Source: an uncultured Bacteroidia bacterium (GTDB taxonomy: Bacteria; Bacteroidota; Bacteroidia; Bacteroidales; Prolixibacteraceae). From it: a stretch of DNA of 64,000 nt. Every line of letters begins with the position of its first letter. Within the stretch, counting starts at the first letter, position 1. The stretch covers positions 1 to 64,000 of the forward strand of contig CAIUAN010000005.1 of assembly GCA_903897145.1 (NCBI GenBank). The letters are read 5' to 3'. Positions 1 through 64,000 of the stretch are shown in pieces. The notes under the pieces were generated by a model, which was not told the DNA's origin, ran no database searches, and was given only the letters and a program-made list of their open reading frames with translations. The position numbers and the translations under genes are program-made.

Positions 1-1
1 A

Positions 2-43
2 GGCAGAAAAGGATTGAATGCGGTAAATGTAAAACTAGCATAG
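2..43 (+). CDS. Possible 3' end of an upstream gene (partial)
   Basis: Frame 2 is open from the window edge and ends at a TAG at 41-43, reading GRKGLNAVNVKLA. It is followed 28 bases later by a strong rho-independent terminator, which is what one expects at the end of a gene. Only 13 residues are visible, so no product can be named. Frame 1 is also open here for longer, so the choice of frame is an inference from the terminator position only. Confidence 0.25.
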   Translation, partial: GRKGLNAVNVKLA

Positions 44-70
44 TCTTTACTAAACTAAATCAAGCAATTA

Positions 71-109
71 AAAAAGAGAGCCTTACACTAATTGTAAGGC
101 TCTCTTTTT
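71..109 (+). terminator. Rho-independent terminator
   Basis: A perfect 12-bp stem (agagagccttac / gtaaggctctct) with a 7-base loop is followed by a run of T. On the minus strand it is followed by TTTTTAATTGC, so it may work in both directions. It separates an upstream gene outside the window from the membrane protein at 140. Confidence 0.85.
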
Positions 110-139
110 GCTATATTTTGAACGATTAATAGAGTCAAA

Positions 140-604
140 ATGGATTCTAAATTCTTTCGTGGTATTCGGGTATCTAAAAAGGTTTTAATTTGTGAGGCAG
201 CCATAATCTGGATGTTTGCCGGTATCATGCTTTTAACCCGAGGAAAAATGATGCTTGAAAGCGCACAAGGGTTCTCGATAATCAACACATGCTCGTGTTT
301 AGGATGTGGAATACTTTTCTACCTCTATCTATTTTCAAAAATATCATCCAAGCATATTCATCGAATTACGACTTTGCCGGGAGACCGACATTATCCATTT
401 CAGTTTTTTAATTTCAAAAGCTACCTGATGATGGCAGGGATGATTACCATGGGAATCACACTTCGCAAAACCTTAATAATCCCATTGGAATACCTATCGC
501 TTATCTATTGCACGATGGGGATACCGTTGTTCCTATCCTCGCTTCATTTTTCTTCTCATGCTTTTAAGTTCAGGCAAACGTCTGAAGATCTAGTCAACCA
601 ATAA
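140..604 (+). CDS. Small integral membrane protein of unknown function
   Basis: This is a 154-residue protein that I do not recognise as a named family. It has four hydrophobic stretches, roughly residues 14-34, 46-66, 92-110 and 116-136, with a basic N-terminus, so it should be a four-helix inner-membrane protein. A cysteine pair-like CSCLGC sits at the start of the second helix. It lies 9 bases upstream of the DUF4268 gene on the same strand and probably shares its transcript. No catalytic motif is visible, so no function is assigned. Confidence 0.7.
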   Translation: MDSKFFRGIRVSKKVLICEAAIIWMFAGIMLLTRGKMMLESAQGFSIINTCSCLGCGILFYLYLFSKISSKHIHRITTLPGDRHYPFQFFNFKSYLMMAGMITMGITLRKTLIIPLEYLSLIYCTMGIPLFLSSLHFSSHAFKFRQTSEDLVNQ

Positions 605-613
605 AGCTAACTT

Positions 614-1096
614 ATGCTGACTAAAGAAGAGAGGAAAAACCTTAGTACACAATTTTGGATCCAATTTGATCTTTACTGCGAAACGCTCCCAGAGCTTAAT
701 GGGGTTAAGAAGAAATGGATTCTTCATGATACTAAAATCAGTCATATTGACCTCAAATTTGACTTAAGTAAAAACTCGGCGATTGTAGCCATTGAGATAA
801 ACCATAAATCTGAATTTCGACGTCTTCAAGCTTTTGAGCAGCTGGAGCGATATCGGTCACTTATAAATGAAGGATTCACGGCTGATCTTACCTGGGATTT
901 TTGCTACCTAAACGTTAACGAGCAAGAGGTGTGCCGCGTCTACATTGAAAAAATTGGCGTAGATCTTTACAATCAAACCGATTGGAAAGAGATTCAGCAA
1001 TTCTTAGCAACCAATATGTTAAGCATGCAAACTAACTTCTTAGAGATACAGGATAGCTTAAAAGAGGAGCTTAATGCATTATTAAGAGACAGTTAG
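614..1096 (+). CDS. DUF4268 domain-containing protein
   Basis: A 160-residue soluble protein that fits the DUF4268 family: an N-terminal segment TKEERKNLSTQFW, a central beta-rich part with AIVAIEINHKS, and the conserved tail part DWKEIQQFLATNML. In larger proteins DUF4268 is often found at the C-terminus and has been compared with nuclease-like folds; the stand-alone form, as here, is common in Bacteroidota and has no proven role. It follows the membrane protein by 9 bases. There is no clear terminator after it on the plus strand, and a separate promoter starts the next gene. Confidence 0.75.
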   Translation: MLTKEERKNLSTQFWIQFDLYCETLPELNGVKKKWILHDTKISHIDLKFDLSKNSAIVAIEINHKSEFRRLQAFEQLERYRSLINEGFTADLTWDFCYLNVNEQEVCRVYIEKIGVDLYNQTDWKEIQQFLATNMLSMQTNFLEIQDSLKEELNALLRDS

Positions 1097-1181
1097 TCGC
1101 TCTCAATCACGTTGTAAAAGGCGAATAGAATCGTTTTCAAAAAAAAGAGGCTATCCTCTTGCGAAAGATTTATGAAATGTG

Positions 1182-1210
1182 TTGAACTTAATCAAAATAG
1201 TGTATTTTTG
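1182..1210 (+). promoter_or_regulatory. Bacteroidota-type promoter (TTG-N18-TATTTTTG)
   Basis: A TTG at 1182-1184 lies 18 bases before TATTTTTG (1203-1210), a full match to the -7 consensus TAnnTTTG of Bacteroidota primary-sigma promoters. It sits 46 bases before the ATG of the acidic protein at 1257 and would drive it together with the pspC gene. Confidence 0.6.
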
Positions 1211-1256
1211 AATAGACAACACGTATAAACTCATTTTAAGACTCAAACAAAAAGCC

Positions 1257-1526
1257 ATGCTTCCAAAATTTCTTTTAGCAGACAATTCGCAGGTTCTACC
1301 TGACAAAATTTTTGTCGTACACAACGAACAACCTCGATTTATTGTAGGGTGTGACGTAGAAGGTTTCACCATAGATCAAGAAATCTATTGGATCGACGAA
1401 GAGCCATCAAGTGAGGAACTAAAGAAAGAATTACTTGAGATGGCAGAAGAGTTTATGGACCTAGAATTAGAGTACGAAGAAGAGCTCTACTTACTAGAAA
1501 ATGAAGAAGAGCAGGACGACAAATAA
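1257..1526 (+). CDS. Small acidic conserved protein of unknown function
   Basis: An 89-residue protein. The first half (about 1-45) looks like a small beta-rich domain (FLLADNSQVLPDKIFVVH...RFIVGCD). The second half is a very acidic helix of mostly Glu with Asp and Leu (ELEYEEELYLLENEEEQDD). Similar short proteins occur widely in Bacteroidota without a known role. The strongly charged tail suggests an interaction or buffering role, but this is inference. It has its own promoter and is 21 bases before the PspC gene, so the two are probably co-transcribed. Confidence 0.65.
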   Translation: MLPKFLLADNSQVLPDKIFVVHNEQPRFIVGCDVEGFTIDQEIYWIDEEPSSEELKKELLEMAEEFMDLELEYEEELYLLENEEEQDDK

Positions 1527-1547
1527 GTATTTCTAATTTTTCGAACC

Positions 1548-1754
1548 ATGGAAATTCAAGCTCCAAAACGGTTAATCAGGACCAGTAACGATAAGCTATT
1601 AGCAGGTGTTTGCGGAGGCTTAGCCAATTATTTAGATATCGATCCAACAATCATTCGGCTACTTTATGTCTTAGCTTCCTTCTTTACGGCCGTTTTTCCT
1701 GGGGTATTAATTTATCTAATCATGTGGATCATCGTTCCGAAAGAGAAAAATTAG
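1548..1754 (+). CDS. PspC domain membrane protein
   Basis: A 68-residue protein made of one PspC domain: KRLIRTSNDKLLAGVCGGLANYLDIDPTIIRLLYVL, then a membrane helix at about 40-62 ending in IIVPKEK. The LAGVCGGLANY..DPT..R signature is diagnostic of the family. PspC proteins in enterobacteria sense envelope stress; in Bacteroidota stand-alone short PspC proteins are frequent and mostly untested. There is no PspA or PspB partner nearby. It follows the acidic protein by 21 bases, so an envelope-related job for both is possible. Confidence 0.85.
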   Translation: MEIQAPKRLIRTSNDKLLAGVCGGLANYLDIDPTIIRLLYVLASFFTAVFPGVLIYLIMWIIVPKEKN

Positions 1755-1869
1755 ATTCATTTAACCTATCTTGACCATCAAATAGCTTCAAAATTCAAGG
1801 CATGCCTGGTATTAACTCATTGCCTTATAAGCTTCTAATCTAAACGAATCACTAACTAAGATTAACTTC

Positions 1870-2790
1870 ATGAAAAGAAGAACTTTCATTCAGAATTCTG
1901 CGGCCCTTACGGCCTTTGCAGGAATTTCATCGACTGCATTTGGCGCTAGTCAGACTGATGCTAAACCGTCTAATGCAGCAAAATTCAAACTTAAATATGG
2001 ACCAGGATTTGGAAGCTTCCCTGAACTTGCAGGAAAAGATCCAATCGATGTCATAAAATGGTGCTCTGATCAAGGTTTTAGGGCCATGTTTGACTTAGGT
2101 CTGCCCAATTACCCAATCGATAAGCAAGAGAAAGTAATGGCCGAATTAGCCCGTCAGAACATGGATATGGGACCATTCCTAATTCATGCCGATTTCAGCA
2201 AAGAGGCGATGGTCCTACGAGATCCTGAGAGTCGTGAGTTATTGAGAAAAAAGGTACTTGACGGAGTGGAGGTCTTTAAAAGAACAGGGGTAAAATGGGG
2301 TCTCATGGTTCCAGGTCGATTCAACCTGCATATGGCTTGGGATTACCAAACAGCTAATGTGATTGACAACATGCGAGAGCTTAGTGAGATTGCTGAAAAA
2401 GCCGGACTGACGATCGTTCTTGAACCTTTAAATAAGCAAGATCATCCTGGCCTTTTCTTAACTACGATGCCTCAAACCTATGCGATTTGTAGAGCTGTCA
2501 ATAGTCCTGCATGCAAAATCAACGATGACCTTTATCACCAACAAATAACGGAAGGAAATATTATCACCAACATGGAAACATCGTGGTCTGAGATCGCCTC
2601 TTTTCACATCGGTGACACTCCAGGCCGAAAAGAGCCAGGCACTGGAGAGATGAATTACCGAAACATTTTTAAATTCATCCACAACAAAGGTTACGACGGC
2701 GTATTATGCATGGAACATGGTCGAAGTATTGAAGGTAAAGCAGGCGAATTGGCACTCCTTGAATCATACCGAGTAGCTGATAATTTTTAA
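1870..2790 (+). CDS. Tat-exported TIM-barrel protein, hydroxypyruvate/sugar isomerase family
   Basis: A 306-residue protein with a twin-arginine signal (MKRRTFIQNSAALTAFAGISSTAFGA), so it should act in the periplasm as a folded metalloenzyme. The remainder is an AP-endonuclease-2-like TIM barrel. The metal-binding acids and histidine expected for hydroxypyruvate isomerase or xylose-isomerase-like proteins are visible in order: LEPLN, INDDLYHQQ, FHIGDTPGR and CMEHG. The family includes isomerases, epimerases and, more recently described, lyases acting on keto-sugars; the exact substrate cannot be read from the sequence. It is 30 bases upstream of a GH29 fucosidase on the same strand, so both probably act on the same glycan or its products. 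Confidence 0.8.
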   Translation: MKRRTFIQNSAALTAFAGISSTAFGASQTDAKPSNAAKFKLKYGPGFGSFPELAGKDPIDVIKWCSDQGFRAMFDLGLPNYPIDKQEKVMAELARQNMDMGPFLIHADFSKEAMVLRDPESRELLRKKVLDGVEVFKRTGVKWGLMVPGRFNLHMAWDYQTANVIDNMRELSEIAEKAGLTIVLEPLNKQDHPGLFLTTMPQTYAICRAVNSPACKINDDLYHQQITEGNIITNMETSWSEIASFHIGDTPGRKEPGTGEMNYRNIFKFIHNKGYDGVLCMEHGRSIEGKAGELALLESYRVADNF

Positions 2791-2820
2791 TTTTTTACAT
2801 TAATACCTAACAAAACACAC

Positions 2821-4122
2821 ATGAAAAACAGAATTTTCCTAGCACTATTAATCGTCTTTTCAACTTGTATCACGAGTAAAGGTCAAGCAGATTACAAACC
2901 GGCTCCAGAGAATTTAGCTGCGCGCCAATGGTTTCAAGATGCCAAGTTTGGTCTATTTATTCACTGGGGTGTCTATTCGACACTAGCCAGCGGAGAATGG
3001 GTGATGAACCAGCAAAAAATAGATAAAGCAACCTACGAACAGCTACCGGCATTCTTTAATCCAATTGGATTTAATGCAGCCGATTGGGTGAAGATGGTTA
3101 AAGATGCAGGGATGAAATACATCACCATCACCAGCAAGCATCATGATGGATTTGCCATGTGGGCAACCAAGCAAACCACATGGAATATCGTCGATAGAAC
3201 TCCTTACGGCAAAGATGTTTTGCGTCAGCTAGCCTTTGAGTGTCATAAACAAGGTATCAAACTATTCTTTTACCATTCGCATTTAGATTGGTATCAAGAG
3301 AATTACTACCCTAGAGGAGGCACTGGAGGTAGCTCAAAACGTCCAAACAGTGGCGATTGGAATGCCTATCTAGATTTTATGGATGCACAGCTAACCGAAC
3401 TATTAACCAATTATGGTGAGATTGCCGGAATTTGGTTTGATGGATGGTGGGACAAAAGAGATGCAGATTGGAGATTGGATAAAACCTACAGTCTGATTCA
3501 CAAGCTTCAGCCAGCTGCCTTAGTAGGTAATAATCATCACCAAGCACCTAAGCCGGGTGAAGATTTTCAGATGTTCGAGAAAGACCTGCCAGGCAAGAAC
3601 ACCACAGGATTTAGCGAGGAGTCAAAAGTTGGCTCTTTACCACTTGAGACTTGCGAAACAATGAACGGAGCTTGGGGCTTTAATATCCACGACAAGAATT
3701 TCAAAACGACCACTCAGCTCGTTCAATATCTAGTGAAAGCAGCTGGATTAAACGCTAACTTCCTATTGAATGTTGGTCCGATGCCAAGCGGTAAAATCCA
3801 GCCTGAGTTTATCAAAACGCTTGGTGAGATGGGTGAATGGATGAAAAAATATGGAGAAACAATTTACGGAACTCGAGGAGGACCTATCGATGCTCATCCT
3901 TGGGGAGTTACCACAGCCAAAGGAAATAAAATTTACGTCCATTTAATGGGTGAATCAGACGATATCATCCTCCTAAATGACTTTGGAAAGAAGATTAAGA
4001 AAATCTATCTGTTCGATGATCAATCGAAAGTTACTTTTAAACAAAACGAATTTGGAATTACCATTAAAGTTCCGGCTGATAAACGCAAACCGATTGACAC
4101 GATCGTTGTTATCGAAGTTTAA
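2821..4122 (+). CDS. Exported alpha-L-fucosidase, glycoside hydrolase family 29
   Basis: A 433-residue protein with an N-terminal signal peptide ending near SKGQA (residue 23), so it is periplasmic or exported. The GH29 catalytic barrel is clear: RQWFQDAKFGLFIHWGVYS near residues 36-53, the substrate-binding TSKHHDGFAMW near 104-114, and IWFDGWW at 204-210, in which Asp207 matches the position of the catalytic nucleophile of retaining alpha-L-fucosidases. The C-terminal ~90 residues form a small beta domain. Length fits short GH29 members without accessory modules. It is the second gene after the TIM-barrel protein and ends at a strong terminator. Substrate linkage (1,2, 1,3/4 or 1,6) cannot be predicted. 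Confidence 0.92.
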   Translation: MKNRIFLALLIVFSTCITSKGQADYKPAPENLAARQWFQDAKFGLFIHWGVYSTLASGEWVMNQQKIDKATYEQLPAFFNPIGFNAADWVKMVKDAGMKYITITSKHHDGFAMWATKQTTWNIVDRTPYGKDVLRQLAFECHKQGIKLFFYHSHLDWYQENYYPRGGTGGSSKRPNSGDWNAYLDFMDAQLTELLTNYGEIAGIWFDGWWDKRDADWRLDKTYSLIHKLQPAALVGNNHHQAPKPGEDFQMFEKDLPGKNTTGFSEESKVGSLPLETCETMNGAWGFNIHDKNFKTTTQLVQYLVKAAGLNANFLLNVGPMPSGKIQPEFIKTLGEMGEWMKKYGETIYGTRGGPIDAHPWGVTTAKGNKIYVHLMGESDDIILLNDFGKKIKKIYLFDDQSKVTFKQNEFGITIKVPADKRKPIDTIVVIEV

Positions 4123-4138
4123 TGTTTTAAAGGAAACA

Positions 4139-4178
4139 AAAAGGGTGGATTCATTTTTTTGAATCCACCCTTTTTTAT
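4139..4178. terminator. Bidirectional rho-independent terminator
   Basis: A 12-bp perfect stem (aagggtggattc / gaatccaccctt) has an A run on its left and a T run on its right, so it can stop transcripts from both sides. It lies between the converging fucosidase (plus) and thioredoxin (minus) genes, overlapping the last codon of the latter. Confidence 0.9.
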
Positions 4179-4627
4179 TTAACATGAAGCTGATCTTGAA
4201 TCATTTTCTCAAACTGCACTTTCGTCTCTTCGGCAGATTTAGCCACTCCACTACTCATGGTCGGATTTCCCTGCTGTGGGACCCATAAAAAAGCTGGGAT
4301 TCCACTAATACCAAAAACCGTTGACAGTTCGCGCTCTTGATCGGTATTTACTTTATAAACAACAATCTTACCCTTGTATTTTAAGGCAAGCTCCTCTAAA
4401 ATTGGAGAAGCGGTCTTACAAGGACCACACCAATCGGCATAAAAATCAATTATACAAGGGAGCTTACCTGCAAATTTCCACTCCTTAGGATTCTTCTCAT
4501 AATCCATTACCATGGCCTTAAATTGAGCTTTATCAATTTTCATCACTTCCCCATCTTTTGCCTGAACATCAACTGAAATCAGGAGAAATAACATAAAGAA
4601 AAAAGAAAGAATACGCTTAGAGTTCAT
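4175..4627 (-). CDS. Exported thioredoxin-family protein
   Basis: A thioredoxin-fold protein with the active site DWCGPCKTA (Cys67 and Cys70 with the start used here) and the cis-Pro loop GISGIPAF. The residues MNSKRILSFFFMLFLLISVDVQA form a signal peptide, so it should act in the periplasm as a disulfide exchange or reductase protein. The ORF track starts at 4651, eight codons earlier, but starting at the ATG at 4627 puts the signal peptide at the extreme N-terminus. The protein is 150 residues. It is a single gene, convergent with the fucosidase. The redox partner is not in the window. Confidence 0.85.
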   Translation of the reverse strand: MNSKRILSFFFMLFLLISVDVQAKDGEVMKIDKAQFKAMVMDYEKNPKEWKFAGKLPCIIDFYADWCGPCKTASPILEELALKYKGKIVVYKVNTDQERELSTVFGISGIPAFLWVPQQGNPTMSSGVAKSAEETKVQFEKMIQDQLHVK

Positions 4628-4808
4628 ACGATTAATAGATTTAATGATCATGCAGTCTAAAAATTACAAGATCCATGTGATATATTATTAAAAAAGGTAA
4701 TTTCAACCTGAAAATTCGATTGCTAAATTAAAGAATCTAAATTACATTTAATTTAGTGCTTCAATCTATTCTACTTTATCTTGAAACATTGCTAAAAACC
4801 GATTAAAA

Positions 4809-5903
4809 ATGTCGAAACGGAAACTTAAGAAGATTGACCTTCATAAATTTGTATCGAAAACAGCACAGAAAGGGAGCATTCCTGGAACCATTGAATATAT
4901 TGGTAAAAAGAGGGAAGAAAACGTCACTATTGAGGTTATAGAATATGATGAGTCAACTTTCACCAAGGTTACCAAGGCAAAAGCAGTCTCTGAATTACCC
5001 GGCTTTCTAGAGCAACCAGGTATCAAATGGATCCAGGTAACTGGAGTGCACAACTCTGAAATCCTGCGAGAGATCGGACAACAATTCAACATCATATCGC
5101 TTGACTTAGAAGACATTGCCAATACCACACAACGCCCAAGAATAGAAGAACGTGATGATTATATTTTGTTGGTATTCAAAATACTTCAGCTGAATCCCGA
5201 AAATCAAGAGGTAACAATCGAACAGGTTAGTTTAGTTTTAGGAGCCAACTTTGTCATCTCTTTTCATGAAACGACACCACATGATTTTGAGACCTTAAAG
5301 AGCAGAATTCTATCCAGCAAAGGGCGAATTCGAAAGATGAAAAGCGATTATCTAGCTTTCGCCATCATCGATATCATCATCGACCACTACTTCACACTTA
5401 TTGAGGGGATAGGCGACAATATCGAAGAGATCGAAGAACAGCTGATCACCGCACCAGGACAAGAGATTCAAGAAGCCATCTACAAAACAAAAAGACGCTT
5501 AGGCTATGTCAAAAAAACCATCTGGCCTGCTCGCGAAGTTCTAAACCAAGTCTACAACTCCGATCATCAGCTGCTCAACTAAGAGACGAGGATGTATTTT
5601 AGAAACAACTACGATCACACCATTCAAATTATTGAAACGCTAGAGAGCCTTAGAGACCTTACCTCTGGAATGATGGACCTCTATCTCTCAACGGTAAGCT
5701 ACAAGATGAATGAGATCATGAAAGTCCTAACGATATTTTCTGCCATATTTATTCCTCTAACATTCTTTGCCGGTGTTTATGGAATGAATTTCAAATACTT
5801 ATCTGAACTAGAAGTTCGCTATGGCTACTTTATTTTCTGGGGCATCATGATCGTAATCACGGCATTTATGCTGCTGTTTTTCAGACGAAAAAAATGGCTT
5901 TAG
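4809..5903 (+). pseudogene. corA: CorA magnesium/cobalt transporter interrupted by an in-frame TAA
   Basis: Two ORFs, 4809-5582 and 5592-5903, are in the same frame and together give a full CorA of 364 codons (T. maritima CorA is about 351). The single TAA is at 5580-5582, in ...HQLLN-stop-ETRMYFRNNYDHTIQI; other CorA proteins have a residue, often Lys, at this point. A one-base change such as AAA to TAA would explain it. The first part holds the cytoplasmic domain (WIQVTGVHN, DLEDIANTTQRPRIEERDDYILLVFK). The second holds the start of the stalk, both membrane helices and the intact YGMNF selectivity motif. The second part has its own ATG at 5592 preceded by gagacgagg. So it may be a recent nonsense allele, a sequencing error, a readthrough gene, or a two-piece protein. 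All other CorA landmarks are preserved, arguing that the lesion is recent if real. Confidence 0.85.
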
Positions 5904-5967
5904 ACGAAAACCGACAGATCAATAGAAACAAACCACTATCTTTAGGCTTTAAAATAACCCCATAATC

Positions 5968-7026
5968 ATGAGTCAACCAATCGTTACCGCAATCGCATCC
6001 TTTGGAATGTCAGGCACTGTCTTCCAAGGACCATCGCTGAAGATTTTTCCTGAGAAATACAAAATACACAAGATCTTAGAACGGACTAAAAATAGCTCCA
6101 GTCAGCGATATCCTGAAGCCACCATCGTCCGGTCATACGATGAGATACTGAACGATCCGGCTGTTGAACTCGTTCTGGTCAACACTCCAGACTTCTTGCA
6201 TTTTGAGATGGCAAAGCAAGCTATTGAAGCGGGAAAACATGTGGTGGTAGAGAAGCCATTTACCAAAACAAGTGAAGAAGCTAGAGAGCTAATCGCCTTA
6301 GCGAAGAAAAAAGGGGTTCTACTAACAGTTTATCAAAGCAAGCGATTAGACAATGGGTTTTTAACCTTACAAAAGATTCTTGAAGATAAAATGCTAGGCA
6401 GAGTGGTAGAATACGAAGCACACTACGATCGCTATCGGAACTACATCCAAGAAGGCTCCTGGAAAGAGGACGGCGATGAGCGTACCGGCGTATTATTTAA
6501 TTTAGGATCCCATATTGTCGATCAGACCTTAGTGCTATTCGGTATTCCAAAGGCAGTAACGGCTCACCTCAACGTCTTACGCACGGGTGGTCGAACAACA
6601 GATAATTTTGATATTCGTTTACATTATGACAAGTTCAGTGCCATCCTTCGCTGCTCCTATTTAGTGCGCGAAATGGGACCACAGTATATTGTCCATGGCA
6701 CAGAAGGGTCATTTGTCAAGATGGCTACTGATCCACAAGAAGAGATGCTAAAGTTGCATCACCTTCCTAACGAGCCCAAGTGGGGTGAAGATAAACCTGA
6801 AGACTGGGGAACACTTAATACAACGGTCAATGGCCTCCATTACCAAGGAAAGGTTGAGACTATACCAGGTGACTTAGCCGGTTTTTATGCGAAACTGCAT
6901 GGAACGATTCGGGAAGGGAAAGAGCTCTTTGTAAAGCCCGAAGAGGCCTTAACTGTCATTCGAATACTCGAGGCTTGCCTAGAGAGCAATCGCCTGAAAC
7001 AGACGGTTCCATTTGCAGCTGAATAA
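5968..7026 (+). CDS. Gfo/Idh/MocA-family NAD(P)-dependent oxidoreductase (cytoplasmic)
   Basis: A 352-residue two-domain dehydrogenase. Residues 1-120 form the Rossmann domain, with the hallmark HVVVEKPFTKTSEEA, where the Lys of EKP is the conserved catalytic or substrate-contacting residue. Residues about 130-340 form the GFO_IDH_MocA_C alpha/beta domain. The glycine-rich dinucleotide loop is degenerate (ASFGMSGTVFQGP rather than GxGxxG). There is no signal peptide, so it is cytoplasmic. The family oxidises a hydroxyl of sugars or cyclitols; the specific substrate cannot be read. It is a single gene with its own terminator, downstream of the broken corA. Confidence 0.85.
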   Translation: MSQPIVTAIASFGMSGTVFQGPSLKIFPEKYKIHKILERTKNSSSQRYPEATIVRSYDEILNDPAVELVLVNTPDFLHFEMAKQAIEAGKHVVVEKPFTKTSEEARELIALAKKKGVLLTVYQSKRLDNGFLTLQKILEDKMLGRVVEYEAHYDRYRNYIQEGSWKEDGDERTGVLFNLGSHIVDQTLVLFGIPKAVTAHLNVLRTGGRTTDNFDIRLHYDKFSAILRCSYLVREMGPQYIVHGTEGSFVKMATDPQEEMLKLHHLPNEPKWGEDKPEDWGTLNTTVNGLHYQGKVETIPGDLAGFYAKLHGTIREGKELFVKPEEALTVIRILEACLESNRLKQTVPFAAE

Positions 7027-7050
7027 GATTTCAGTATGATAAAGACTATA

Positions 7051-7083
7051 AAAAAATCCGGAAAGAATTTTCCGGATTTTTTT
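7051..7083. terminator. Bidirectional rho-independent terminator
   Basis: The near-perfect inverted repeat aaaaaatccggaaa...ttttccggatttttt carries A and T runs on its two flanks. It sits between the converging oxidoreductase gene and ettA and can end both. Confidence 0.9.
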
Positions 7084-7105
7084 ATTAGAATAAGATTGTA
7101 ATTAC

Positions 7106-8791
7106 TTACTCTCCTAGTTTTTTATAGCGAATACGATGGGGGGTACTATCGCCCAGTCGTTTCTTCTTATTTTCTTCGTATTCGGAATAGCTTCCTTCGA
7201 AGTAATAGACTTGTGAATTTCCCTCAAAAGCTAAGATATGCGTGGCAACGCGATCTAAGAACCAGCGATCATGGGAGATCACTACGGCACAACCGGCAAA
7301 GCTATCCAAACCCTCTTCGAGTGCTCTTAAAGTGTTTACATCAATATCATTGGTTGGCTCATCGAGGAGCAGCACATTTGCTTCTGACTTTAATGTCAAA
7401 GCGAGGTGAAGTCTATTCTTCTCTCCCCCTGATAATACGCCACATTTTTTCTCTTGATCGGCACCACTGAAATTAAATCGTGAAACATAAGCACGTGCAT
7501 TGGTCATGCGACCACCCACCATCACCTCATCGGTTCCGCCGGATAACACCTGATAGACTGTTTTATCGTTAACAATCGCTTCATGACCTTGATCAGCATA
7601 GCCAATTTTCACGGTCTCACCAACAGAAAAACTACCCGAATCAATCTTCTCAAGTCCGAGGATCATCCGGAACAAGGTTGTTTTACCTGCACCATTGGGC
7701 CCGATAACACCTACGATACCATTGGGCGGAAGGACAAAGTCAAGGCCCTCAAACAACAAGCGATCGCCATAGGCCTTTGAAACGCCGTGTGCTTCGATAA
7801 CCTTATCACCCAAGCGAGGTCCATTCGGGATAAACAGCTCTAGTTTATCCTCTTTCTGCTTCACATCTTCGTTCAATAATTTCTCATAAGCACCCAGTCG
7901 AGCTTTTGATTTAGCTTGACGAGCTTTTGGACTCATCTTCACCCACTCTAGTTCTCGCTCAAGTGTTTTACGACGTTTAGAAACACCTTTCTCCTCCATT
8001 TCTAACCGTTTAGACTTCTGTTCAAGCCAACTTGAATAGTTGCCCTTCCAAGGAATTCCTTCTCCCCTATCGAGTTCCAGAATCCAACCTGCCACATTGT
8101 CTAAGAAATATCGATCATGGGTAATACAGATCACTGTTCCTTTATATTGCTGCAAATGAAGCTCTAACCACTCCACAGATTCTGCATCAAGGTGGTTGGT
8201 TGGCTCATCAAGCAATAAAATATCGGGTTGTTTAAGCAATAAACGACAAAGAGCTACTCGGCGCCTCTCTCCTCCTGACAGCACTTTAACCGAGGTATCA
8301 CCATCTGGACAACGCAGAGCGTCCATCGCGCGTTCTAACCGATTATTTAGATTCCATGCATCGGTAGCATCAATTTTTTCTTGCAATACCGCTTGACGAT
8401 CCATCATCTTATCCATAACATCTGGATTCTCATAGACCTCAGGTAGTCCAAACTTCTGATTGATCTCCTCATATTCCTCCAGAATATCAACAATATCTTG
8501 AGCCCCTTCTTGAACGATGCCCATTACTGTCTTCGTATCATCTAATTCAGGCTCTTGCGACAAATGACCCACGGTATATCCAGCAGAAAATGCCAACTCA
8601 CCGTTAAAATCTTTCTCTAGACCTGCGATAATTTTCAAAAGTGTTGACTTACCAGAACCGTTTAAACCAATGATCCCAATCTTAGCTCCCAAATAAAACG
8701 AAAGTGAGATATCTTTAATAACTGTCTTCTGTGGTGGGTAAGTCTTGCTTACCTTATACATTGAGAATATAACTTGCCTATCTTCTGCCAT
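7106..8791 (-). CDS. ettA: Energy-dependent translational throttle protein EttA (ABC-F)
   Basis: A 561-residue ABC-F protein with two tandem ATPase domains and no membrane segments. Domain 1 has Walker A GLNGSGKSTLLK, signature LSGGERRRVALCRLL and Walker B LLLDEPTNHLDAE. Domain 2 has GPNGAGKTTLFRMI, LSGGEKNRLHLALTL and LLLDEPTNDIDVN. A charged linker (KRRKTLERELEWVKMSPKARQAKSKAR) between them is the P-site tRNA interaction motif region of EttA. The length and the DEPTNDID variant fit EttA rather than antibiotic-resistance ABC-F proteins. It binds the ribosomal E site and couples translation to ATP/ADP status. It is transcribed alone. Confidence 0.95.
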   Translation of the reverse strand: MAEDRQVIFSMYKVSKTYPPQKTVIKDISLSFYLGAKIGIIGLNGSGKSTLLKIIAGLEKDFNGELAFSAGYTVGHLSQEPELDDTKTVMGIVQEGAQDIVDILEEYEEINQKFGLPEVYENPDVMDKMMDRQAVLQEKIDATDAWNLNNRLERAMDALRCPDGDTSVKVLSGGERRRVALCRLLLKQPDILLLDEPTNHLDAESVEWLELHLQQYKGTVICITHDRYFLDNVAGWILELDRGEGIPWKGNYSSWLEQKSKRLEMEEKGVSKRRKTLERELEWVKMSPKARQAKSKARLGAYEKLLNEDVKQKEDKLELFIPNGPRLGDKVIEAHGVSKAYGDRLLFEGLDFVLPPNGIVGVIGPNGAGKTTLFRMILGLEKIDSGSFSVGETVKIGYADQGHEAIVNDKTVYQVLSGGTDEVMVGGRMTNARAYVSRFNFSGADQEKKCGVLSGGEKNRLHLALTLKSEANVLLLDEPTNDIDVNTLRALEEGLDSFAGCAVVISHDRWFLDRVATHILAFEGNSQVYYFEGSYSEYEENKKKRLGDSTPHRIRYKKLGE

Positions 8792-8945
8792 GATTTTACT
8801 TTTTTATTTGAGTCCCAAAATTCGTATTTTTAATCAGATTTGACAATTTATTTTTGAGTTATTCCTATTTATTGTGAAAGTAGCAGGTAAAATAGACCAT
8901 CTCACTTCTCCAACTGTGAAAAACTCAAGATTCACAGAAATAAAC

Positions 8946-8953
8946 TAAGTTTG
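8946..8953 (+). promoter_or_regulatory. -7 element TAAGTTTG
   Basis: A full match to TAnnTTTG, 26 bases before the ATG at 8980. No clear -33 TTG is seen at the usual 19-base distance, so this is a half-site call. Confidence 0.45.
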
Positions 8954-8979
8954 TCAAAGGGTTTCTAAACTTGAAAATT

Positions 8980-9366
8980 ATGAAAAAATTTCTTTCCATC
9001 GCGGTCATATCAATCTTGCTTTTCTTCGCGCTATCCATTTACTGGAAATATAGCTTTACCTATAGTGATGGTTACAGGGCTGGATTGCTGCAGAAATTTT
9101 CACGAAAAGGGAATCTTTTTAAGACTTATGAAGGTGAGATGATCTTAAGTAGTGTTCAAAGTAACGCAAATGTGGCCATTGCATCGGAGAAATTTCTATT
9201 CTCAGTTACAGATCAGAAGGTAGCTCAAGAAATTGAGAAAGCGCAAGGCCAATCAATAATTGTGCATTACCGTGAGAAAAATGGAACCCTGCCTTGGAAA
9301 GGTGAGAGTCATTATTTCGTCGATAGCATTAAGATTGCGCCATCTTCAAATCATGGTTTTCGCTAA
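8980..9366 (+). CDS. Small conserved Bacteroidota protein with one N-terminal membrane anchor
   Basis: A 128-residue protein: one N-terminal hydrophobic helix (FLSIAVISILLFFALSIYW), then a soluble beta-rich domain with the conserved YSDGYRAGLLQKFSRKGNLFKTYEGEM segment. From memory, homologues in Bacteroidota are often labelled 6-phosphogluconate dehydrogenase; that label has no support, because there is no Rossmann fold or catalytic residue of that enzyme. The function is unknown. The ORF track begins with a TTG at 8971, but the ATG at 8980 follows a good -7 box and puts the basic residues directly before the helix, so I prefer it. The domain probably faces the periplasm. Confidence 0.75.
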   Translation: MKKFLSIAVISILLFFALSIYWKYSFTYSDGYRAGLLQKFSRKGNLFKTYEGEMILSSVQSNANVAIASEKFLFSVTDQKVAQEIEKAQGQSIIVHYREKNGTLPWKGESHYFVDSIKIAPSSNHGFR

Positions 9367-9400
9367 TTCTCTTTTCCTAAAACACAATTAAGAAGTTCGT

Positions 9401-12070
9401 CTATAACTGATAGCTCAGTGTGTATTTTCCACTCTCGAGGCTCACTAAATTAGAATCCTGAGATCCGAGAGCTACAGATTTCTCATTTAAAGTATATGCT
9501 TTCGTACCAGCCTTTAAGACAACCTTTGCAAGACATCCAACTGGAACTTCAACCTCTATCTTGAGTATTTTGTTCTCTATTGCCCAGTTAACAGCAAGCT
9601 TTCCGTTCGGTGTCTCTTTCGTTGATTTTGCCCACGTAACTCCAGTAGGAATCTGAGGATCAATAAACACCTGAGTATATCCAGGATAATTATCATCTGG
9701 ACGAATGCCTCCAACTGCTTGATAAAACCAGGAGCCAATACCATTGTAGCAATTATGAATTCGACTTCTCTGTCCAGACCAGTGTTCCCAAGTTGTGGTA
9801 GCACCTTGATCGATCATATATAAAAACCCAGGGTAATCAGGTTTTTTCAACATGTTATAATACAGATCGACCGCTTTATTTTTAACAGCCCACTCCGTAA
9901 AGATTGGAATTCCAACTAGACCAGTTGCAATGTGGCCACCGCGCTTCACCACAATTTCGTTTTGAAGGGACTGGGTCACCTTGGAGATCAAAGAGTCCGG
10001 AACTAGGTTTGTTAAGAGTGGATAGCTATTGTCTATTTGTGATCCGCTGGCATAGCTATATTTTGCGGAATTAAAATAGGCCTGATGAATTTGTTTTTTG
10101 AGCTTCTCATTTTGCAGAGCATACTTTTGGGCATCCTCTTTCTTACCCAACAAGTTTGCGATCTTTTCCATTTTCTCCAAACTTTGACTAACCACACAGT
10201 TATCGACTAAGTTGATGGATCCCTTATCTTTTTGATCAACCCCTTCAGGCACAGCCCAATCACCCAAATACCATCCTCTATAATTAGTCTCTGGCCAAGG
10301 TTGAAGTAAGCCATCTGGCGAATATTTTGATACATAACCAAGCCACTGCTGCATAACTGGGTAGTATTTCTCCAATACCCGAGCATCGCCATAGTTCAGG
10401 TAAGTTTTGTAAGATGCGGTGATCATAAAAGCGCACCAATAAGGACCACCACCCGCAGGATAAGGACACGGCGCTGTGTGAGGCATTCCGCCATCTTCGT
10501 TCACGCAATCACCCCATGCTTGTAGCCAATTTGAATAGAGTGGACCTAAGTCAAACATCGTCTGAGCCGTTAAGGTAGAAGCATTGCCATCTCCGCCATA
10601 ACCAAGGCGTTCTAGCTGAGGACAATCAACTAAATAACCACCAATACTGAGGCATTTCAGTGTATAGAAAAGCATGTCGTGGATAGTATTTAGATCTTTG
10701 TCTGAGCAAGCGAATGTTGCTGCTGGTTTATAATCCGTATGCACAAGGAAAGCTTTAAAATTCTCCTTTCTAGGCTCCACCTTGAGATTGCTGATTTTTA
10801 GGTAGCGGAAACCATGATAATTAAACTTACTCTTGAAAATCTCAGCTCCTGAACCCCTCGCAACATAAGTATCTTCTTGGTGCTGCGAAACGAATTTTCC
10901 ATCTTTCTCCAGATGATCAGTATATTGAAGAATAACCTCTTGACCTGCTTTTAATCCATCAAATTTAACCTCCGCAATACCACTTAGTGTGGTTCCCATG
11001 TCGACCAACCAGGTTTTATGACCAAATGACTTCACATTTACTGCATCCACCTCACCTTGAATCTTATTGACTTCCACGGTCTGAGGTGTGACTAGATGCT
11101 TTGGAATATTTGCAATATAGACTGGGCTCCAGGTTTCTTTCTCTAAAGAAGGACCAGTCAAATCAGCAAGTGTTGTATTTGCATTAATTTTCTCCCCTCC
11201 AAAATGTCCACCTTTCCCATTTTCTATAGCTGAATAACCACTAACTCTCCCCTTCCAAGTAGGACCAGTCGCACAAACGATATTCCATTTGCCATCAACT
11301 AATTCTTCTAACCTCGCTTTTACTAGGGGTCCTTTATATTCCACCCCAGGCAAATCAGCGGTATACCATCCACGTCCAAGCCATAGCACAAGGTCGTTAT
11401 CTCCCTCTTTTAAGTATGAAGAGACATCATACGTTAAACTCAATGATCTTTTATTAAACTGGGAGACGGCAGGTGCCATTAGAGCATTTCCAACTTTTAT
11501 CCCATTGATATAAACCTCATGATAGCCTAATGAATTAACATAAATCAATCGTTTAGTAGCTTTTCCAGACAACTTGAAATGAGTGGTTAACAAAGGGCTT
11601 TCTGGGTTACCTGCGGATATTGGAAGGCCAATATAATTAGCCTTCCAGTCTACGTCAGCAAGCAAGCCAACACTAAAACTGCCAGTCGAACTCCAATCAG
11701 AAGCCTGTTCATTCTGGTCCCAGACACGAACTTTCCAATAGACTAAAGACCTAGAATCTAACTGTTTTCCTCCCCATACAATGATCCCCTTGGTAGCAGA
11801 AGTCAATTTCCCAGAAATCCATAAATCTGCTGATTGTTCAGTAAGTAAAGTGCTATCTGAAGCAGCAATAATCTGGTAAGCATTTTGGCGAGTGCCATTT
11901 TGACTTGAAGCTATTTTCCAACTCAATCCTGGCTTGATCGTTGCAATACCAAATGGATTTGTTAAGCCTTCGCAATGCAAATCGTACAGAGATAATTTCT
12001 CTTGACCGGACGAAAAGGCAGAAAAGCCAATTAAAAGAAAAATTTGAAGGCAAAAAAATAGTTTAAACAT
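9401..12070 (-). CDS. Exported alpha-L-rhamnosidase, glycoside hydrolase family 78
   Basis: An 889-residue protein with a signal peptide (FFCLQIFLLIGFSAFSSG), so it is exported. The domain order matches Bac_rhamnosid proteins: an N-terminal fibronectin-like domain (LTNPFGI...KPGLSWKI...QNAYQIIAA), a beta-sandwich carbohydrate domain (about 140-310), the concanavalin-like domain, an (alpha/alpha)6 catalytic barrel and a C-terminal beta domain. The barrel motif DCPQLERLGYGGDG lies near residues 481-495 and corresponds to the catalytic general-acid region; TTTWEHWSG near 745-760 carries a second conserved Glu. It should remove terminal alpha-L-rhamnose from pectic or glycosidic substrates. There is no SusC/SusD pair nearby, so it is an orphan enzyme rather than part of a classical polysaccharide utilisation locus. 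Confidence 0.93.
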   Translation of the reverse strand: MFKLFFCLQIFLLIGFSAFSSGQEKLSLYDLHCEGLTNPFGIATIKPGLSWKIASSQNGTRQNAYQIIAASDSTLLTEQSADLWISGKLTSATKGIIVWGGKQLDSRSLVYWKVRVWDQNEQASDWSSTGSFSVGLLADVDWKANYIGLPISAGNPESPLLTTHFKLSGKATKRLIYVNSLGYHEVYINGIKVGNALMAPAVSQFNKRSLSLTYDVSSYLKEGDNDLVLWLGRGWYTADLPGVEYKGPLVKARLEELVDGKWNIVCATGPTWKGRVSGYSAIENGKGGHFGGEKINANTTLADLTGPSLEKETWSPVYIANIPKHLVTPQTVEVNKIQGEVDAVNVKSFGHKTWLVDMGTTLSGIAEVKFDGLKAGQEVILQYTDHLEKDGKFVSQHQEDTYVARGSGAEIFKSKFNYHGFRYLKISNLKVEPRKENFKAFLVHTDYKPAATFACSDKDLNTIHDMLFYTLKCLSIGGYLVDCPQLERLGYGGDGNASTLTAQTMFDLGPLYSNWLQAWGDCVNEDGGMPHTAPCPYPAGGGPYWCAFMITASYKTYLNYGDARVLEKYYPVMQQWLGYVSKYSPDGLLQPWPETNYRGWYLGDWAVPEGVDQKDKGSINLVDNCVVSQSLEKMEKIANLLGKKEDAQKYALQNEKLKKQIHQAYFNSAKYSYASGSQIDNSYPLLTNLVPDSLISKVTQSLQNEIVVKRGGHIATGLVGIPIFTEWAVKNKAVDLYYNMLKKPDYPGFLYMIDQGATTTWEHWSGQRSRIHNCYNGIGSWFYQAVGGIRPDDNYPGYTQVFIDPQIPTGVTWAKSTKETPNGKLAVNWAIENKILKIEVEVPVGCLAKVVLKAGTKAYTLNEKSVALGSQDSNLVSLESGKYTLSYQL

Positions 12071-12401
12071 ATCAGTTCGATTTAGATAGATGCAATTTAG
12101 AGCTTACAATACGAACTCAATCCAATTAAAACTATACAATTCTGTTTAGAGAATAAATAGTACAACTCCCTAGAATAACTTAAAAACAGTCATTTAGAAC
12201 AATATTTAGAACTTTAAAATTGAGATCAAGTATTAGGTTAATTAGGTTGTTAATGATACAAATTAAATTCCATGGTTCAAAAAAGTGACGCAGTATTTAT
12301 CATGAAGAATCGATCAGTTATTAAATCAAAACCGAATACGAACAATCGGGCATGGTAGTTGTTAAGAAAGTATAGTTAACTTAAAAAATAGTAAAAACAC
12401 A
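12071..12401. other. Divergent intergenic region, 331 bases
   Basis: This AT-rich gap separates the rhamnosidase (minus) from the ene-reductase (plus) and must hold both promoters. I see no gene, hairpin terminator or full TTG-N19-TAnnTTTG promoter. A weak candidate for the plus gene is ttg...tatagtta around 12358-12376. Nothing else stands out. Confidence 0.5.
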
Positions 12402-13490
12402 ATGAGTACAGCAAAATTGTTTACCAAATACACCCTTGGGAATATCGAACTAAAAAATCGCATTATTATGGCACCTATGACACGCTGTCGTGCCATAGGA
12501 AATCTCCCAAACGATTTAATTGCAACTTATTACGAACAAAGAGCAGGTGCAGGACTTATCATCACTGAAGGAGCAGCACCTTCCCCAAATGGACTTGGCT
12601 ATTGCCGTATTCCTGGATTATTCAATGAGGCACAAGCGGAAGGTTGGAAAAAAACGACCGATGCCATTCATGCAAAGGGAAGTGCAATTTTTGTACAACT
12701 GATGCATTCTGGTCGAATTAGTAGTTCGCACAACTTACCTGAAGGGGCGATTACACTAGCTCCATCGGCCATAAAAGCAGCCGGTCAGATGTGGACAGAC
12801 GCACATGGAATGGTTGATTTTGATGAGCCCAAAGCAATGACTTTAGCAGAGATACAAGCAGCGATTACAGAATATGAGCAATCAGCCCTTTTGGCAGTCA
12901 AAGCAGGCTTTGATGGCGTGGAGTTACATGCTGCAAATGGTTATTTATTAGAGCAATTCATCTCGCCAATTAGTAATCAACGGACTGATGAGTATGGCGG
13001 AAGCGTAAAAAACAGATGTCGCTTTGTACTGGAAGTTATCGACCGCGTGATCAAAGCTACAGGAGCAAATAGAACAAGTATTCGTCTATCCCCATTTGGC
13101 GTGGCCAGCGACATGCCTCATTATCCAGAGATCGAAGAGACTTACACCTATCTTGCTGAACAACTTAACGACAGAGGTATCATCTATATCCATTTAGTAG
13201 ATCATAGTGCCATGGGTGCTCCAGCAGTTCCTTTCAGCATTAAAAATACGATCCATACAAAATTCAAAAACACCCTAATCCTTACCGGTGGGTATAACCT
13301 GCAAACTGCAGAACAAGATCTTCAAAGCAACAACACAGACCTCATTGGTTTCGGCAGACAGTTTATCAACAATCCTGACTTAGTAGAACGACTTGAAAAC
13401 AACTGGCCTTTATCTGAGACCTTAGATTTCGACACATTCTACTCTGCTGGCAAAGAAGGCTTTATCGACTACCCTTCTTATTCAAACTAG
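12402..13490 (+). CDS. Old-yellow-enzyme family ene-reductase / NADH:flavin oxidoreductase
   Basis: A 362-residue FMN-dependent TIM barrel of the OYE / N-ethylmaleimide reductase type. Visible marks are the N-terminal LKNRIIMAPMTRCRA, VQLMHSGR, the FMN/substrate-binding GFDGVELHAANGYLLEQFISP (in which His and Asn form the anion-binding pair), NQRTDEYGGS and the C-terminal DLIGFGRQFINNPDLVERL. It should reduce activated C=C bonds of alpha,beta-unsaturated carbonyls or nitro compounds using NAD(P)H, in the cytoplasm; the natural substrate is unknown, as for most of the family. It is a single gene facing away from the rhamnosidase. Confidence 0.92.
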   Translation: MSTAKLFTKYTLGNIELKNRIIMAPMTRCRAIGNLPNDLIATYYEQRAGAGLIITEGAAPSPNGLGYCRIPGLFNEAQAEGWKKTTDAIHAKGSAIFVQLMHSGRISSSHNLPEGAITLAPSAIKAAGQMWTDAHGMVDFDEPKAMTLAEIQAAITEYEQSALLAVKAGFDGVELHAANGYLLEQFISPISNQRTDEYGGSVKNRCRFVLEVIDRVIKATGANRTSIRLSPFGVASDMPHYPEIEETYTYLAEQLNDRGIIYIHLVDHSAMGAPAVPFSIKNTIHTKFKNTLILTGGYNLQTAEQDLQSNNTDLIGFGRQFINNPDLVERLENNWPLSETLDFDTFYSAGKEGFIDYPSYSN

Positions 13491-13641
13491 GTTAGAAACC
13501 GCACTTTTATCGACTGAAATGCCGTGAGGTCTTTGCAGATCTTTGTTATCCAATTACGGATGATGAATTTATGCAATAGCCTTGCGGCATTTTACATTCA
13601 TTGAATTCCCAAACACACTTCAACCTTTCGAATTAAAAAGT

Positions 13642-13649
13642 TAAATTTG
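13642..13649 (+). promoter_or_regulatory. -7 element TAAATTTG for yicC-gmk
   Basis: A full TAnnTTTG match, 15 bases before the preferred ATG of yicC at 13665; the predicted transcript would have a very short leader. No clear -33 TTG is visible. Its position also argues against the TTG start at 13647 used by the ORF track. Confidence 0.45.
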
Positions 13650-13664
13650 ACCAAAATTAACTTT

Positions 13665-14540
13665 ATGATTAAATCAATGACCGGTTATGGGAAAGCAGAA
13701 TGCGAGCTAGCCCAGAAAAAAGTAACCATTGAAATTAAATCGCTTAACAGTAAACAGCTCGAATTAAACACTAGAATGCCAAGTGTTTATAGAGAGAAAG
13801 AACTTGAAATCAGACGAGAGCTATCCGACAAACTAATTCGGGGCAAAGTTGATTTCAGTCTGTTTATTGAATCGTTGGGAGTCGAGAGTAACAGTGCCAT
13901 AAATGGTTCACTCGTAAAAAGTTATTTCAGTCAACTTTCTGCCATCAGTGCCGACCTAGGTGTTCCAATTAACGAGCACACTTTACAGATCGTCATGCAA
14001 TTGCCTGAAGTTGTGAAGATGACTCGTGATGAATTGAACGAGGACGAATGGAAAATTATCCAGAAAGGAATTGCAGAAGCAGCAGCAGCTTTAGAAAATT
14101 TCAGAATTCAAGAAGGCGACTCCCTAGCAAAAGATCTAATAATTAACATAAATAATATCACCTCCCTTTTGGAGCAAGTGGCACCTTTTGAGCTTGAACG
14201 GGTTACTAAAATAAAAGAAAGAATTGCTGAAGGGTTGAAGGAGTTGTCATCACCTGATGGTGTCGACCATACTAGACTTGAACAAGAGATGATCTTTTAT
14301 CTAGAAAAACTAGATGTCAACGAAGAGAAAGTTAGACTAAAAAATCATTGCGTCTATTTTCTTGAAACCATGGAACTCAATGAACCTACAGGAAAAAAAC
14401 TAGGGTTTATTGCTCAAGAGATTGGCCGTGAAATCAATACATTAGGCTCAAAAGCCAACCATACGGAGATGCAAAAATTAGTTATCGGGATGAAAGATTC
14501 CTTAGAGCGAATTAAAGAACAACTGCTCAACGCCTTATAA
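13665..14540 (+). CDS. yicC: YicC/YloC family endoribonuclease
   Basis: A 291-residue protein starting MIKSMTGYGKAE, the usual N-terminus of the YicC family, which is why I use the ATG at 13665 and not the TTG six codons upstream. The N-terminal YicC-like domain carries IEIKSLNSKQLELNTRMP, and the C-terminal DUF1732 region has DHTRLEQEMIFYLEKLDVNEEKVRLKNH and PTGKKLGFIAQEIGREINTLGSKANH. Members cleave RNA and act in the cytoplasm on small RNAs or stable RNA. It is directly followed by gmk, a pairing that is conserved in many bacteria. Confidence 0.93.
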   Translation: MIKSMTGYGKAECELAQKKVTIEIKSLNSKQLELNTRMPSVYREKELEIRRELSDKLIRGKVDFSLFIESLGVESNSAINGSLVKSYFSQLSAISADLGVPINEHTLQIVMQLPEVVKMTRDELNEDEWKIIQKGIAEAAAALENFRIQEGDSLAKDLIININNITSLLEQVAPFELERVTKIKERIAEGLKELSSPDGVDHTRLEQEMIFYLEKLDVNEEKVRLKNHCVYFLETMELNEPTGKKLGFIAQEIGREINTLGSKANHTEMQKLVIGMKDSLERIKEQLLNAL

Positions 14541-14574
14541 AATCTTATCCGATTACGCTAAAAATATAAATGCA

Positions 14575-15153
14575 ATGAGTGAGGGCAAAATGGTTATTTT
14601 CTCTGCTCCGTCTGGGGCTGGCAAGACAACAATTGTAAAGCATTTGTTATCCTTAGGCCTAAACTTTGCATTCTCAATTTCTGCGACTACCCGCAAACCT
14701 AGAGGGGTTGAAATAGATGGAAAGGACTATTATTTCTTAACTCCTGAAGAGTTTCAAAGCAAAATTAACAACCATGAATTTCTTGAGTGGGAAGAAGTTT
14801 ATCCGGGATGTTTTTATGGAACATTAAAATCAGAAGTTGAGCGAATACTTCAAGCTGGCGGACATATCCTTTTTGATATCGATGTTGTAGGCGGAAGTAA
14901 TATCAAAAAGCAGTATGGCGACAAGGCTCTGGCTGTTTTTATCCAAGCGCCATCTATAGAGGAGTTAAGAAACAGATTGCTAAATAGGTCTACGGATCAT
15001 CCTGAAATCATTCAAGAACGCATTGCCAAGGCGGAGTTCGAGATGAGCTTCGTGAAACTTTTTGACATTGTCATAATTAACGACAGACTTGAAGATGCAC
15101 TTTTAGAAGCTGAAACAAACGTGAATAGATTTTTAAAAGGGACAAATCAATAG
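14575..15153 (+). CDS. gmk: Guanylate kinase
   Basis: A 192-residue kinase that converts GMP and ATP to GDP and ADP. The P-loop APSGAGKTTI lies at about residues 11-20, the GMP-binding segment SATTRKPRGVEIDGKDYYF near 38-56 and the lid EELRNRLLNRSTDHPEIIQERI near 130-152. Length is typical. It starts 34 bases after yicC and is followed 86 bases later by nadD, so the three nucleotide/RNA genes may form one unit. Confidence 0.97.
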   Translation: MSEGKMVIFSAPSGAGKTTIVKHLLSLGLNFAFSISATTRKPRGVEIDGKDYYFLTPEEFQSKINNHEFLEWEEVYPGCFYGTLKSEVERILQAGGHILFDIDVVGGSNIKKQYGDKALAVFIQAPSIEELRNRLLNRSTDHPEIIQERIAKAEFEMSFVKLFDIVIINDRLEDALLEAETNVNRFLKGTNQ

Positions 15154-15239
15154 CCTAACGGCCTAAAGTTTAAGATCACGTCTTTGATAAATAAACTTTA
15201 GTGTGCCGAAAACATAAATAGAATTCTATCCTGATCTTG

Positions 15240-15803
15240 ATGAAAATAGCTATTTACGCTGGGTCTTTTAATCCGATACACAATGGTCATCTGGCTATTG
15301 CAAGGGAGGTTTTACATCAAGGTGCAGCAGAACAGGTTTGGTTTTTAGTTTCTCCACAAAATCCATTGAAAGTAAACAGTGATCTTTTGCCTGAGCAAGA
15401 TCGACTAGAGATGGTTCGCTTAGCCATCGAGGAAGAACCCAATATGATTGTCAGCGATTTTGAGTTTCGGCTCCCTAGGCCTTCCTACACCATTCGAACC
15501 CTTGATGCACTTAAAAAAGATTTTCCAGAGCATCAGTTTGTATTACTAATTGGAGGAGATAACCTCTCGATATTTCATAAATGGGTCGAATACCAGCGGA
15601 TTATTTCAGATTTTGGATTGATTGTTTATCCCCGACCAGGATATGAATCAGCAGATATCTTAAAATTTAAAAACACCACTTGCTTAACGGCCAAGCTATT
15701 AGATATTTCCGCTACTGAATTAAGAGAGAAAGCTAAAAAAGGTGAATCGATAGATTCTTTAACGCCTGCTAAGGTAGCCAATTACCTCCAGCGACTGCTT
15801 TAG
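15240..15803 (+). CDS. nadD: Nicotinate-nucleotide adenylyltransferase
   Basis: A 187-residue protein of the nucleotidyltransferase HIGH superfamily: GSFNPIHNGHLAIA near the N-terminus and ISATELREKAKKGESI near the C-terminus (the ISSTxIR motif). It adenylates nicotinate mononucleotide to deamido-NAD in NAD synthesis. The track includes a TTG directly before the ATG; I use the ATG at 15240. It is downstream of gmk and converges with the ABC transporter genes. Confidence 0.96.
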   Translation: MKIAIYAGSFNPIHNGHLAIAREVLHQGAAEQVWFLVSPQNPLKVNSDLLPEQDRLEMVRLAIEEEPNMIVSDFEFRLPRPSYTIRTLDALKKDFPEHQFVLLIGGDNLSIFHKWVEYQRIISDFGLIVYPRPGYESADILKFKNTTCLTAKLLDISATELREKAKKGESIDSLTPAKVANYLQRLL

Positions 15804-15818
15804 ATCAAAAGGCAAATA

Positions 15819-16934
15819 TCAATACCACTTAAACGTTTTTATCCCAATCACAAAAGTAGCTACTCCAAATGTGGTCAGCATCACAGCTTCGCGCCAAACA
15901 TCGATCAAAGTACCACCTTCATTGAAAATGATCCTAAAGCCATCGGCAATCATACTTAAGGGAAGGTACTGGATGACAGAGACTGTCCAGTCTGGGAAGT
16001 TATGGTAACTAAAAAACACCCCTGAGACAACCATCATAGGAGTCACAATCGCATTAATCATTCCGTTACCAACCTCAGAGCTAGCAGTGCGTGAGGAGAT
16101 TAAGATGGCAATACCCGAAAAAGCAATATTTCCAGCCATAAATAAAATAATCAAGGCACTTACACTTCCTTGAATCTTCACATCAAAATAGATCCAAGCA
16201 AAGATAAATAGCAGGATAGCCTCAGCCAGGTTCATGAAAAAGCGAGCAGTTATTAAGGCAATTAAAAGATTTGTCTTTCGCATAGGCGTAGCTACCATTC
16301 TTCGCAAAAGTTTTTTCGATCGTCGATCAATGATGGTATAGCTAATGCCCCAACAGCAGGCCATCATAATTCCCATCCCCAATAATCCAGGAATTAGAAA
16401 ATCGACATACCGAGATCCTTTGAGTGTCAATGGAACAATAGACTCTTGACTATTAACCTTCGCTTTCGATCCATTTTGTTCAAAATCGACAGCCAATTGA
16501 TAAGCAGCTTTAGCATCCTGACTAGAAGGATCGAAGGAATATTTAGATCCCAAGTTTGAGTCTTCAATAATTACCGATACCTTCCCTTTTTTAAGCAGAC
16601 GATACGCATTTGAAGATGAGGTTTCGAAAAAGCTCAACTGAGAATCCCCTAATTTTTCATTCTTTAGCGTCACCAGATAACTGCTATCTTGCTTGATACT
16701 GCATTCAGAAAGGGCCGTAAAGAGCTTACTTTTTTGGCCGTCATGAGTCTGTTCTGTCCGAACAAATGCTAGCTTAGCATGAACACCCGTTTTCTGTGTA
16801 AAAGCAATACCCAGTCCCCAAGCCATCAGGATTGGAAAAATAACACCCCAAAAGATCACTGCCGGTTCCCTAATAATCTCAGCAAAATGGGCGACGATTA
16901 GACGATAAAGCTGATGATTTGTAATTTTATTCAT
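15819..16934 (-). CDS. ABC-2 type transporter permease
   Basis: A 371-residue membrane protein with one helix near the N-terminus (about 23-45), a large extracytoplasmic domain (about 50-175) and five further helices at the C-terminus ending FVIGIKTFKWY, the layout of the ABC-2 / YhgE-type exporters such as YbhR or DrrB-like permeases. RRMVATPMRKTNLL is the coupling-helix type segment. It overlaps the ATPase gene by 8 bases, so the two subunits are translationally coupled. Its cargo is not evident; candidates are lipids, drugs or other small molecules. Confidence 0.88.
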   Translation of the reverse strand: MNKITNHQLYRLIVAHFAEIIREPAVIFWGVIFPILMAWGLGIAFTQKTGVHAKLAFVRTEQTHDGQKSKLFTALSECSIKQDSSYLVTLKNEKLGDSQLSFFETSSSNAYRLLKKGKVSVIIEDSNLGSKYSFDPSSQDAKAAYQLAVDFEQNGSKAKVNSQESIVPLTLKGSRYVDFLIPGLLGMGIMMACCWGISYTIIDRRSKKLLRRMVATPMRKTNLLIALITARFFMNLAEAILLFIFAWIYFDVKIQGSVSALIILFMAGNIAFSGIAILISSRTASSEVGNGMINAIVTPMMVVSGVFFSYHNFPDWTVSVIQYLPLSMIADGFRIIFNEGGTLIDVWREAVMLTTFGVATFVIGIKTFKWY

Positions 16935-17667
16935 AGAGATGTCGGCCCGTTAGTGATATAAATAGTTCGTCAAGCGACCGGTGGCCACCACCAAGAGCTA
17001 ATATTTCAGCCAGTGTTCCCTGAGCTAAGATGGTTCCTTTATCCATGATAATAATTCGATCACATAAATATTCCGCTTCCTCCATGTAATGCGAGGTCAG
17101 TATCAGTGAGGTATTTTGTGATTTCTTTAAACCTAACAAGATATTCCATATCTCACGACGAGCATTGGGATCGAGACCCGTTGTAGGTTCATCAAGCAAT
17201 AAGATTTGTGGTTTATTCAAAAGTGCCACCCCTAAAGCTAGACGCTGACGCTGACCTCCAGAGAGATTATCCACAAAAGCTTTTTTCTTATCTTCTAATC
17301 CAATTAAGGCAAAAACCTCATCAACCCGATGGGCATCAAGCTTATAGAAACTAGCAAAAAGACGCATGGTCTCATATGCGGTGAGCTTATCCATAAATCG
17401 AGTCTCTTGCAAGGAAAGTCCGATCAGTTGATGCAATTCATATTGGTGGTTTTTCCACTGCATACCTGAGATAAAGATCTCCCCTTCATCGGGATTCTGA
17501 ATCCCTTCAACCATCTCAACCAAGGTTGTTTTTCCCGCACCATTGGGACCTAACAAGGCAACAAATTCTCCGGGTTTAATCGTAAGGCTCACACCCTTAA
17601 CCGCATGAACATCTTTAAATGATTTCTTTACGTTACGTACTTCAACAATATATGGCGCCTCAATCAT
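16927..17667 (-). CDS. ABC transporter ATP-binding protein (exporter type)
   Basis: A 246-residue ATPase: Walker A LLGPNGAGKTTLVEMVEG (about 38-55), Q-loop LSLQETRF, signature LSGGQRQRLALGVAL, Walker B ILLLDEPTTGLDPNARREIW, and the switch histidine LTSHYMEEAEYL. The GLDP..R pattern and the partner permease place it with ABC-2 exporters of the CcmA/DrrA kind. It is the first gene of a two-gene operon facing away from tRNA-Ser. Confidence 0.93.
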   Translation of the reverse strand: MIEAPYIVEVRNVKKSFKDVHAVKGVSLTIKPGEFVALLGPNGAGKTTLVEMVEGIQNPDEGEIFISGMQWKNHQYELHQLIGLSLQETRFMDKLTAYETMRLFASFYKLDAHRVDEVFALIGLEDKKKAFVDNLSGGQRQRLALGVALLNKPQILLLDEPTTGLDPNARREIWNILLGLKKSQNTSLILTSHYMEEAEYLCDRIIIMDKGTILAQGTLAEILALGGGHRSLDELFISLTGRHLYE

Positions 17668-17795
17668 TTGCTCAATGAGATTATATTTTCACGAAGGTAA
17701 AATTATCCAAATATTTAAAAGAATGATTTTAAAAATTAAAATTATTTTGGTGTTATTAGATTGTTAACTCACCCCTTATCTTTCCCGTTTTTTCT

Positions 17796-17803
17796 TATTT
17801 TTG
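17796..17803 (+). promoter_or_regulatory. -7 element TATTTTTG for tRNA-Ser
   Basis: A full match to TAnnTTTG that ends 28 bases before the mature 5' end of the tRNA. A TTG exists at 17761-17763, but the spacing (32) is too long, so only the -7 box is well supported. Confidence 0.5.
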
Positions 17804-17831
17804 TCTGCAACCGAATCAATTATGCGGAGCA

Positions 17832-17918
17832 GGAGAGATGCCAGAGTGGTCGAATGGGACGGTCTCGAAAATCGTTGTACTGGTAACGGTACCGGGGGTT
17901 CGAATCCCTCTCTCTCCG
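17832..17918 (+). tRNA. tRNA-Ser, anticodon CGA
   Basis: An 87-nt class II tRNA with a long variable arm. The acceptor stem GGAGAGA pairs perfectly with TCTCTCC, followed by discriminator G, typical for serine. The anticodon stem-loop acggt-ctcgaaa-atcgt gives anticodon CGA, reading UCG. The T arm is ggggg-TTCGAAT-ccctc. The CCA end is not encoded (CAC follows the discriminator). Confidence 0.96.
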
Positions 17919-18054
17919 CACATTATCGCAAATCAAAGAAATGAACAAAGCAATTAAAAGTCGTTAAATAGTGATCCATCAATAAACAATCAAATCTTAA
18001 AAATTTATTTTATCCTTGCCAAAATTCACACGTATGAGATCAAAAAAATTAAAC

Positions 18055-19701
18055 ATGAAATTACTTATCGGAATTGGCTTTATTCTATTGTCTGCTACAA
18101 ATCAAATCGAAGCGCAAACAGGGGCTTCGAAAGAGAATAAAGCACCAAAATTAGTCGTAGGTATTGTGGTCGACCAGATGCGTTACGATTACCTCTCGAA
18201 ATACTATGCCAAGTTCTCAGAGAATGGCTTTAAGAAGCTAATGAACCAAGGGTTTAATTGTAAGAATACAAATTACAACTATTCACCAACCTATACTGGA
18301 CCAGGTCATGCTTCGATATATAGTGGCACAACACCAGCTTATCATGGCATCATTGGAAATGACTGGTATGTGCGAGAGACGGGGAAAATGACTTATGTCA
18401 CAGACGATGCAACAGAAAAAACTGTAGGCAGTTCAGCAGGAGGTGCTGGCAAAATGTCGCCACGAAACCTCTTGGCCTCAACGATTGGAGATGAGCTTAA
18501 ACTATATTCAAATTTAAAATCTAAAGTTGTTGCAGTATCCTTAAAAGATAGGGCTTCAATCTTACCAGGCGGTCATCTCTCAGATGGTTCGTATTGGTTT
18601 GATTCTGGATCAGGTAATTTTATTACCTCGACTTATTACAAAAAAGAGTTGCCGGCTTGGGTGACTAATTTCAACGATAAAAAATTAGCCAGCGCCTACC
18701 TATCTAAACCTTGGAATACGTTGCTGCCGATCAGTCAATATACGGAGAGCGCAGCAGACGACAACCCGTATGAAGGTCTTTATGGGAAAGAGAAAAAACC
18801 CGTTTTCCCTCATGATCTGCCATCGATGTATTCCCAAAAAGATTTTGGCATCATTCGCTCAACACCATTTGGCAATTCAATCACCAAAGATATCGCGATA
18901 GCAGCTTTAAAAGGGGAAAATCTTGGTAAAGGACCGTATACTGATTTGTTGGCAATAAGTTTTTCAGCAACCGATTATGTAGGTCACAAAATGGGGCCTC
19001 AATCGGTGGAAGTGGAAGATACATACCTTAGACTAGACCGAGATATTGCTGAACTGTTAACCGTTCTTGAAAAAAATTATGGAAAAGAAAATCTACTCGT
19101 ATTTCTAACAGCCGACCATGCAGCTGCCTATGTGCCAGCGGAACTAACTGACAACAAGATGAATGCAGGCTATTTTAATGGATTTGCATTTAAAGATTCA
19201 ATAAAAGGTTATCTCAATAAAGCATTTGGCGATACTAGTCTAGTATCGTTTGCGATCAACAACCAAATTTACCTGAATCACACCCGTATTCAGGAGAAAA
19301 ATTTAGATCTTAAAACAATCACATCGCAATTATCAAATTATGTTTTGAATTTTAATGGGGTAGCAAATGTTTACACGGCAGAACAATTAAATGGTGACGT
19401 CTTAAAAAACAAATCGGCAGAATTAATTCAAAACGGATTTTATCGCAAAAGGTCGGGTGATCTAGCTATCTTGCTTGAGCCAGCATGGCTTGAAGAGGTT
19501 TCAACAACTGGCACCACCCACGGAAGCACCTATACATATGACACACATGTACCCTTGCTCTGGTATGGCGGACAGATTAAAGCGGGCTATACTTCCGCAG
19601 CTATTGAAATCACCGATATTGCGCCAACAATTTCGGCTCTATTGAATATTATGGCACCGAATGCAAGTATTGGTAAACCCATTCTCAGCATTACCAAATA
19701 G
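18055..19701 (+). CDS. PafA-like alkaline phosphatase (phosphodiesterase superfamily)
   Basis: A 548-residue exported protein of the alkaline phosphatase superfamily, close to the Ca-independent PafA of Bacteroidota (about 546 residues). Seen in order: signal peptide MKLLIGIGFILLSATNQIEA, metal site VGIVVDQMRYDYL, nucleophile loop SPTYTGPGHAS (Thr81 with this start, close to Thr79 in PafA), the phosphate-binding SLKDRASILPGGH, FLTADHAAAYVP, and the C-terminal TTHGSTYTYDTHVPLLWYGG metal ligands. It should release phosphate from organic phosphate esters in the periplasm. The track begins at a TTG 13 codons upstream, and an ATG at 18034 is also possible; the ATG at 18055 gives the expected signal peptide and active-site numbering. 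Confidence 0.9.
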   Translation: MKLLIGIGFILLSATNQIEAQTGASKENKAPKLVVGIVVDQMRYDYLSKYYAKFSENGFKKLMNQGFNCKNTNYNYSPTYTGPGHASIYSGTTPAYHGIIGNDWYVRETGKMTYVTDDATEKTVGSSAGGAGKMSPRNLLASTIGDELKLYSNLKSKVVAVSLKDRASILPGGHLSDGSYWFDSGSGNFITSTYYKKELPAWVTNFNDKKLASAYLSKPWNTLLPISQYTESAADDNPYEGLYGKEKKPVFPHDLPSMYSQKDFGIIRSTPFGNSITKDIAIAALKGENLGKGPYTDLLAISFSATDYVGHKMGPQSVEVEDTYLRLDRDIAELLTVLEKNYGKENLLVFLTADHAAAYVPAELTDNKMNAGYFNGFAFKDSIKGYLNKAFGDTSLVSFAINNQIYLNHTRIQEKNLDLKTITSQLSNYVLNFNGVANVYTAEQLNGDVLKNKSAELIQNGFYRKRSGDLAILLEPAWLEEVSTTGTTHGSTYTYDTHVPLLWYGGQIKAGYTSAAIEITDIAPTISALLNIMAPNASIGKPILSITK

Positions 19702-19773
19702 TTAAATAAGAAATATCGAAAGGAGAAATAAGTCTCCAAGAATGATTAATTTCAATGACGCCGAACTACTTAA

Positions 19774-22281
19774 ATGAATCTTTCTCCTGAAACGTATGCT
19801 GATGTGATCCTGCCGCTCCCCTTGGCAGGATCATTCACGTATACGATACCAGAGGAACTTGAAGGCCAGATTCAGCCTGGAATGCGCGTAATTGTGCAGT
19901 TTGGAGCAAAGAAATTCTACTCGGCATTGGTTCATAAGATTCATCATCAAAAGCCTATCAATTATCAAACAAAACCCATCGAGTACACCATTGATTCGAA
20001 ACCTATTATTGCCAATTCGAGTTTTGCCTTCTGGGAATGGATTGCAGGATATTATCATTGTACGTTGGGTGAAGTTCTGAAGGCCGCCCTTCCTTCGGGC
20101 TTGAAATTAGAGAGCGAAACGAGAATTAATTTCAATGCGGATTTTATTGAACAAGAAGAGACTAAGCTAACTCCCAAAGAACAACTTTTATTTGAATTGA
20201 TTCGAGAAAAACATAGTCTATCGATTTCAGAGTTGAATAATTCATTGCTAAAAAAAGGGTCGTTGGTTGTGGTCAAAGAATTACTGCAAAAAGGGGCAGT
20301 CTCTATTGAAGAGGAGATGAAAGAGAGTTATCGACTAAAAACGCAGACTTATATTGCGCTCCACGAAAATTTAAATACCGAATTAAAAGTCGGCAACGCC
20401 TTAGATTCCATCAAGAAAATCGCCCTACAACATCAGTTATTCCTCGGATTTCTTGCTCTTGCAGAGGATCAAAAATTTGAGCACCACGAAGGAATTTTAA
20501 AAAAAGATTTACTCAGTCATACTAGCATATCAGTCGCTGTGCTTCAGGGGCTAATCAAAAAAAATATTTTCATTGCGATTGAGAAAACTGCCGATCGACT
20601 GGCCTCCTTTGATGGAGAACTAAAAGCCATTTCGCAGTTAAGTGAGGCGCAAACAGAGGCATACGATGCCATCAAATCTTGGTTCGAACAGAAACCCGTA
20701 ACCTTACTCCATGGAGTTACCTCAAGCGGTAAAACGGAGATTTATATTAAACTTATTCAAGAATGTCTAGAACAAGGAAAGCAAGTTTTGTACTTACTTC
20801 CAGAAATTGGATTGTCGACGCAGATCATTGGTCGACTAACCCGTGTTTTCGGAGATAAAGCGGGTATTTATCACTCAAAATTCAGCGATTCAGAACGCGT
20901 AGAGATCTGGAATAAAGTGCTGAATTTCGGTCAGATGAGAGATGACAAAAAAACGGAGGATGATTATCAACTTATCGTTGGAACACGATCTTCCTTATTT
21001 TTGCCATTTACCAATTTAGGCTTAATTGTCATTGACGAAGAGCATGAAAATAGTTTTAAGCAATACGATCCCGCTCCCCGCTATCATGCTCGTGATGCAG
21101 CAGTTATTCTTGGTCATCTTCAGAATGCTCCAATATTATTAGGCACGGCTACCCCTGCGGTTGAGACCTACTTTAATGCTCAATCTGGAAAGTTTGGGTT
21201 AGTCACCTTAAGTGAACGCCATCAGAAGATTGAGATGCCTGAAATCTTAACAGCTGATTTCAAAGACGCTTATCGAAGAAAGCAAATGAATTCGCATCTG
21301 ACGCCGCTGTTATTTTCAGAAATGACTGAGGCATTAGAGCGTAAAGAGCAGATCATATTATTTCAAAACAGAAGAGGTTTTTCACCTTTTGTTGAGTGCC
21401 GTCTTTGTGCTTGGATCCCCAAATGTGCCCACTGCGACGTGAGCTTAACCTATCATAAGCACAATAATTCATTAGTTTGTCATTATTGTGGCTACTCAAT
21501 TAATCACCCTGGCGCATGCTCAAGCTGCGGAAATAAAGAACTTACAAACAAAGGCTTTGGGACCGAAAAAGTAGAAGAAGATCTGCAATCCATATTTCCG
21601 GATGCAAAGATTGATCGCATGGATCTTGACACCACACGATCGAAGCATGGGTTCGAAAAGATCATCAAGCGCTTTGAGAACAAAGAAATAGACATCCTCA
21701 TTGGAACACAAATGGTGACCAAAGGATTAGACTTTGAAAATGTAAGTATCGTAGGGATTCTTAATGCCGATAACCTATTAAATCAGCCGGATTTCAGGGC
21801 GTACGAAAGAAGCTATCAACTCATGGCGCAAGTTGGTGGTCGAGCAGGGAGAAAAAACAAACGCGGGAAAGTGATCATCCAAACCTCAGAGCCTACCCAT
21901 CCAATCATTCTAAACGTTCAGAATAACGATTATGAGGCGATGTACCGAGGGCAAATTGCAGAGAGAGAGCATTTCAAATACCCACCTTTTCATCGAATGA
22001 TCGGCATTACACTAAAGCATAGAGACAAAAAGGAACTTGATCGAATCACAGACGAACTTTCGAATAGACTTCGCGAACGATTTGGGACTAGAATACTCGG
22101 ACCAGAGTATCCACTAATCAACCGGATAAAACTACAGTATATCAAGCAGATATGGATAAAAATAGAGCGCGAGATTTCTGTGGTTAGTGCCAAGAGACAG
22201 ATGCAAGAAATTCTGGATCAAGTAAAATTACGTGACGGTAATAAGGCAATCCAAATCGCGATTGATGTGGATCCAATCTAA
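19774..22281 (+). CDS. priA: Primosomal replication restart helicase PriA (N')
   Basis: An 835-residue superfamily-2 helicase that restarts collapsed replication forks. The N-terminal 3'-DNA-binding domain (YADVILPLPLAGSFTYTIPE) is followed by a winged-helix region, Walker A HGVTSSGKTEIY near 312-323, DEEH box near 421-424 followed by NSFKQYDPAPRYHARD, then eight zinc-binding cysteines (CRLCAWIPKCAHC...CHYCGYSINHPGACSSCG) near 542-588 and the C-terminal helicase lobe ending in GTQMVTKGLDF and AGRAGRKNKRGK. Length is slightly above the E. coli enzyme (732), as usual in Bacteroidota. It stands between the phosphatase and parA. Confidence 0.96.
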   Translation: MNLSPETYADVILPLPLAGSFTYTIPEELEGQIQPGMRVIVQFGAKKFYSALVHKIHHQKPINYQTKPIEYTIDSKPIIANSSFAFWEWIAGYYHCTLGEVLKAALPSGLKLESETRINFNADFIEQEETKLTPKEQLLFELIREKHSLSISELNNSLLKKGSLVVVKELLQKGAVSIEEEMKESYRLKTQTYIALHENLNTELKVGNALDSIKKIALQHQLFLGFLALAEDQKFEHHEGILKKDLLSHTSISVAVLQGLIKKNIFIAIEKTADRLASFDGELKAISQLSEAQTEAYDAIKSWFEQKPVTLLHGVTSSGKTEIYIKLIQECLEQGKQVLYLLPEIGLSTQIIGRLTRVFGDKAGIYHSKFSDSERVEIWNKVLNFGQMRDDKKTEDDYQLIVGTRSSLFLPFTNLGLIVIDEEHENSFKQYDPAPRYHARDAAVILGHLQNAPILLGTATPAVETYFNAQSGKFGLVTLSERHQKIEMPEILTADFKDAYRRKQMNSHLTPLLFSEMTEALERKEQIILFQNRRGFSPFVECRLCAWIPKCAHCDVSLTYHKHNNSLVCHYCGYSINHPGACSSCGNKELTNKGFGTEKVEEDLQSIFPDAKIDRMDLDTTRSKHGFEKIIKRFENKEIDILIGTQMVTKGLDFENVSIVGILNADNLLNQPDFRAYERSYQLMAQVGGRAGRKNKRGKVIIQTSEPTHPIILNVQNNDYEAMYRGQIAEREHFKYPPFHRMIGITLKHRDKKELDRITDELSNRLRERFGTRILGPEYPLINRIKLQYIKQIWIKIEREISVVSAKRQMQEILDQVKLRDGNKAIQIAIDVDPI

Positions 22282-22449
22282 CAAGAAACCTTGAAATACC
22301 TATCGCTTTCGAGCCAAAAACAAATCATATCAATCTATTTATCAACACTATAAGAACTAATTCAAATTAGAAATAGAAATAATTTCATTTTTTTAACATC
22401 GGATTAGAGCCAATTGAAAAGGAATGTCAGCTAATTCGGGTTAAAATGC

Positions 22450-22457
22450 TAAATTTG
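22450..22457 (+). promoter_or_regulatory. -7 element TAAATTTG for the parAB unit
   Basis: A full TAnnTTTG match, 26 bases before the ATG of parA. A TTG at 22414-22416 is too far upstream for a standard -33, so only this half is secure. It would drive parA-parB-DUF5683-mltD. Confidence 0.45.
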
Positions 22458-22483
22458 AACCGATCTTAAAAAAAATAACTTCA

Positions 22484-23284
22484 ATGGCAAAAGTAATTGC
22501 GATAGCAAACCAAAAAGGCGGAGTAGGAAAAACGACAACAGCGATCAATCTCGCTGCTAGTCTTGCTGTTTTGGAGTATCGAGTATTGCTTATCGATGCC
22601 GATCCACAAGCAAATGCAACCTCAGGAGTTGGCTTTGATGTGCGCAATGTCAAGACTAGTATTTACGAATGTGTGGTTGATGATGTGGATCCGAGGTCAA
22701 TTATTTTAAATACCAAAACGCCAAACTTTGATCTTTTGCCTTCTCATATCGACCTTGTTGGTGCAGAGATTGAGATGCTTAATCTTCCTAATCGGGAGAA
22801 AGTTCTGAAGCAAGTGATTGATAAAATAGCGAGTGATTATGATTTTATATTGATCGATTGCTCTCCATCACTTGGCTTAATAACTGTGAATGCATTAACG
22901 GCAGCAGATTCAGTATTAATTCCGGTGCAATGCGAATATTTTGCCCTTGAGGGATTAGGAAAGCTGCTCAATACAATAAAGATTATTCAAAGTCGACTTA
23001 ATCCAGAGTTGCAGATTGAAGGATTCTTGCTCACCATGTTTGATTCGAGGCTGAACTTATCGAATCAAGTTTACGAAGAGGTAAAGAAACACTTTCAAGA
23101 GATGGTTTTTGAAACCGTAATAACGAGAAATATCCGACTTTCTGAGGCTCCAAGTTATGGTCTGCCAGCAGTCGAATATGATATCACCTCAAAAGGAGCT
23201 CAGTCGTATCTTAATTTCGCGCGCGAGTTATTGCAAAATAACAACATGACGAAGATGGATCAGGCTGAAAAACTAGAACTATAA
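22484..23284 (+). CDS. parA: Chromosome partitioning ATPase ParA (Soj)
   Basis: A 266-residue MinD/ParA-type ATPase with the deviant Walker A KGGVGKTTTA at residues 11-20, switch I/A' DADPQANATSG, and Walker B FILIDCSPSLGLIT. There is no N-terminal HTH, as expected for chromosomal ParA (type Ib-like length). It binds nonspecific DNA and drives segregation with ParB. It is followed 17 bases later by parB. Confidence 0.96.
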   Translation: MAKVIAIANQKGGVGKTTTAINLAASLAVLEYRVLLIDADPQANATSGVGFDVRNVKTSIYECVVDDVDPRSIILNTKTPNFDLLPSHIDLVGAEIEMLNLPNREKVLKQVIDKIASDYDFILIDCSPSLGLITVNALTAADSVLIPVQCEYFALEGLGKLLNTIKIIQSRLNPELQIEGFLLTMFDSRLNLSNQVYEEVKKHFQEMVFETVITRNIRLSEAPSYGLPAVEYDITSKGAQSYLNFARELLQNNNMTKMDQAEKLEL

Positions 23285-23301
23285 TTTAAAGATATTGGAT
23301 T

Positions 23302-24174
23302 ATGATAAAAAGAAACGCACTTGGAAGAGGCTTAGGGGCATTAATTGAAGGAAGTGACATGCCTGTTGGCGCTCCAGTTTCAAATGAGATAGCTATCAAT
23401 GAAATAGTAGCTAACCCATTTCAACCGCGTATCCATTTTGATGAAGAGGCACTTTTTGATCTCTCGAACTCAATAAAAGAGTTGGGTATTATCCAACCAA
23501 TTACTTTACGCAAACTTGCTGAACATAAATATCAGATCATTGCAGGTGAAAGGCGTTTTAGAGCCTCGAAAATTGCGGGATTAACAACTATTCCTGCTTT
23601 CATTCGTGAGGCAGGTGATGAGACGATGTTAGAAATGGCGCTTGTTGAAAACATCCAACGGGAAGATCTTGACGCCATTGAGATTGCCTTAAGCTACCAA
23701 AGATTAATCGACGAGTGCAATCTAACACAAGAAACTCTAAGTGAGAAAGTTGGGAAAAAGCGGTCAACTGTCTCAAACTATTTGCGCTTGCTTAAGTTGC
23801 CAGCCACCGTGCAAAAAGCGATCAGAGAGCAAGAGATCACCATGGGACATGCCCGTGCTTTAGTAAACATTCCTGAGCCGGAAACACAGATTATGATCTA
23901 CAGGCAAGTTGTCAAATACGATTTTTCTGTAAGAAAAACAGAAGATATTGTTAGGAAAATCAACTTAGAAGATAGCGAAGATCAAGCTAAAGGTAAAAAA
24001 TCAGCGCCGTTCCCAGATGAATACCGAGAGCTAAAAAATCACCTCACTAATTATTTTAGGACGAATGTAGTCTTTAAGATTAATGATCTAGGGAAAGGTA
24101 AAATCGAAATTCCATTTGGAGATCCTAAAGATCTTGAGCGGATCATTGGAATATTTGACAAGCTAAATCTCTGA
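23302..24174 (+). CDS. parB: Chromosome partitioning protein ParB (Spo0J)
   Basis: A 290-residue CTP-dependent DNA clamp. Seen are the N-terminal ParA-interaction segment (RNALGRGLGALI), the conserved NPFQPR, the CTP-binding GERRFRAS, the ALVENIQREDLDAIE helix, the HTH TQETLSEKVGKKRSTVSNYLRLLKLP and a C-terminal dimerisation domain. It should load at parS and spread. I did not see a parS-like palindrome (tgtttcacgtgaaaca or a close variant) in the window by eye. It sits between parA and DUF5683. Confidence 0.96.
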   Translation: MIKRNALGRGLGALIEGSDMPVGAPVSNEIAINEIVANPFQPRIHFDEEALFDLSNSIKELGIIQPITLRKLAEHKYQIIAGERRFRASKIAGLTTIPAFIREAGDETMLEMALVENIQREDLDAIEIALSYQRLIDECNLTQETLSEKVGKKRSTVSNYLRLLKLPATVQKAIREQEITMGHARALVNIPEPETQIMIYRQVVKYDFSVRKTEDIVRKINLEDSEDQAKGKKSAPFPDEYRELKNHLTNYFRTNVVFKINDLGKGKIEIPFGDPKDLERIIGIFDKLNL

Positions 24175-24194
24175 AAAAAATAGTGCAGACAAGC

Positions 24195-24836
24195 ATGCTG
24201 AGAACTATTCTTGCAGGACTTTTTATTCTAGTCATTCTAACAACGGGTAATCTAGCATCGACTGCTCAACCGTTGAAAATATCGAATGATAGTCTTAAGG
24301 TGACAGCTCCGGCTCCAAAGGTGCAAAGATCCCCAAAGAAAGCCTCAATCTATGCCGCACTGATCCCTGGTTTAGGTCAGATATATAACAAGAAATATTG
24401 GAAATTGCCCATCGTATATGGAGGATATGCAGGATTAATCTATGTTTTAGGATGGAACAACAACAACTATTCCGACTATGCACAAGGCTATCGAATTATT
24501 GCTCAATATACTAACGCTGCCAGTTTAAAAACCGACGAGCGACTCTTTTTAACCAATTTGATTAAAAATCCATCCATACAATTAGATAATCCAGCCACAT
24601 TTACATACATCTCAGATCAATTAAAAAGCGGTAAAGATTTCTTTCGTCGCAACAGAGACCTTACAATCATCTGCATTGCTATGATGCATGTATTGAGCAT
24701 TATAGATGCGAGTGTCGATGCCAATCTATTTGATTTCGACATCAACAACGACATTAGCATGAGGATTGAGCCGATGCCAATCAATGTAGGGACTCAAAAC
24801 ACAGGAATGGGAATTAATGTAGCTATTCACTTTTAA
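24195..24836 (+). CDS. DUF5683 domain membrane protein
   Basis: A 213-residue protein that matches DUF5683: signal peptide or first helix (MLRTILAGLFILVILTTGNLASTAQ), a basic Pro-rich stretch, then KASIYAALIPGLGQIYNKKYWKLPIVYGGYAGLIYVL, with a further helix near the C-terminus (LTIICIAMMHVLSIIDASVDANLFDFDI). The role is unknown. The ParA-ParB-DUF5683-lytic transglycosylase order is common in Bacteroidota, which points to a link between chromosome segregation and the envelope, but this is inference. The track starts at a GTG at 24183; the ATG at 24195 fits a signal peptide better. Confidence 0.85.
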   Translation: MLRTILAGLFILVILTTGNLASTAQPLKISNDSLKVTAPAPKVQRSPKKASIYAALIPGLGQIYNKKYWKLPIVYGGYAGLIYVLGWNNNNYSDYAQGYRIIAQYTNAASLKTDERLFLTNLIKNPSIQLDNPATFTYISDQLKSGKDFFRRNRDLTIICIAMMHVLSIIDASVDANLFDFDINNDISMRIEPMPINVGTQNTGMGINVAIHF

Positions 24837-24848
24837 CACGTTCAAATC

Positions 24849-26447
24849 ATGAAACAGATCTTTCAACTCATAGTTGCCATTACCCTTTTGACTTTAAACA
24901 CCAAGAGTTACAGTCAAACATCAGAGGCACAGGTTAAGCCTGAATCGATAACCTCAGGAGTCCAGCCAGTAGATTCAGTCAAAATAAACCCTTCTGGTTT
25001 AAATTTCAATGACAATATTGACACGATTCTTTCGGATAAGCTAGACTCCATGATGCACACCTGGTACGTAGAGAATTCTTTTCCTGTAGATAGTATCAAT
25101 GCAGCCTATGCAGCCGATTCACTCCAACAAGCATTGCCAGATTCGATCTACATTCAACGTTTGCAGAGTCTTGATTCCTATATCGCTCTGCCATACAATG
25201 ACATGGTTCGGAAATTAATTAATTTTTATTTTAATCGAAGAAAAGGGATGGTTTCAGTGATGATGGGATTGACAAATTACTACTTCCCTTTATTTGAAGA
25301 AACATTGGCAAAATATGATCTCCCAGCTGAATTAAAATACCTTCCAATCATTGAATCTGCGTTAAATCCAAAGATTGTTTCTAGAGCAGGAGCATCGGGA
25401 CTTTGGCAATTTATGTATGGCACTGGAAAGATGTATGGATTAGAGATTAATTCATATATCGACGAACGAAACGACCCTATTAAATCAACCGATGCCGCTG
25501 CTCGATATCTCAGAGACCTCTATGCAATCTATGGTGATTGGCATGTTGTTATTGCAGCCTACAATTGCGGACCAGGAAATATCAATAAGGCCGTACGTCG
25601 TTCGGGAGGAAAACAAAGCTATTGGGAGATCTATGCTCAGCTACCCAAGGAAACAAGAGGGTATATCCCAGTTTTTATTGCAGCCAATTACGTGATGAAT
25701 TTTGCCAAGGAGCATAATATCGCAAGCGCCAAGCCTATATTCACCCTTCTAACCGACACAATTGTTGTGACATCATATTTACATTTCGAGCAGATCTCAA
25801 ATACTCTTCAGATTCCAATCGAAGAGATAAGACAATTAAACCCACAATACAAGCGAGATATTATTCCGGCAAAACCAGATAAGGAATTGGTGTTGAAGTT
25901 ACCTATCGATAAAATATCCCCTTTCATTGATGCACAGAATCAAATATTTGCCTTTGATAGAGATAAATATTTTCCTGACAACCAATTAGTCCCAATAAAA
26001 GACGATCGTGGTTATCGATATGCTGATACAGGTGGTAAACGGAAAATTTATTATACCGTGCGTGGCGGAGACAAACCCAATTCGATTGCTGCGAAATATA
26101 AAGTTGAGGTTAGCGATATCAGCGAATGGAATCATCTAAAGCACAATCGCCTTAAAGTTGGGCAGCGCCTAGTCCTATTTGTCGATTCCAAACAGTCAAA
26201 AACTGCAGCGGCTAAAGAAGAACAAAAAAAGAAAGCTACTGAAACAAAAAATGAGGTTGTGAAAGAAACAACAACCGCATCAACTGATGGATTTACCTAT
26301 TACACAGTTCGCAATGGAGATAACTTAAGTAAAATTGCCAAACAATTTACTGGAGTCACGGACGCCGAAATAAAAACGATAAATAACATTAAGAACGAAA
26401 AAAATCTTGTGATCGGTCAGAAATTAAAAATACCGATAAAAAGCTAA
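24849..26447 (+). CDS. mltD: Membrane-bound lytic murein transglycosylase D, LysM-containing
   Basis: A 532-residue exported cell wall enzyme. The signal peptide (LIVAITLLTLNTKSYSQ) is followed by a linker, an SLT domain (LPIIESALNPKIVSRAGASGLWQFMYGTGKMYGL, with the catalytic Glu in IIES, and AAYNCGPGNINKAVRR) and two LysM peptidoglycan-binding repeats (YTVRGGDKPNSIAAKYKV near 400 and YTVRNGDNLSKIAKQFTG near 482). It cleaves the beta-1,4 MurNAc-GlcNAc bond with formation of 1,6-anhydro ends. It is the last gene of the parAB unit, 12 bases after DUF5683. Confidence 0.95.
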   Translation: MKQIFQLIVAITLLTLNTKSYSQTSEAQVKPESITSGVQPVDSVKINPSGLNFNDNIDTILSDKLDSMMHTWYVENSFPVDSINAAYAADSLQQALPDSIYIQRLQSLDSYIALPYNDMVRKLINFYFNRRKGMVSVMMGLTNYYFPLFEETLAKYDLPAELKYLPIIESALNPKIVSRAGASGLWQFMYGTGKMYGLEINSYIDERNDPIKSTDAAARYLRDLYAIYGDWHVVIAAYNCGPGNINKAVRRSGGKQSYWEIYAQLPKETRGYIPVFIAANYVMNFAKEHNIASAKPIFTLLTDTIVVTSYLHFEQISNTLQIPIEEIRQLNPQYKRDIIPAKPDKELVLKLPIDKISPFIDAQNQIFAFDRDKYFPDNQLVPIKDDRGYRYADTGGKRKIYYTVRGGDKPNSIAAKYKVEVSDISEWNHLKHNRLKVGQRLVLFVDSKQSKTAAAKEEQKKKATETKNEVVKETTTASTDGFTYYTVRNGDNLSKIAKQFTGVTDAEIKTINNIKNEKNLVIGQKLKIPIKS

Positions 26448-26472
26448 TCATCAAGTTGCCACTCGTTCTAAG

Positions 26473-27885
26473 TTATGGTTTAGACTCTGATATTCCCAAG
26501 GTTAAGTTACCAGAAAATACGATGTTAGCCTTCACAGACTTTGGGGTCAAGTAGAGATCCGACACTCTTAGCTTAGTTAATTTTCCTTGGAGCTCAAATC
26601 CAAATGCTAGAGGATAGTGAGTAATTAACTTTTTTATCTGAGACTCCACATCCAAAACATTTGATCGAAAAGGAATTGCCAAGGAAGAAGTTATTGACCG
26701 TTCAATTTTCCCATTAAAAAGCCATTTTGATGATTTCAGCAAGAGGTTATGAGTCTTCAAATCGAACTTCAGATCTTTTATTCGAAGGGTCGTATCTTCA
26801 GCATTAAAATAGGGCACTCCAGTCAGATATAACAACCCATTTATACTTCCAGTGACCTTTGTTTCAACGACCATCCGCTGATAGTTACCATACACTCTGA
26901 AGTTTTCAAATTTTAATTTCCTAGAACCAAAAACAAAAACCGAGTCGCTCAATTGGGTATTAAGCTCCCTATTAATGGTTGGGTAAGGAATGTCGGTTAA
27001 TAAATTTATTTTAAACGTATCGCTCGCAGCTTTAAGAGGCAACATATCAGGCAATTTCGAGATTTTTGCACCATTGGGAGGAGTATCCATTATACAATCC
27101 ACTTCGGAGGTTATGGCAGCACCAACTCTAATTAATCCTCCAGAACCCTTAACTGGCAGGACCGATATTGAGTTTGGAACGATCGACAACCAGGCATTGT
27201 AACTACCAGGAATTTTAAATGGGCTCCATAACATAGCCCACCCTTTCTCTGCAGAGGATCGAAAATTAAAATTAGAAGCAAATAGAGTATCTATTTGGGA
27301 AGAAAAGCTTTGAAGGTATGAGGGCAGAAGTAAATTAGCCACGAGGGTTATTGGTACGTCTACGGAGCCAATTTTGACAGCTGGCTTTTTGGTCCATGAG
27401 AAACCATCTGAAATTGTTTGGGTCTTAATGCTCCAATCTTGGCCGAGTGAGAGCTTTGTTTTATAGCGAAGTTTAATCTGTCCGGAATATTGCCACGAGT
27501 CAACCATCGGCAGATTGTATCCAAAAACTTTTACCCCTTTCTGAAAAGTTACCTGAGCAGGCAACTCCCAACTCAATTGATCCTGATCAAAGCTTAGCTT
27601 GATAGCGCCATCGCGTGAGGCTAAGAGTTTCAAATTATCATGATCGTGATCGAGGAAACTGGTATCTTGGTAAAGGATAGTTTCAACTTTTTGGTTGATT
27701 AACGACTCAAGTTTCGATGTTTTTATCTCTGCAAATAAATTAATTACAGAGATCTGAGGTTTTGAAACGACCGAAGCGTAATTCTCATCTGGACTTAGGG
27801 GTTTGAGCACCTGACATTGATCGAGTCCGAATAAACTCAGAACGCATAAGATCCAAACTAAAATACGTTGAAAGAAAGGTATCAT
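26473..27885 (-). CDS. DUF4403 family exported protein
   Basis: A 470-residue protein that fits DUF4403: an N-terminal hydrophobic segment (FFQRILVWILCVLSLFGLDQC), then long beta-rich repeats such as SVINLFAEIKTSKLESLINQKVETILYQD, WELPAQVTFQKGVKVFGYNLPMVDSW and VPITLVANLLLPSYL. The alternating strands resemble lipid-binding or BPI-like tubular folds, so an envelope role is possible; this is inference. The Cys after LFGLDQ could be lipidated, but the box is weak. The track starts at a TTG (27936); I use the ATG at 27885, directly before the hydrophobic segment. It converges with mltD. Confidence 0.75.
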   Translation of the reverse strand: MIPFFQRILVWILCVLSLFGLDQCQVLKPLSPDENYASVVSKPQISVINLFAEIKTSKLESLINQKVETILYQDTSFLDHDHDNLKLLASRDGAIKLSFDQDQLSWELPAQVTFQKGVKVFGYNLPMVDSWQYSGQIKLRYKTKLSLGQDWSIKTQTISDGFSWTKKPAVKIGSVDVPITLVANLLLPSYLQSFSSQIDTLFASNFNFRSSAEKGWAMLWSPFKIPGSYNAWLSIVPNSISVLPVKGSGGLIRVGAAITSEVDCIMDTPPNGAKISKLPDMLPLKAASDTFKINLLTDIPYPTINRELNTQLSDSVFVFGSRKLKFENFRVYGNYQRMVVETKVTGSINGLLYLTGVPYFNAEDTTLRIKDLKFDLKTHNLLLKSSKWLFNGKIERSITSSLAIPFRSNVLDVESQIKKLITHYPLAFGFELQGKLTKLRVSDLYLTPKSVKANIVFSGNLTLGISESKP

Positions 27886-27950
27886 AGGAAATTTTCGATC
27901 AAACAACATTAAACATTGGGACAGAAAGATCCTCAACCCTCATTCCAAGG

Positions 27951-28763
27951 CTAGAGTGCCGCAATTAATTCTTTAATTATCAAGCTCATCTTCGGCTCTG
28001 CCAGTCTGGCCACATGTTGAACTTCCTCGTGTGAAATTTCGACAATATGGCCTGGCACGCCGCTATCCGTAACGATAGAGATCCCAAAAACACGAATACC
28101 CATATGACGAGCCACGATTACTTCTGGCACAGTTGACATACCGATGGCATCAGCACCTAAGATGCGAAACATTTTATACTCAGCTGGAGTTTCAAAAGTA
28201 GGTCCAGTAACACCAATATAAACTCCCTCTTTCAGATCCAACTGATTCTTTAGGGCAATGTTACGTGCCAGACTCTGAAGTTGAAGATCATATGCCTGGC
28301 TCATATCAGGGAATCGAGGGCCCAATTGATCAAGATTTGGACCTGTCAATGGACTAAATCCAAACATGTTAATATGATCCGTAATCATCATCAAGTCGCC
28401 AACAGCAAAATCAGGATTTAATCCACCACACGCATTGGAAACTAGCAAGGTATTAATCCCTAAATCATTCATCACACGAACAGGGAATGTAACTTTGATC
28501 ATGTCGTATCCTTCATAGAAATGAAAACGGCCTTGCATGGCGAGGATATATTTACCGCCAAGCTTTCCAAATATCAGTTTACCTTGATGACCTTCTACGG
28601 TAGACAATGGAAAATTAGGAATTTCAGAATAAGGTAAGGTTTTAATAATCTCAATCTCATTTACCAATCCACCAAGACCAGTGCCGAGTATAACCCCAAT
28701 CTCAACTTTAATCCCAATTACTGTTTGAATAAAAGTCGATGTTTCCTTTATTTTTTTTAACAT
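27951..28763 (-). CDS. Purine nucleoside phosphorylase
   Basis: A 270-residue trimeric-type PNP that splits purine nucleosides with phosphate to base and ribose-1-phosphate. Motifs: GVILGTGLGGLVNEI near the N-terminus, PLSTVEGHQGKLIFG, the phosphate-binding MQGRFHFYEGYD, LLVSNACGGLNPDF, GPTFETPAEYKMFRILGADAIGMSTVPEVIVARH and the substrate Asn region TDSGVP. Size fits the high-molecular specificity class II (PunA/DeoD2 type). The first codons overlap the 3' end of lpxK by 56 bases; the ATG at 28763 is the start that gives the standard N-terminus MLKKIKETSTFI. The track start (28769) is a TTG. Confidence 0.95.
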   Translation of the reverse strand: MLKKIKETSTFIQTVIGIKVEIGVILGTGLGGLVNEIEIIKTLPYSEIPNFPLSTVEGHQGKLIFGKLGGKYILAMQGRFHFYEGYDMIKVTFPVRVMNDLGINTLLVSNACGGLNPDFAVGDLMMITDHINMFGFSPLTGPNLDQLGPRFPDMSQAYDLQLQSLARNIALKNQLDLKEGVYIGVTGPTFETPAEYKMFRILGADAIGMSTVPEVIVARHMGIRVFGISIVTDSGVPGHIVEISHEEVQHVARLAEPKMSLIIKELIAAL

Positions 28764-29802
28764 AATCAAAAACCTTTCTATTAAATTCGCTACCCTTATT
28801 GTTTAAGAAACTAATTCCTACTGGGATATAAAACATTTTTTGACGAATAAAATCTGGGATATCTTGCGTATCCCGAAATCGAACCATATCCTTCTCAGTG
28901 GTCACGATAATTTTATTTGCCCGTTCAATTTCATCAAATTTAGTACGAATACGATCTATATTTTTGGCTGTAAATTGATGATGATCAGGAAAGATCAGTT
29001 CAGTTATTTTAGTATGACTTTCCGACAAATACTGTTTGAGCGGTTTTGGATTTGCAATCCCTGTAACCAATAAGATCGAAGATCCCCCTTTGAGGTCTGC
29101 CGGGATATCAAACACATCTTCAGGAAAAACAGGCATTAATGAACCATAGGTAATGTTTGTAAAGAAAAGATCTTGGTAAGGCCGAATTTCAAGCTCTTTG
29201 GTAATAATGCGCTCATCAATGGGCTGTAGCTCTTTCGGACATTTAGTTACGATAATGATTGTTGCTCGATATTTATTAAACGCTGATTCTCGGAGGCGAC
29301 CATGCGGAAGCAATGAATCTTTGGTAATTAACCGGTTATAATCGGTTAATAGAATATTGATACCGGGATTTACATATTGATGTTGAAATGCATCATCCAA
29401 TAAAATCACATCTGGTTCAGGTATCGACTGTAGCATTTTAGTAATCCCGCGAACACGATTTGAGTCAACTGCCACTAGCAGATCATCAAATTTAAGTTTG
29501 ATTTGCAGAGGCTCATCCCCCACTTGACGCACCGTAGAGGTACTTTCAACAAATTGAAAACCTCTAGTTTTTCGTTTGTAACCTCTACTCAACACTCCAA
29601 CTTTAAAATTCGTCTTTAGCAATTGAGCGATGTATTCTGTATGCGGAGTTTTTCCAGTACCACCAGCCGTGATATTTCCAATGGAGATAACAGGACGATC
29701 GAACTCTTTAGACGATAGTATTTTAAGGTTGAAAAGCTCATTCCTGAGACTCACAAGCATCCCATAAAACAGAGACAATAATTTCAAAATGAGATACTTC
29801 AT
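28708..29802 (-). CDS. lpxK: Tetraacyldisaccharide 4'-kinase
   Basis: A 364-residue lipid A kinase that phosphorylates the 4' position of the tetraacyldisaccharide in lipid A synthesis. Visible are the N-terminal membrane anchor (YLILKLLSLFYGMLVSLRNEL), the P-loop ISIGNITAGGTGKTPHTEYIAQLL, LSRGYKRKTRGF, VGDEPLQIKLKF, DVILLDDAFQHQYV and the C-terminal TTEKDMVRF. It acts on the cytoplasmic face of the inner membrane and confirms a Gram-negative envelope. It lies 9 bases after sppA and overlaps the phosphorylase start, so the three form a tight operon. Confidence 0.96.
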   Translation of the reverse strand: MKYLILKLLSLFYGMLVSLRNELFNLKILSSKEFDRPVISIGNITAGGTGKTPHTEYIAQLLKTNFKVGVLSRGYKRKTRGFQFVESTSTVRQVGDEPLQIKLKFDDLLVAVDSNRVRGITKMLQSIPEPDVILLDDAFQHQYVNPGINILLTDYNRLITKDSLLPHGRLRESAFNKYRATIIIVTKCPKELQPIDERIITKELEIRPYQDLFFTNITYGSLMPVFPEDVFDIPADLKGGSSILLVTGIANPKPLKQYLSESHTKITELIFPDHHQFTAKNIDRIRTKFDEIERANKIIVTTEKDMVRFRDTQDIPDFIRQKMFYIPVGISFLNNKGSEFNRKVFDYVKKNKGNIDFYSNSNWD

Positions 29803-29811
29803 CCAAATAGA

Positions 29812-31590
29812 TTAATTAATTTCTAAGTTATATGGCATTCTAGTATAGATACCATTGGCATGAGCTTCTCTTGAGAATTGTTCCCATAGATGAAACGAAT
29901 CACCAAGCTTACTTTGTATCACGCTATTTTGAATTTTTGTTGAGAAACTCTTCATAAGTTCTTCAAATGTATCCTTTTGCTTTGGCAACTCTTTAATTCG
30001 GTATTGCTTGATGTGAGCTTTGCTAGCAGCTAGTTTAAGCGCCTCATTCAGTCCACCAAACTCATCTACCAATCCATTTAAGCGCGCATTCTCTCCACTC
30101 CAAACACGTCCCTGACCTATCGAATCGACATATCCAGATGTTTTATTTCGTCCTTTGGCAACATGCGTTATAAATGTATCATACGTCGACTCAACATACG
30201 ATTGCATCAGGTTTCTTTCAAAAGGTGTCATCTTTCGAGTCATGGATGGCATATCAGAATGCTCATTGGTTGAAACATTGTCAAAAGTAATCCCAATTTT
30301 GTCAGTCAATAATCCACTTAAATTCGGGATTGTTCCAAAAACACCAATAGAGCCGGTGATGGTTGTTTGACTGGCCAAAATAGCATCTGCCCCGCAGGCA
30401 ATGTAGTAACCACCAGAAGCGGCATAATCGCCCATAGAAACAATAACTGGCTTAACCTTCTGGGCTAGCATCACCTCGCGCCAAATAACTTCAGAACCAT
30501 AAGCGGAACCACCTGGAGAATTGACTCGCAGAACGATAGCCTTCACGGCGGTATCCGTGCGAGCTTCCCTCACCCCTTTGGAGACCTCTTTTGAATCAAT
30601 TGAATATGGACCATCAGATCCACCATCAATCTCCCCGAAGGCATATACTACGGCAATACGATCTTTTGCCAATCCACCAGTCTCGTAGGTCTTTGACACC
30701 TTATCATATTCGCCAATAGAAACAATTGGAATCTCGTCGTTATCACCTAAATGAGCAAGCTTACGAAAGTCTGCCAACACCTGATCTTTATACTTTAAAT
30801 TGTCAAAAAATCTATGCTGCAAAGCTTTATCGGCCTTTTGAAAGGTCATCACTCCATCGGCAAAATTGTTCAGACTATCGACTGATATTTTTCGTTGTTC
30901 TGAGATCCCATTTAAAACATGATTCCAGATACTCTTGAGGTAAATGCTTGTCTGCTCACGATTTGCCTCACTCATTTTATCGAATAAGTAAGGCTCCACA
31001 GCGGATTTAAATTTATTGTTTTTACCCCTTACAACTTGCATTTCAATACCAAATTTATCAAATGCTTTTTTGAAAAAAGTATGTTCTGCATTGAGGCCTC
31101 TAAAATCGAACATACCCATAGGATTGAGCATTAAGCTGTCAGATACCGTAGCCAAATAATAGGCTTTTTGAGAAATCATATCCGAATAGGAATAGATAAA
31201 CTTGCCTGATTTTTTAAAATCTTTCAAGGCATTTCGGATCTCTTCAACAGTAGCAAAACCTGCATTAATCTCAGAAAGCTCTAAATAAATACCTCGAATA
31301 TGCTCATCCGCTTTTGCCTTCTCGATGCCACTAAGAATCTGATTTAACCCAACGGTATTCGACATTTTAATTCCAGGAATTTCGAGATCTTCAAACGGAT
31401 TATTCGATTTGCGCTCCACGATTTTACCGTCCAACTTAATAACAAGCAATGTTTGACTCTTGATTGAGACAGACTGATCCTTGTAGGATGTAATCGCAGA
31501 GATCATACCAATCAATAAAAACAGCAGTAAGACAGATGCTACAAGGATGGCAAGAAGCGAAGCAAGGAAGGCTTTCCAGAAAATTTTCAT
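29812..31590 (-). CDS. sppA: Signal peptide peptidase SppA, 67K type
   Basis: A 592-residue inner-membrane serine protease that degrades cleaved signal peptides. An N-terminal membrane helix (LLAILVASVLLLFLLIGMISAI) precedes two tandem S49 peptidase domains. The general base Lys lies in VVRGKNNKFKSAVEPYLFDKM and the nucleophile Ser in GDYAASGGYYIACGADAIL, with ITGSIGVFG after it. The double-domain length is the E. coli (618) form rather than the short Gram-positive form. It is the first gene of sppA-lpxK-PNP and is divergent from folK. Confidence 0.95.
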   Translation of the reverse strand: MKIFWKAFLASLLAILVASVLLLFLLIGMISAITSYKDQSVSIKSQTLLVIKLDGKIVERKSNNPFEDLEIPGIKMSNTVGLNQILSGIEKAKADEHIRGIYLELSEINAGFATVEEIRNALKDFKKSGKFIYSYSDMISQKAYYLATVSDSLMLNPMGMFDFRGLNAEHTFFKKAFDKFGIEMQVVRGKNNKFKSAVEPYLFDKMSEANREQTSIYLKSIWNHVLNGISEQRKISVDSLNNFADGVMTFQKADKALQHRFFDNLKYKDQVLADFRKLAHLGDNDEIPIVSIGEYDKVSKTYETGGLAKDRIAVVYAFGEIDGGSDGPYSIDSKEVSKGVREARTDTAVKAIVLRVNSPGGSAYGSEVIWREVMLAQKVKPVIVSMGDYAASGGYYIACGADAILASQTTITGSIGVFGTIPNLSGLLTDKIGITFDNVSTNEHSDMPSMTRKMTPFERNLMQSYVESTYDTFITHVAKGRNKTSGYVDSIGQGRVWSGENARLNGLVDEFGGLNEALKLAASKAHIKQYRIKELPKQKDTFEELMKSFSTKIQNSVIQSKLGDSFHLWEQFSREAHANGIYTRMPYNLEIN

Positions 31591-31681
31591 ACTAATTACT
31601 ATAATGTATTGAAGGTATAATTTAAATAGTTATGAATTATCCTTACTATTGTTGTTCGTATAATATGCAAATCTATAAAAA

Positions 31682-32173
31682 ATGGCTAATGTATTTATCC
31701 TTTTAGGTGGTAATGTGGGAGATAAGTCTAAAATATTTAATCTAACATCACAACAGATTGCCGACAAAATTGGACGAATAGCGCAAACCTCGGCTATTTA
31801 CGCCACTGAATCATGGGGATTTAAAAGTGATCTATTTTGGAACCAACTTCTAATTGTAGATACGCCGCATAATCCTCACGAGGTACTTAGGCTGACCCAG
31901 ATCATAGAAATGGAGTTAGGCCGAACAAGCAAAGGGGAGATTTATGAGAATAGGACCATTGATTTAGATCTTTTATTTTACGATGATCTAATACTTAGCA
32001 CACCTCAATTAACGATTCCTCACCCAAAGATTGCCGTTCGAAAATTTGTGTTAGTCCCATTGAATGAAATAGCGCCCGACAAGATCGATCCAATTTCAGG
32101 TCTTAAAGTGCAAGAGATGTTAATACGTTGCACCGATTTATTGTCAGTAGAAAAGGTCATAAACCTAATCTAA
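31682..32173 (+). CDS. folK: 6-hydroxymethyl-7,8-dihydropterin pyrophosphokinase
   Basis: A 163-residue folate-synthesis enzyme that transfers pyrophosphate from ATP to the pterin. Motifs: FILLGGNVGDKSKIF at the N-terminus, YATESWGFKSDLFWNQLL and the signature NRTIDLDLLFYDDLILSTPQLTIPHP near residues 95-120. It is a lone gene, divergent from sppA, and runs into the 3' end of radC with 12 bases between. Confidence 0.96.
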   Translation: MANVFILLGGNVGDKSKIFNLTSQQIADKIGRIAQTSAIYATESWGFKSDLFWNQLLIVDTPHNPHEVLRLTQIIEMELGRTSKGEIYENRTIDLDLLFYDDLILSTPQLTIPHPKIAVRKFVLVPLNEIAPDKIDPISGLKVQEMLIRCTDLLSVEKVINLI

Positions 32174-32185
32174 AAAGCAACTGAT

Positions 32186-32881
32186 CTAAAGAATTCCCTC
32201 ATCTGCAAAGCTAAAATATCCACTTTGGGTAATTATTAAGTGATCGAGCAAGGGGATATCCATAATCACACCAGCTTCTTTTATTTGCTTTGTAATCTTA
32301 CGATCGGCATCACTTGGCTCGAGGTTTCCAGATGGATGATTGTGAGCAAAGATAAGTGAGACTGCATTCTTTTCAATTGCCATTTTAAGCACTACGCGAA
32401 CATCAATGACGGTTCCAGTGATTCCGCCTTGACCAAAACATTTCGTATACAAGACTTTATTGTTCCGACTGAGAAATAGTGCCCAGAACTCTTCGTGCAA
32501 CAGATCCCCAATTAATGGGCGCAAGAAATTAGCCACATCCTTGCTATTCGATATTTTATTAAGCTCCAGGGCAATGGATTGATCACGACGTCGGCCAAGT
32601 TCCATGGCAGCGATGATCGCAATTGCTTTTGCGTCACCGATACCTTTAAATGATTTTAGATTATCGACGTTAAGCTTACCTAACTCATGAAGATTGTACT
32701 TCACCAAAGAAAGTATCCTTCTCGATAGCTCAACCGCCGACTCTTCAAAGTTACCTGAACCAATTAAGATAGCCACTAACTCAACATCGGTAAGTGAAGA
32801 TAGACCTCGAGCAAGCAATTTTTCCCGAGGACGATCCTCTAGGGCCCAATCTTTAAGATGTTGCTGCTGATATTGCTCCAT
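32186..32881 (-). CDS. radC: RadC family JAMM-domain protein
   Basis: A 231-residue protein: UPF0758 N-terminal helix-hairpin-helix (RPREKLLARG, ELVAILIGSG, LKSFKGIGDAKAIAIIAAMELGRR) and a C-terminal JAMM/MPN+ metal site FAHNHPSGNLEPSDADRKIT. Despite the name its role in DNA repair is not proven. The track start is a GTG at 32908; starting at the ATG at 32881 (MEQYQQQHLKDWALEDRPREK) matches the family N-terminus. It lies downstream of rpsT but is separated from it by a terminator. Confidence 0.94.
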   Translation of the reverse strand: MEQYQQQHLKDWALEDRPREKLLARGLSSLTDVELVAILIGSGNFEESAVELSRRILSLVKYNLHELGKLNVDNLKSFKGIGDAKAIAIIAAMELGRRRDQSIALELNKISNSKDVANFLRPLIGDLLHEEFWALFLSRNNKVLYTKCFGQGGITGTVIDVRVVLKMAIEKNAVSLIFAHNHPSGNLEPSDADRKITKQIKEAGVIMDIPLLDHLIITQSGYFSFADEGIL

Positions 32882-32940
32882 TTTGAATTGACAAATTCGA
32901 GGTGACACCTGAATTAAAGTTAGTCAATAAAAAGGAGATT

Positions 32941-32974
32941 AAGAAAAAAAGCCCACCCTGGGAAGGATGAGCTT
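32941..32974 (-). terminator. Rho-independent terminator of rpsT
   Basis: On the minus strand AAGCTCATCCT and AGGGTGGGCTT pair over 11 positions with two G-U wobbles, followed by TTTTTTTCTT. It lies between rpsT and radC. Confidence 0.85.
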
Positions 32975-32997
32975 ATGAAAATATTTTGAAGCTAAAA

Positions 32998-33249
32998 TTA
33001 CAAGCTATTAACGTGCAATGATAAGCTAGACTTTAAATTTGAAGCTTTGTTTTTGTGAATAACGTTCTGCTTTGCTAGCTTGTCAAGCATCGTTACTACC
33101 TTCGGTAATAAGTCTGCCGCAGCTGCCTTCTCAGTAGTCTCACGCAACAATCTAACTGCATTACGCGCAGTTTTAGAATAATACTTGTTGTGCAGACGAC
33201 GAACTTCACTCTGCCTTGCTCTTTTAATAGCTGATTTATGGTTTGCCAT
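32998..33249 (-). CDS. rpsT: 30S ribosomal protein S20
   Basis: An 83-residue, very basic helical protein: [35 protein letters not shown]..., ending in [18 protein letters not shown]. This is the standard bS20 pattern (HKSAIKRIRQ...RN...). It binds 16S rRNA in early assembly. It follows tRNA-Glu on the same strand with 31 bases between, so the tRNA and rpsT may share a transcript, and ends at a hairpin terminator. Confidence 0.97.
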
Positions 33250-33280
33250 TTCTTAAAAATTTCTGTGTTCTAAAAATTTG

Positions 33281-33352
33281 TAGCCCGTAGGAGAATCGAA
33301 CTCCTATTTCCAGGATGAAAACCTGATGTCCTAACCGGTAGACGAACGGGCC
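33281..33352 (-). tRNA. tRNA-Glu, anticodon TTC
   Basis: Read on the minus strand: GGCCCGT acceptor pairs with ACGGGCT (one G-U pair), D arm TCGTCTACCGGTTAGGAC, anticodon loop TTTTCAT with anticodon TTC, T loop TTCGATT. The length is 72 nt and CCA is not encoded. It lies directly upstream of rpsT. Confidence 0.96.
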
Positions 33353-33731
33353 ATTTTATTATTTCCCCATTGTTTGGGGTCGTAAAAGTAATATTTTTTT
33401 TCTTTAATTGCTCATTATTCTAACTTTTTAAAGTCGAAACAATAAAGCTATTTGCTATTTTATTTTAGCGTTGCAAAGAAAAGAACTATTTATCAGAATG
33501 GCAAGATGATTCCAAAAAAAAATCACTGACCTAAATTCCGGTCAACTCACTAAAAATGAGCAGAATTAAAAATCAAACACACAAACTGCCATACATCAAG
33601 CAGGATTTTTCGTATCTTTACAATCAGTTAAAGCAGAAAATACAGTTTCATAAAGAACTATTTATCGACTTCGAAAACAGTTTCAAATAAGCTGCATCAA
33701 ACGTTATTAAAATCTCAGAACTTTCAAACTG
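33353..33731. other. Intergenic region, 379 bases, with a possible 44-codon ORF
   Basis: The gap carries the start regions of tRNA-Glu (minus) and of the lipoprotein at 33732 (plus). A short hairpin cccca-ttgtt-tgggg (33365-33379) is just upstream of the tRNA. A near -7 box TATCTTTA at 33613 could serve the lipoprotein. An ORF at 33556-33690 (+), MSRIKNQTHKLPYIKQDFSYLY..., 44 residues, is open but has no supporting motif. I see nothing else. Confidence 0.35.
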
Positions 33732-34535
33732 ATGAAACAATCTCTTTTTTATTCCACTTGGATCGTAATTGCCGGACTCTTTTTCTATGGATGCGGCCCT
33801 TCGCAAGCTGATCAAGCGCAACAAAAAATAAACAAATCAAACACGCTGCTAGCACAAGGAGATACTGCAAGTGCCCTATTAATGCTTGATGCAATTTCAA
33901 AATCATTTCCTGATGCAAAAGTCGAAATCAATAAAGCGAGTGCAATAAGCGATAAAATTTACAATGCCGAGCTCTCAAGAGCAAAAGAAAACTTATTAGC
34001 TGCATCTGCAGTTATTCAAAAGTTACTTCCAGAATTTAAAGCAGAAAAAGGAGAATTCGAGAAATACATCACCTATATACCCAACAGGCAAGTATTCGAT
34101 AAAAGCTGGGCACGCTCCTTTATACAAGCCTCGCTCAATGAAAAAGGGGACTTAACACTTGCGAGTAATTATTATGGAGAACAATGGATTGATCACACCT
34201 TTATAAGCATAACCACTGAGCTAACCTCTATTAATTCAGATCCGGTGGCACTCGATAATTTCGATTGCCATCATAGCGAATTCGGAGGTTCAAAATGGGA
34301 GAAAATTAGCTACCGAGGAAAACAAGCAGAGCTAGTTATTGCAGCCATTGCAGCTAACTATGAGCACAAGATTAAAGCGACATTCAAAGGGAAAAACACC
34401 TATATTATGTGGCTTGAAGATTACGATAAGAAGAGTATCAAATTAGCCTGGGATCTTGCCAAGGCCTTAAAACTAAAGAGAAAATCAGAAATCAGCATGG
34501 CAGCTCTAGGTCAAAAAATCAAAGTCCGATCATAG
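33732..34535 (+). CDS. Predicted lipoprotein of unknown function
   Basis: A 267-residue protein with a lipoprotein signal (STWIVIAGLFFYGCGPSQ), so Cys21 should be lipidated and the protein anchored in the envelope. Residues about 25-75 look like a TPR-type helical pair (NTLLAQGDTASALLMLDAISKSFPDAKVEINKASAISDKIY), followed by coiled helices and then a beta-rich domain (about 120-260) with YYGEQWIDHTFISITTELTS. I do not recognise the family; similar proteins are hypothetical in Bacteroidota. It is a lone gene that converges with the mutase operon 15 bases later. Confidence 0.75.
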   Translation: MKQSLFYSTWIVIAGLFFYGCGPSQADQAQQKINKSNTLLAQGDTASALLMLDAISKSFPDAKVEINKASAISDKIYNAELSRAKENLLAASAVIQKLLPEFKAEKGEFEKYITYIPNRQVFDKSWARSFIQASLNEKGDLTLASNYYGEQWIDHTFISITTELTSINSDPVALDNFDCHHSEFGGSKWEKISYRGKQAELVIAAIAANYEHKIKATFKGKNTYIMWLEDYDKKSIKLAWDLAKALKLKRKSEISMAALGQKIKVRS

Positions 34536-34550
34536 AAAAATTAGACGTGC

Positions 34551-36695
34551 TTATTGGGCTGCTAGGAGGATCTCCATTATTTTCATCCCTGCTGCAGTAA
34601 TCGAAGTTCCAGGTCCAAAAATTGCAACAACACCAGCTTGATATAAAAACTGATAGTCTTGCGCTGGTATTACCCCACCTACAACAACCATAATATCTTC
34701 GCGGCCTAATTGTTTAAGTGCATCAAGCACCTCAGGTACTAGGGTCTTATGACCAGCTGCCAACGAAGAGATCCCCAAGACGTGAACATCGTTTTCAACA
34801 GCTTGCTTAGCAGCCTCAGCCGGCGTTTGGAACAATGGGCCCATATCGACATCAAAACCGATATCCGCATAACCCGTAGCCACCACTTTAGCTCCTCTAT
34901 CGTGCCCGTCTTGCCCCATCTTTGCAATCATAATTCGCGGCTGACGCCCCTCTTTGATGGCAAACTTACGAACCAGCTCCATCGCCATTTCGTAATCTCG
35001 ATCGTCTTTTGTCTCTGATGAATACACGCCTGAAATTGTTCTAATCGTTGCTTTATAACGCCCCGCGATCTTCTCGCAAGCATAAGAAATCTCTCCAAGC
35101 GTAGCACGCTCTTGAGCAGCTAAAATAGCCAATTCTAATAAATTACCATCACCTGTTCTAACACAATCGGTTATAGCATCAAGCGATTTCAAAACTTTAG
35201 ATTCATCACGGTCTGCACGAAGCTTTGATAGCCTATCAAGTTGAGCGATCCGAACGGCCGTATTGTCAATGTCTAAAATATCAATCGGATCCTCTTTCTC
35301 TAATCGATATTTATTCACTCCAATAATCACTTGAGCCCCCGAATCAATCCGACCTTGTGTTCGAGCTGCAGCCTCTTCGATGCGCATTTTAGGAACACCC
35401 GTCTCAATCGCTTTCGACATCCCGCCAAGGCTCTCCACCTCTTCAATCAGCGCCATCCCTTTCTTAACCAACTCATCTGTTAAAGACTCAACATAATACG
35501 AACCAGCCCACGGATCAAGAGATCGGGTGACCTCAGTCTCATATTGAAGAAACAACTGAGTATTACGAGCAATGCGAGCCGAAAAATCGGTAGGTAATGC
35601 AATAGCCTCATCAAGTGCATTGGTATGTAACGACTGGGTATGACCCAACACTGCAGCCATCGCTTCAATGCAGGTGCGACCAATGTTGTTGTAAGGATCT
35701 TGGGCCGTCAATGACCAACCCGAAGTTTGCGAGTGAGCCCGCAGCGCCATAGACTTTGGATTCTTTGGATTAAAAGTCTTCATGAGCTTAGCCCAAATCA
35801 GTCGAGCGGCACGCATCTTAGCAATCTCCATAAAATGATTCATCCCTACACCCCAGAAAAATGAGATCCTAGGAGCAAAAATATCAATGGGCAATCCAGC
35901 CTTTATGCCAGCTCGAACATAATCTAAGCCATCAGCCAAGGTATAGGCCATTTCAATATCCGCAGTTGCTCCAGCCTCTTGCATATGATAACCCGAAATT
36001 GAGATCGAGTTAAACTTAGGCATATGCTTAGAGGTATATTTGAAAATATCGGAGATGATATGCATGGAGAAATCAGGCGGATAGATATACGTATTGCGCA
36101 CCATAAACTCTTTCAAGATATCGTTTTGAATAGTCCCTTCAAGCTCTTCTAATTTAACTCCTTGCTCTAATGCAGCCACAATATAAAACGCCATAATAGG
36201 CAAGACAGCTCCATTCATGGTCATAGAGACCGACATTTGACCCAAAGGAATCTGATCAAATAAAATTTTCATGTCGAGCACAGAATCTATAGCAACGCCA
36301 GCCTTACCCACATCACCAACCACACGAGGATGATCGGAATCGTAACCGCGATGCGTAGCAAGATCAAAGGCTACCGATAGACCTTTTTGCCCTGCGGCAA
36401 GATTTCTTCGATAGAAGGCATTAGACTCCTCTGCAGTAGAAAAACCAGCATACTGACGAATGGTCCAAGGCTTTGAGACAAACATGGTAGCATAGGGTCC
36501 CCGAAGAAATGGCGCAATACCGGCAGCATAATCCAGGTGGGTCATACCATCTAAGTCAGACTTGGTGTATTTTGACTTAACATGAATAAGTTCAGGTGTC
36601 ACCCAATCTTGCGCATTCAACTTACCCAGGTCTAATTCTTTAGACTTAGAGGGCTTGACGGTCTTGAGATCGAATGCTCTAAAATCAGGCTTCAT
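34551..36695 (-). CDS. mutB: Methylmalonyl-CoA mutase large (B12-binding) subunit
   Basis: A 714-residue adenosylcobalamin enzyme that interconverts succinyl-CoA and (R)-methylmalonyl-CoA. The N-terminal TIM barrel shows [58 protein letters not shown] and RTQTE-like [21 protein letters not shown]. The C-terminal B12 domain has the DxHxxG site in [15 protein letters not shown] (Asp596, His598, Gly601), with [15 protein letters not shown] and [11 protein letters not shown]. It overlaps the small subunit gene by 11 bases. It serves propionate metabolism, either as the route to propionate or in its assimilation. MeaB and the epimerase are not in the window. Confidence 0.97.
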
Positions 36696-38601
36696 GATCG
36701 ATCTTATTAATGCCTAGTTTTCGGTTAAACTTAGCCAAGGTTGAGCCTAAATTACTTTTCTTATTTATAAATTGCTTTATGCCCATCTGCTTCAATTTCT
36801 CAGCACAATCAGGAGCACCTGCCACCACAAAAATTGATTTATTTTTAAGAATGGAATAAGCAACTGGTGCCATCTCCTCATATTCAGAATCAGAACTACA
36901 AAGAACTACGACGGATGGCTGAGCCTCTAGAGCAGCAGTCAAACCGACGTCAAGCGAGCTGAATAGATCGCTATGGATAATCTCATAACCAACCACTCCA
37001 AAAAACTCAGCTGAAAATTGCGCCCTGGCAGCACTCAAAATAGGATCACCAACAGCCAATAGAAACACAGCGGGCCTTTTATTTGAGATCGAGAAGCGAT
37101 CTGTGGCGTAGCGCATTGATTCCAAAGACTGAGACCTGCGTTTCGGCTTAATCGTTTCATTCTCGGGCTCCCGATCAGACAACCCAAACGCTTCCGAAGT
37201 TTGATCTATAAATTCAAATGACAAGTGATCTAACGGATCAGGGAATTTATTAATTCCCAAAACCTTATCTAATCGAGAACTAACAGAATCCAAACGTTTG
37301 GAACTTATCTCCCTAAGCTGTTCTTGGATAAAGCCATTTTTTAGAGCTGCCAGATATCCATCAAGATCTTGAATCTTGAGAAACAAATCCCATGCTTTCT
37401 CAACAATCTCATTTGTCAAGGTTTCAATATAGTATGACCCAGCAGCCGGATCAGCTACTTTATCAAAATGAGCTTCATACTGAAGCAGAAGTTGTTGATT
37501 TCTTGCTATTCGCTCAGTAAATTCATCAGGAGTCGAGGACGAGATTCGAAATGGAAGAATGGTCAATGAGTCCGCACCACCTAAAATGGCAGACATAGCT
37601 TCTGTCTGGGTCCTAAGAATATTTATGTGCGGATCATATAGTGTTTTATTCCAAAGGGCCGTTTCAGAATGAATAAAAATCTCAGAAAGCCGAACAATCG
37701 AATCGGAATCGATCTTAAGAGATTCACCATAAGCAGACATAAGCCTAGCCCATAATAGTCTAACGCTTCGATGCTTTGCTAGCTCCATAAAGTAGTTCCC
37801 TGCAATCCCAAGATTGAACCGAATTCGAGGAGATAAATCGGCAAAAGAAACTCCTAAGTCTGTTAATTTATCAAAATATTCAGCTCCGATAGCTAATGAA
37901 AAAGCCAACTCCTGGACCGCCGAAGCCCCAGCATTGGTGAAATTGCATCCATTAACTGCAATGCTATGAATCGTTGGAAAATCAGTTAGCACTTCTGAAA
38001 GAAGTTTAACTTGCAATAAATCGGCACTCTCATTTATAATAAACTTCCCCTTCCGGGCATAAAAGCCAAGAGGATCAAGTGCTATAGACCCTTTAAACTT
38101 TTGCTTGTCAATTTTCTGAGAAGATAAGAATAAGACCAGATCCTGAGCAAAAACCAAGTGATCTCCGTCTAGAAGAAAATTAATCTCAATTGATTCAAGG
38201 TCTATTTTGCATAATAAATCGGAGATCGATTGATCGTTCCGAATAAAGTTTTGACTAAACTTAAATCCTATTGAAGTCACTCCTTTTGAAATCAGATCAA
38301 TCGCTTTTTTATTGGCAATGCTGACATTTTCAACTTGGATATCCTGACGGATCAGCCAAGAGTTACCGGCAGCCAGATTGTTGCTTGCAGCTGAACCATG
38401 TGGAATTTTAGTAGTCAAACCCTCCAATCCAATTAAATCCTCCTTGCGATAATAGGGTTTTATTTGGATTCCATCATCGGTCTTCCAGATTAATTTCTTT
38501 TCATAATCTGCACCTTTAAGATCGGCACGAATTTGAGCCTCCCATGCCTCTGTTGAGACCGGTAAAAACTCAGAAAACAGATTTATATCTTTCTCATTCA
38601 T
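36685..38601 (-). CDS. mutA: Methylmalonyl-CoA mutase small subunit
   Basis: A 638-residue paralogue of MutB that forms the non-catalytic alpha/beta partner. The barrel part keeps [37 protein letters not shown] and [20 protein letters not shown], and ends with [26 protein letters not shown]. The C-terminal flavodoxin-like domain has lost the DxHxxG motif (the matching segment reads [20 protein letters not shown]), so it should not bind cobalamin. This loss is normal for small subunits. It is the first gene of mutAB and has a -7 box 31 bases upstream. Confidence 0.95.
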
Positions 38602-38632
38602 ACCAAAATAACGACCCTTTAAAATGGAACTA

Positions 38633-38640
38633 CAAAGGTA
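38633..38640 (-). promoter_or_regulatory. -7 element TACCTTTG for mutAB
   Basis: Read on the minus strand, TACCTTTG is a full match to TAnnTTTG, 31 bases before the mutA ATG. I see no TTG at the normal -33 spacing. Confidence 0.45.
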
Positions 38641-38731
38641 AAAGTTTAAATCTTAAACGCGAATTAAAATTGATCTATTTTCCTTGAAAATTTGTGAAAA
38701 GTCTATGGGAAAATAGCTATAAATTTAAACC

Positions 38732-40060
38732 TTACACGATTCTGCCTTGCCAATTTCCCTTTCTAAGGTACCAAATCGAAAGCAAACCGGTTAGCAGACT
38801 ATAAATAAATTCGGAAGTCCAGACAATCTCTATCTTTTGATGAAGATGAACGGCAATATACCAAGCAAAAAATAGATACACCACCAATGTCAGGGCTTCG
38901 ATTCCTAAGGCAAAATGAGTGTTTGCAGTTCCTAAAACACCATTGAAAATGATGCTCATGCAAGCGAATAAAAACAGGGCTGCAAGGATAATATAAAATG
39001 AAGGCATCGTAGCCTCCACAAGTGATAGGTCGTTCGTGAAAATTTCAACAATATCTCTCGAGAACGTAAAAGCAAAGGCCAGTGTTATGGCCATGGCAGA
39101 AAGACTAAACTTAACCACCTTCACAATGATGGGGAATACCAGATGAGGTTTCTGTTCTCCAAGAGCCTTGCTCACAAGTGTGCTTACCACAGAGCATAGG
39201 GCCCATCCTGGAATCATGAAAAGCAGGTAAACACTTCGAATAATATTAGAAACTGCCAAAGAGCGCTCCCCCATTTTCTCAATAAACATAAAAAAGACAA
39301 ACCAACTGCCTAGCGAGAGAACATATTGAAGCATCACAAATCCTGATATAGAGAGCGTATTTTTAATTATGGCTAAATCGGGTTTAACCCATTGAAATAA
39401 AGCATAGCTTTTGAGTCGAGCATTTCGACGAGTAATCAGAATAAAGAATAGTAGTGCACATATTTCGGAGATCACCGAAGCAATTGCAGCTCCTTCTATA
39501 CCTAATTTCGGGAATCCCCAATGACCAAAAACTAATAGATAAGCTAGGATAATATTGACGCCAGCCATAATGCCGGCACTGATGCTTAGATATTTTGTAA
39601 ATGCTATTCCAGTATAAAAAGACCTGAAAAGCAAAGATGCCGAAGCGAAGAACAAACCTAGAACACGATAAGCTAGAAAAGTTGTACTTGCAGCAAAGAC
39701 AGCTCCAGAGGCGACAAAAGGTTTTAATAGAGCAGGAATAAAGAAAATAACTGCTATCGTTATTAATAAAGAAGTTAAGCCTAAGAAATAAAAGCTATTG
39801 TCAAAAACACGGCCAATAGCCAAAGAATTTTTCTCTCCATTGCGGCGTGAGATAAGTATCTGCACTCCAGTTGAGAATCCAAATCCAACCATAAATAGGG
39901 TAGTATACAAGAGTCCACCGATAGCGGAAGCACCAAGCTCAACCTCTCCCACTCGACCTAAAAATGCGGTATCCGTAATATTTACTATACCCTGGGCCAA
40001 TAGACTGATCATAATTGGCCAGGCAATTTCCCAGATATTACGTGATGAAGGGACGGTCAT
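38732..40060 (-). CDS. MATE family efflux transporter
   Basis: A 442-residue inner-membrane protein with about 12 helices in two related halves, matching the MATE family: IWEIAWPIMISLLAQGIVNITDTAFLGRVGEVELGASAIGGLLYTTLFMVGFGFSTG at the N-terminus and the second-half equivalent near residue 235 (ISGFVMLQYVLSLGSWFVFFMFIEKMGERSLAVSN). MATE proteins export cationic drugs or metabolites using Na+ or H+ gradients. The cargo is not evident. It is a single gene, 171 bases upstream of mutA's start and below acs. Confidence 0.92.
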   Translation of the reverse strand: MTVPSSRNIWEIAWPIMISLLAQGIVNITDTAFLGRVGEVELGASAIGGLLYTTLFMVGFGFSTGVQILISRRNGEKNSLAIGRVFDNSFYFLGLTSLLITIAVIFFIPALLKPFVASGAVFAASTTFLAYRVLGLFFASASLLFRSFYTGIAFTKYLSISAGIMAGVNIILAYLLVFGHWGFPKLGIEGAAIASVISEICALLFFILITRRNARLKSYALFQWVKPDLAIIKNTLSISGFVMLQYVLSLGSWFVFFMFIEKMGERSLAVSNIIRSVYLLFMIPGWALCSVVSTLVSKALGEQKPHLVFPIIVKVVKFSLSAMAITLAFAFTFSRDIVEIFTNDLSLVEATMPSFYIILAALFLFACMSIIFNGVLGTANTHFALGIEALTLVVYLFFAWYIAVHLHQKIEIVWTSEFIYSLLTGLLSIWYLRKGNWQGRIV

Positions 40061-40108
40061 GGTTTACGCGAAATAATGATTTAGAAGCATTAAGGTTGTA
40101 AAAGTAAC

Positions 40109-40158
40109 AATTTAGGCTACGAACTCAAGGATTAAACCTATAGTCCGTAGCCTAAATT
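40109..40158 (-). terminator. Hairpin terminator of acs
   Basis: The inverted repeat aatttaggctacg ... cgtagcctaaatt has an 11- to 13-bp perfect stem and a 24-base loop that itself can fold. The T run on the minus side (TTGTTACTTTT) is imperfect. It lies just after the acs stop codon. Confidence 0.7.
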
Positions 40159-40181
40159 TTAAGACTAACAAAAAGTCAGAT

Positions 40182-42077
40182 CTACTCTTCGAGTGTGCTC
40201 AAGTCACCTTCTGGCAATCCTAAGGCTCTAGCTTTCAAGACTCTTCTCATGATTTTACCACTTCGAGTCTTTGGCAATAACTCCGCAAAAGTTACCTCTT
40301 CAGGTCTTGCAATTGGTCCTAAATGTTCAACCATATGTTGAATCATCTGATGCTCTAGCTCTTTACTAGCAGTGTAACCCATTCGAAGAACGACAACAAT
40401 ATGAATACAGTTTCCCTTTAATTCATGAGGCAGAGCAATCGCTGCAGCTTCAGCAACGGCAGGATGGCTAGCAATTACGCTCTCAATCTCGGCAGTACCC
40501 AAACGATAACCACTCACTTTGATGACATCATCGGTACGGCCAATGATTCGGAAATATCCATCTTTATCAATTTTCGCAGAATCACCAGCAAGGTACCATC
40601 CTTGTTTTTCGTATTTTTTCCAGTACGTTTCAACATAACGTTGTGGATCACGATAAATACCGGCAGTCATTCCTGGCCAAGGGGTTTTTATCACCAGTGT
40701 ACCTTCTTCACCCACTTTAACTTTCTCTCCCCCGTCGTCGACAACATCGATTACGGTGCCAAAGAATGGCTTCGTAGCAGAACCAGGTTTCAATGGCGTT
40801 ATTGGTAGAGGTGTAATCATAAACCCACCTGTTTCAGTCTGCCACCAGGTATCAATGATCGGACATTTCTCACGACCGACAACCTTGTGATACCACTTCC
40901 ATGCTTCAGGGCTAATAGGCTCACCAACCGATCCAAGCAAACGAAGTGAGCTAATATCGTTTCTATTCGGCCAAGAGTCACCAAAACGCATTAAACTACG
41001 GATTGCTGTTGGGGAGGTATATAAAATATTGATGCCGTATTTCTCAACAATCTTCCACCATCTATCTGGATAAGGGTAGTTAGGAGCCCCTTCATAAAGC
41101 ATGATGGTAGCACCATTGAGTAATGGACCATAAACGATATAGCTATGACCAGTAATCCATCCTGGATCGGCGGCGCACCAATAGCGATCTTCTGGTTTAA
41201 TATCAAACACCATCCGGTGAGTGGTCGAAGCATAAACGCTATAACCACCATGGGTATGGACTAAAGCTTTTGGTTTACCGGTTGAACCGGAGGTGTACAA
41301 TAAGAATAGATTCTCCGACGAATCCATCTGTTCGGTTTCACATTTATGCGAAGCAATTGGCAAGGCTAACAACTCATGCAACCAATAATCTCTGCCATTC
41401 TCCATATACACATCAACACCAGTTCTTTTAACGGTGATACAAATCTCCATGGTTGGAGAGAGCTCCATTGCTTTATTCACAACGCTCTTCATCTCCACAA
41501 TTTTACCCCGACGATAGCCACCATCAGCAGTAATCACAATTCGGCTATTGGCATCATTAATACGGTCGGCTAAAGCTTCGTGACTAAATCCGCCATAAAC
41601 CACACTATGCACGGCTCCAATCTTAGCACAAGCTAACATGGCTATAATTTGTTCCGGAATCTGAGGCATATAAATGGTGATTACCTCACCACGATGAGCA
41701 CCCATACTTTTCAAAACATTGGCAAATTGGCACACCTCACGATTCAGTGCTTGATAGGAGAAAGTTCTCACATCTCCCGGCTCACCTTCCCAAATAATTG
41801 CCAGTTTATTACGATTAGCATTATCAAGATGACGATCAATAGCATTCAGAATAACATTTGTTTTGCCGCCTTTATACCAACTATAAAAAGGAGGATTCTT
41901 TTTATCCAAAACCTCATCCCATTTCTTATACCAAGAAAGTTGCTCTGCCTGCTCTGCCCAAAACTTCTCAGGGTCAGCGATAGAGCTAGCATAAAGCTGA
42001 TCGTATTCTTTAATGTTTGCCTGATCAATTACGGCTTGGGAAGGATAATATACCTTCTCATCGTTTGCATTTTCCAT
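40182..42077 (-). CDS. acs: Acetyl-CoA synthetase (AMP-forming)
   Basis: A 631-residue enzyme that makes acetyl-CoA from acetate, ATP and CoA. Motifs: LLYTSGSTGKPKALVHTHGGY (A3, phosphate loop), DTWWQTETGGFMITPLP (A5), YLAGDSAKIDKDGYFRIIGRTDDVIKVSGYRLGTAEIE (A7-A8) and LPKTRSGKIMRRVLKA with the catalytic Lys that is the usual acetylation target. It works in the cytoplasm. The track begins at a GTG; the next codon is ATG at 42077, which I use. Both flanks carry hairpin terminators, so it is transcribed alone. Confidence 0.97.
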   Translation of the reverse strand: MENANDEKVYYPSQAVIDQANIKEYDQLYASSIADPEKFWAEQAEQLSWYKKWDEVLDKKNPPFYSWYKGGKTNVILNAIDRHLDNANRNKLAIIWEGEPGDVRTFSYQALNREVCQFANVLKSMGAHRGEVITIYMPQIPEQIIAMLACAKIGAVHSVVYGGFSHEALADRINDANSRIVITADGGYRRGKIVEMKSVVNKAMELSPTMEICITVKRTGVDVYMENGRDYWLHELLALPIASHKCETEQMDSSENLFLLYTSGSTGKPKALVHTHGGYSVYASTTHRMVFDIKPEDRYWCAADPGWITGHSYIVYGPLLNGATIMLYEGAPNYPYPDRWWKIVEKYGINILYTSPTAIRSLMRFGDSWPNRNDISSLRLLGSVGEPISPEAWKWYHKVVGREKCPIIDTWWQTETGGFMITPLPITPLKPGSATKPFFGTVIDVVDDGGEKVKVGEEGTLVIKTPWPGMTAGIYRDPQRYVETYWKKYEKQGWYLAGDSAKIDKDGYFRIIGRTDDVIKVSGYRLGTAEIESVIASHPAVAEAAAIALPHELKGNCIHIVVVLRMGYTASKELEHQMIQHMVEHLGPIARPEEVTFAELLPKTRSGKIMRRVLKARALGLPEGDLSTLEE

Positions 42078-42210
42078 CACGGATTATTTAGTTGTTAGAA
42101 CAAGAATTATTTTCTAAAAGTTTAGCTCACAAAAATGAACAATAAAATTGAAATTTCGATGTCGAAAGTCTACGATATGCAACAGATTAGCATTTTTTTG
42201 TTTCCTAGAT

Positions 42211-42250
42211 TAAAAAACATTAGGCTTAAAGATACCTCTTTAAGCCTAAT
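42211..42250 (-). terminator. Rho-independent terminator of prfB
   Basis: A 12-bp perfect stem attaggcttaaa / tttaagcctaat with an 8-base loop; on the minus strand it is followed by GTTTTTTAATC. It lies between the prfB stop and the acs start. Confidence 0.88.
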
Positions 42251-42272
42251 AAAAAGGCAATATAAAATTTAA

Positions 42273-43368
42273 CTATTTTTCCTCTTCAGAAAACTCCATT
42301 AAAAAAGCTTTGATAAATCCATCCAGATCACCATCCATAACCGCCTGCACATTGGAAGATTCGAAGCCTGTCCGAACATCTTTAACCAGTTTATAAGGCT
42401 GCATGGTATAGGATCGGATTTGTGATCCCCACTCTATTTTTTTCTTTGTCGCTTCAAGCTTATTTGTCTCATCCAAACGTCGCTGAAGCTCCATTGCATA
42501 CAATTGCGACTTCAGCAATCGGATGGCATTTTCTTTATTTTGAAGTTGCGAACGAGACTCTGTATTCTCAATGATAATTCCTGAAGGAGCATGTTTTAAT
42601 CGAACTCCAGTCTCCACTTTATTCACATTCTGACCTCCTGCCCCACCGGAGCGAAAGGTATCCCAAGAGATATCACCAGGATTCACGTCGATAACTATGG
42701 TATCATCCACAAGTGGAGAGACAAAAACAGAAGTAAACGAGGTTTGTCTTTTGCCTTGAGCATTAAAAGGAGAGATTCGAACTAAACGATGTACGCCATT
42801 TTCGCTCTTCAGATAACCGTAAGCAAACTCCCCATCAATCTCTATGGTAACGCTCTTTACCCCAACATCTTCACCAGGGACAAAACTTGCTTCTCGAACT
42901 TTATAGTTGTGTTTTTCGGCCCAGCGCAGATACATCCGCATCAGCATATCGGCCCAATCGTTTGATTCTGTTCCTCCAGCACCTGCATTAATCTTTAAGA
43001 CTGCTCCTAACCGATCTTCCTCTCGACGCAACATATTCTTGGTCTCGAGATCTTCGACTAATCCGCGAGTCAACAGAAATTGTTCCTCCAACTCTGATTC
43101 CGTAATGTCGCCAGCCTCCCGAAATTCAAATATAACCTGTAAGTCTTCAATAGACTGAGCAACGTTCTTAAACCCTTCAGTCCATTGTTTAATAGAACGA
43201 ATGACCATCATCTGACGCTCCGCATCTTTAGGGACATCCCAGAAAGTTGGATCTTGAGTTTTAAGCTCTTCCTCTTGTAATCGAATTAATTTGGTGTCGA
43301 CGTCAAAGATACCTCCTCAGCGCATCCCGGCGCTCAACAAGCTCTTTAAGCTGTTCCTTTAGGATCAT
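42273..43368 (-). CDS. prfB: Peptide chain release factor 2, with programmed +1 frameshift
   Basis: The full gene starts at the ATG at 43368: MILKEQLKELVERRDALRRYL then TGA at 43305-43303. A +1 shift at CTT-TGA leads into DVDTKLIRLQEEELKTQDPTFWDVPKDAERQMM, continuous with the 312-residue ORF in the track. The joined product is 364 residues, the normal RF2 length. The GGQ catalytic loop is in SGGAGGQNVNKVETGVRLKH. The stop-recognition SPF motif is present in RISPFNAQGKRQTSF. RF2 releases peptides at UGA and UAA. The shift is the classical autoregulation: low RF2 means slow reading of UGA and more shifting. It is 79 bases after recX and has its own terminator. Confidence 0.97.
43303..43317 (-). 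promoter_or_regulatory. RF2 programmed frameshift site
   Basis: Read on the minus strand, AGGAGG-TAT-CTT-TGA-C: an internal Shine-Dalgarno-like AGGAGG three bases before the slippery CTT and the zero-frame UGA followed by C. This matches the known prfB site (AGGGGGTATCTTTGAC), with a change in the SD part that makes it an even better anti-SD match. Confidence 0.95.
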
Positions 43369-43447
43369 TGTAGTATATTTTAATGAGGGTGTAAAGTTAA
43401 AAATAATGAGGGAATGTGCTAATGGGCAAATCTACATGAGGCAAATC

Positions 43448-43933
43448 CTACCTTTCGAAGGTGTCATTTCCGATCAATTGACCTGCAATGCGGAATGAAA
43501 GCTCAGCTTCAAAACCATGACTCTGCGCGAACACTGCAAGTTTAGCTTTGCGCTCGTAATTTGAAGTTCCTTTCACTGACTTTACTTTAGCCTTGAGTAA
43601 TTCGTGAAGAATCTGCGCATAATTATCGGCATTTATTTCACTTATGGCGGACTTAATCAACACCTCAGAGATCTGTTTCTGCCGCAGCATATAAGACAAC
43701 TTAATCTTTCCCCATTTATTAAACCGGAGTTTATCATTGACATAAAACCGAACATACCGCTCATTATTTAAGAACTTCTCCTTGATGAGATATTTTATTG
43801 CCGTAGAAATTTCAACTTCAGAAAGCTCCCAAAGTCGTAGTTTCGCCACAATATCAAACTCACAGCGCTCCGACTGGCTGCACATAGCCATTGCCTTTGT
43901 TAAAGCTTGCCGATAGCTAACACTACCCTCCAT
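43448..43933 (-). CDS. recX: Regulatory protein RecX
   Basis: A 161-residue helical protein of the RecX family: three-helix repeats such as ALTKAMAMCSQSERCEFDIVAKLRLWELSEVEISTAIKYLIKEKFLNNERYVRFYVNDKLRFNKWGKIKLSYMLRQKQIS, with the conserved LNNERYVRFYVNDKLRFNKWG core. RecX binds RecA filaments and limits recombination. recA is not adjacent. It begins 32 bases after crtI in the same direction, so it may be transcribed from the carotenoid operon. Confidence 0.88.
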   Translation of the reverse strand: MEGSVSYRQALTKAMAMCSQSERCEFDIVAKLRLWELSEVEISTAIKYLIKEKFLNNERYVRFYVNDKLRFNKWGKIKLSYMLRQKQISEVLIKSAISEINADNYAQILHELLKAKVKSVKGTSNYERKAKLAVFAQSHGFEAELSFRIAGQLIGNDTFER

Positions 43934-43965
43934 TTGCTAAAACTTATGCGTTAAGAATTCTCAGG

Positions 43966-45441
43966 CTAGTTCTTTAATTTCTCAATCCGTTTAACCACTA
44001 ATTTTGAACTAATCATGGTAATTGGCAATCCGGTACCAGGCACTGTTGAGGCGCCGACATAGAAAACATTTTTAAATTTCTCGTCAAAGTTCTTAGGTCG
44101 GAAGGCCCCAATCTGAAACATTTTGTGGGATAATCCCAAACCGCTACCGCGATGCAAATTAAACTTGCTTTCCCAATCTATTGGAGAGTAGCTAGTTTTA
44201 GAGATGATCTCGGGAACAATATCCTGTCCAATTCGAGCCGAGAAATCAGCTATGATGCTATTCACAATAGCCTCTTTATCATCCCAATCTTTCTTGAATC
44301 TCAGATCGGGTACTGGACAAACGAAAAACAGAGTCTCACAGCCTTCAGGTGCACAATCAGCATTATTACGCGATAAAACATTGACATAATAATAGGGTTT
44401 TTCGAGTGTTCCTGACATCTGAAAGATTTTATTGGCATAATCTTTAAAATTATCACCAAGGTAATAGTTATGATGCTCTATTTGTGGAAGCTTGCACTTC
44501 AATCCAAGATAGATCGTCAATGGTCCCATGGTCCATTCCATCTTATCTAATTTAGCCTCAGAGAACTTGGCTCTTTTAAATATCTTACCTCTAAACGAGG
44601 CAGCATCGCTATTCACCACGATGATATCGCGCTGCCAATTCTTTCCATTTTGATCAACTAAGGCTTCTAATTTCTTACCACTTGCAAGGTAATCGACGAT
44701 TTCAGTATTGTAAGTGATCTTAACGTTTTCGTTCTGAAGCTCCCCAACAATACCCTCAACAATCTTATACATACCACCCTCAACATTATAATATCCATCA
44801 TGTTGGAATTCGGTATAGGATAGTAACGTATAGACAGCTGGAGTATCAAAAGGTGTCCGACCTAAGAAAAATGCCACGAGTGAGATGATTTCACGAGCGT
44901 CATCTGACGAGAAATAGCGACAAACTTGCTGCCAAAAGTTACGAAACAAGATCGGTAAATGTTTCGGATTTACCTTCATTAAGGTTATTAAATAGGAAAA
45001 TACAGAGTTATAATTGTCCTTGATAACGATATCTACCGTATCATCGAACAGTGATTTCCCGTTTTTAAGGTATTTATGCATTTTGACCTCAAAGTCAGGC
45101 TCGACATCTTTAAATTGTTCAGCTAACTTGTGAATGTCTTTGTAAAGTCGATAAGTCTTTGGGCTACGACTGAAGTTTACCGTATAAAGCGGATCAAGTT
45201 CAACATGTTTAAAAGGCAGTTCTATGTTGCAATCTTTTGCGAACTCCTTAAATTCATAGGACATGCTAAAAAAGCTCGGGCCGATATCGAAGGTAAAGCC
45301 ATCCTTTTTCAATTGATTAAGTCGACCTCCAGCCTGACTATTCTTTTCAATAATCTCGACATCATACCCTTTTTTAGCCAATCTTAGTGCGGTAGCAAGA
45401 CCTCCAAGTCCGGCGCCGACAATCAGTACACTTTTTCCCAT
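43966..45441 (-). CDS. crtI: Phytoene desaturase CrtI
   Basis: A 491-residue FAD-dependent enzyme that desaturates phytoene, most likely to lycopene. The N-terminal dinucleotide fold VLIVGAGLGGLATALRLAKKGYDVEIIEKNSQAGGRLNQLKKDGFTFDIGPSFFSM covers about residues 4-60, and the C-terminal CrtI-type signature is NVFYVGASTVPGTGLPITMISSKLV. It is associated with the inner membrane. It is the seventh gene in the carotenoid operon, two bases after the TPR gene. There is no second desaturase-like gene (CrtD) in the window, so 3',4'-desaturation is not accounted for here. Confidence 0.95.
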   Translation of the reverse strand: MGKSVLIVGAGLGGLATALRLAKKGYDVEIIEKNSQAGGRLNQLKKDGFTFDIGPSFFSMSYEFKEFAKDCNIELPFKHVELDPLYTVNFSRSPKTYRLYKDIHKLAEQFKDVEPDFEVKMHKYLKNGKSLFDDTVDIVIKDNYNSVFSYLITLMKVNPKHLPILFRNFWQQVCRYFSSDDAREIISLVAFFLGRTPFDTPAVYTLLSYTEFQHDGYYNVEGGMYKIVEGIVGELQNENVKITYNTEIVDYLASGKKLEALVDQNGKNWQRDIIVVNSDAASFRGKIFKRAKFSEAKLDKMEWTMGPLTIYLGLKCKLPQIEHHNYYLGDNFKDYANKIFQMSGTLEKPYYYVNVLSRNNADCAPEGCETLFFVCPVPDLRFKKDWDDKEAIVNSIIADFSARIGQDIVPEIISKTSYSPIDWESKFNLHRGSGLGLSHKMFQIGAFRPKNFDEKFKNVFYVGASTVPGTGLPITMISSKLVVKRIEKLKN

Positions 45442-45443
45442 TT

Positions 45444-46181
45444 TCAGTGTTTTATTTTTTTTATTAAATTCGGATACAACTTTATCTTAACATAATTGAA
45501 TTGAGGCTCAATCTTTAATATTTCCTCGTAACTATTTTGTGCTTTTTCTAAATAACCTATTGATTCATAAACATTTGCAATTGAAACCAGCAAGCTCAAA
45601 TAATTCCAATCCAAAAGCATTTCATCCCTATTTTGTTCTAATTTAAATCGGGCTTTCGTATAATTCTGAATGGCTTTTAACTTATCTCCACCCATCAGGC
45701 TTGGTGCATGATAATAAACATTTCCCAATTGAACATATCCAAAATAGTCTAACGAATCCAGAGAGACAGCCTCTTTGGCACAAGTTATACTTTTAGAACC
45801 ATATAAAGGAGCTGCAAACATGTTAAGACCAATATGAAAACCATAGAAGGCGGAGCGATAACTGCTAATTTTAGCTGCATACAATTTCTTATTTACAATT
45901 AAATTCAAATTCCCCTCAGCAAGAGAAAGATATTTATTAGCTTCATCTTTTCGATTTTCTCCAATGCACCAACCGATATAACCATATTGATAATTAAGCA
46001 ATTCAAGTTTACTTGAATCATCTTTTGCCCCTATTCCGTGCATCCGTTCAATAACAGACTTCCAATCTCCCATTGAGCTCGCAATAAAAGCTTTGTAGAT
46101 ATCACTCTTTGTGCTAGCAAAACTCGGGCTATAGACAAGCCAAGCAAGCACAAAAACTATCCAATATCGCGACCTTTCCAT
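45444..46181 (-). CDS. Exported TPR-repeat protein in the carotenoid operon
   Basis: A 245-residue protein with a signal peptide (WIVFVLAWLVYSPSFASTKS) and helical repeats. Two are TPR-like: DYFGYVQLGNVYYHAPSLMGGDKLKAIQNYTKARFKLE near 150-190 and LLVSIANVYESIGYLEKAQNSYEEILKIEPQF near 200-235. No catalytic motif is visible. Its start overlaps the glycosyltransferase by 25 bases and its end is two bases before crtI, so it is translated with the pathway. A scaffold or chaperone role for pigment enzymes or for placing the pigment in the envelope is possible, but I do not know a characterised homologue. This is the least explained member of the operon. Confidence 0.75.
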   Translation of the reverse strand: MERSRYWIVFVLAWLVYSPSFASTKSDIYKAFIASSMGDWKSVIERMHGIGAKDDSSKLELLNYQYGYIGWCIGENRKDEANKYLSLAEGNLNLIVNKKLYAAKISSYRSAFYGFHIGLNMFAAPLYGSKSITCAKEAVSLDSLDYFGYVQLGNVYYHAPSLMGGDKLKAIQNYTKARFKLEQNRDEMLLDWNYLSLLVSIANVYESIGYLEKAQNSYEEILKIEPQFNYVKIKLYPNLIKKIKH

Positions 46182-47248
46182 AGAAAACCCGTAAAAAATT
46201 TCGACCTAAATGCGAGAATTAAAATAATCCCAATATTTAATTGCTGTGGAATCAGATAAATAATGTTATTCAAAATATTCTGATTGCTAGCTATTGAAAC
46301 TAGTACTCGCGTAATAATTAATATAACAAGATAAGCCATGGAAAGTTTGATTCCAAATGAAATAAAGATTGGAATAAATCCCCATGTAGTAATAAACCAG
46401 AAAAGCATAGAAACAACAAACGATCCTCCAAAAAATTCAGTCAAATTTTTCGAAAAGCCTTTAATCGAATCTTTGTAACCTTTATACATTCGGCACCGAA
46501 TAGAACCATCCCCTAGCAAGCAGGCTATCGAAACCTTAGCCGATTTATAATAACGAGCAATCGCAATATCTTCCACCTTATTACCCTTCTCTTTCTCATG
46601 CGGGTTTAAAAGCTTATACGTAGCCGAATTAAACAACATAAACTGTCCGTTTGCAGCTGCCAGAGAGGCAAATTTCAATTGTTGCACCAACGGAAGAGGA
46701 AGAAGTGTTAAAAGAATATAGTTCATAATTGGCACGGTAATCCTCTCTCCAATGCCGTGCATCTCTTGTTTCGGAAAAATAGTTAATAGTCCAAGATTTT
46801 TCTTTTGCATCCAATCAACAGCTGAACGAATAAATCCAGGTTTAATCCGAACGTCAGCATCCAAAAACAAGAAGTGATTACCCCGAGCCTGGTGAGATAA
46901 GCTATAACAAGCAAAATTTTTACCCAGCCAACCTTTTGGAAGATTTGTGGATTGAATCAGTTTGATTCGAGAATCATCCTTCGCAAACTGAGCAACGACG
47001 GCTGCAGTTTGATCATCTGAATCATCATCAAGAACTAAGATCTCCATATTAGCATCTTTAGACTCGACAAGATCACTCAAAAGCCGAGCAATATTATCCT
47101 CTTCATTACGCGCAGGGATTAAGATTGAAATCAAAGAATCGGAAGTAGGCAGGCCAATAGGAATATTCGTCCTAAAGATTGCATTAGATAACGCTACGCT
47201 AAATTGAATTAGCGCAAAACCCACTGCGATTAAAGACAAAATCATCAT
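46157..47248 (-). CDS. Glycosyltransferase family 2, probable carotenoid glycosyltransferase
   Basis: A 363-residue membrane protein. One N-terminal helix precedes a GT-A domain: SILIPARNEEDNIARLLSDL, ILVLDDDSDDQTAAVV, the LPKGWLGKNFACYSLSHQARG segment and the DAD metal site in LFLDADVRIKP (about residues 125-135), then three to four C-terminal helices. This layout, including the GW.GK..AC stretch, is that of CrtQ and CruG/CruC-type carotenoid glycosyltransferases and of HpnB-like proteins. Given CruF next to it, transfer of a sugar to a carotenoid hydroxyl is the best guess; the sugar is unknown. It overlaps the acyltransferase by 4 bases and the TPR gene by 25. Confidence 0.82.
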   Translation of the reverse strand: MMILSLIAVGFALIQFSVALSNAIFRTNIPIGLPTSDSLISILIPARNEEDNIARLLSDLVESKDANMEILVLDDDSDDQTAAVVAQFAKDDSRIKLIQSTNLPKGWLGKNFACYSLSHQARGNHFLFLDADVRIKPGFIRSAVDWMQKKNLGLLTIFPKQEMHGIGERITVPIMNYILLTLLPLPLVQQLKFASLAAANGQFMLFNSATYKLLNPHEKEKGNKVEDIAIARYYKSAKVSIACLLGDGSIRCRMYKGYKDSIKGFSKNLTEFFGGSFVVSMLFWFITTWGFIPIFISFGIKLSMAYLVILIITRVLVSIASNQNILNNIIYLIPQQLNIGIILILAFRSKFFTGFLWKGRDIG

Positions 47249-47874
47249 TGGTCTTGGTGCTTTAAGGCATTATTATGAACACATTCATTGAAGAATAAAT
47301 TATAGGCTTGATTGAGTGATTGAGCATCTAATTTAGCCTCAGTATATTCGGATACATACATGTAAATACCGGGCTTTCGGCTAGAAAAATAATCAACAAG
47401 ATTGACCATAAACAGAATCTGAATAGGTGTCTTCGCCGCAGACAGAATTCGCCCTATCCCCCCTTCAAATTGAATCTCCTTTTTATAGGAGGTTTCTATT
47501 TTTCCCTGAGGAAAAAGCAGCACCATATTCTGCTTTTCAGAGAGTATTTCAACCGTATAATTAATCGATTCGATCAAGCTTCTTGAGTTCTTACGAACCG
47601 AAAATCCACCTGTCTGATTAAAAAATGAGAATTTTTTCAATTGTTCTTCGAGCATCATAAAATGGAACTTACGCTTAAGAACGTTCACATTAAAATACAT
47701 GGCAAAAAAACCATCCCACCAACTAAAGTGATTCGCCAATAAAATAACGGGAGCTCCTTTTTCCACGTAATTTTCGATCACTTGCACTTGTCCAAAATGC
47801 CTTTTGATAATCCACCCTGCATAGAACTTAAAAAAGGGATATATCAAAAAATGATGTCGGGCTTTAAGGAGCAT
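47245..47874 (-). CDS. PlsC-type acyltransferase, probable carotenoid glycoside acyltransferase
   Basis: A 209-residue 1-acyl-glycerol-phosphate acyltransferase-fold protein. The catalytic NHFSWWDGFF is the H-x4-D motif, in LLANHFSWWDGFF; FPQGKIE is the substrate motif and TPIQILFMVN the later block. Its size and place fit CruD/CrtO-like enzymes that put a fatty acid on the sugar of carotenoid glycosides, though a general phospholipid role is possible. The track starts at a GTG 17 codons upstream inside cruF; the ATG at 47874 gives MLLKARHHFLIYPFFKFYAGW, the usual N-terminus for such proteins, and a 5-base gap after cruF. Confidence 0.82.
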   Translation of the reverse strand: MLLKARHHFLIYPFFKFYAGWIIKRHFGQVQVIENYVEKGAPVILLANHFSWWDGFFAMYFNVNVLKRKFHFMMLEEQLKKFSFFNQTGGFSVRKNSRSLIESINYTVEILSEKQNMVLLFPQGKIETSYKKEIQFEGGIGRILSAAKTPIQILFMVNLVDYFSSRKPGIYMYVSEYTEAKLDAQSLNQAYNLFFNECVHNNALKHQDQ

Positions 47875-47879
47875 AGATT

Positions 47880-48533
47880 CTATTTGATGAGGATTAGAAT
47901 AGCAACAAAGAAAACAAATTGACACACAAATATCACGGAAGCAACAGAGTTATCAGACTTGATTTTCATCAGTTTTAAAATGGCCTGAAACAGTAATGCA
48001 ATAATAAACCAGTCCAAATAATTTTTAAATGGAACAACACCTTGATCCCATGACCACATTTTTAATAAGGGGGCTACTTGTTCTAAAACCAAATCATAGA
48101 CAACCATCATTCCAGAAGCAACCAAAACGGAAAGCCAATTATCGCCAAAAACCTTTTGAGTTAAGGAGGCACTGCTATAAACAAGCATAACCCAATTGAG
48201 ACCAATCAGCAAGGGCGTGTTTAACACCTTAATCCCCAAAGCTTCACCATAATTATACGATCCAAAAATTTGGTGAGTATTTACACCAATCACTTCAAAT
48301 AAAATACTGAGGAAGAAAATAAGAGTAAAACCCGCTATGACTCGCCCTGAAAACACAGAACTATCGCAAAGCAGCATGGTTAAAAAACTCAAGACTAAAG
48401 CAAATGGGAATAATGCGATAAAAAGAGTTTGGGAAGTTGCTATACCGATTACTCCGACAATGTAAAACAAGATTACTACACCAATTACGTGCAGTTTATA
48501 TTGCTTTAAATAGTTGGAAATAGAATCAATCAT
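47880..48533 (-). CDS. cruF: CruF-type carotenoid 1',2'-hydratase (DUF422)
   Basis: A 217-residue membrane protein with seven to eight helices. It carries the CruF/DUF422 marks: FEVIGVNTHQIFGSYNYGEALGIKVLNTPLLIGLNWVMLVYSS, and further on MMVVYDLVLEQVAPLLKMWSWDQG, with conserved acidic residues in membrane helices. The family adds water across the terminal double bond of acyclic (psi) carotenoid ends, giving a 1'-hydroxyl, and occurs in myxol, bacterioruberin and salinixanthin-type pathways. The next gene downstream is the acyltransferase. It is 11 bases after the cyclase gene. Confidence 0.88.
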   Translation of the reverse strand: MIDSISNYLKQYKLHVIGVVILFYIVGVIGIATSQTLFIALFPFALVLSFLTMLLCDSSVFSGRVIAGFTLIFFLSILFEVIGVNTHQIFGSYNYGEALGIKVLNTPLLIGLNWVMLVYSSASLTQKVFGDNWLSVLVASGMMVVYDLVLEQVAPLLKMWSWDQGVVPFKNYLDWFIIALLFQAILKLMKIKSDNSVASVIFVCQFVFFVAILILIK

Positions 48534-48544
48534 AACTTTATAAA

Positions 48545-49246
48545 TTATTCACTTAAAGATTTTCGATTAAACCAAATAACCAATCGATTGACAACAATAA
48601 GGTTAAGCAAAATCAAGCTAAATGCATAACTAATATCTTCAACTGGAACTGTGCCGATTCTAATCCCAAGATTTTGCGCGTTGTTATACCATACCACTGG
48701 TTCGGCGATAAAGCTACCAGTCAAGACCGAATTAACCAAGAAAAATGGGATTAAGATGACACAAAAAGTAAAATAATAACGACGAAGCATTTCGAATTCA
48801 CGGAGCCAAGCCCAAATTATTGAGATTATAGCTACTGAAAGGTATATTGAAGTATAGGCTTTATTGAGATTAGAAATTACCAAAGCGAGTAAGCCAATAA
48901 TGAGAACTATATTGAGCACTTGAGTAGACAAACGGCTCAAGCGAACCTTTGGAAAGAGATAAATCAGGGTATCGTGCAAGAATATGCTTGCATAAGGGAT
49001 GACGATAAAAAACAGACACTCCTCTAGTGGGAGATTAAAGATCAGGATACCAGAATGATATTTTTGATTAAATCCCCAAAAACCAGATTTTGTAAACCAA
49101 ACATCACCTAACACATAAAAGATACCAACAAAAATAAGAGATAGTCCAACAACTTTTAACTTCGGATAAAAATTCAATTTACGGTCGTAGCTATACAACA
49201 ATGGGATAATGATGGTTAGAATTTCAAGAGCCAAATAAACAGACAT
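48545..49246 (-). CDS. crtYcd: Lycopene cyclase, fused CrtYc-CrtYd type
   Basis: A 233-residue protein with seven predicted helices made of two related halves. Each half holds the hallmark acidic motif: PLEECLFF at residues 73-80 and PVEDISYAF at 201-209. In actinobacteria the two halves are separate genes (crtYc and crtYd); here they are one chain, as in several Bacteroidota, haloarchaea and fungi. It should convert a psi end of lycopene to a beta ring, giving gamma- or beta-carotene. It lies between crtB (11 bases) and cruF (11 bases). Confidence 0.9.
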   Translation of the reverse strand: MSVYLALEILTIIIPLLYSYDRKLNFYPKLKVVGLSLIFVGIFYVLGDVWFTKSGFWGFNQKYHSGILIFNLPLEECLFFIVIPYASIFLHDTLIYLFPKVRLSRLSTQVLNIVLIIGLLALVISNLNKAYTSIYLSVAIISIIWAWLREFEMLRRYYFTFCVILIPFFLVNSVLTGSFIAEPVVWYNNAQNLGIRIGTVPVEDISYAFSLILLNLIVVNRLVIWFNRKSLSE

Positions 49247-49257
49247 AATCGTGCTAC

Positions 49258-50103
49258 TTAAATCATTTTTAGCTTATGAACAATAATTGCCTTGATAAGC
49301 AGAATAGTTTTTCTAAATCCAGAGACACTTACTCGACCAGCCAGAACCTGAGAAGCAGAAGTATTTTTAAGCAAGACGACCAACCGCTGATAGTAATAGT
49401 AAGCGATTAAAACGGCCAGCTGTGAATTGAAGGGCAATTTTAGAATTCCCAAACGAGCAGATTTAAAATCTTGCTCAATATCTTTTATGATCGTCAATTT
49501 CATTTCATCATCAAAAGTTCCTTGTCCCATCTCAGGGAAATATTGACGCTCCAAAAATTCGGTATCACTGCGTAGATCACGCAAAAAATTAACTTTCTGA
49601 AAAGCAGAACCTAAGCGCATTGCTGGATCTTTTAATGACTCAAACATCTGACGATCTCCATTTGTGAATACCGACAAACACATCAATCCGACTACATCGG
49701 CTGATCCATAAATGTAAAGATCGATCTCCGACTTGGTCGTATATTTTGTTTTATGCAAATCAGATCGCATGCTAAATAGGAAAGCCTGAATCAGATCATC
49801 CGAAATGGAATATTTCTTTACGGTTAATTGAAAAGAGTGGAGCACAAGATTTAGGCTCACCCCATTTTTAAATGCTTCGTAGTAATCCGCTTCAAATTTA
49901 TCCAATAATGTCTCCTTGTCGTGCAGCAGAAAGGTGTCGACAATTTCATCGGCAAGTCGAACGAAGCCATAAATACTGTGAATAGCCATCTGAACTTCCT
50001 TGTCAAGAAAGCTAACAGCAATAGAGAAGGAAGTACTGTAGTTGCGAGTAACTAGCTTACTTACCTTGAAAGAAACTTGATCGTAAAGTGGGTCTGTATC
50101 CAT
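49258..50103 (-). CDS. crtB: Phytoene synthase CrtB
   Basis: A 281-residue enzyme joining two geranylgeranyl diphosphates to phytoene. Both aspartate-rich sites are visible: ADEIVD (Asp52, Asp56) and FLRDLRSDTEFLERQYFP (Asp176, Asp180), with GSADVVGLMCL between. The protein start MDTDPLYDQVSFKVSKLVTRNYSTSFS is the usual one, so I use the ATG at 50103; the track ORF begins eight codons earlier at 50127, also an ATG. It is the first gene of the operon crtB-crtYcd-cruF-AT-GT-TPR-crtI. No geranylgeranyl diphosphate synthase is present in the window. Confidence 0.94.
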   Translation of the reverse strand: MDTDPLYDQVSFKVSKLVTRNYSTSFSIAVSFLDKEVQMAIHSIYGFVRLADEIVDTFLLHDKETLLDKFEADYYEAFKNGVSLNLVLHSFQLTVKKYSISDDLIQAFLFSMRSDLHKTKYTTKSEIDLYIYGSADVVGLMCLSVFTNGDRQMFESLKDPAMRLGSAFQKVNFLRDLRSDTEFLERQYFPEMGQGTFDDEMKLTIIKDIEQDFKSARLGILKLPFNSQLAVLIAYYYYQRLVVLLKNTSASQVLAGRVSVSGFRKTILLIKAIIVHKLKMI

Positions 50104-50250
50104 CTCTCTTAAACTAAAAATACACATTTCATGCTTTAATAAAACAATGAAATCGATTAATTGTTTTTCAATAAAAAAACCAATTAAGTCTTAAACTAAA
50201 TTAGGAAATTTAATCGAGAAAAAAGAATCTAGAAAAAGAGCATTTCAAAT

Positions 50251-52197
50251 CTATGGAGTCGTTACACGAACAATACGTTTCTTCAGCTGCTGCTCGATAA
50301 CAATAGGGACTTTTTCTTCAATTACATTCGAAGAGTCGAGACCCAATGCTTTCACATCATTGATACTCACTTTACGAATAAAATTATGTATTGCCATGAT
50401 AAAACTCTGTTGAAGAGGGAGCTGATAATCGCTAATAAGTATCCGATCAAGGTTTACATAAAGACAATCCGCAGGAATATTATGCGATTTTAGAGAATCG
50501 TATTGACTAACCATGCTAATCTCTCCACTTTTCACCAAATCATCAATAATCTCCTTGAAATAGAGGTTTATTTTTCGCTCAACCTTAAAGCCTAATCTAA
50601 AGTCCACTTTAATTAAAACGCCAGGAATGACATGATGAATCACATATTCAAACGTATTTGGAGTTTCTAAATTATCGATATGAAGGAACCAATAAGTATT
50701 AGCTCTTTTAGGATGCTTATTAAAAATCGAATACATAATTTTCGATTCTATCTGATCGCGTCGATTAGCTTTGGTAATATAAATTAAGTTCGTTGCAATC
50801 TTAGGCACGGAGGTATCAGCACTTAAGGCTCTAAAGATTCCTGGATCTTTATTTAAATTAACAAAACTGATATATTTATTTTTAATCTTACGTCCGAAAT
50901 ACCAACCATACATCACAACAAAGAACAACAATGCTAAGGCAATCGTTAACCATCCTCCATTGGCAAACTTATGCAGATTCGCGTATAAGAATGTACCTTC
51001 AATAGATAAGAATACAGTTAGAAGTAAGATGATATAAGCCATATGAACCTTGCGACTTCTCAGATGATAAGCCAACAATGAGGTTGTCATAATCATGGTA
51101 ATGGTAATAGAGAGACCATAGGCAGCTTCCATCTTTGATGATTCGCCAAAATAGATCACCACAAAAGTACAGGCAATCCATAGAAACCAGTTCACGAAAG
51201 GGACATAAACCTGTCCCTTAATATCGGTCGGATAACTAATTCTAATCTTAGGCCAAATATTCAAAGAAACAGCTTCACTGATTAAGGTATAAGAACCACT
51301 AATTAACGCTTGGCTTGCGATAATAGCGGCCGCTGTAGCAATGATCACACCTGGCAGCAGAAACCAAGCAGGCATAATGGCAAAGAATGGATTAGCACTA
51401 TTCATATGATCCAGGTGATTAAGCAAATAAGCACCTTGTCCAAAATAATTTAATAACAACGAGATCTTCACAAAAACCCAAGAGATTCGAATATTTTTAA
51501 TTCCACAATGACCAAGATCGGAATATAAGGCTTCAGCACCAGTCGTGGCAAGGAATACTGCACCAAGTAGAATTACGGCATTCGGAAATTCAGTGATAAA
51601 TCGGATGGCATAGATTGGATTGATTGCGGCAAAAATACTTGGGTCATTTACCAAAAAATTCAGACCTAAAATGGCCAGCATTGTAAACCAGAGTAACATG
51701 ACAGGTCCGAAAACTTTACCCATAAATCCAGTCCCAAATTGCTGAAAGAAAAATAAGATTGTCAATATTGAAAGGACTACAGGAACGACAGGTATATGAG
51801 GTGATATTAACTTCAACCCTTCAACAGCTGAAGTAACAGTAATAGAAGGTGTGATAATCCCATCCGCAAGAAGTGCACTACCACCAATCATCGTCAGAAT
51901 GGCAACCCAATTATTTTTCTTTTTAATTAGGGCAAACAGGGCAAAAATCCCACCCTCACCGTGGTTATCTGCGCGAAGGGTGATTATCACATATTTGATG
52001 GTAGTCTGAAGCGTAAGAGTCCAGAATATACAAGACAATGCGCCAAAAATCAACTCACGACTAAATTCTGTTGAAGCACCAATAATGGCACTCATCGTAT
52101 ACAGTGGACTTGTTCCAAGATCACCAAAAACGATTCCTAACGTGATAATTAAGCCGGCAAACGATACTTTTTCTATGCCGCTATGATGTTTATCCAT
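50251..52197 (-). CDS. kup: KUP/Trk-type low-affinity potassium transporter
   Basis: A 648-residue protein with 12 membrane helices (about residues 12-440) and a C-terminal cytoplasmic domain of about 200 residues. The family start GIVFGDLGTSPLYTMSAIIG is clear, as are HGEGGIFALFALIKKK, GDSALLADGIITPSITVTSAVEGLK (here GGSALLADG) and LYSDLGHCG. It takes up K+ with H+ symport. It is a single gene with its own promoter, downstream of nothing obviously related, and separated from crtB by 147 bases. Confidence 0.95.
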   Translation of the reverse strand: MDKHHSGIEKVSFAGLIITLGIVFGDLGTSPLYTMSAIIGASTEFSRELIFGALSCIFWTLTLQTTIKYVIITLRADNHGEGGIFALFALIKKKNNWVAILTMIGGSALLADGIITPSITVTSAVEGLKLISPHIPVVPVVLSILTILFFFQQFGTGFMGKVFGPVMLLWFTMLAILGLNFLVNDPSIFAAINPIYAIRFITEFPNAVILLGAVFLATTGAEALYSDLGHCGIKNIRISWVFVKISLLLNYFGQGAYLLNHLDHMNSANPFFAIMPAWFLLPGVIIATAAAIIASQALISGSYTLISEAVSLNIWPKIRISYPTDIKGQVYVPFVNWFLWIACTFVVIYFGESSKMEAAYGLSITITMIMTTSLLAYHLRSRKVHMAYIILLLTVFLSIEGTFLYANLHKFANGGWLTIALALLFFVVMYGWYFGRKIKNKYISFVNLNKDPGIFRALSADTSVPKIATNLIYITKANRRDQIESKIMYSIFNKHPKRANTYWFLHIDNLETPNTFEYVIHHVIPGVLIKVDFRLGFKVERKINLYFKEIIDDLVKSGEISMVSQYDSLKSHNIPADCLYVNLDRILISDYQLPLQQSFIMAIHNFIRKVSINDVKALGLDSSNVIEEKVPIVIEQQLKKRIVRVTTP

Positions 52198-52242
52198 GAT
52201 GTTAACCTAATATTCTATAAGTGTTTTATTAAAAAACAAGGA

Positions 52243-52250
52243 CAAATGTA
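52243..52250 (-). promoter_or_regulatory. -7 element TACATTTG for kup
   Basis: Read on the minus strand, TACATTTG matches TAnnTTTG, 45 bases before the kup ATG. A TTTTG lies 22 bases upstream (at 52273-52277), slightly more than the normal 19-21 spacing. Confidence 0.45.
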
Positions 52251-52364
52251 AGCACAAAATTGAAAAATTATCCAAAATTGGCGTGAATAAAGTCGCAAAC
52301 CCTGAAAAAACGAGTCGTATCCAATCGCAACTTTCTGTTATCCAACAACCTATGCTAAATACAA

Positions 52365-52387
52365 TTGTTGAATATAATATTTAACAA
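52365..52387. repeat. AT-rich inverted repeat in the kup-serS gap
   Basis: TTGTTGAATATAATATTTAACAA is nearly self-complementary (one G-U type mismatch pair and the centre). It lies 60 bases after the serS stop, inside a 249-base gap. It could end the serS transcript or act as an operator for kup; it has no T run, so I do not call it a terminator. Confidence 0.35.
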
Positions 52388-52446
52388 TCATCAAATGTAG
52401 AAGGGTGATTTAACAACTTGAAGTACTCTTTAATCCGCCTTGCAAC

Positions 52447-53724
52447 CTAATTAATAATCTCGCAGCCACCTAGGTAAGGGACCAATACTTTCGGAACGAC
52501 TATTCCTTCAGGCGTCTGATAGTTTTCGAGTATTGCAGCCACGATTCGAGGCAACGCTAATGCACTGCCATTTAAAGTGTGTGCTATCTGTGGTTTTGAG
52601 GCGCCATCTTCCCGAAAACGAAGCTTTAAACGAGTCGCTTGAAATGATTCAAAATTTGAAACCGATGAGACCTCCAACCAACGTTCTTGAGCTGCCGACC
52701 ACACCTCAAAATCATAGGTTAACGAAGAGGTAAAGCTCATATCACCACCACACAAACGTAGAATACGGTATGGGAGCCCTAGCTTTTCGACTAAAGACTG
52801 AACATAATCAACCATATCTTTTAGTGATTCGTATGATTTATCAGGATGTGCTACCTGTACGATCTCCACCTTATCAAATTGATGTAGGCGATTTAGGCCT
52901 CTAACATCTTTGCCATACGAACCGGCTTCGCGGCGGAAACAGGCAGAATAAGCCGTTGTTTTAATTGGAAGATCCTTGCCCTCCACGATGGCATCGCGAA
53001 AGATATTTGTGACCGGAACCTCCGCTGTTGGGATTAGGTATAGATTATCGGTACTGTCATGATACATCTGTCCCTCTTTATCAGGAAGCTGACCAGTACC
53101 AAAGCCAGAAGCCTCGTTGACAAGATAGGGTGGTTGCACTTCGAGGTAACCCTTTTCACGTGCTTGATCGAGGAAGAAATTAATTAAAGCTCGCTGAATT
53201 CTTGCTCCAAAACCCTTATAAACAGGGAAGCCGGCGCCAGTTATTTTTACTCCAAGTTCAAAGTCTATTAGATCATATTGAGCCGCCAATTCCCAATGAG
53301 GCTTAGCACCAGCAGGCAAATTAGGCATTGTTCCTCCTGTAGCAACAACTTCATTATCTTCTGCCCCTTTTCCTTTAAGGACTAAAGCTGATGGAAGATT
53401 TGGTAGTTGTACTTGAAGCTGAGCCAATTCGGCATCGATCACTGCAAATTGCTCTTCAAAAATTCGAATCTGCTCTTTTAGCTCAACAGTTTTTTGTTTT
53501 GCAAGCTCAACTTCACTCTGCTTACCTTCTTTAATAAGCTGCCCAATCTCTTTCGAGATTTTATTCATCTCGGCCTTCTGAATTTCAGAATCGTTTTGAA
53601 CCTCATTGCGTCTTTTGTAGAGCGCAATAACTTTTTCAACGATTGCCCGAGCGTCAAATCGCTTAACGGCGAGTTTCTCAATTACTAAATCAGGATTATC
53701 CTGTATGAATTTCAAATTTAACAT
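52447..53724 (-). CDS. serS: Seryl-tRNA synthetase
   Basis: A 425-residue class II synthetase. The N-terminal part is the long antiparallel coiled coil that grips the tRNA variable arm (about 30-100). Motif 2 is CFRREAGSYGKDVRGLNRLHQFDKVEI near 270 and motif 3 is HTLNGSALALPRIVAAILENYQ near 385. Length is normal. It charges the tRNA-Ser at 17832 among others. It is downstream of rplU-rpmA but separated from them by a terminator, and has its own -7 box. Confidence 0.97.
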   Translation of the reverse strand: MLNLKFIQDNPDLVIEKLAVKRFDARAIVEKVIALYKRRNEVQNDSEIQKAEMNKISKEIGQLIKEGKQSEVELAKQKTVELKEQIRIFEEQFAVIDAELAQLQVQLPNLPSALVLKGKGAEDNEVVATGGTMPNLPAGAKPHWELAAQYDLIDFELGVKITGAGFPVYKGFGARIQRALINFFLDQAREKGYLEVQPPYLVNEASGFGTGQLPDKEGQMYHDSTDNLYLIPTAEVPVTNIFRDAIVEGKDLPIKTTAYSACFRREAGSYGKDVRGLNRLHQFDKVEIVQVAHPDKSYESLKDMVDYVQSLVEKLGLPYRILRLCGGDMSFTSSLTYDFEVWSAAQERWLEVSSVSNFESFQATRLKLRFREDGASKPQIAHTLNGSALALPRIVAAILENYQTPEGIVVPKVLVPYLGGCEIIN

Positions 53725-53796
53725 AGCTTCAATCTCAAAATTAATGTTTTAGAAATAGAACTGTCATCTGTCTAATTCCATCAACCATTGTGCAAA

Positions 53797-53804
53797 CAAA
53801 AGTA
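53797..53804 (-). promoter_or_regulatory. -7 element TACTTTTG for serS
   Basis: Read on the minus strand, TACTTTTG is a full match to TAnnTTTG, 72 bases before the serS ATG, just after the rpmA terminator T run. No standard -33 TTG is visible. Confidence 0.45.
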
Positions 53805-53807
53805 CAA

Positions 53808-53856
53808 ATAAAAAATCTCCTGTCTCATTACAACAGTAATAAAACAGGAGATTTAA
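53808..53856 (-). terminator. Rho-independent terminator of rplU-rpmA
   Basis: The stem aaatctcctgt / acaggagattt (11 bp) with a 20-base loop is followed on the minus strand by TTTTTATTTG. It lies 21 bases after the rpmA stop. Confidence 0.85.
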
Positions 53857-53876
53857 ATTTCTAAATGAATCAGTAT

Positions 53877-54143
53877 TTACTCTACTGATTTAAATGGCAG
53901 AACAGAAACGTATGATTTGTCATTTCTTTTCTTTTGGAATGTAACAGTACCATCGATCAAAGCGAATAGCGTATGATCTCTACCGATTCCAACATTTGCA
54001 CCTGGATGATGAGCTGTTCCGCGTTGACGAATAAGAATATTCCCCGCAGTTGCAGCTTGTCCTCCATAAATTTTTACGCCTAGGCGTTTACTTTGAGATT
54101 CGCGACCGTTCTTTGAACTACCGGCTCCTTTTTTATGTGCCAT
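53877..54143 (-). CDS. rpmA: 50S ribosomal protein L27
   Basis: An 88-residue basic protein with [52 protein letters not shown], the standard bL27 pattern. Its N-terminal tail reaches the peptidyl transferase centre. There is no extra N-terminal extension of the kind that Firmicutes cleave. It follows rplU by 19 bases, the usual L21-L27 pair. Confidence 0.98.
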
Positions 54144-54162
54144 GGATAATCTTTTTTAAAAT

Positions 54163-54474
54163 TTATGCTAAAATTCCAGTAATTTGAATCTGTGTCAGGT
54201 ATTGACGGTGACCGTTTTTCTTCTTGTAACCCTTACGGCGTTTTTTCTTGAATACGATCACTTTGTCACCTTTTAGGTGAGTAAGTACCGAAGCGGTAAC
54301 TTTAGCACCAGCAATAACAGGAGCACCAATACTTACTTTGCCCTCGTTATCAATCAATAAAACTTTTTCAAACGTCACCTCAGCTCCCTCTAGTTGTGGA
54401 AGACGGTGTACATAAATCTTTCTGTCTTTCTCAACCTTGAACTGCTGTCCAGCGATTTCTACAATTGCGTACAT
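54163..54474 (-). CDS. rplU: 50S ribosomal protein L21
   Basis: A 103-residue protein: MYAIVEIAGQQFKVEKDRKIYVHRL at the start and KVIVFKKKRRKGYKKKNGHRQYLTQIQITGI at the end, the standard bL21 pattern with the basic rRNA-binding loop. It is the first gene of rplU-rpmA, transcribed from the promoter at 54553-54584, with an untranslated leader of about 70 bases. Confidence 0.98.
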   Translation of the reverse strand: MYAIVEIAGQQFKVEKDRKIYVHRLPQLEGAEVTFEKVLLIDNEGKVSIGAPVIAGAKVTASVLTHLKGDKVIVFKKKRRKGYKKKNGHRQYLTQIQITGILA

Positions 54475-54546
54475 ACTTTCAATATATTTTATTTGGGTCC
54501 TGCAGGCGGGAAACCTACGTCTCCTCTTTTAAAGCCAACTCGAACT
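54475..54546 (-). promoter_or_regulatory. Possible structured 5' leader of rplU
   Basis: The predicted transcript start is near 54546, leaving about 70 bases before the ATG. On the minus strand the segment GGTTTCCCGCCTGCAGGACC (54496-54515) can pair at its ends (GGT/ACC and CC/GG) and is GC-rich against an AT-rich background. Ribosomal protein operons are often controlled by such leaders that mimic the rRNA binding site. This is inference from position and composition. Confidence 0.3.
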
Positions 54547-54552
54547 GGAGTG

Positions 54553-54584
54553 CAAAAGTAAACAATCTATACTTGTCTACCAAA
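54553..54584 (-). promoter_or_regulatory. Strong Bacteroidota promoter of rplU-rpmA
   Basis: On the minus strand TTTTG, a 20-base spacer and TACTTTTG match the full consensus TTTG-N19/20-TAnnTTTG. It is one of two promoters in the window with both elements at the right distance. Confidence 0.7.
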
Positions 54585-54730
54585 AGTATCTTGAAAATAT
54601 TTCACATTCCCGCATAAGGAGTTGAAGAAAGATTCCGAAAATCCCAAAGCCGGTCATTTAAAATCTTCTGTTTTATTTAAATTATAACACAAATTGATTT
54701 TTTAACTCGTTCATATTCAAATCAATTTAG

Positions 54731-54738
54731 TAAATTTG
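54731..54738 (+). promoter_or_regulatory. -7 element TAAATTTG
   Basis: A full TAnnTTTG match, 44 bases before the ATG of the Tat-exported oxidoreductase. No TTG at the standard -33 distance. Confidence 0.45.
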
Positions 54739-54782
54739 TCAGAAGACACCCAACACTACTAATCACCTTAAATTTTACATTC

Positions 54783-56141
54783 ATGAAAAATTTAACACCC
54801 CCCAACATTACCCGAAGAGGATTTATTGGAAGTACAACATTAGCATCAAGTGGATTTTTAATCGTACCAGCCCATGCTATTTCTGGCCTTGGCCACATCG
54901 CTCCCAGCGATAAATTAAATGTCGCTGGTATTGGTATTGCAGGAATGGGTAAAGGAAACATTTCACGGGTTGCAAAGACAGAAAATATCGTTGCCCTATG
55001 CGATATCGACTGGAGAGAACCTGCCAGCAACGTTTTCAAAACCTATCCAAAAGCAAAGCAGTACAAGGATTACAGAGTAATGCTCGACAAGCAAAAAGAT
55101 ATCGATGCTGTAATCATTGCTACGCCCGACCATACACATGCCATCATAAGCCTAGAAGCGATAAGAAGAGGGAAACACACCTTCACCCAAAAACCCTTGA
55201 CTCATACCGTCCATGAAGCTCGCGTTTTAGCGCAAGCAGCAAAACAATACAAAGTTGCTACCCAAATGGGAAACCAAGGTCAGGCTGGTGAAGCAACACG
55301 AAGGCTGAGGGAATTAATCTGGGATGGCGTCATCGGACAGATCCGCGAAGTCCATGTCTGGACCGACAGACCCAACAAAGGATTCACCGACACTTATTGG
55401 CCACAAGGAGTGCCAAGACCGACAGAAACACCTGATATTCCCAAAGAATTAGACTGGGACTTATTTGTTGGACCAGCTCCCATGCGACCCTATAACCCCG
55501 CTTACCATCCATTCAAATGGAGAGGCTGGTGGGACTTTGGAACTGGGTCCTTGGGCGATATCGGCTGCCACTCTCTAGACCCAGTCTTCCGAGCACTTAA
55601 ATTAAAATACCCCACAAGCTTACAAGCTGTGTCAACAGTTGTCAATCAAGACTCCTACCCATCAGGATCAATGATTAAATATGAATTTCCAGCGCGAGAA
55701 AACCTCGCTCCAGTATCTTTAACCTGGTACGATGGAGGTTTGCGACCTATGCGCATACCCGAATTAGAGGAAGGGATGCAAATGGGCTCAGGAGGCACGT
55801 TGTATATCGGCGACAAAGGGAAAATCTTGGACGACAAAATCCTCCCTCGCTCCTTGCGAGAATCCTATACTGTGCCTAAGCCATACCTCATTTCGTCACC
55901 TGGTCATGAAGAGGAGTGGATCATAGCTTGTAAAGGTGGAGCCCCGGCAGGATCTGATTTCGAATGGGCTGGACCATTAACAGAGACCGTTTTATTAGGA
56001 AACATCGCGCTTCGCAAAGAGATTAAAGAAAAAATGAGCACCCAGAGCTTAAATTGGGACCCGGTGAAATTCAATTTCCCAAATCTCCCAGAAGCCGATC
56101 AATTCCTTCATTACGAATATAGAAAAGGTTGGAGTTTATAA
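54783..56141 (+). CDS. Tat-exported Gfo/Idh/MocA-family oxidoreductase
   Basis: A 452-residue protein with a twin-arginine signal (ITRRGFIGSTTLASSGFLIVPAHA), so it should be exported folded, with its nucleotide cofactor bound. The mature part has the Rossmann motif VAGIGIAGMGKGNISRVAK (GIAGMG), DAVIIATPDHTHAIISLEAI, the HTFTQKPLTHTVHEAR segment where Gln-Lys-Pro replaces the usual Glu-Lys-Pro, and a C-terminal domain (WWDFGTGSLGDIGCHSLDP). The family oxidises or isomerises sugars with tightly bound NAD; some exported members remove or oxidise sugar residues in the periplasm. The substrate is not evident. It is a single gene with its own terminator. Confidence 0.88.
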   Translation: MKNLTPPNITRRGFIGSTTLASSGFLIVPAHAISGLGHIAPSDKLNVAGIGIAGMGKGNISRVAKTENIVALCDIDWREPASNVFKTYPKAKQYKDYRVMLDKQKDIDAVIIATPDHTHAIISLEAIRRGKHTFTQKPLTHTVHEARVLAQAAKQYKVATQMGNQGQAGEATRRLRELIWDGVIGQIREVHVWTDRPNKGFTDTYWPQGVPRPTETPDIPKELDWDLFVGPAPMRPYNPAYHPFKWRGWWDFGTGSLGDIGCHSLDPVFRALKLKYPTSLQAVSTVVNQDSYPSGSMIKYEFPARENLAPVSLTWYDGGLRPMRIPELEEGMQMGSGGTLYIGDKGKILDDKILPRSLRESYTVPKPYLISSPGHEEEWIIACKGGAPAGSDFEWAGPLTETVLLGNIALRKEIKEKMSTQSLNWDPVKFNFPNLPEADQFLHYEYRKGWSL

Positions 56142-56207
56142 ATGGATAAATGATATTATCTCACTATTTTTGTCTTTTGTAAAAAGGCACTAAATCTTCC
56201 TAACATA

Positions 56208-56239
56208 AACAAGAGACGCCCTAGTAAGCGTCTCTTGTT
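56208..56239 (+). terminator. Hairpin terminator
   Basis: A 12-bp perfect stem aacaagagacgc / gcgtctcttgtt with an 8-base loop. The T run after it is poor (gcatatct), so it may pause rather than fully stop; it lies just before the next gene at 56256. Confidence 0.65.
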
Positions 56240-56255
56240 GCATATCTAAAATAGA

Positions 56256-58034
56256 ATGACAACAAAATTCCTAACGAACCCTTCAAAATATAACAACCTC
56301 CCATTTGTTGAGGTGAAAAACAAAAAATACAACGTAACAACAGGGTGGGATAAGATCTGTAATCTAATTCAAACTAAAGTTGGTGAATTGGGTCTCGACA
56401 AAACGATTATCGTTGTTGAAACCTACCAAGGTGTGCTACATGAAGAACTAATCAGCAACTTAACTACCCACTTGAAACCGACCAAATTCATTCATTCCGA
56501 AACCTGGTTTTTATCAGAACAGGAGGTTCAGCAATTGGTCTTCCCAGATGTCACCGAAGATCGGATCTTTGGGAGGATAACAAATCTAAGCATGGTTGAT
56601 TTTTTTGATCCAACCCAAGTTCAACAAATCAGGCACGAGGTAGAAGATTTCAATACTGGAACTTGCATCATTTATGGCTATGGCAGCTCACTAATTTTCC
56701 CTGAATCAGATTTATTGATCTATGCGGACATGCCAAGATGGGAAATCCAACTTAGAATGCGCCAACACTTAATTGATAATTTAGGGGTTAAAAATCGTCA
56801 AACACAAGATTGGATGCTTCTCTATAAACAAGGATACTTTGTCGATTGGCGAGTATGCGACGAACTGAAGAAGAGTATATTTGACCGATGGGATTTCGTA
56901 TTGGATACCACAAAAGCGAATGAGCCTAAATTTATCGAAGGGAAGGCAATCTTAGAAGGATTAGCCACTGCCGCTAGTCAGCCATTCAGCCTAGTCCCGT
57001 TCTTTGATCCAGGACCTTGGGGAGGTCAATGGATGAAAGAAGTCTGCAACCTTGATCCTAACTTACCAAACTATGCCTGGTCCTTCAACGGTGTCCCTGA
57101 AGAAAATAGTCTACTTTTAAAGTTTGGGGATCAGATGATGGAAATACCATCCATAAACGTCGTTCTTCGTCACCCTACTGAGTTATTAGGTCCTTATATC
57201 CAAGAACGATTTGGAGAAGAATTTCCAATCCGTTTCGATTTTCTAGACACCATGGACGGTGGAAACTTAAGTCTGCAGGTGCATCCACTAACTGAATATA
57301 TCCAAGAGCACTTTGGAATGGCATACACCCAAGATGAGAGTTACTATATGATGGAAGCAGGGGATGATGCGATCGTTTATTTAGGACTTAAGGAGGGGGT
57401 GAATCCCCAACAAATGATTAACGAATTAAAAGACGCGCAAAAAGGCACCGCATCATTTAATGCCGAAAAGCATGTCCAAACTTGGCCGGTAAAAAAGCAT
57501 GATCATTTTCTTATTCCTGCTGGAACCGTGCATTGCTCTGGGAAAAATAGCTTAGTGCTCGAAGTTAGTGCAACACCTTACATCTTCACCTTTAAGCTTT
57601 GGGATTGGGATCGACTTGGATTAGATGGAAAACCACGACCTATCAATATTGAACATGGAGAGCAGGTTATTCAATGGGATCGAACCACCCAATGGACGAA
57701 AGAGAATTTAATCAATCAGGTCGAAATCCTGCAAACTGGCGACGGATGGACAGAGGAGCGAACAGGTCTCCACGAGTCCGAATTTATTGAAACAAGAAGA
57801 CATTGGTTTACAAAAATCGTTAACCACAATACGCAAAACACTGTCAATGTGCTATGCTTGATCGAAGGCGACGAGGTTATTGTTGAAAGTCCATCTGCCA
57901 GTTTTGAACCCTTTATCATTCATTACGCAGAGGTAATTATTATCCCTGCCGCAGTAGGATCATATACGATCCGACCCACAGAAACCAGTGAAGCAAAGAA
58001 TTTTGCCACATTAAAAGGATATGTTAGAGCTTAA
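56256..58034 (+). CDS. Class I mannose-6-phosphate isomerase with extra N-terminal domain
   Basis: A 592-residue cytoplasmic protein. The C-terminal part (about 240-592) is the cupin-type phosphomannose isomerase: GPWGGQWMKEVCNL, the zinc ligands Gln341 and His343 in LSLQVHP, a Glu near ESYYMMEA, and IPAGTVHCSG. It should interconvert mannose-6-phosphate and fructose-6-phosphate. The first ~235 residues form a separate alpha/beta domain (TIIVVETYQGVLHEELISNL, LLIYADMPRWEIQLRMR, FVDWRVCDELK) that resembles the fold of uridine-kinase/phosphoribulokinase proteins but has no Walker A P-loop. This two-domain form occurs in Bacteroidota; the role of the first domain is unknown. Confidence 0.85.
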   Translation: MTTKFLTNPSKYNNLPFVEVKNKKYNVTTGWDKICNLIQTKVGELGLDKTIIVVETYQGVLHEELISNLTTHLKPTKFIHSETWFLSEQEVQQLVFPDVTEDRIFGRITNLSMVDFFDPTQVQQIRHEVEDFNTGTCIIYGYGSSLIFPESDLLIYADMPRWEIQLRMRQHLIDNLGVKNRQTQDWMLLYKQGYFVDWRVCDELKKSIFDRWDFVLDTTKANEPKFIEGKAILEGLATAASQPFSLVPFFDPGPWGGQWMKEVCNLDPNLPNYAWSFNGVPEENSLLLKFGDQMMEIPSINVVLRHPTELLGPYIQERFGEEFPIRFDFLDTMDGGNLSLQVHPLTEYIQEHFGMAYTQDESYYMMEAGDDAIVYLGLKEGVNPQQMINELKDAQKGTASFNAEKHVQTWPVKKHDHFLIPAGTVHCSGKNSLVLEVSATPYIFTFKLWDWDRLGLDGKPRPINIEHGEQVIQWDRTTQWTKENLINQVEILQTGDGWTEERTGLHESEFIETRRHWFTKIVNHNTQNTVNVLCLIEGDEVIVESPSASFEPFIIHYAEVIIIPAAVGSYTIRPTETSEAKNFATLKGYVRA

Positions 58035-58058
58035 TTAGAAATTAAAAAGGTTCAAAAT

Positions 58059-58097
58059 AAAAAGAGAAGACTTATCTAAATAAGCCTCCTCTTTTTT
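58059..58097. terminator. Bidirectional terminator
   Basis: The imperfect inverted repeat aaaaagagaagacttat...ataagcctcctctttttt has an A run on the left and a T run on the right. It lies between the converging isomerase genes and can serve both. Confidence 0.75.
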
Positions 58098-58114
58098 GTT
58101 TGTTCCAACCAAAA

Positions 58115-59029
58115 TTACAAAAGAAGCTTAGTTCTCAGGTTTGTAATACTGGTTTTAATGGAATCAAATGGTTTGCCATCTTTCGTATAATCTTGCTCGA
58201 CGAACATATATTTCAATCCTGCTTTTTCTCTGTTTGCCAATATCTCTTTGAAATTAACGATACCAGTTCCTACTGGTGCAAAATCTTTTGTTGCTGGCTG
58301 GTAGAATGGAGCCTCTTTAGTCTGCGCATCCTTCATATGGAAAAGCTGGAAACGACCTGGATATTTTTTAAACATCTCGACCGGATTTTGACCTGCTTTT
58401 GTTGCCCAAAATAGATCCAGCTCCATAGTAACCAAGTCCTTGTCTAATTCTGGCAATAATACATCGTAATAAGGGATCTTACCTTCAACAGTATCAAATT
58501 CAAAATTATGATTGTGATAGCCAAACTGAATCTTATGCTCTTTCATAATCTTTCCAACCTTATTCCAGTCGGCAGCCATCTTTTTATAGCTATTAAGTGT
58601 TTTGCGTGCTTCTTCAACGACCCAAGGCTGAATGCAATATTTAACACCAAGTTTCGCATGATCCTCTGCCATTTTAGTAGCGTTATCAATCGTGATACCT
58701 AAAGCTTCAACCTGAGTATGACTGCTAATAATCTGCATACCAAGGTCGTTAACGATCTTTTTAAATTCTGCAGGCTCATAGCCATAAAATTTGCCATTTG
58801 AATAGTTTGCAAGTTCAAGGTATTTAAAACCAAGGTCGGCAACCTTCTTTAAAGAACCCACCACATCTTTGGCCATCGCATCACGAATGGTATACAATTG
58901 AACTCCGATACCTGTGTTCTTCGGGGCCGCATTCGCAGCAGACAAAGAAAAATCAGATAATACAAGAGCACCCAATGCCGTAGTAGCTGATAATTTCAAG
59001 AAATTCCTTCGAGAATTTAAATTTTCCAT
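58115..59029 (-). CDS. Tat-exported sugar phosphate isomerase/epimerase-like TIM barrel
   Basis: A 304-residue protein with a twin-arginine signal (LNSRRNFLKLSATTALGALVLSDFSLSAANA), so it acts in the periplasm. The mature part is an AP-endonuclease-2/IolE-type TIM barrel: GVQLYTIRDAMAKDVVGSLKKVADLGFKYLELANY, the metal-site region GYHNHNFEF, ELDLFWATKAGQNPVEMFKKYPGRFQLFHMKDA and the C-terminal FVEQDYTKDG. The family covers isomerases, epimerases and keto-sugar lyases; the substrate is unknown. It is a different subfamily from the protein at 1870. It is a single gene that converges with the phosphomannose isomerase and is divergent from the GH20 gene. Confidence 0.82.
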   Translation of the reverse strand: MENLNSRRNFLKLSATTALGALVLSDFSLSAANAAPKNTGIGVQLYTIRDAMAKDVVGSLKKVADLGFKYLELANYSNGKFYGYEPAEFKKIVNDLGMQIISSHTQVEALGITIDNATKMAEDHAKLGVKYCIQPWVVEEARKTLNSYKKMAADWNKVGKIMKEHKIQFGYHNHNFEFDTVEGKIPYYDVLLPELDKDLVTMELDLFWATKAGQNPVEMFKKYPGRFQLFHMKDAQTKEAPFYQPATKDFAPVGTGIVNFKEILANREKAGLKYMFVEQDYTKDGKPFDSIKTSITNLRTKLLL

Positions 59030-59261
59030 AATTTGAGGTAAAATATTTAATTAATTAAGATGTATTTTCAAGTGCAATGTTTCAAGTTTAAAATTAATGA
59101 AAATTTCACTACCAAGGAACATTGGATAAAAACTATTCTCGTTTCAGAGATGGATCTTAAATATTCTAAGTTCAATCCTAAATATATAACCTTCAAAAAG
59201 AAAATAGTTTATCTTCGTGTACTTGAATGACTCGAACTAGAAACCTATTATCTATTCTGCT

Positions 59262-61514
59262 ATGCTATTCCGACCTCTAAACTATCTTGCCTTATCACTT
59301 GTTTTTGTCCTATTTCTTGCTACAGCAAAGGCTCAAACGACGAAAAGAATAAATATTATTCCGCAGCCATCGATGGTGATAGAGAAACCCGGAGAGTTTC
59401 TGCTCACAGCGGATGCTCGAATCATTAGCGACCCTATGTTTGCTGAAATTGCAGAGCTATTTAGTTCTCAAACTTTTATTAAGCAAGGGACTGCAAAACA
59501 GAAAGATCAACCTCATCAAATACGGTTTAATCATGTTGGAATTAATGTTATTCCAGACAGTGCAGGCTATCGCTTACTGATAACTCCAGAGCGAATTTCT
59601 ATTTTTGCACGAACAAAAATTGGTGCTCTTTATGCGATGCAGTCATTATTACAAGTTCAACTATCGCAGCCAAACCGTTCAGCTATTCCGTGTGGAGAGA
59701 TTAATGACCGTCCTCGATTTGGGTACAGAGGAGCGATGATAGATGTGTCTCGTCATTTTTTCTCTGCTAGCTACATCAAACGATTTATTGATCTGATGGC
59801 TTTATACAAGTTAAATACTTTTCATTGGCACTTGGTGGATGGACCAGGCTGGCGATTAGAAATAAAAAAATATCCCGAGCTAACATCTAAAGGTGCATGG
59901 CGTACGCACAAGGTCTGGAAGGAATGGTGGGGCACTGAACGTCTTTATTCGACCGAAAAAGATCCTAATTCTTATGGCGGTTATTACACACAAGAGGAAG
60001 CAATCAATGTTGTAGCCTATGCTCAAAAAAGAGGTATTACAGTAATTCCTGAGATTGAGATGCCGGGCCATTCCAATGAGGTCCTTGGGGTTTTTCCTAA
60101 TCTCACTTGTAGTGGCAATCCATATCGAAGTGGTGAACTCTGTTTAGGTAACGACTCAACATTTACATTTTTGGAGAATGTGCTCACGGAGGTTCTAGCA
60201 ATTTTCCCATCTAAATATATACATATTGGCGGTGATGAAGCTGATCAAACGGCATGGAAACATTGTGAAAAATGTCAAAAAAGAATCAAGGACGAGCATT
60301 TAAAAAATGAGTCAGAGCTTCAAAGCTATGGCATTCGCAGAATGGAAAAGTTTTTAACGAACCACAAAAGGAAACTACTAGGTTGGGATGAGATTTTAGA
60401 AGGAGGGTTAGCGCCAGATGCGATAGTGATGTCTTGGAGAGGTGAGCAAGGAGGCATAACGGCAGCACAAATGGGGCATAACGTAATCATGTCGCCAGGA
60501 AGCCATTGCTATCTAGATAATTACCAAGCGGATCCAGAAACTCAACCCAAAGCCATTGGTGGCTATTTAACGCTTGAAAAAGCATATTCGTACGAGCCTG
60601 TACCTGCAGAACTAAATCAAAGCCAAGCTAAATATATTTTAGGCGCACAAGGTAATATCTGGACTGAATACATTGGAACAGTTGAATATTTAGAATATAT
60701 GACTTTCCCTCGATTAATCGCATTAGCGGAAGTAACATGGTCGGCCAAGAAAGACCGAAATTTTGATGATTTTAAAAATCGACTTCAGTCGCACTACCTA
60801 TTGATGAAAAGATTAAATGTAAATTATTTCAGACCAACGTATCATCTGAACGCAGTTACCAAAATAAACAATCAAAATAAAAATGCAGTTATAAAGTTCA
60901 AGTCTGAACAGATAAATCCGCCAATATTCTATACCCTAGATGGACAACTTCCAACTTCGAACTCACTGAAGTATCAGGACAGTATAACCGTAAATTCATC
61001 TTCCAAAGTTACCGCAGCAATCTTGGAAGCTGGGCAAGTTAAAGACAAACCTATTCAAATAGATCTTGATTTTCATTTAGCTCTTGGAAAGAAAGTGACT
61101 TATAATCTGCCTTATAGCAATAGCTACCGCGCTCAGAAAGAAGCATCCTTGGTAAATGGAATTCGAGGGTCTATATCCTACGGCGATGGTCAATGGCAAG
61201 GCTTCGACACAAATGATTTCGATATAACGATTGATCTTGAGAAATCTATCCCTTTAACATCTGTTGCGGCCTCATTTCTACAACAAGTTGGACCAGGGAT
61301 TTTCATCCCTAGCCATGTGGACCTTTCGCTGTCAGACAATGGTATTGACTTTCACAAGGTGAAAACGATTGAAAATACAGTTCCAAAAACAGAAAAGGTA
61401 TCAACAAAAGAATTTAATTTTACCCTTACTGGAGAGAAAGGAAGGTATATCCGGTTATTTGCAAAAAACGGACAGCATGGATTTTTATTTACCGACGAGG
61501 TTATAGTTCATTAA
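59262..61514 (+). CDS. Exported beta-N-acetylhexosaminidase, glycoside hydrolase family 20
   Basis: A 750-residue protein with a signal peptide (LNYLALSLVFVLFLATAKAQT). Domain order: GH20b alpha/beta domain (about 30-150), catalytic barrel with RGAMIDVSRHFFS, NTFHWHLVDGPGWRLEIKKYP, IPEIEMPGHSNEVLG and the catalytic pair Asp325-Glu326 in HIGGDEAD, then a CHB_HEX_C-like strand domain (IFYTLDGQLPTSNSLKYQDSI) and a C-terminal F5/8 (discoidin) carbohydrate-binding domain (GFDTNDFDITIDL...GRYIRLFAKN). It removes terminal GlcNAc or GalNAc by substrate-assisted catalysis. It may act on chitin fragments, host-type glycans or peptidoglycan pieces. It is a lone gene. Confidence 0.94.
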   Translation: MLFRPLNYLALSLVFVLFLATAKAQTTKRINIIPQPSMVIEKPGEFLLTADARIISDPMFAEIAELFSSQTFIKQGTAKQKDQPHQIRFNHVGINVIPDSAGYRLLITPERISIFARTKIGALYAMQSLLQVQLSQPNRSAIPCGEINDRPRFGYRGAMIDVSRHFFSASYIKRFIDLMALYKLNTFHWHLVDGPGWRLEIKKYPELTSKGAWRTHKVWKEWWGTERLYSTEKDPNSYGGYYTQEEAINVVAYAQKRGITVIPEIEMPGHSNEVLGVFPNLTCSGNPYRSGELCLGNDSTFTFLENVLTEVLAIFPSKYIHIGGDEADQTAWKHCEKCQKRIKDEHLKNESELQSYGIRRMEKFLTNHKRKLLGWDEILEGGLAPDAIVMSWRGEQGGITAAQMGHNVIMSPGSHCYLDNYQADPETQPKAIGGYLTLEKAYSYEPVPAELNQSQAKYILGAQGNIWTEYIGTVEYLEYMTFPRLIALAEVTWSAKKDRNFDDFKNRLQSHYLLMKRLNVNYFRPTYHLNAVTKINNQNKNAVIKFKSEQINPPIFYTLDGQLPTSNSLKYQDSITVNSSSKVTAAILEAGQVKDKPIQIDLDFHLALGKKVTYNLPYSNSYRAQKEASLVNGIRGSISYGDGQWQGFDTNDFDITIDLEKSIPLTSVAASFLQQVGPGIFIPSHVDLSLSDNGIDFHKVKTIENTVPKTEKVSTKEFNFTLTGEKGRYIRLFAKNGQHGFLFTDEVIVH

Positions 61515-61536
61515 TCTAAAGAGGAAGTAAACAAGG

Positions 61537-62355
61537 TTACAGCAGCTCTTTCCAACGAAAGTAGTCCGGTGTGATATGCATAGTTTTTAAGTCCAGATCT
61601 TGTTTAAAGATGCCGTACACTGCAGATCCACTACCCGACATGGCAGCATAAACGGCTCCTAGCTCAAGTAGCTGTTGTTTGACTTTCTGAATCTCAGGAT
61701 ACCGGGCAAAGACTGTTTGCTCAAAAGCGTTTACAACGAGTCCACTCCAGCTTTCTGGGTTATTTCTTAGGGCATCCACCAGCGAATAATTAGGGATAGC
61801 TGGTTGTATTTCAGCATAGGCTGACTTTGTATTCACCTCTACAGGCGGCTTCACGACTATTAAATGGTAGCCTTTCAAGGATAACTCTATCGGTGACAAT
61901 TCCTCCCCTATCCCCGTGGCGAACACAGGCCTATTTTCAAGAAAAAAACTACAGTCGGCACCCAAGGCTAATGCATAACTCTTTAAGACCTCTAAGCTTA
62001 ATCCTAAATGAAAATAGTCGTTCAATGCCTTCAGGAAGAAAGCTGCATCAGATGACCCACCACCCAGACCAGCGCCTGATGGAATAACTTTATGCAAATG
62101 AATATCGAGTGTTGGAAGGGTAAAATCAGCGGCTAATAAACGATAGGCTTTAAAGACGATATTATCCTCATCGGGAATTGACAAGGGGATCCCTGAGCTT
62201 GAGAAACGAAGTACCTCTTTATTGTTCTCAACAAATTCGAGACCATCTTTTAATCCAATCGGATAAAAGACAGTCTCCAATTCATGATACCCATCCGCTC
62301 GTTTACGTAGAATGTTTAATCCAAGGTTGATTTTCGCATTTGGGAACAAGACCAT
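61537..62355 (-). CDS. ispE: 4-diphosphocytidyl-2-C-methyl-D-erythritol kinase
   Basis: A 272-residue GHMP kinase of the MEP isoprenoid pathway. Motifs: MVLFPNAKINLGLNILRKRADGYHELETVFYPIGL at the start, PSGAGLGGGSSDAAFFLKALN (the GHMP glycine-rich loop) near residue 95 and AMSGSGSAVYGIF near 250. The track start at 62403 is a TTG; the ATG at 62355 gives the usual N-terminus. It provides building blocks for carotenoids and quinones. It lies 62 bases downstream of gcvP in the same direction and converges with the GH20 gene. Confidence 0.95.
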   Translation of the reverse strand: MVLFPNAKINLGLNILRKRADGYHELETVFYPIGLKDGLEFVENNKEVLRFSSSGIPLSIPDEDNIVFKAYRLLAADFTLPTLDIHLHKVIPSGAGLGGGSSDAAFFLKALNDYFHLGLSLEVLKSYALALGADCSFFLENRPVFATGIGEELSPIELSLKGYHLIVVKPPVEVNTKSAYAEIQPAIPNYSLVDALRNNPESWSGLVVNAFEQTVFARYPEIQKVKQQLLELGAVYAAMSGSGSAVYGIFKQDLDLKTMHITPDYFRWKELL

Positions 62356-62417
62356 AATTCGATGTTTAGTTCTCCGAAAAAAACAGGACTTAGCTAGGCC
62401 CAAAACAAGAGTAGTTC

Positions 62418-64000
62418 TTACTTATAGCTCTCTAATGGCTCGCAAGTACAGAAGAGATTTCGATCTCCATAGGCATTATCAACTCTTGCAACTGGAACCC
62501 AAAACTTATTCTCACGAAGCCATCCCAATGGGAAAGCAGCTTTTTCGCGCGAATACGAATGATTCCAATCATTAGCTGTTAACATCTCAGCCGTATGAGG
62601 CGCATTCATTAGTACATTATCAACAGAATCAGCTACACCCGTCTCAACTTCCTTAATCTCCTCATAGATCGCATTCATCGTATCGATAAAACGATCGAGC
62701 TCTTCCTTAGATTCGCTTTCTGTTGGCTCAATCATCAGGGTTCCATGAACAGGGAATGAGAGTGTTGGTGCATGAAAACCATAATCCATCAAACGTTTTG
62801 AGATATCTACCTCAGAAATTCCTGCCGATGTTTTCAAGTGACGGCATTCTAAGATCATCTCATGTCCAACGCGACCATGTTCACCAGTATATACGATGCC
62901 GTAATTATCTTTTAATCGAGCAGCAATATAGTTCGCATTCAGGATAGCTACCCGAGTAGAATCAGTTAATCCATCGGCACCTAGCATTTTGATATAGCCA
63001 TAGGTGATAGTTAATACGGAAGCGCTTCCCCAAGGTGCACCAGAAACGGCATGAATACCCACATGACCGTTATTCATTACTGAATGAGTAGGTAAAAATT
63101 CAACCAGATGTTGAGCAACACACACCGGTCCAACACCAGGTCCACCACCCCCATGAGGGATCGCAAAGGTCTTATGCAAGTTAAGGTGACAAACATCGGC
63201 TCCAATTCGACTTGGATTAGTGAGCCCCACCTGTGCATTCATATTGGCACCATCCATATATACTTGTCCACCATTTTGATGAATGATACTGCACATCTCA
63301 GTGATAGATGATTCAAATACACCGTGAGTGGAAGGGTAAGTAACCATAAAGCAAGAAAGATCGTTTTTATATTCAACAGCCTTTTCACGCAAACTCTCAA
63401 CATCAATATTCCCATTCTCATCGCAAGGGACGACAACAACTTTCATCCCAGCCATTACGGCACTTGCAGGATTTGTTCCATGGGCAGAAGATGGGATAAG
63501 GGCTACATTACGATGACCTTCTCCCCTACTTTTATGATATTCGCGAATCACTAAAAGCCCCGCATATTCACCAGCAGCACCTGAATTTGGCTGAAGAGAA
63601 ATATCGGCAAAACCAGTTATTTCAGATAAATCTCTACGCAACTCCTCCATCAATTCGTGGTATCCCATGGCTTGATTTTTAGGGACAAAAGGGTGAATAC
63701 CATTAAATTCGATCCAGCTTAATGGAAGCATCTCGGTTGCAGCATTTAGTTTCATGGTACACGATCCCAGCGAGATCATCGAGTGGACCAATGAGATATC
63801 TTTCTTCTCCAACCGTTTAATATATCGGGCCATTTCGGTCTCAGAACGATACATTTTAAATACTTGTTGCTTTAAGAATGCTGATTTACGGATAAATAAC
63901 TTATCAATTGAATGTTCCTCCGTAAGGTCTGTTAGAGTTGGAATAGGCTTATTGGCAGCTTTAGCAAACACCTCCAAGATCCAGTTTACATCCTCAATAT
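62418..64000 (-). CDS. gcvP: Glycine dehydrogenase (P-protein), 3' part, cut by the window edge
   Basis: The frame is open to the window edge; the start codon of the track ORF (63977) is an internal TTG, since ...[12 protein letters not shown] continues upstream. About 527 residues of the C-terminal half of a P-protein of ~950 residues are visible. Marks: [20 protein letters not shown], the PLP region [31 protein letters not shown] (the Lys of HKTF carries PLP), [15 protein letters not shown] and the terminal [19 protein letters not shown]. It decarboxylates glycine and passes the aminomethyl group to lipoyl-GcvH. No other gcv gene is in the window. Confidence 0.97.

Follow-up and report, generated by a model that had tools for sequence, protein, structure and literature searches.

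A compact Bacteroidales operon predicted to encode the making of an acylated carotenoid glycoside

Known systems and the locus examined

The chemistry that concerns us here is already known, since OH-γ-carotene glucoside ester occurs in Chloroflexus and Roseiflexus (PMC10432797), and the molecule predicted below is of the same kind, with the same backbone, 1'-hydroxyl, sugar and fatty acid. Salinixanthin of Salinibacter and Rhodothermus is likewise a monocyclic acylated glucoside; Rhodothermus has a CrtO ketolase, no CruF was found there, and its CruC lies outside the cluster (PMC5822342). The myxol and flexixanthin clusters of Nonlabens (PMC11855829) and Algoriphagus (PMC10784355) contain crtB, crtI, a CrtY or CrtYcd gene and cruF, with CrtW in Algoriphagus. 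They also hold crtD and crtZ, and no glycosyltransferase or acyltransferase is among their reported genes. In the C30 glycosyl carotenoid cluster of Planococcus, cruF, a glycosyltransferase gene and an acyltransferase gene lie together (PMC8502411). Two late reactions have been established: CruF with crtY yields 1'-hydroxy-γ-carotene in E. coli (PMC11855829), and the cruF-linked Planococcus glycosyltransferase glucosylates the CruF-made hydroxyl, both Planococcus proteins having been proven in E. coli (PMC8502411).

Our window, the whole stretch of 64,000 nucleotides that was analysed, comes from an uncultured Bacteroidales bacterium from a lake. Compared with Chloroflexus and Roseiflexus, the locus belongs to another phylum, is arranged as a single compact operon that includes a TPR gene, and probably serves a pigment with an extra 4-keto group. 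With a CrtW acting here the ring would be 4-keto as in salinixanthin, but the 3',4'-desaturase and rhodopsin of that system were not found in this genome. The locus has the grouping of cruF, glycosyltransferase and acyltransferase genes in common with Planococcus, whose cluster differs in its C30 backbone, its CrtM/CrtN and its lack of a cyclase.

Layout of the operon

Seven tightly packed minus-strand genes run in the order crtB–crtYcd–cruF–acyltransferase (AT)–glycosyltransferase (GT2)–TPR–crtI (Table 1), and all seven open reading frames listed by the sequence-only reading were recovered at their positions and on their strand. Gaps of 11 bases separate both cruF from crtYcd and crtYcd from crtB, and one of 2 bases separates crtI from the TPR gene. 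GT2 overlaps AT by 4 bases and the TPR gene by 25. The gap between AT and cruF is 5 bases if AT starts at 47874 as in its relatives; the mechanical reading frame begins at a GTG at 47925. In two other loci (L062 and L135) GT2 has been lost, yet a fossil of its C-terminus, read by eye, still lies beneath the start of the TPR gene.

Table 1. Features of the operon and its upstream region (positions in the window)
Feature	Position	Strand	Remarks
crtB, phytoene synthase	49258..50103	-	281 aa from ATG at 50103; ORF extendable to 50127
crtYcd, fused heterodimer-type lycopene beta-cyclase	48545..49246	-	233 aa
cruF, carotenoid 1',2'-hydratase	47880..48533	-	217 aa
AT, LPLAT/PlsC type, likely acylates sugar	47245..47874	-	209 aa
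GT2 glycosyltransferase, CruG/HpnB-like, likely glycosylates 1'-OH	46157..47248	-	363 aa
TPR-fold protein, N-terminal signal/anchor	45444..46181	-	245 aa
crtI, phytoene desaturase, distinct Bacteroidales clade	43966..45441	-	491 aa
GT2/TPR overlap	46157..46181	-	GT2 C-terminus WKGRDIG and TPR N-terminus MERSRY on same DNA
kup–crtB intergenic region	50104..50250	-	inverted repeat AAACA-N15-TGTTT, putative regulatory site

The half-sites of the inverted repeat upstream of crtB are largely kept across 7 aligned sequences. A pattern scan upstream of crtB gave no match to the Bacteroidota promoter consensus, and sigma-70 and terminator scans gave matches near chance level, except for a strong hairpin past prfB (42218–42251).

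Family assignments and the predicted pigment

The early steps are assigned by clear family matches. CrtB belongs to PF00494 (E 9e-40), with the DEIVD motif and a second Asp motif conserved; it shares 46-58% identity with CrtB of flavobacterial crt operons and is the sole SQS_PSY member of the genome. CrtYcd matches PF18916 (E 3e-35, 121 bits) and TIGR03462 (98 bits), each in two stretches; its two tandem half-domains, above cut-off, mark a fused c+d cyclase, and its PLEE and PVED motifs are largely conserved. CrtI scores 329 bits on TIGR02734 (cut-off 238). Three proteins, CruF, GT2 and the CrtW discussed below, fall short of their NCBIfam equivalog cut-offs. CruF reaches 84 bits on PF04240 (E 1.7e-23, gathering cut-off 25) and 60 bits, against a cut-off of 154.7, on the haloarchaeal equivalog TIGR03460, a model that carries the name of bisanhydrobacterioruberin hydratase. 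GT2 is a GT-A type member of PF00535 (E 2.5e-20, 73 bits) whose DxD and ED motifs (DAD, VED) and WKGR are conserved in relatives; its top NCBIfam match is the CruG 2'-O-glycosyltransferase NF045692 (102 bits, cut-off 600), and the hopanoid-associated HpnB is almost equally close. AT is an LPLAT/PlsC protein (PF01553, E 3.8e-13) with NHx4D and FPQG motifs invariant in 12 relatives. It fits no curated NCBIfam equivalog, and a sequence-profile search against solved structures found nothing. Since Pfam matched AT to no other acyltransferase family, calling it CrtO-like in the staphylococcal sense, as had been proposed, finds no support.

From these families and their conserved neighbourhood we infer all reaction steps and their order, which sugar is attached and where the fatty acid goes, as well as the role of the TPR protein. 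CrtB would condense geranylgeranyl diphosphate (GGPP), made elsewhere, into phytoene, which CrtI would convert to lycopene. CrtYcd is predicted to place a beta ring on one end only, giving γ-carotene, and CruF would hydrate the psi end to 1'-hydroxy-γ-carotene. GT2 would then add a sugar on the tertiary hydroxyl, and AT would esterify that sugar with a fatty acid to yield a 1'-hydroxy-γ-carotene glycoside ester as the pigment. It would sit in the membrane with its sugar and acyl chain on the same side, where it may add rigidity and quench reactive oxygen. The core of the sequence-only reading, from lycopene through one ring, CruF hydroxylation, glycosylation and acylation, thus agrees with every family assignment and with the conserved neighbourhood, and we consider an acylated carotenoid glycoside to be the likely product of the operon.

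One alternative is that CrtYcd closes both ends, so that beta-carotene, echinenone or canthaxanthin is the main pigment and CruF, GT2 and AT act on a minor share. Flavobacteria with a related CrtYcd (38-50% identity) carry crtI-crtB-crtZ-crtYcd with no cruF match in the same locus, as this alternative would have it. We nevertheless hold it to be unlikely, given that cruF-AT-GT2 lies in the same operon and is its most conserved part, and that organisms making monocyclic pigments can have both a CrtY-type cyclase and CruF (PMC10784355, PMC11855829).

The absence of crtE, crtD, crtZ and crtW noted earlier holds for the window and, for crtZ and crtD, for the whole genome: no crtZ was found (10 other genomes were positive in the same search), nor any second CrtI-family gene above cut-off that might serve as CrtD. 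It does not hold genome-wide for the other two genes, since the genome has a GGPP-synthase-like gene, the best candidate being a prenyl synthase on contig C26, and a crtW-type ketolase on contig C18, whose composition matches that of the window. The expectation of a less modified pigment is therefore probably wrong for the ring. No microbial rhodopsin (PF01036), as a salinixanthin/xanthorhodopsin system would have, was detected in the genome; a Polaribacter genome was positive in this search.

The C18 CrtW scores 207 bits on NF045690 (E 2.9e-61, cut-off 350; the next family reaches 37 bits), and its iron ligands (HDAMH, HxxHH, HxxHH) are intact. Its homologues occur in crt operons: in seven Bacteroidales loci (52-59% identity) between cruF and AT or between cruF and the TPR gene, and in one window-type operon (47% identity) directly after crtI. 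Because the genome encodes a ketolase with such operon-borne relatives, the ring is probably also 4-keto, the pigment then being salinixanthin minus its 3',4' double bond. Alternatively, the end product could be the unketolated glycoside ester, with CrtW inactive on it or acting on other carotenoids. The score below cut-off and the position of crtW among arsenic/rhodanese genes, unlinked to the operon, point in this direction, as does the real occurrence of the unketolated compound in Roseiflexus and Chloroflexus (PMC10432797); with CrtW homologues recurring inside Bacteroidales operons, we see this outcome as possible but the less probable one. In the part sampled of the sister genome (G001), crtW was not found.

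Could CrtI add the 3',4' double bond as well? Its top-scoring NCBIfam model is the bifunctional phytoene/3,4-desaturase NF058655, and a bifunctional enzyme would give true salinixanthin-type (torulene) chromophores. This seems improbable, because CrtI reaches only 330 bits of the 640 required, while the flavobacterial CrtI scanned scores 733 bits and forms a separate clade, and because operons with a split arrangement carry a second enzyme beside cruF. In those operons CrtI of the window type adjoins crtB, and a separate clade of CrtD candidates, absent from our genome, adjoins cruF; in two genomes a flavobacterial-type CrtI occupies the crtB-adjacent position. The most plausible role of the operon CrtI, as the one family member above cut-off in the genome and with relatives that elsewhere pair with crtB, is that of phytoene desaturase; its assignment as CrtD was rejected on the same grounds.

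Conservation and the TPR protein

The gene set is common to dozens of related genomes, and other Bacteroidales repeat the operon order, in which idi and crtZ often separate crtB from crtYcd; both are absent there in the clade closest to the window. Since many Bacteroidales show this order and keep the catalytic motifs, the operon is not a chance assembly. Among the loci examined, cruF, AT and GT2 share a locus in 52 genomes, which represent 33 families and show three gene orders. The operon's whole gene block occurs in MAGs of Bacteroidales, and an isolate carries a variant of it. A Saccharicrinis strain has the operon with neither GT nor AT and would be expected to make a free hydroxy-carotenoid. 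Carotenoid genes of Bacteroidales are almost without mention in the literature searched.

It has also to be considered whether GT2, AT and the TPR protein act on another lipid, hopanoid-like or a glycolipid, and are merely co-transcribed with the carotenoid genes. The near-equal HpnB match of GT2 would suit such a role, as would distant TPR homologues in genomes where crtB and cruF were not found. Moreover, in a one-contig genome (G332) in which neither crtB nor cruF was found, AT-GT2-TPR has outlived them, leaving room for another substrate. However, the GT2 of that genome has lost DAD and VED, which looks like decay and is expected if its substrate is a carotenoid, while its AT motifs are intact. 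A second locus (L198) was rejected as a trio free of carotenoid genes, since crtW lies upstream. With GT2 and AT tracking cruF across three gene orders, we judge a role in another lipid very unlikely and retain the carotenoid glycoside as their product.

The TPR gene had been listed in the operon but given no part, even though it belongs to the conserved unit. Its product looks secreted, with an N-terminal signal/anchor, and has weak TPR_2/TPR_8 matches in Pfam; the AlphaFold model is all-helical (mean pLDDT 90). Foldseek returned generic TPRs, HusA and the sterol transporter 7t1s (TM about 0.5), and HusA was also matched by sequence profile (E 1.5e-4). No BstC/HusA-type TPR protein is known to bind carotenoids. 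The BstC sterol protein (7t1s; PMC10942540) and the haem binder HusA (6bqs; PMC6173696) share its exported helical TPR-like fold, though the matches are weak. The gene is co-conserved with the operon, but its homologues in genomes without detected crtB or cruF led us to reject strict carotenoid specificity, and some are found close to unrelated genes, prmA and uvrB among them. The protein would be an exported helper that may bind or move the pigment or scaffold the last enzymes. More speculatively, it might be a periplasmic carrier or scaffold dedicated to carotenoid glycolipids, with cruF-AT-GT2-TPR as an order-wide Bacteroidales module that makes acylated carotenoid glycosides and places them in the envelope, in many lineages without a known pigment.

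As a compact set of genes for acylated carotenoid glycosides, the operon would bear on late steps whose genetics are incomplete in the classic producer Rhodothermus, where no hydratase gene was found. Its recurrence suggests that such pigments may be spread through Bacteroidales, and it points to a TPR gene without a place in any known carotenoid pathway.

The crt operon and its order across Bacteroidales

The seven-gene block that the sequence-only reading had described on the minus strand (crtB, crtYcd, cruF, acyltransferase [AT], GT2 glycosyltransferase, TPR-fold protein gene and crtI) is upheld by Pfam and NCBIfam, which confirm its families. Its neighbors lie on the same strand, with kup upstream and recX and prfB downstream, and these flanks are also kept in close lake-metagenome relatives from Loclat (L007) and Lac Pavin (L008). 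Upstream of crtB, at window 50104-50250, lies an inverted repeat, AAACA-N15-TGTTT, a possible operator, whose half-sites are largely conserved in six relatives.

Coordinates of the carotenoid operon and the separate ketolase gene
Feature	Location	Strand	Spacing
Operon crtB–crtYcd–cruF–AT–GT2–TPR–crtI	Window 43966–50103	Minus	2–11 base gaps or 4–25 base overlaps
Lone crtW-type ketolase gene	G000 contig C18, 25.6-26.3 kb; L217:1141-1812; L220:8593-9264		

Scanning genome contigs that carry CrtYcd, we recovered the window's gene order from Bacteroidales MAGs and, from the isolate Saccharicrinis aurantiacus, a variant; flavobacterial loci differ in running crtI–crtB–crtZ–crtYcd. Several of the Bacteroidales loci have one or two additional genes between crtB and crtYcd, namely, an IPP-isomerase-like Nudix gene (idi) and crtZ; neither is present in this interval in the window or in the relatives closest to it (L007–L013), and the L014 locus retains idi alone. 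A crtZ search over 18 genomes, 10 of them positive, found none in the genome of this organism (G000) or in G001, G002, G003, G005, and G007. In four other crt operons (L141, L142, L144, and L145), a lipocalin lipoprotein gene stands between idi and cruF in place of crtYcd; it belongs to PF08212 in L141, the sole locus scanned with Pfam, is alike by sequence in L142 and L145, and is possibly a candidate carotenoid-binding protein.

The TPR-protein profile matched in 116 of 393 Bacteroidales genomes, and 100 regions were fetched, nearly all centered on these matches. cruF lies within 5 kb of the TPR gene in 55 of 97 TPR loci and GT2 directly upstream of it in 48, and cruF, AT, and GT2 share one locus in 52 genomes from 33 families, counts that are conditional on a TPR gene being found and thus are not unbiased frequencies. 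Three settings recur: the window type; a version of it lacking crtYcd, in whose place a lipocalin gene sometimes stands; and a split type, in which crtB–crtI faces CrtI2–cruF–(crtW)–AT–GT2–TPR.

Desaturases, ketolase, and oxygen

The absence of CrtD, noted earlier for the window, holds genome-wide, G000 having a single CrtI-family gene above the cut-off. In a tree of 42 CrtI sequences, window-type CrtI and the crtB-adjacent CrtI of split operons form one clade and the cruF-adjacent CrtI2 a separate one; several deep branches are long and weakly supported, so the reading relies on which clade a sequence joins and where its gene lies. A flavobacterial-type CrtI holds the crtB-adjacent position in two genomes. 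Given the single gene, its clade, and these positions, phytoene desaturase is the best assignment for the operon CrtI, and a 3',4'-desaturase is missing from G000. Sister genomes G003, G004, and G006 have a second locus (L087, L088, and L089) in which a high-scoring CrtI-family gene (>500 bits) is paired with genes for a small protein and a putative carotenoid-cleavage oxygenase, next to a TonB-type receptor gene. In G012 (L090), a CrtI-family gene apart from the crt operon adjoins a putative different squalene/phytoene-synthase-like gene.

The window indeed lacks CrtW, but the expectation of a less modified pigment is probably wrong for the ring, since contig C18 of G000 encodes a 223-aa fatty-acid-desaturase family protein that matches CrtW at 207 bits (next family, 37 bits) and has relatives within other Bacteroidales crt operons. 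C18 resembles the window in GC content (40.0 versus 39.5%) and tetranucleotide profile. Homologues lie downstream of cruF in seven loci (L175, L192, L179, L170, L190, L178, and L117), preceding AT in all except L178, whose locus lacks both AT and GT2, and immediately after crtI in L154. Together, the match, the contig composition, and these homologues make a 4-keto group on the ring of the predicted pigment likely. The C18 gene is flanked by rhodanese/arsenic genes and an acyl-CoA synthetase. Another G000 contig, C40, encodes a 792-aa protein (L215) in which fatty-acid desaturase, Rieske ferredoxin, and NqrF-like reductase domains are fused.

CrtW requires oxygen, and the haem-copper oxidase genes of G000 suggest that the organism encounters it. 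The genome has two prenyl synthases, on C26 and C55, with 41% and 28% identity, respectively, to a crtE-like gene directly after crtI in L073. No rhodopsin was found in G000 by a search whose sole positive was a Polaribacter MAG and in which the named control genomes gave no match.

Proposed roles of GT2, AT, and the TPR protein

Gene linkage points to GT2 and AT acting on the carotenoid, and a natural test agrees in part. Neither crtB nor cruF was found in the one-contig genome G332, which retains AT–GT2–TPR (L121) in what appears to be the position that cruF–AT–GT2–TPR occupies in its congener G254. Its GT2 has lost the DAD (DxD) and VED (ED) motifs; its AT looks intact with motifs kept, so another lipid may be the substrate.

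The TPR protein is confidently modeled as all-helical (pLDDT 90) and has a signal or anchor at its N terminus. Among its Foldseek matches, generic TPR proteins predominate, but a bacterial sterol transporter and HusA also occur, the latter found by a sequence-profile search as well; a lipid-carrier role is tentative. The TPR gene begins inside the 3' end of GT2. Two loci without GT2, L062 and L135, still encode under their TPR start, when the shifted frame is read by eye, WKDRNIS-stop and WKGRNIL-stop, respectively, matching the conserved GT2 C terminus WKGR.I, and the MER..Y start of operon TPR proteins was not seen in free-standing homologues. These lineages therefore probably lost GT2 while keeping TPR. 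Free-standing TPR homologues adjoin prmA in several Bacteroidales families (L124, L129, and similar loci).

Known chemistry in a new setting

Salinixanthin is a 4-keto, 3',4'-didehydro relative of OH-γ-carotene glucoside ester. The latter is an established pigment of Roseiflexus and Chloroflexus (PMC10432797), and CruF and glycosyltransferase activities of this type have been proven in E. coli (PMC11855829, PMC8502411). An open-access literature search joining carotenoid, Bacteroidales, and CrtB returned one off-subject paper, and the operon may still be described somewhere. Thus, with precedents for both pigments and both activities, the chemistry is already known, and what is new is the operon, the lineage, the CrtI clade, and the TPR partner.

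Follow-up and report, generated by a model that had tools for sequence, protein, structure and literature searches.

An exported TPR-like protein related to HusA lies in Bacteroidales carotenoid operons and persists in relatives without them

The window, the whole 64,000-nucleotide stretch of DNA analysed here, carries a carotenoid gene run in the order crtB, lycopene-cyclase domain, CruF-type hydratase, PlsC, GT2, TPR and crtI (Table 1). Pfam and NCBIfam confirm the pathway roles that the original prediction had given to the neighbours of the TPR gene. The gene itself opens with an ATG inside GT2, with a 25-nt overlap (GT2 end, 46157; TPR start, 46181), and its stop ends at 45444, which leaves a 2-nt gap before crtI begins at 45441; the 245-residue product and its spacing had been correctly described, and the minus strand is added here. 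Within the overlap, the GT2 C terminus (WKGRDIG, then stop) is the +1 frame of the TPR codons MERSRY. The plus strand of 45444–46181 is full of stops. Because the overlap and the gene order recur in many genomes, the arrangement is not due to chance, and conservation in many genomes together with purifying selection rules out a chance open reading frame. The idi and/or crtZ-like hydroxylase genes of some relatives (L076, L129 and L180), located between crtB and the cyclase gene or upstream of the cyclase gene, are missing from the window operon, and the carotenoid product of the window species may therefore have a non-hydroxylated ring.

Table 1. Genes of the carotenoid run in the window, including the TPR gene under study
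Feature	Position	Strand	Evidence
Exported TPR-like protein, 245 aa (subject)	45444..46181	-	ORF call, Pfam, AF2, homologues
crtI-family desaturase, 491 aa	43966..45441	-	TIGR02734, 328.7 bits (cut-off 238)
GT2 glycosyltransferase, 363 aa, CruC/CruG-like	46157..47248	-	PF00535; CruG is best NCBIfam match, sub-threshold
PlsC-type acyltransferase, 226 aa, CruD-like	47245..47925	-	PF01553
CruF-type carotenoid 1',2'-hydratase, 217 aa	47880..48533	-	PF04240; TIGR03460 sub-threshold
CrtYcd-type lycopene cyclase domain protein, 233 aa	48545..49246	-	PF18916, TIGR03462
crtB phytoene synthase (SQS_PSY), 289 aa; first gene of run	49258..50127	-	PF00494

The N terminus of the TPR protein, MERSRYWIVFVLAWLVYSPSFA-STKSD, resembles a Sec signal peptide over approximately residues 1–22, as judged by inspection rather than with a dedicated predictor and in a region of low pLDDT; full-length homologues share this hydrophobic segment. 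Sequence inspection found no lipobox cysteine there, which rules out a lipoprotein. The AF2 model of the protein alone (pLDDT 90.9, pTM 0.85) is all-helical and TPR-like, with 12 helices that span approximately residues 19–244, and the fold is thus predicted even though Pfam TPR matches stay below threshold (best, TPR_2, 21.8 bits against a cut-off of 27). No catalytic family was matched in Pfam or NCBIfam. The signal peptide, the TPR-like repeats and the lack of a catalytic motif noticed at first sight are thus borne out by inspection, by the model and by the family searches. The protein changes fastest within the operon, with 74–75% identity where crtI has 95%, a pace that, judged from sequence, looks more like that of a binding protein than of an enzyme.

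In relatives, the TPR gene repeatedly sits after GT2 and before crtI. An alignment-based scan of GTDB contigs, which is biased towards close relatives, yielded 80 TPR loci, nearly all from Bacteroidota (Draconibacterium, Maribellus, Mariniphaga, Paludibacter, Proteiniphilum, Porphyromonas canoris, Balneicella and many MAGs), with GT2 upstream in 70 of the 80 by hand count. Among 344 genomes of the order Bacteroidales, picked without regard to the TPR locus, the core TPR family (E at most 1e-30) is present in 98, GT2 in 68 and crtB in 93. Both TPR and GT2 occur in 60 genomes and neither in 238; a further 38 have TPR without GT2 and 8 have GT2 without TPR, so neither the gene nor the pathway strictly implies the other. 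The co-occurrence in 60 of 68 GT2-positive genomes is strong (odds ratio 47, Fisher p = 6e-32, a value that overstates independence as related genomes share ancestry). GT2 is the gene immediately upstream of roughly half of the TPR copies (53 of 105), and an overlap with it is seen in 32. For three of the eight GT2-only genomes (G094, G157 and G299), GT2 is fragmented or at or near a contig end, and the missing TPR gene may be an assembly gap. The gene also keeps company with other carotenoid genes: a crtB–idi–TPR–crtI operon without CruF, PlsC or GT2 occurs in G125 (L207), a crtZ–cyclase–TPR arrangement without GT2 in L090 and L180, and a TPR gene divergent from a crtB in L206. These data support the TPR gene as a conserved, translationally coupled gene of Bacteroidales carotenoid operons. 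Separately, a gene of around 440 aa between GT2 and TPR in L114, L121 and L133 reads as a CPD photolyase, and L139 and L141 have a GT2–TPR gap of the same size; the insert suggests a light-stress operon. The crtI of G017 (L043:8711-9684) is split into oppositely oriented pieces, by either an inversion or an assembly error.

The pathway also occurs without the gene. In G059 and G188, GT2 directly adjoins crtI; G149, G163 and G261 each combine PlsC and GT2 with a crtI-family gene, to which G149 and G163 add CruF, and TPR is missing from all five. In G085, the TPR gene is located elsewhere, adjoining a crtB. A phylum-wide Bacteroidota sample contains GT2 (E at most 1e-60) in 28 genomes, of which only three carry the core TPR gene (G000, G576 and G674, each with the GT2 overlap); it was not found in the other 25, and the coupling to GT2 is therefore chiefly a Bacteroidales trait. 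The original prediction that the gene is locked into the operon thus stands for most GT2-bearing Bacteroidales and falls in that the two genes are separable in both directions, and the expected position between GT2 and crtI recurs in many Bacteroidales but not in those 25 genomes. Absence from related clusters, which the prediction itself had weighed against the idea, turned out to be the exception in Bacteroidales and the rule in the remaining phylum.

These exceptions bear on the proposal that the protein is an envelope-side scaffold that organises the GT2 and acyltransferase steps. The GT2 overlap and the high co-occurrence speak for such a scaffold, but we regard it as highly improbable: the TPR gene occurs without GT2 and PlsC in five genomes of the same genus (see below) and in the crtB–idi–TPR–crtI operon, GT2 and PlsC occur without it in G059, G188, G149, G163, G261 and most non-Bacteroidales, and the protein is exported, away from the cytoplasmic nucleotide-sugar and acyl donors. 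A strict GT2/PlsC scaffold is disfavoured by operons in which either part is missing. The broader claim of a role in late glycosylation or acylation likewise finds no support, as the gene is under purifying selection without GT2 or PlsC and is missing from intact CruF–PlsC–GT2 operons.

To follow the gene where the operon is gone, the genus of the window is informative. GT2, a close crtI and TPR are found together in 11 of its 18 genomes, and crtB in 10 of the 11; the exception, G010, is a 64% complete bin. Five others (G001, G003, G006, G008 and G011) have no crtB, GT2 orthologue or close crtI and have lost PlsC, yet in all five the TPR gene is intact and lies between kup and recX/prfB or at the corresponding position. 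Traces of the operon are still visible: G003 and G008 retain CruF just upstream of TPR, G001 has only a C-terminal CruF remnant, and in G011 and G006 the +1 frame over the start of TPR still spells the end of GT2 (WKG or WKE, then stop), a trace that the conserved MER codons impose in part and that is supportive only. TPR, crtB and GT2 are all missing from G012 and G015. The flanking-gene tree mixes operon-less with operon-bearing species (G008 with G007, G011 with G002), although some nodes are weak. As G001, G003 and G008 share a CruF–TPR junction and may descend from one deletion, we count at least three losses of the operon within the genus.

The retained copies are not decaying relics: their reading frames are intact and dN/dS resembles that of pathway-bearing relatives. 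By the Nei–Gojobori method, with ratios taken from printed dN and dS and with dS high and near saturation, dN/dS is 0.117, 0.155 and 0.137 for the three closest operon-less pairs and 0.152, 0.163, 0.176 and 0.188 for the closest operon-bearing pairs. Across the order, 31 of the 344 genomes carry the core TPR gene but lack GT2 and crtB alike (threshold E at most 1e-25), a status that rests in part on a crtB query that missed the divergent SQS_PSY genes of G011 and G001. Its neighbours in these genomes are prmA, uvrB and others (names read from sequence). In a phylogenetic tree built from 140 TPR proteins, genomes lacking GT2 and crtB are scattered (16 parsimony changes, compared with 34 when shuffled) and make up 19 all-minus clades, 14 of them with parent support of 0.85 or more; the root and direction of the tree are uncertain, and some of the changes may be gene relocations. 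A strict carotenoid-only role is disfavoured by these copies.

Some of the operon-less genomes nevertheless hold isoprenoid genes. Elsewhere in their genomes, G011 and G001 have a divergent gene of the crtI family and, after it, an SQS_PSY gene that the crtB query missed (L211:4957-7438 and L212:4694-7310); the synthase of these pairs is closest to the HpnC/HpnD models, far below cut-off. The same CrtI paralogue, of approximately 28% identity, is also present in G003 and G008. Neither the paralogue nor the pair was detected in G006 (91% complete), the sole one of the five that seems free of both. G001, G003, G008 and G011 may make some other isoprenoid pigment. As the paralogue is present in G012, from which TPR is missing, the TPR gene does not track it.

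The same observations give weight to a different explanation, that of a general periplasmic envelope protein, such as an assembly or stress factor that binds proteins or lipids, held in the operon by shared expression or history and with no direct part in pigment. We consider this possible, and it follows close behind the carrier that we favour. It fits the 31 genomes with neither GT2 nor crtB, the 16-member clade of such genomes in which TPR lies mostly beside prmA, the equal purifying selection without the operon (dN/dS 0.12–0.16) and with it (0.15–0.19), and the intact operons that lack TPR. Shared ancestry and drift, however, would not easily suffice to explain why the gene recurs in or beside carotenoid genes in varied arrangements with such strong co-occurrence, and some pathway-poor genomes still hold the divergent CrtI and SQS_PSY pair. 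As the gene is kept intact and under selection in relatives without pigment genes, an independent function, as a carrier or in the envelope, is more likely for the protein than a fixed place in the pigment–sugar machinery.

Structural and profile comparisons lead to HusA (PG_2227; PDB 6bqs and 6crl), a porphyrin and heme carrier of Porphyromonas gingivalis whose TPR-like fold has a hydrophobic concave groove that binds porphyrin without coordinating the iron, and whose homologues have been reported only in Bacteroidetes (PMC6173696). A profile of 25 homologues (A1) matched 6bqs in the PDB (E = 1.8e-7 over 78–179), and HusA is the top natural bacterial protein in a list that otherwise consists mainly of designed or eukaryotic TPRs. 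The TPR family aligned to HusA-like proteins over 160 columns (hhalign, probability 99.2%, E = 1.7e-19); this signal is partly generic to TPRs, with designed TPRs scoring as well or better, and a profile search aimed at isolating the HusA homology found no match for the N-terminal half alone. Foldseek aligned the model to 6bqs with a probability of 1.00 (TM 0.50/0.59). Both proteins have an export signal, an all-helical TPR-like fold and, in the repeat hairpin, a proline followed by a GG(G/D/S)K signature; the window protein is approximately 30 residues longer, with one extra C-terminal TPR. On sequence comparison, the TPR protein is a member of a Bacteroidota superfamily that includes HusA. 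Weaker members of the order search include HusA homologues of around 213 aa, one of which, when tested, matched 6bqs at E = 6e-28, and a TonB-dependent receptor adjoins most of the HusA-like proteins examined. In L185–L196, genes for a membrane kinase-like protein and a LytTR-type response regulator often come after those for the HusA-like protein and receptor; HusA-type loci look to recur across Bacteroidales, far more widely than Porphyromonas.

Kinship with HusA raises the prospect of a porphyrin or heme binder that acts with carotenoids against damage from light and oxygen, for instance by sequestering photosensitising porphyrins in the periplasm. The photolyase-size gene in five loci hints at a light-stress setting, and in G260 (L179:5012-7969) a core-family TPR gene lies directly upstream of a TonB-dependent receptor, a layout midway between that of HusA loci and that of the carotenoid-linked genes. 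This function nonetheless appears improbable. In alignments mapped by hand, F80, W130 and Y164 of the HusA groove are replaced by I73, A124 and H158; no TonB receptor partner of the HusB type adjoins the TPR gene in the carotenoid operon of the window; and the HusA-type proteins form a separate, shorter group. With the groove residues changed, the ligand probably differs from that of HusA, and with A124 and H158 in place of W130 and Y164, ligand binding cannot be read from residue conservation. Both this function and the GT2/PlsC scaffold are less likely than a carrier or an envelope protein.

We tentatively prefer, at somewhat short of an even chance, a periplasmic carrier of lipophilic ligands, the carotenoid glycoside ester among them, that has wider uses in other settings. 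The acylated carotenoid glycoside would be made at the inner membrane, and the soluble TPR protein would take it into its concave helical groove and help to hand it over to the outer membrane. The gene would have been recruited to the glycoside-ester operon of Bacteroidales as a habitual accessory, not a required part, with a ligand range or second role wide enough for many lineages to keep it after loss of the operon. Such a role is plausible because the nearest relative of known function, HusA, is exported and carries flat hydrophobic molecules, a kinship that gives substance to the earlier idea of a carrier placing the pigment; carotenoid binding, movement of pigment between the membranes and a role in carotenoid-poor species are what we infer. 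Against a carrier, the gene is kept without GT2 and crtB, beside prmA or uvrB, and is absent from several intact pathways, a pattern that a general envelope role fits too, and TPR folds often bind peptides.

To our knowledge, the route of carotenoids from the inner to the outer membrane in Gram-negative bacteria is unexplained. A conserved, exported HusA-like protein whose gene is translationally coupled to those for the pigment in dozens of Bacteroidales genomes offers a specific candidate for that transport that can be put to the test, and its survival after repeated operon loss provides natural pathway knock-outs. The same survival warns against calling function from operon position alone.

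In the open-access literature we found no TPR protein in carotenoid clusters, in agreement with the original prediction that no described pathway has such a component. The CruC/CruD modules of Rhodothermus marinus follow the same logic, with glycosylation and then acylation of a 1'-hydroxy carotenoid, and the parts of that account available to us do not mention a TPR protein (PMC5822342); by comparison, the TPR gene is mainly a Bacteroidales addition. A second comparison is with BstC of Methylococcus capsulatus (PDB 7t1s), a sterol-binding TPR-like protein from a sterol synthesis and transport operon (PMC10942540). A narrower form of the carrier, in which the protein is dedicated to transfer of the acylated carotenoid glycoside out of the inner membrane and into the outer, as a carotenoid counterpart of BstC, recruited from the HusA-type superfamily, seems to us rather unlikely. 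The likeness to BstC lies in the fold (Foldseek TM 0.50/0.52) and not in sequence: the TPR protein has no match to the TatT/BstC T-component family up to E = 1 in Pfam and NCBIfam, and no counterparts of the BstC partners BstA and BstB were recognised in the carotenoid operon. Even so, both are TPR-like helical proteins located in the envelope, and their operons also encode the synthesis of an isoprenoid lipid, which in the case of BstC goes to the outer membrane; BstC is the closest working analogy for the TPR protein.
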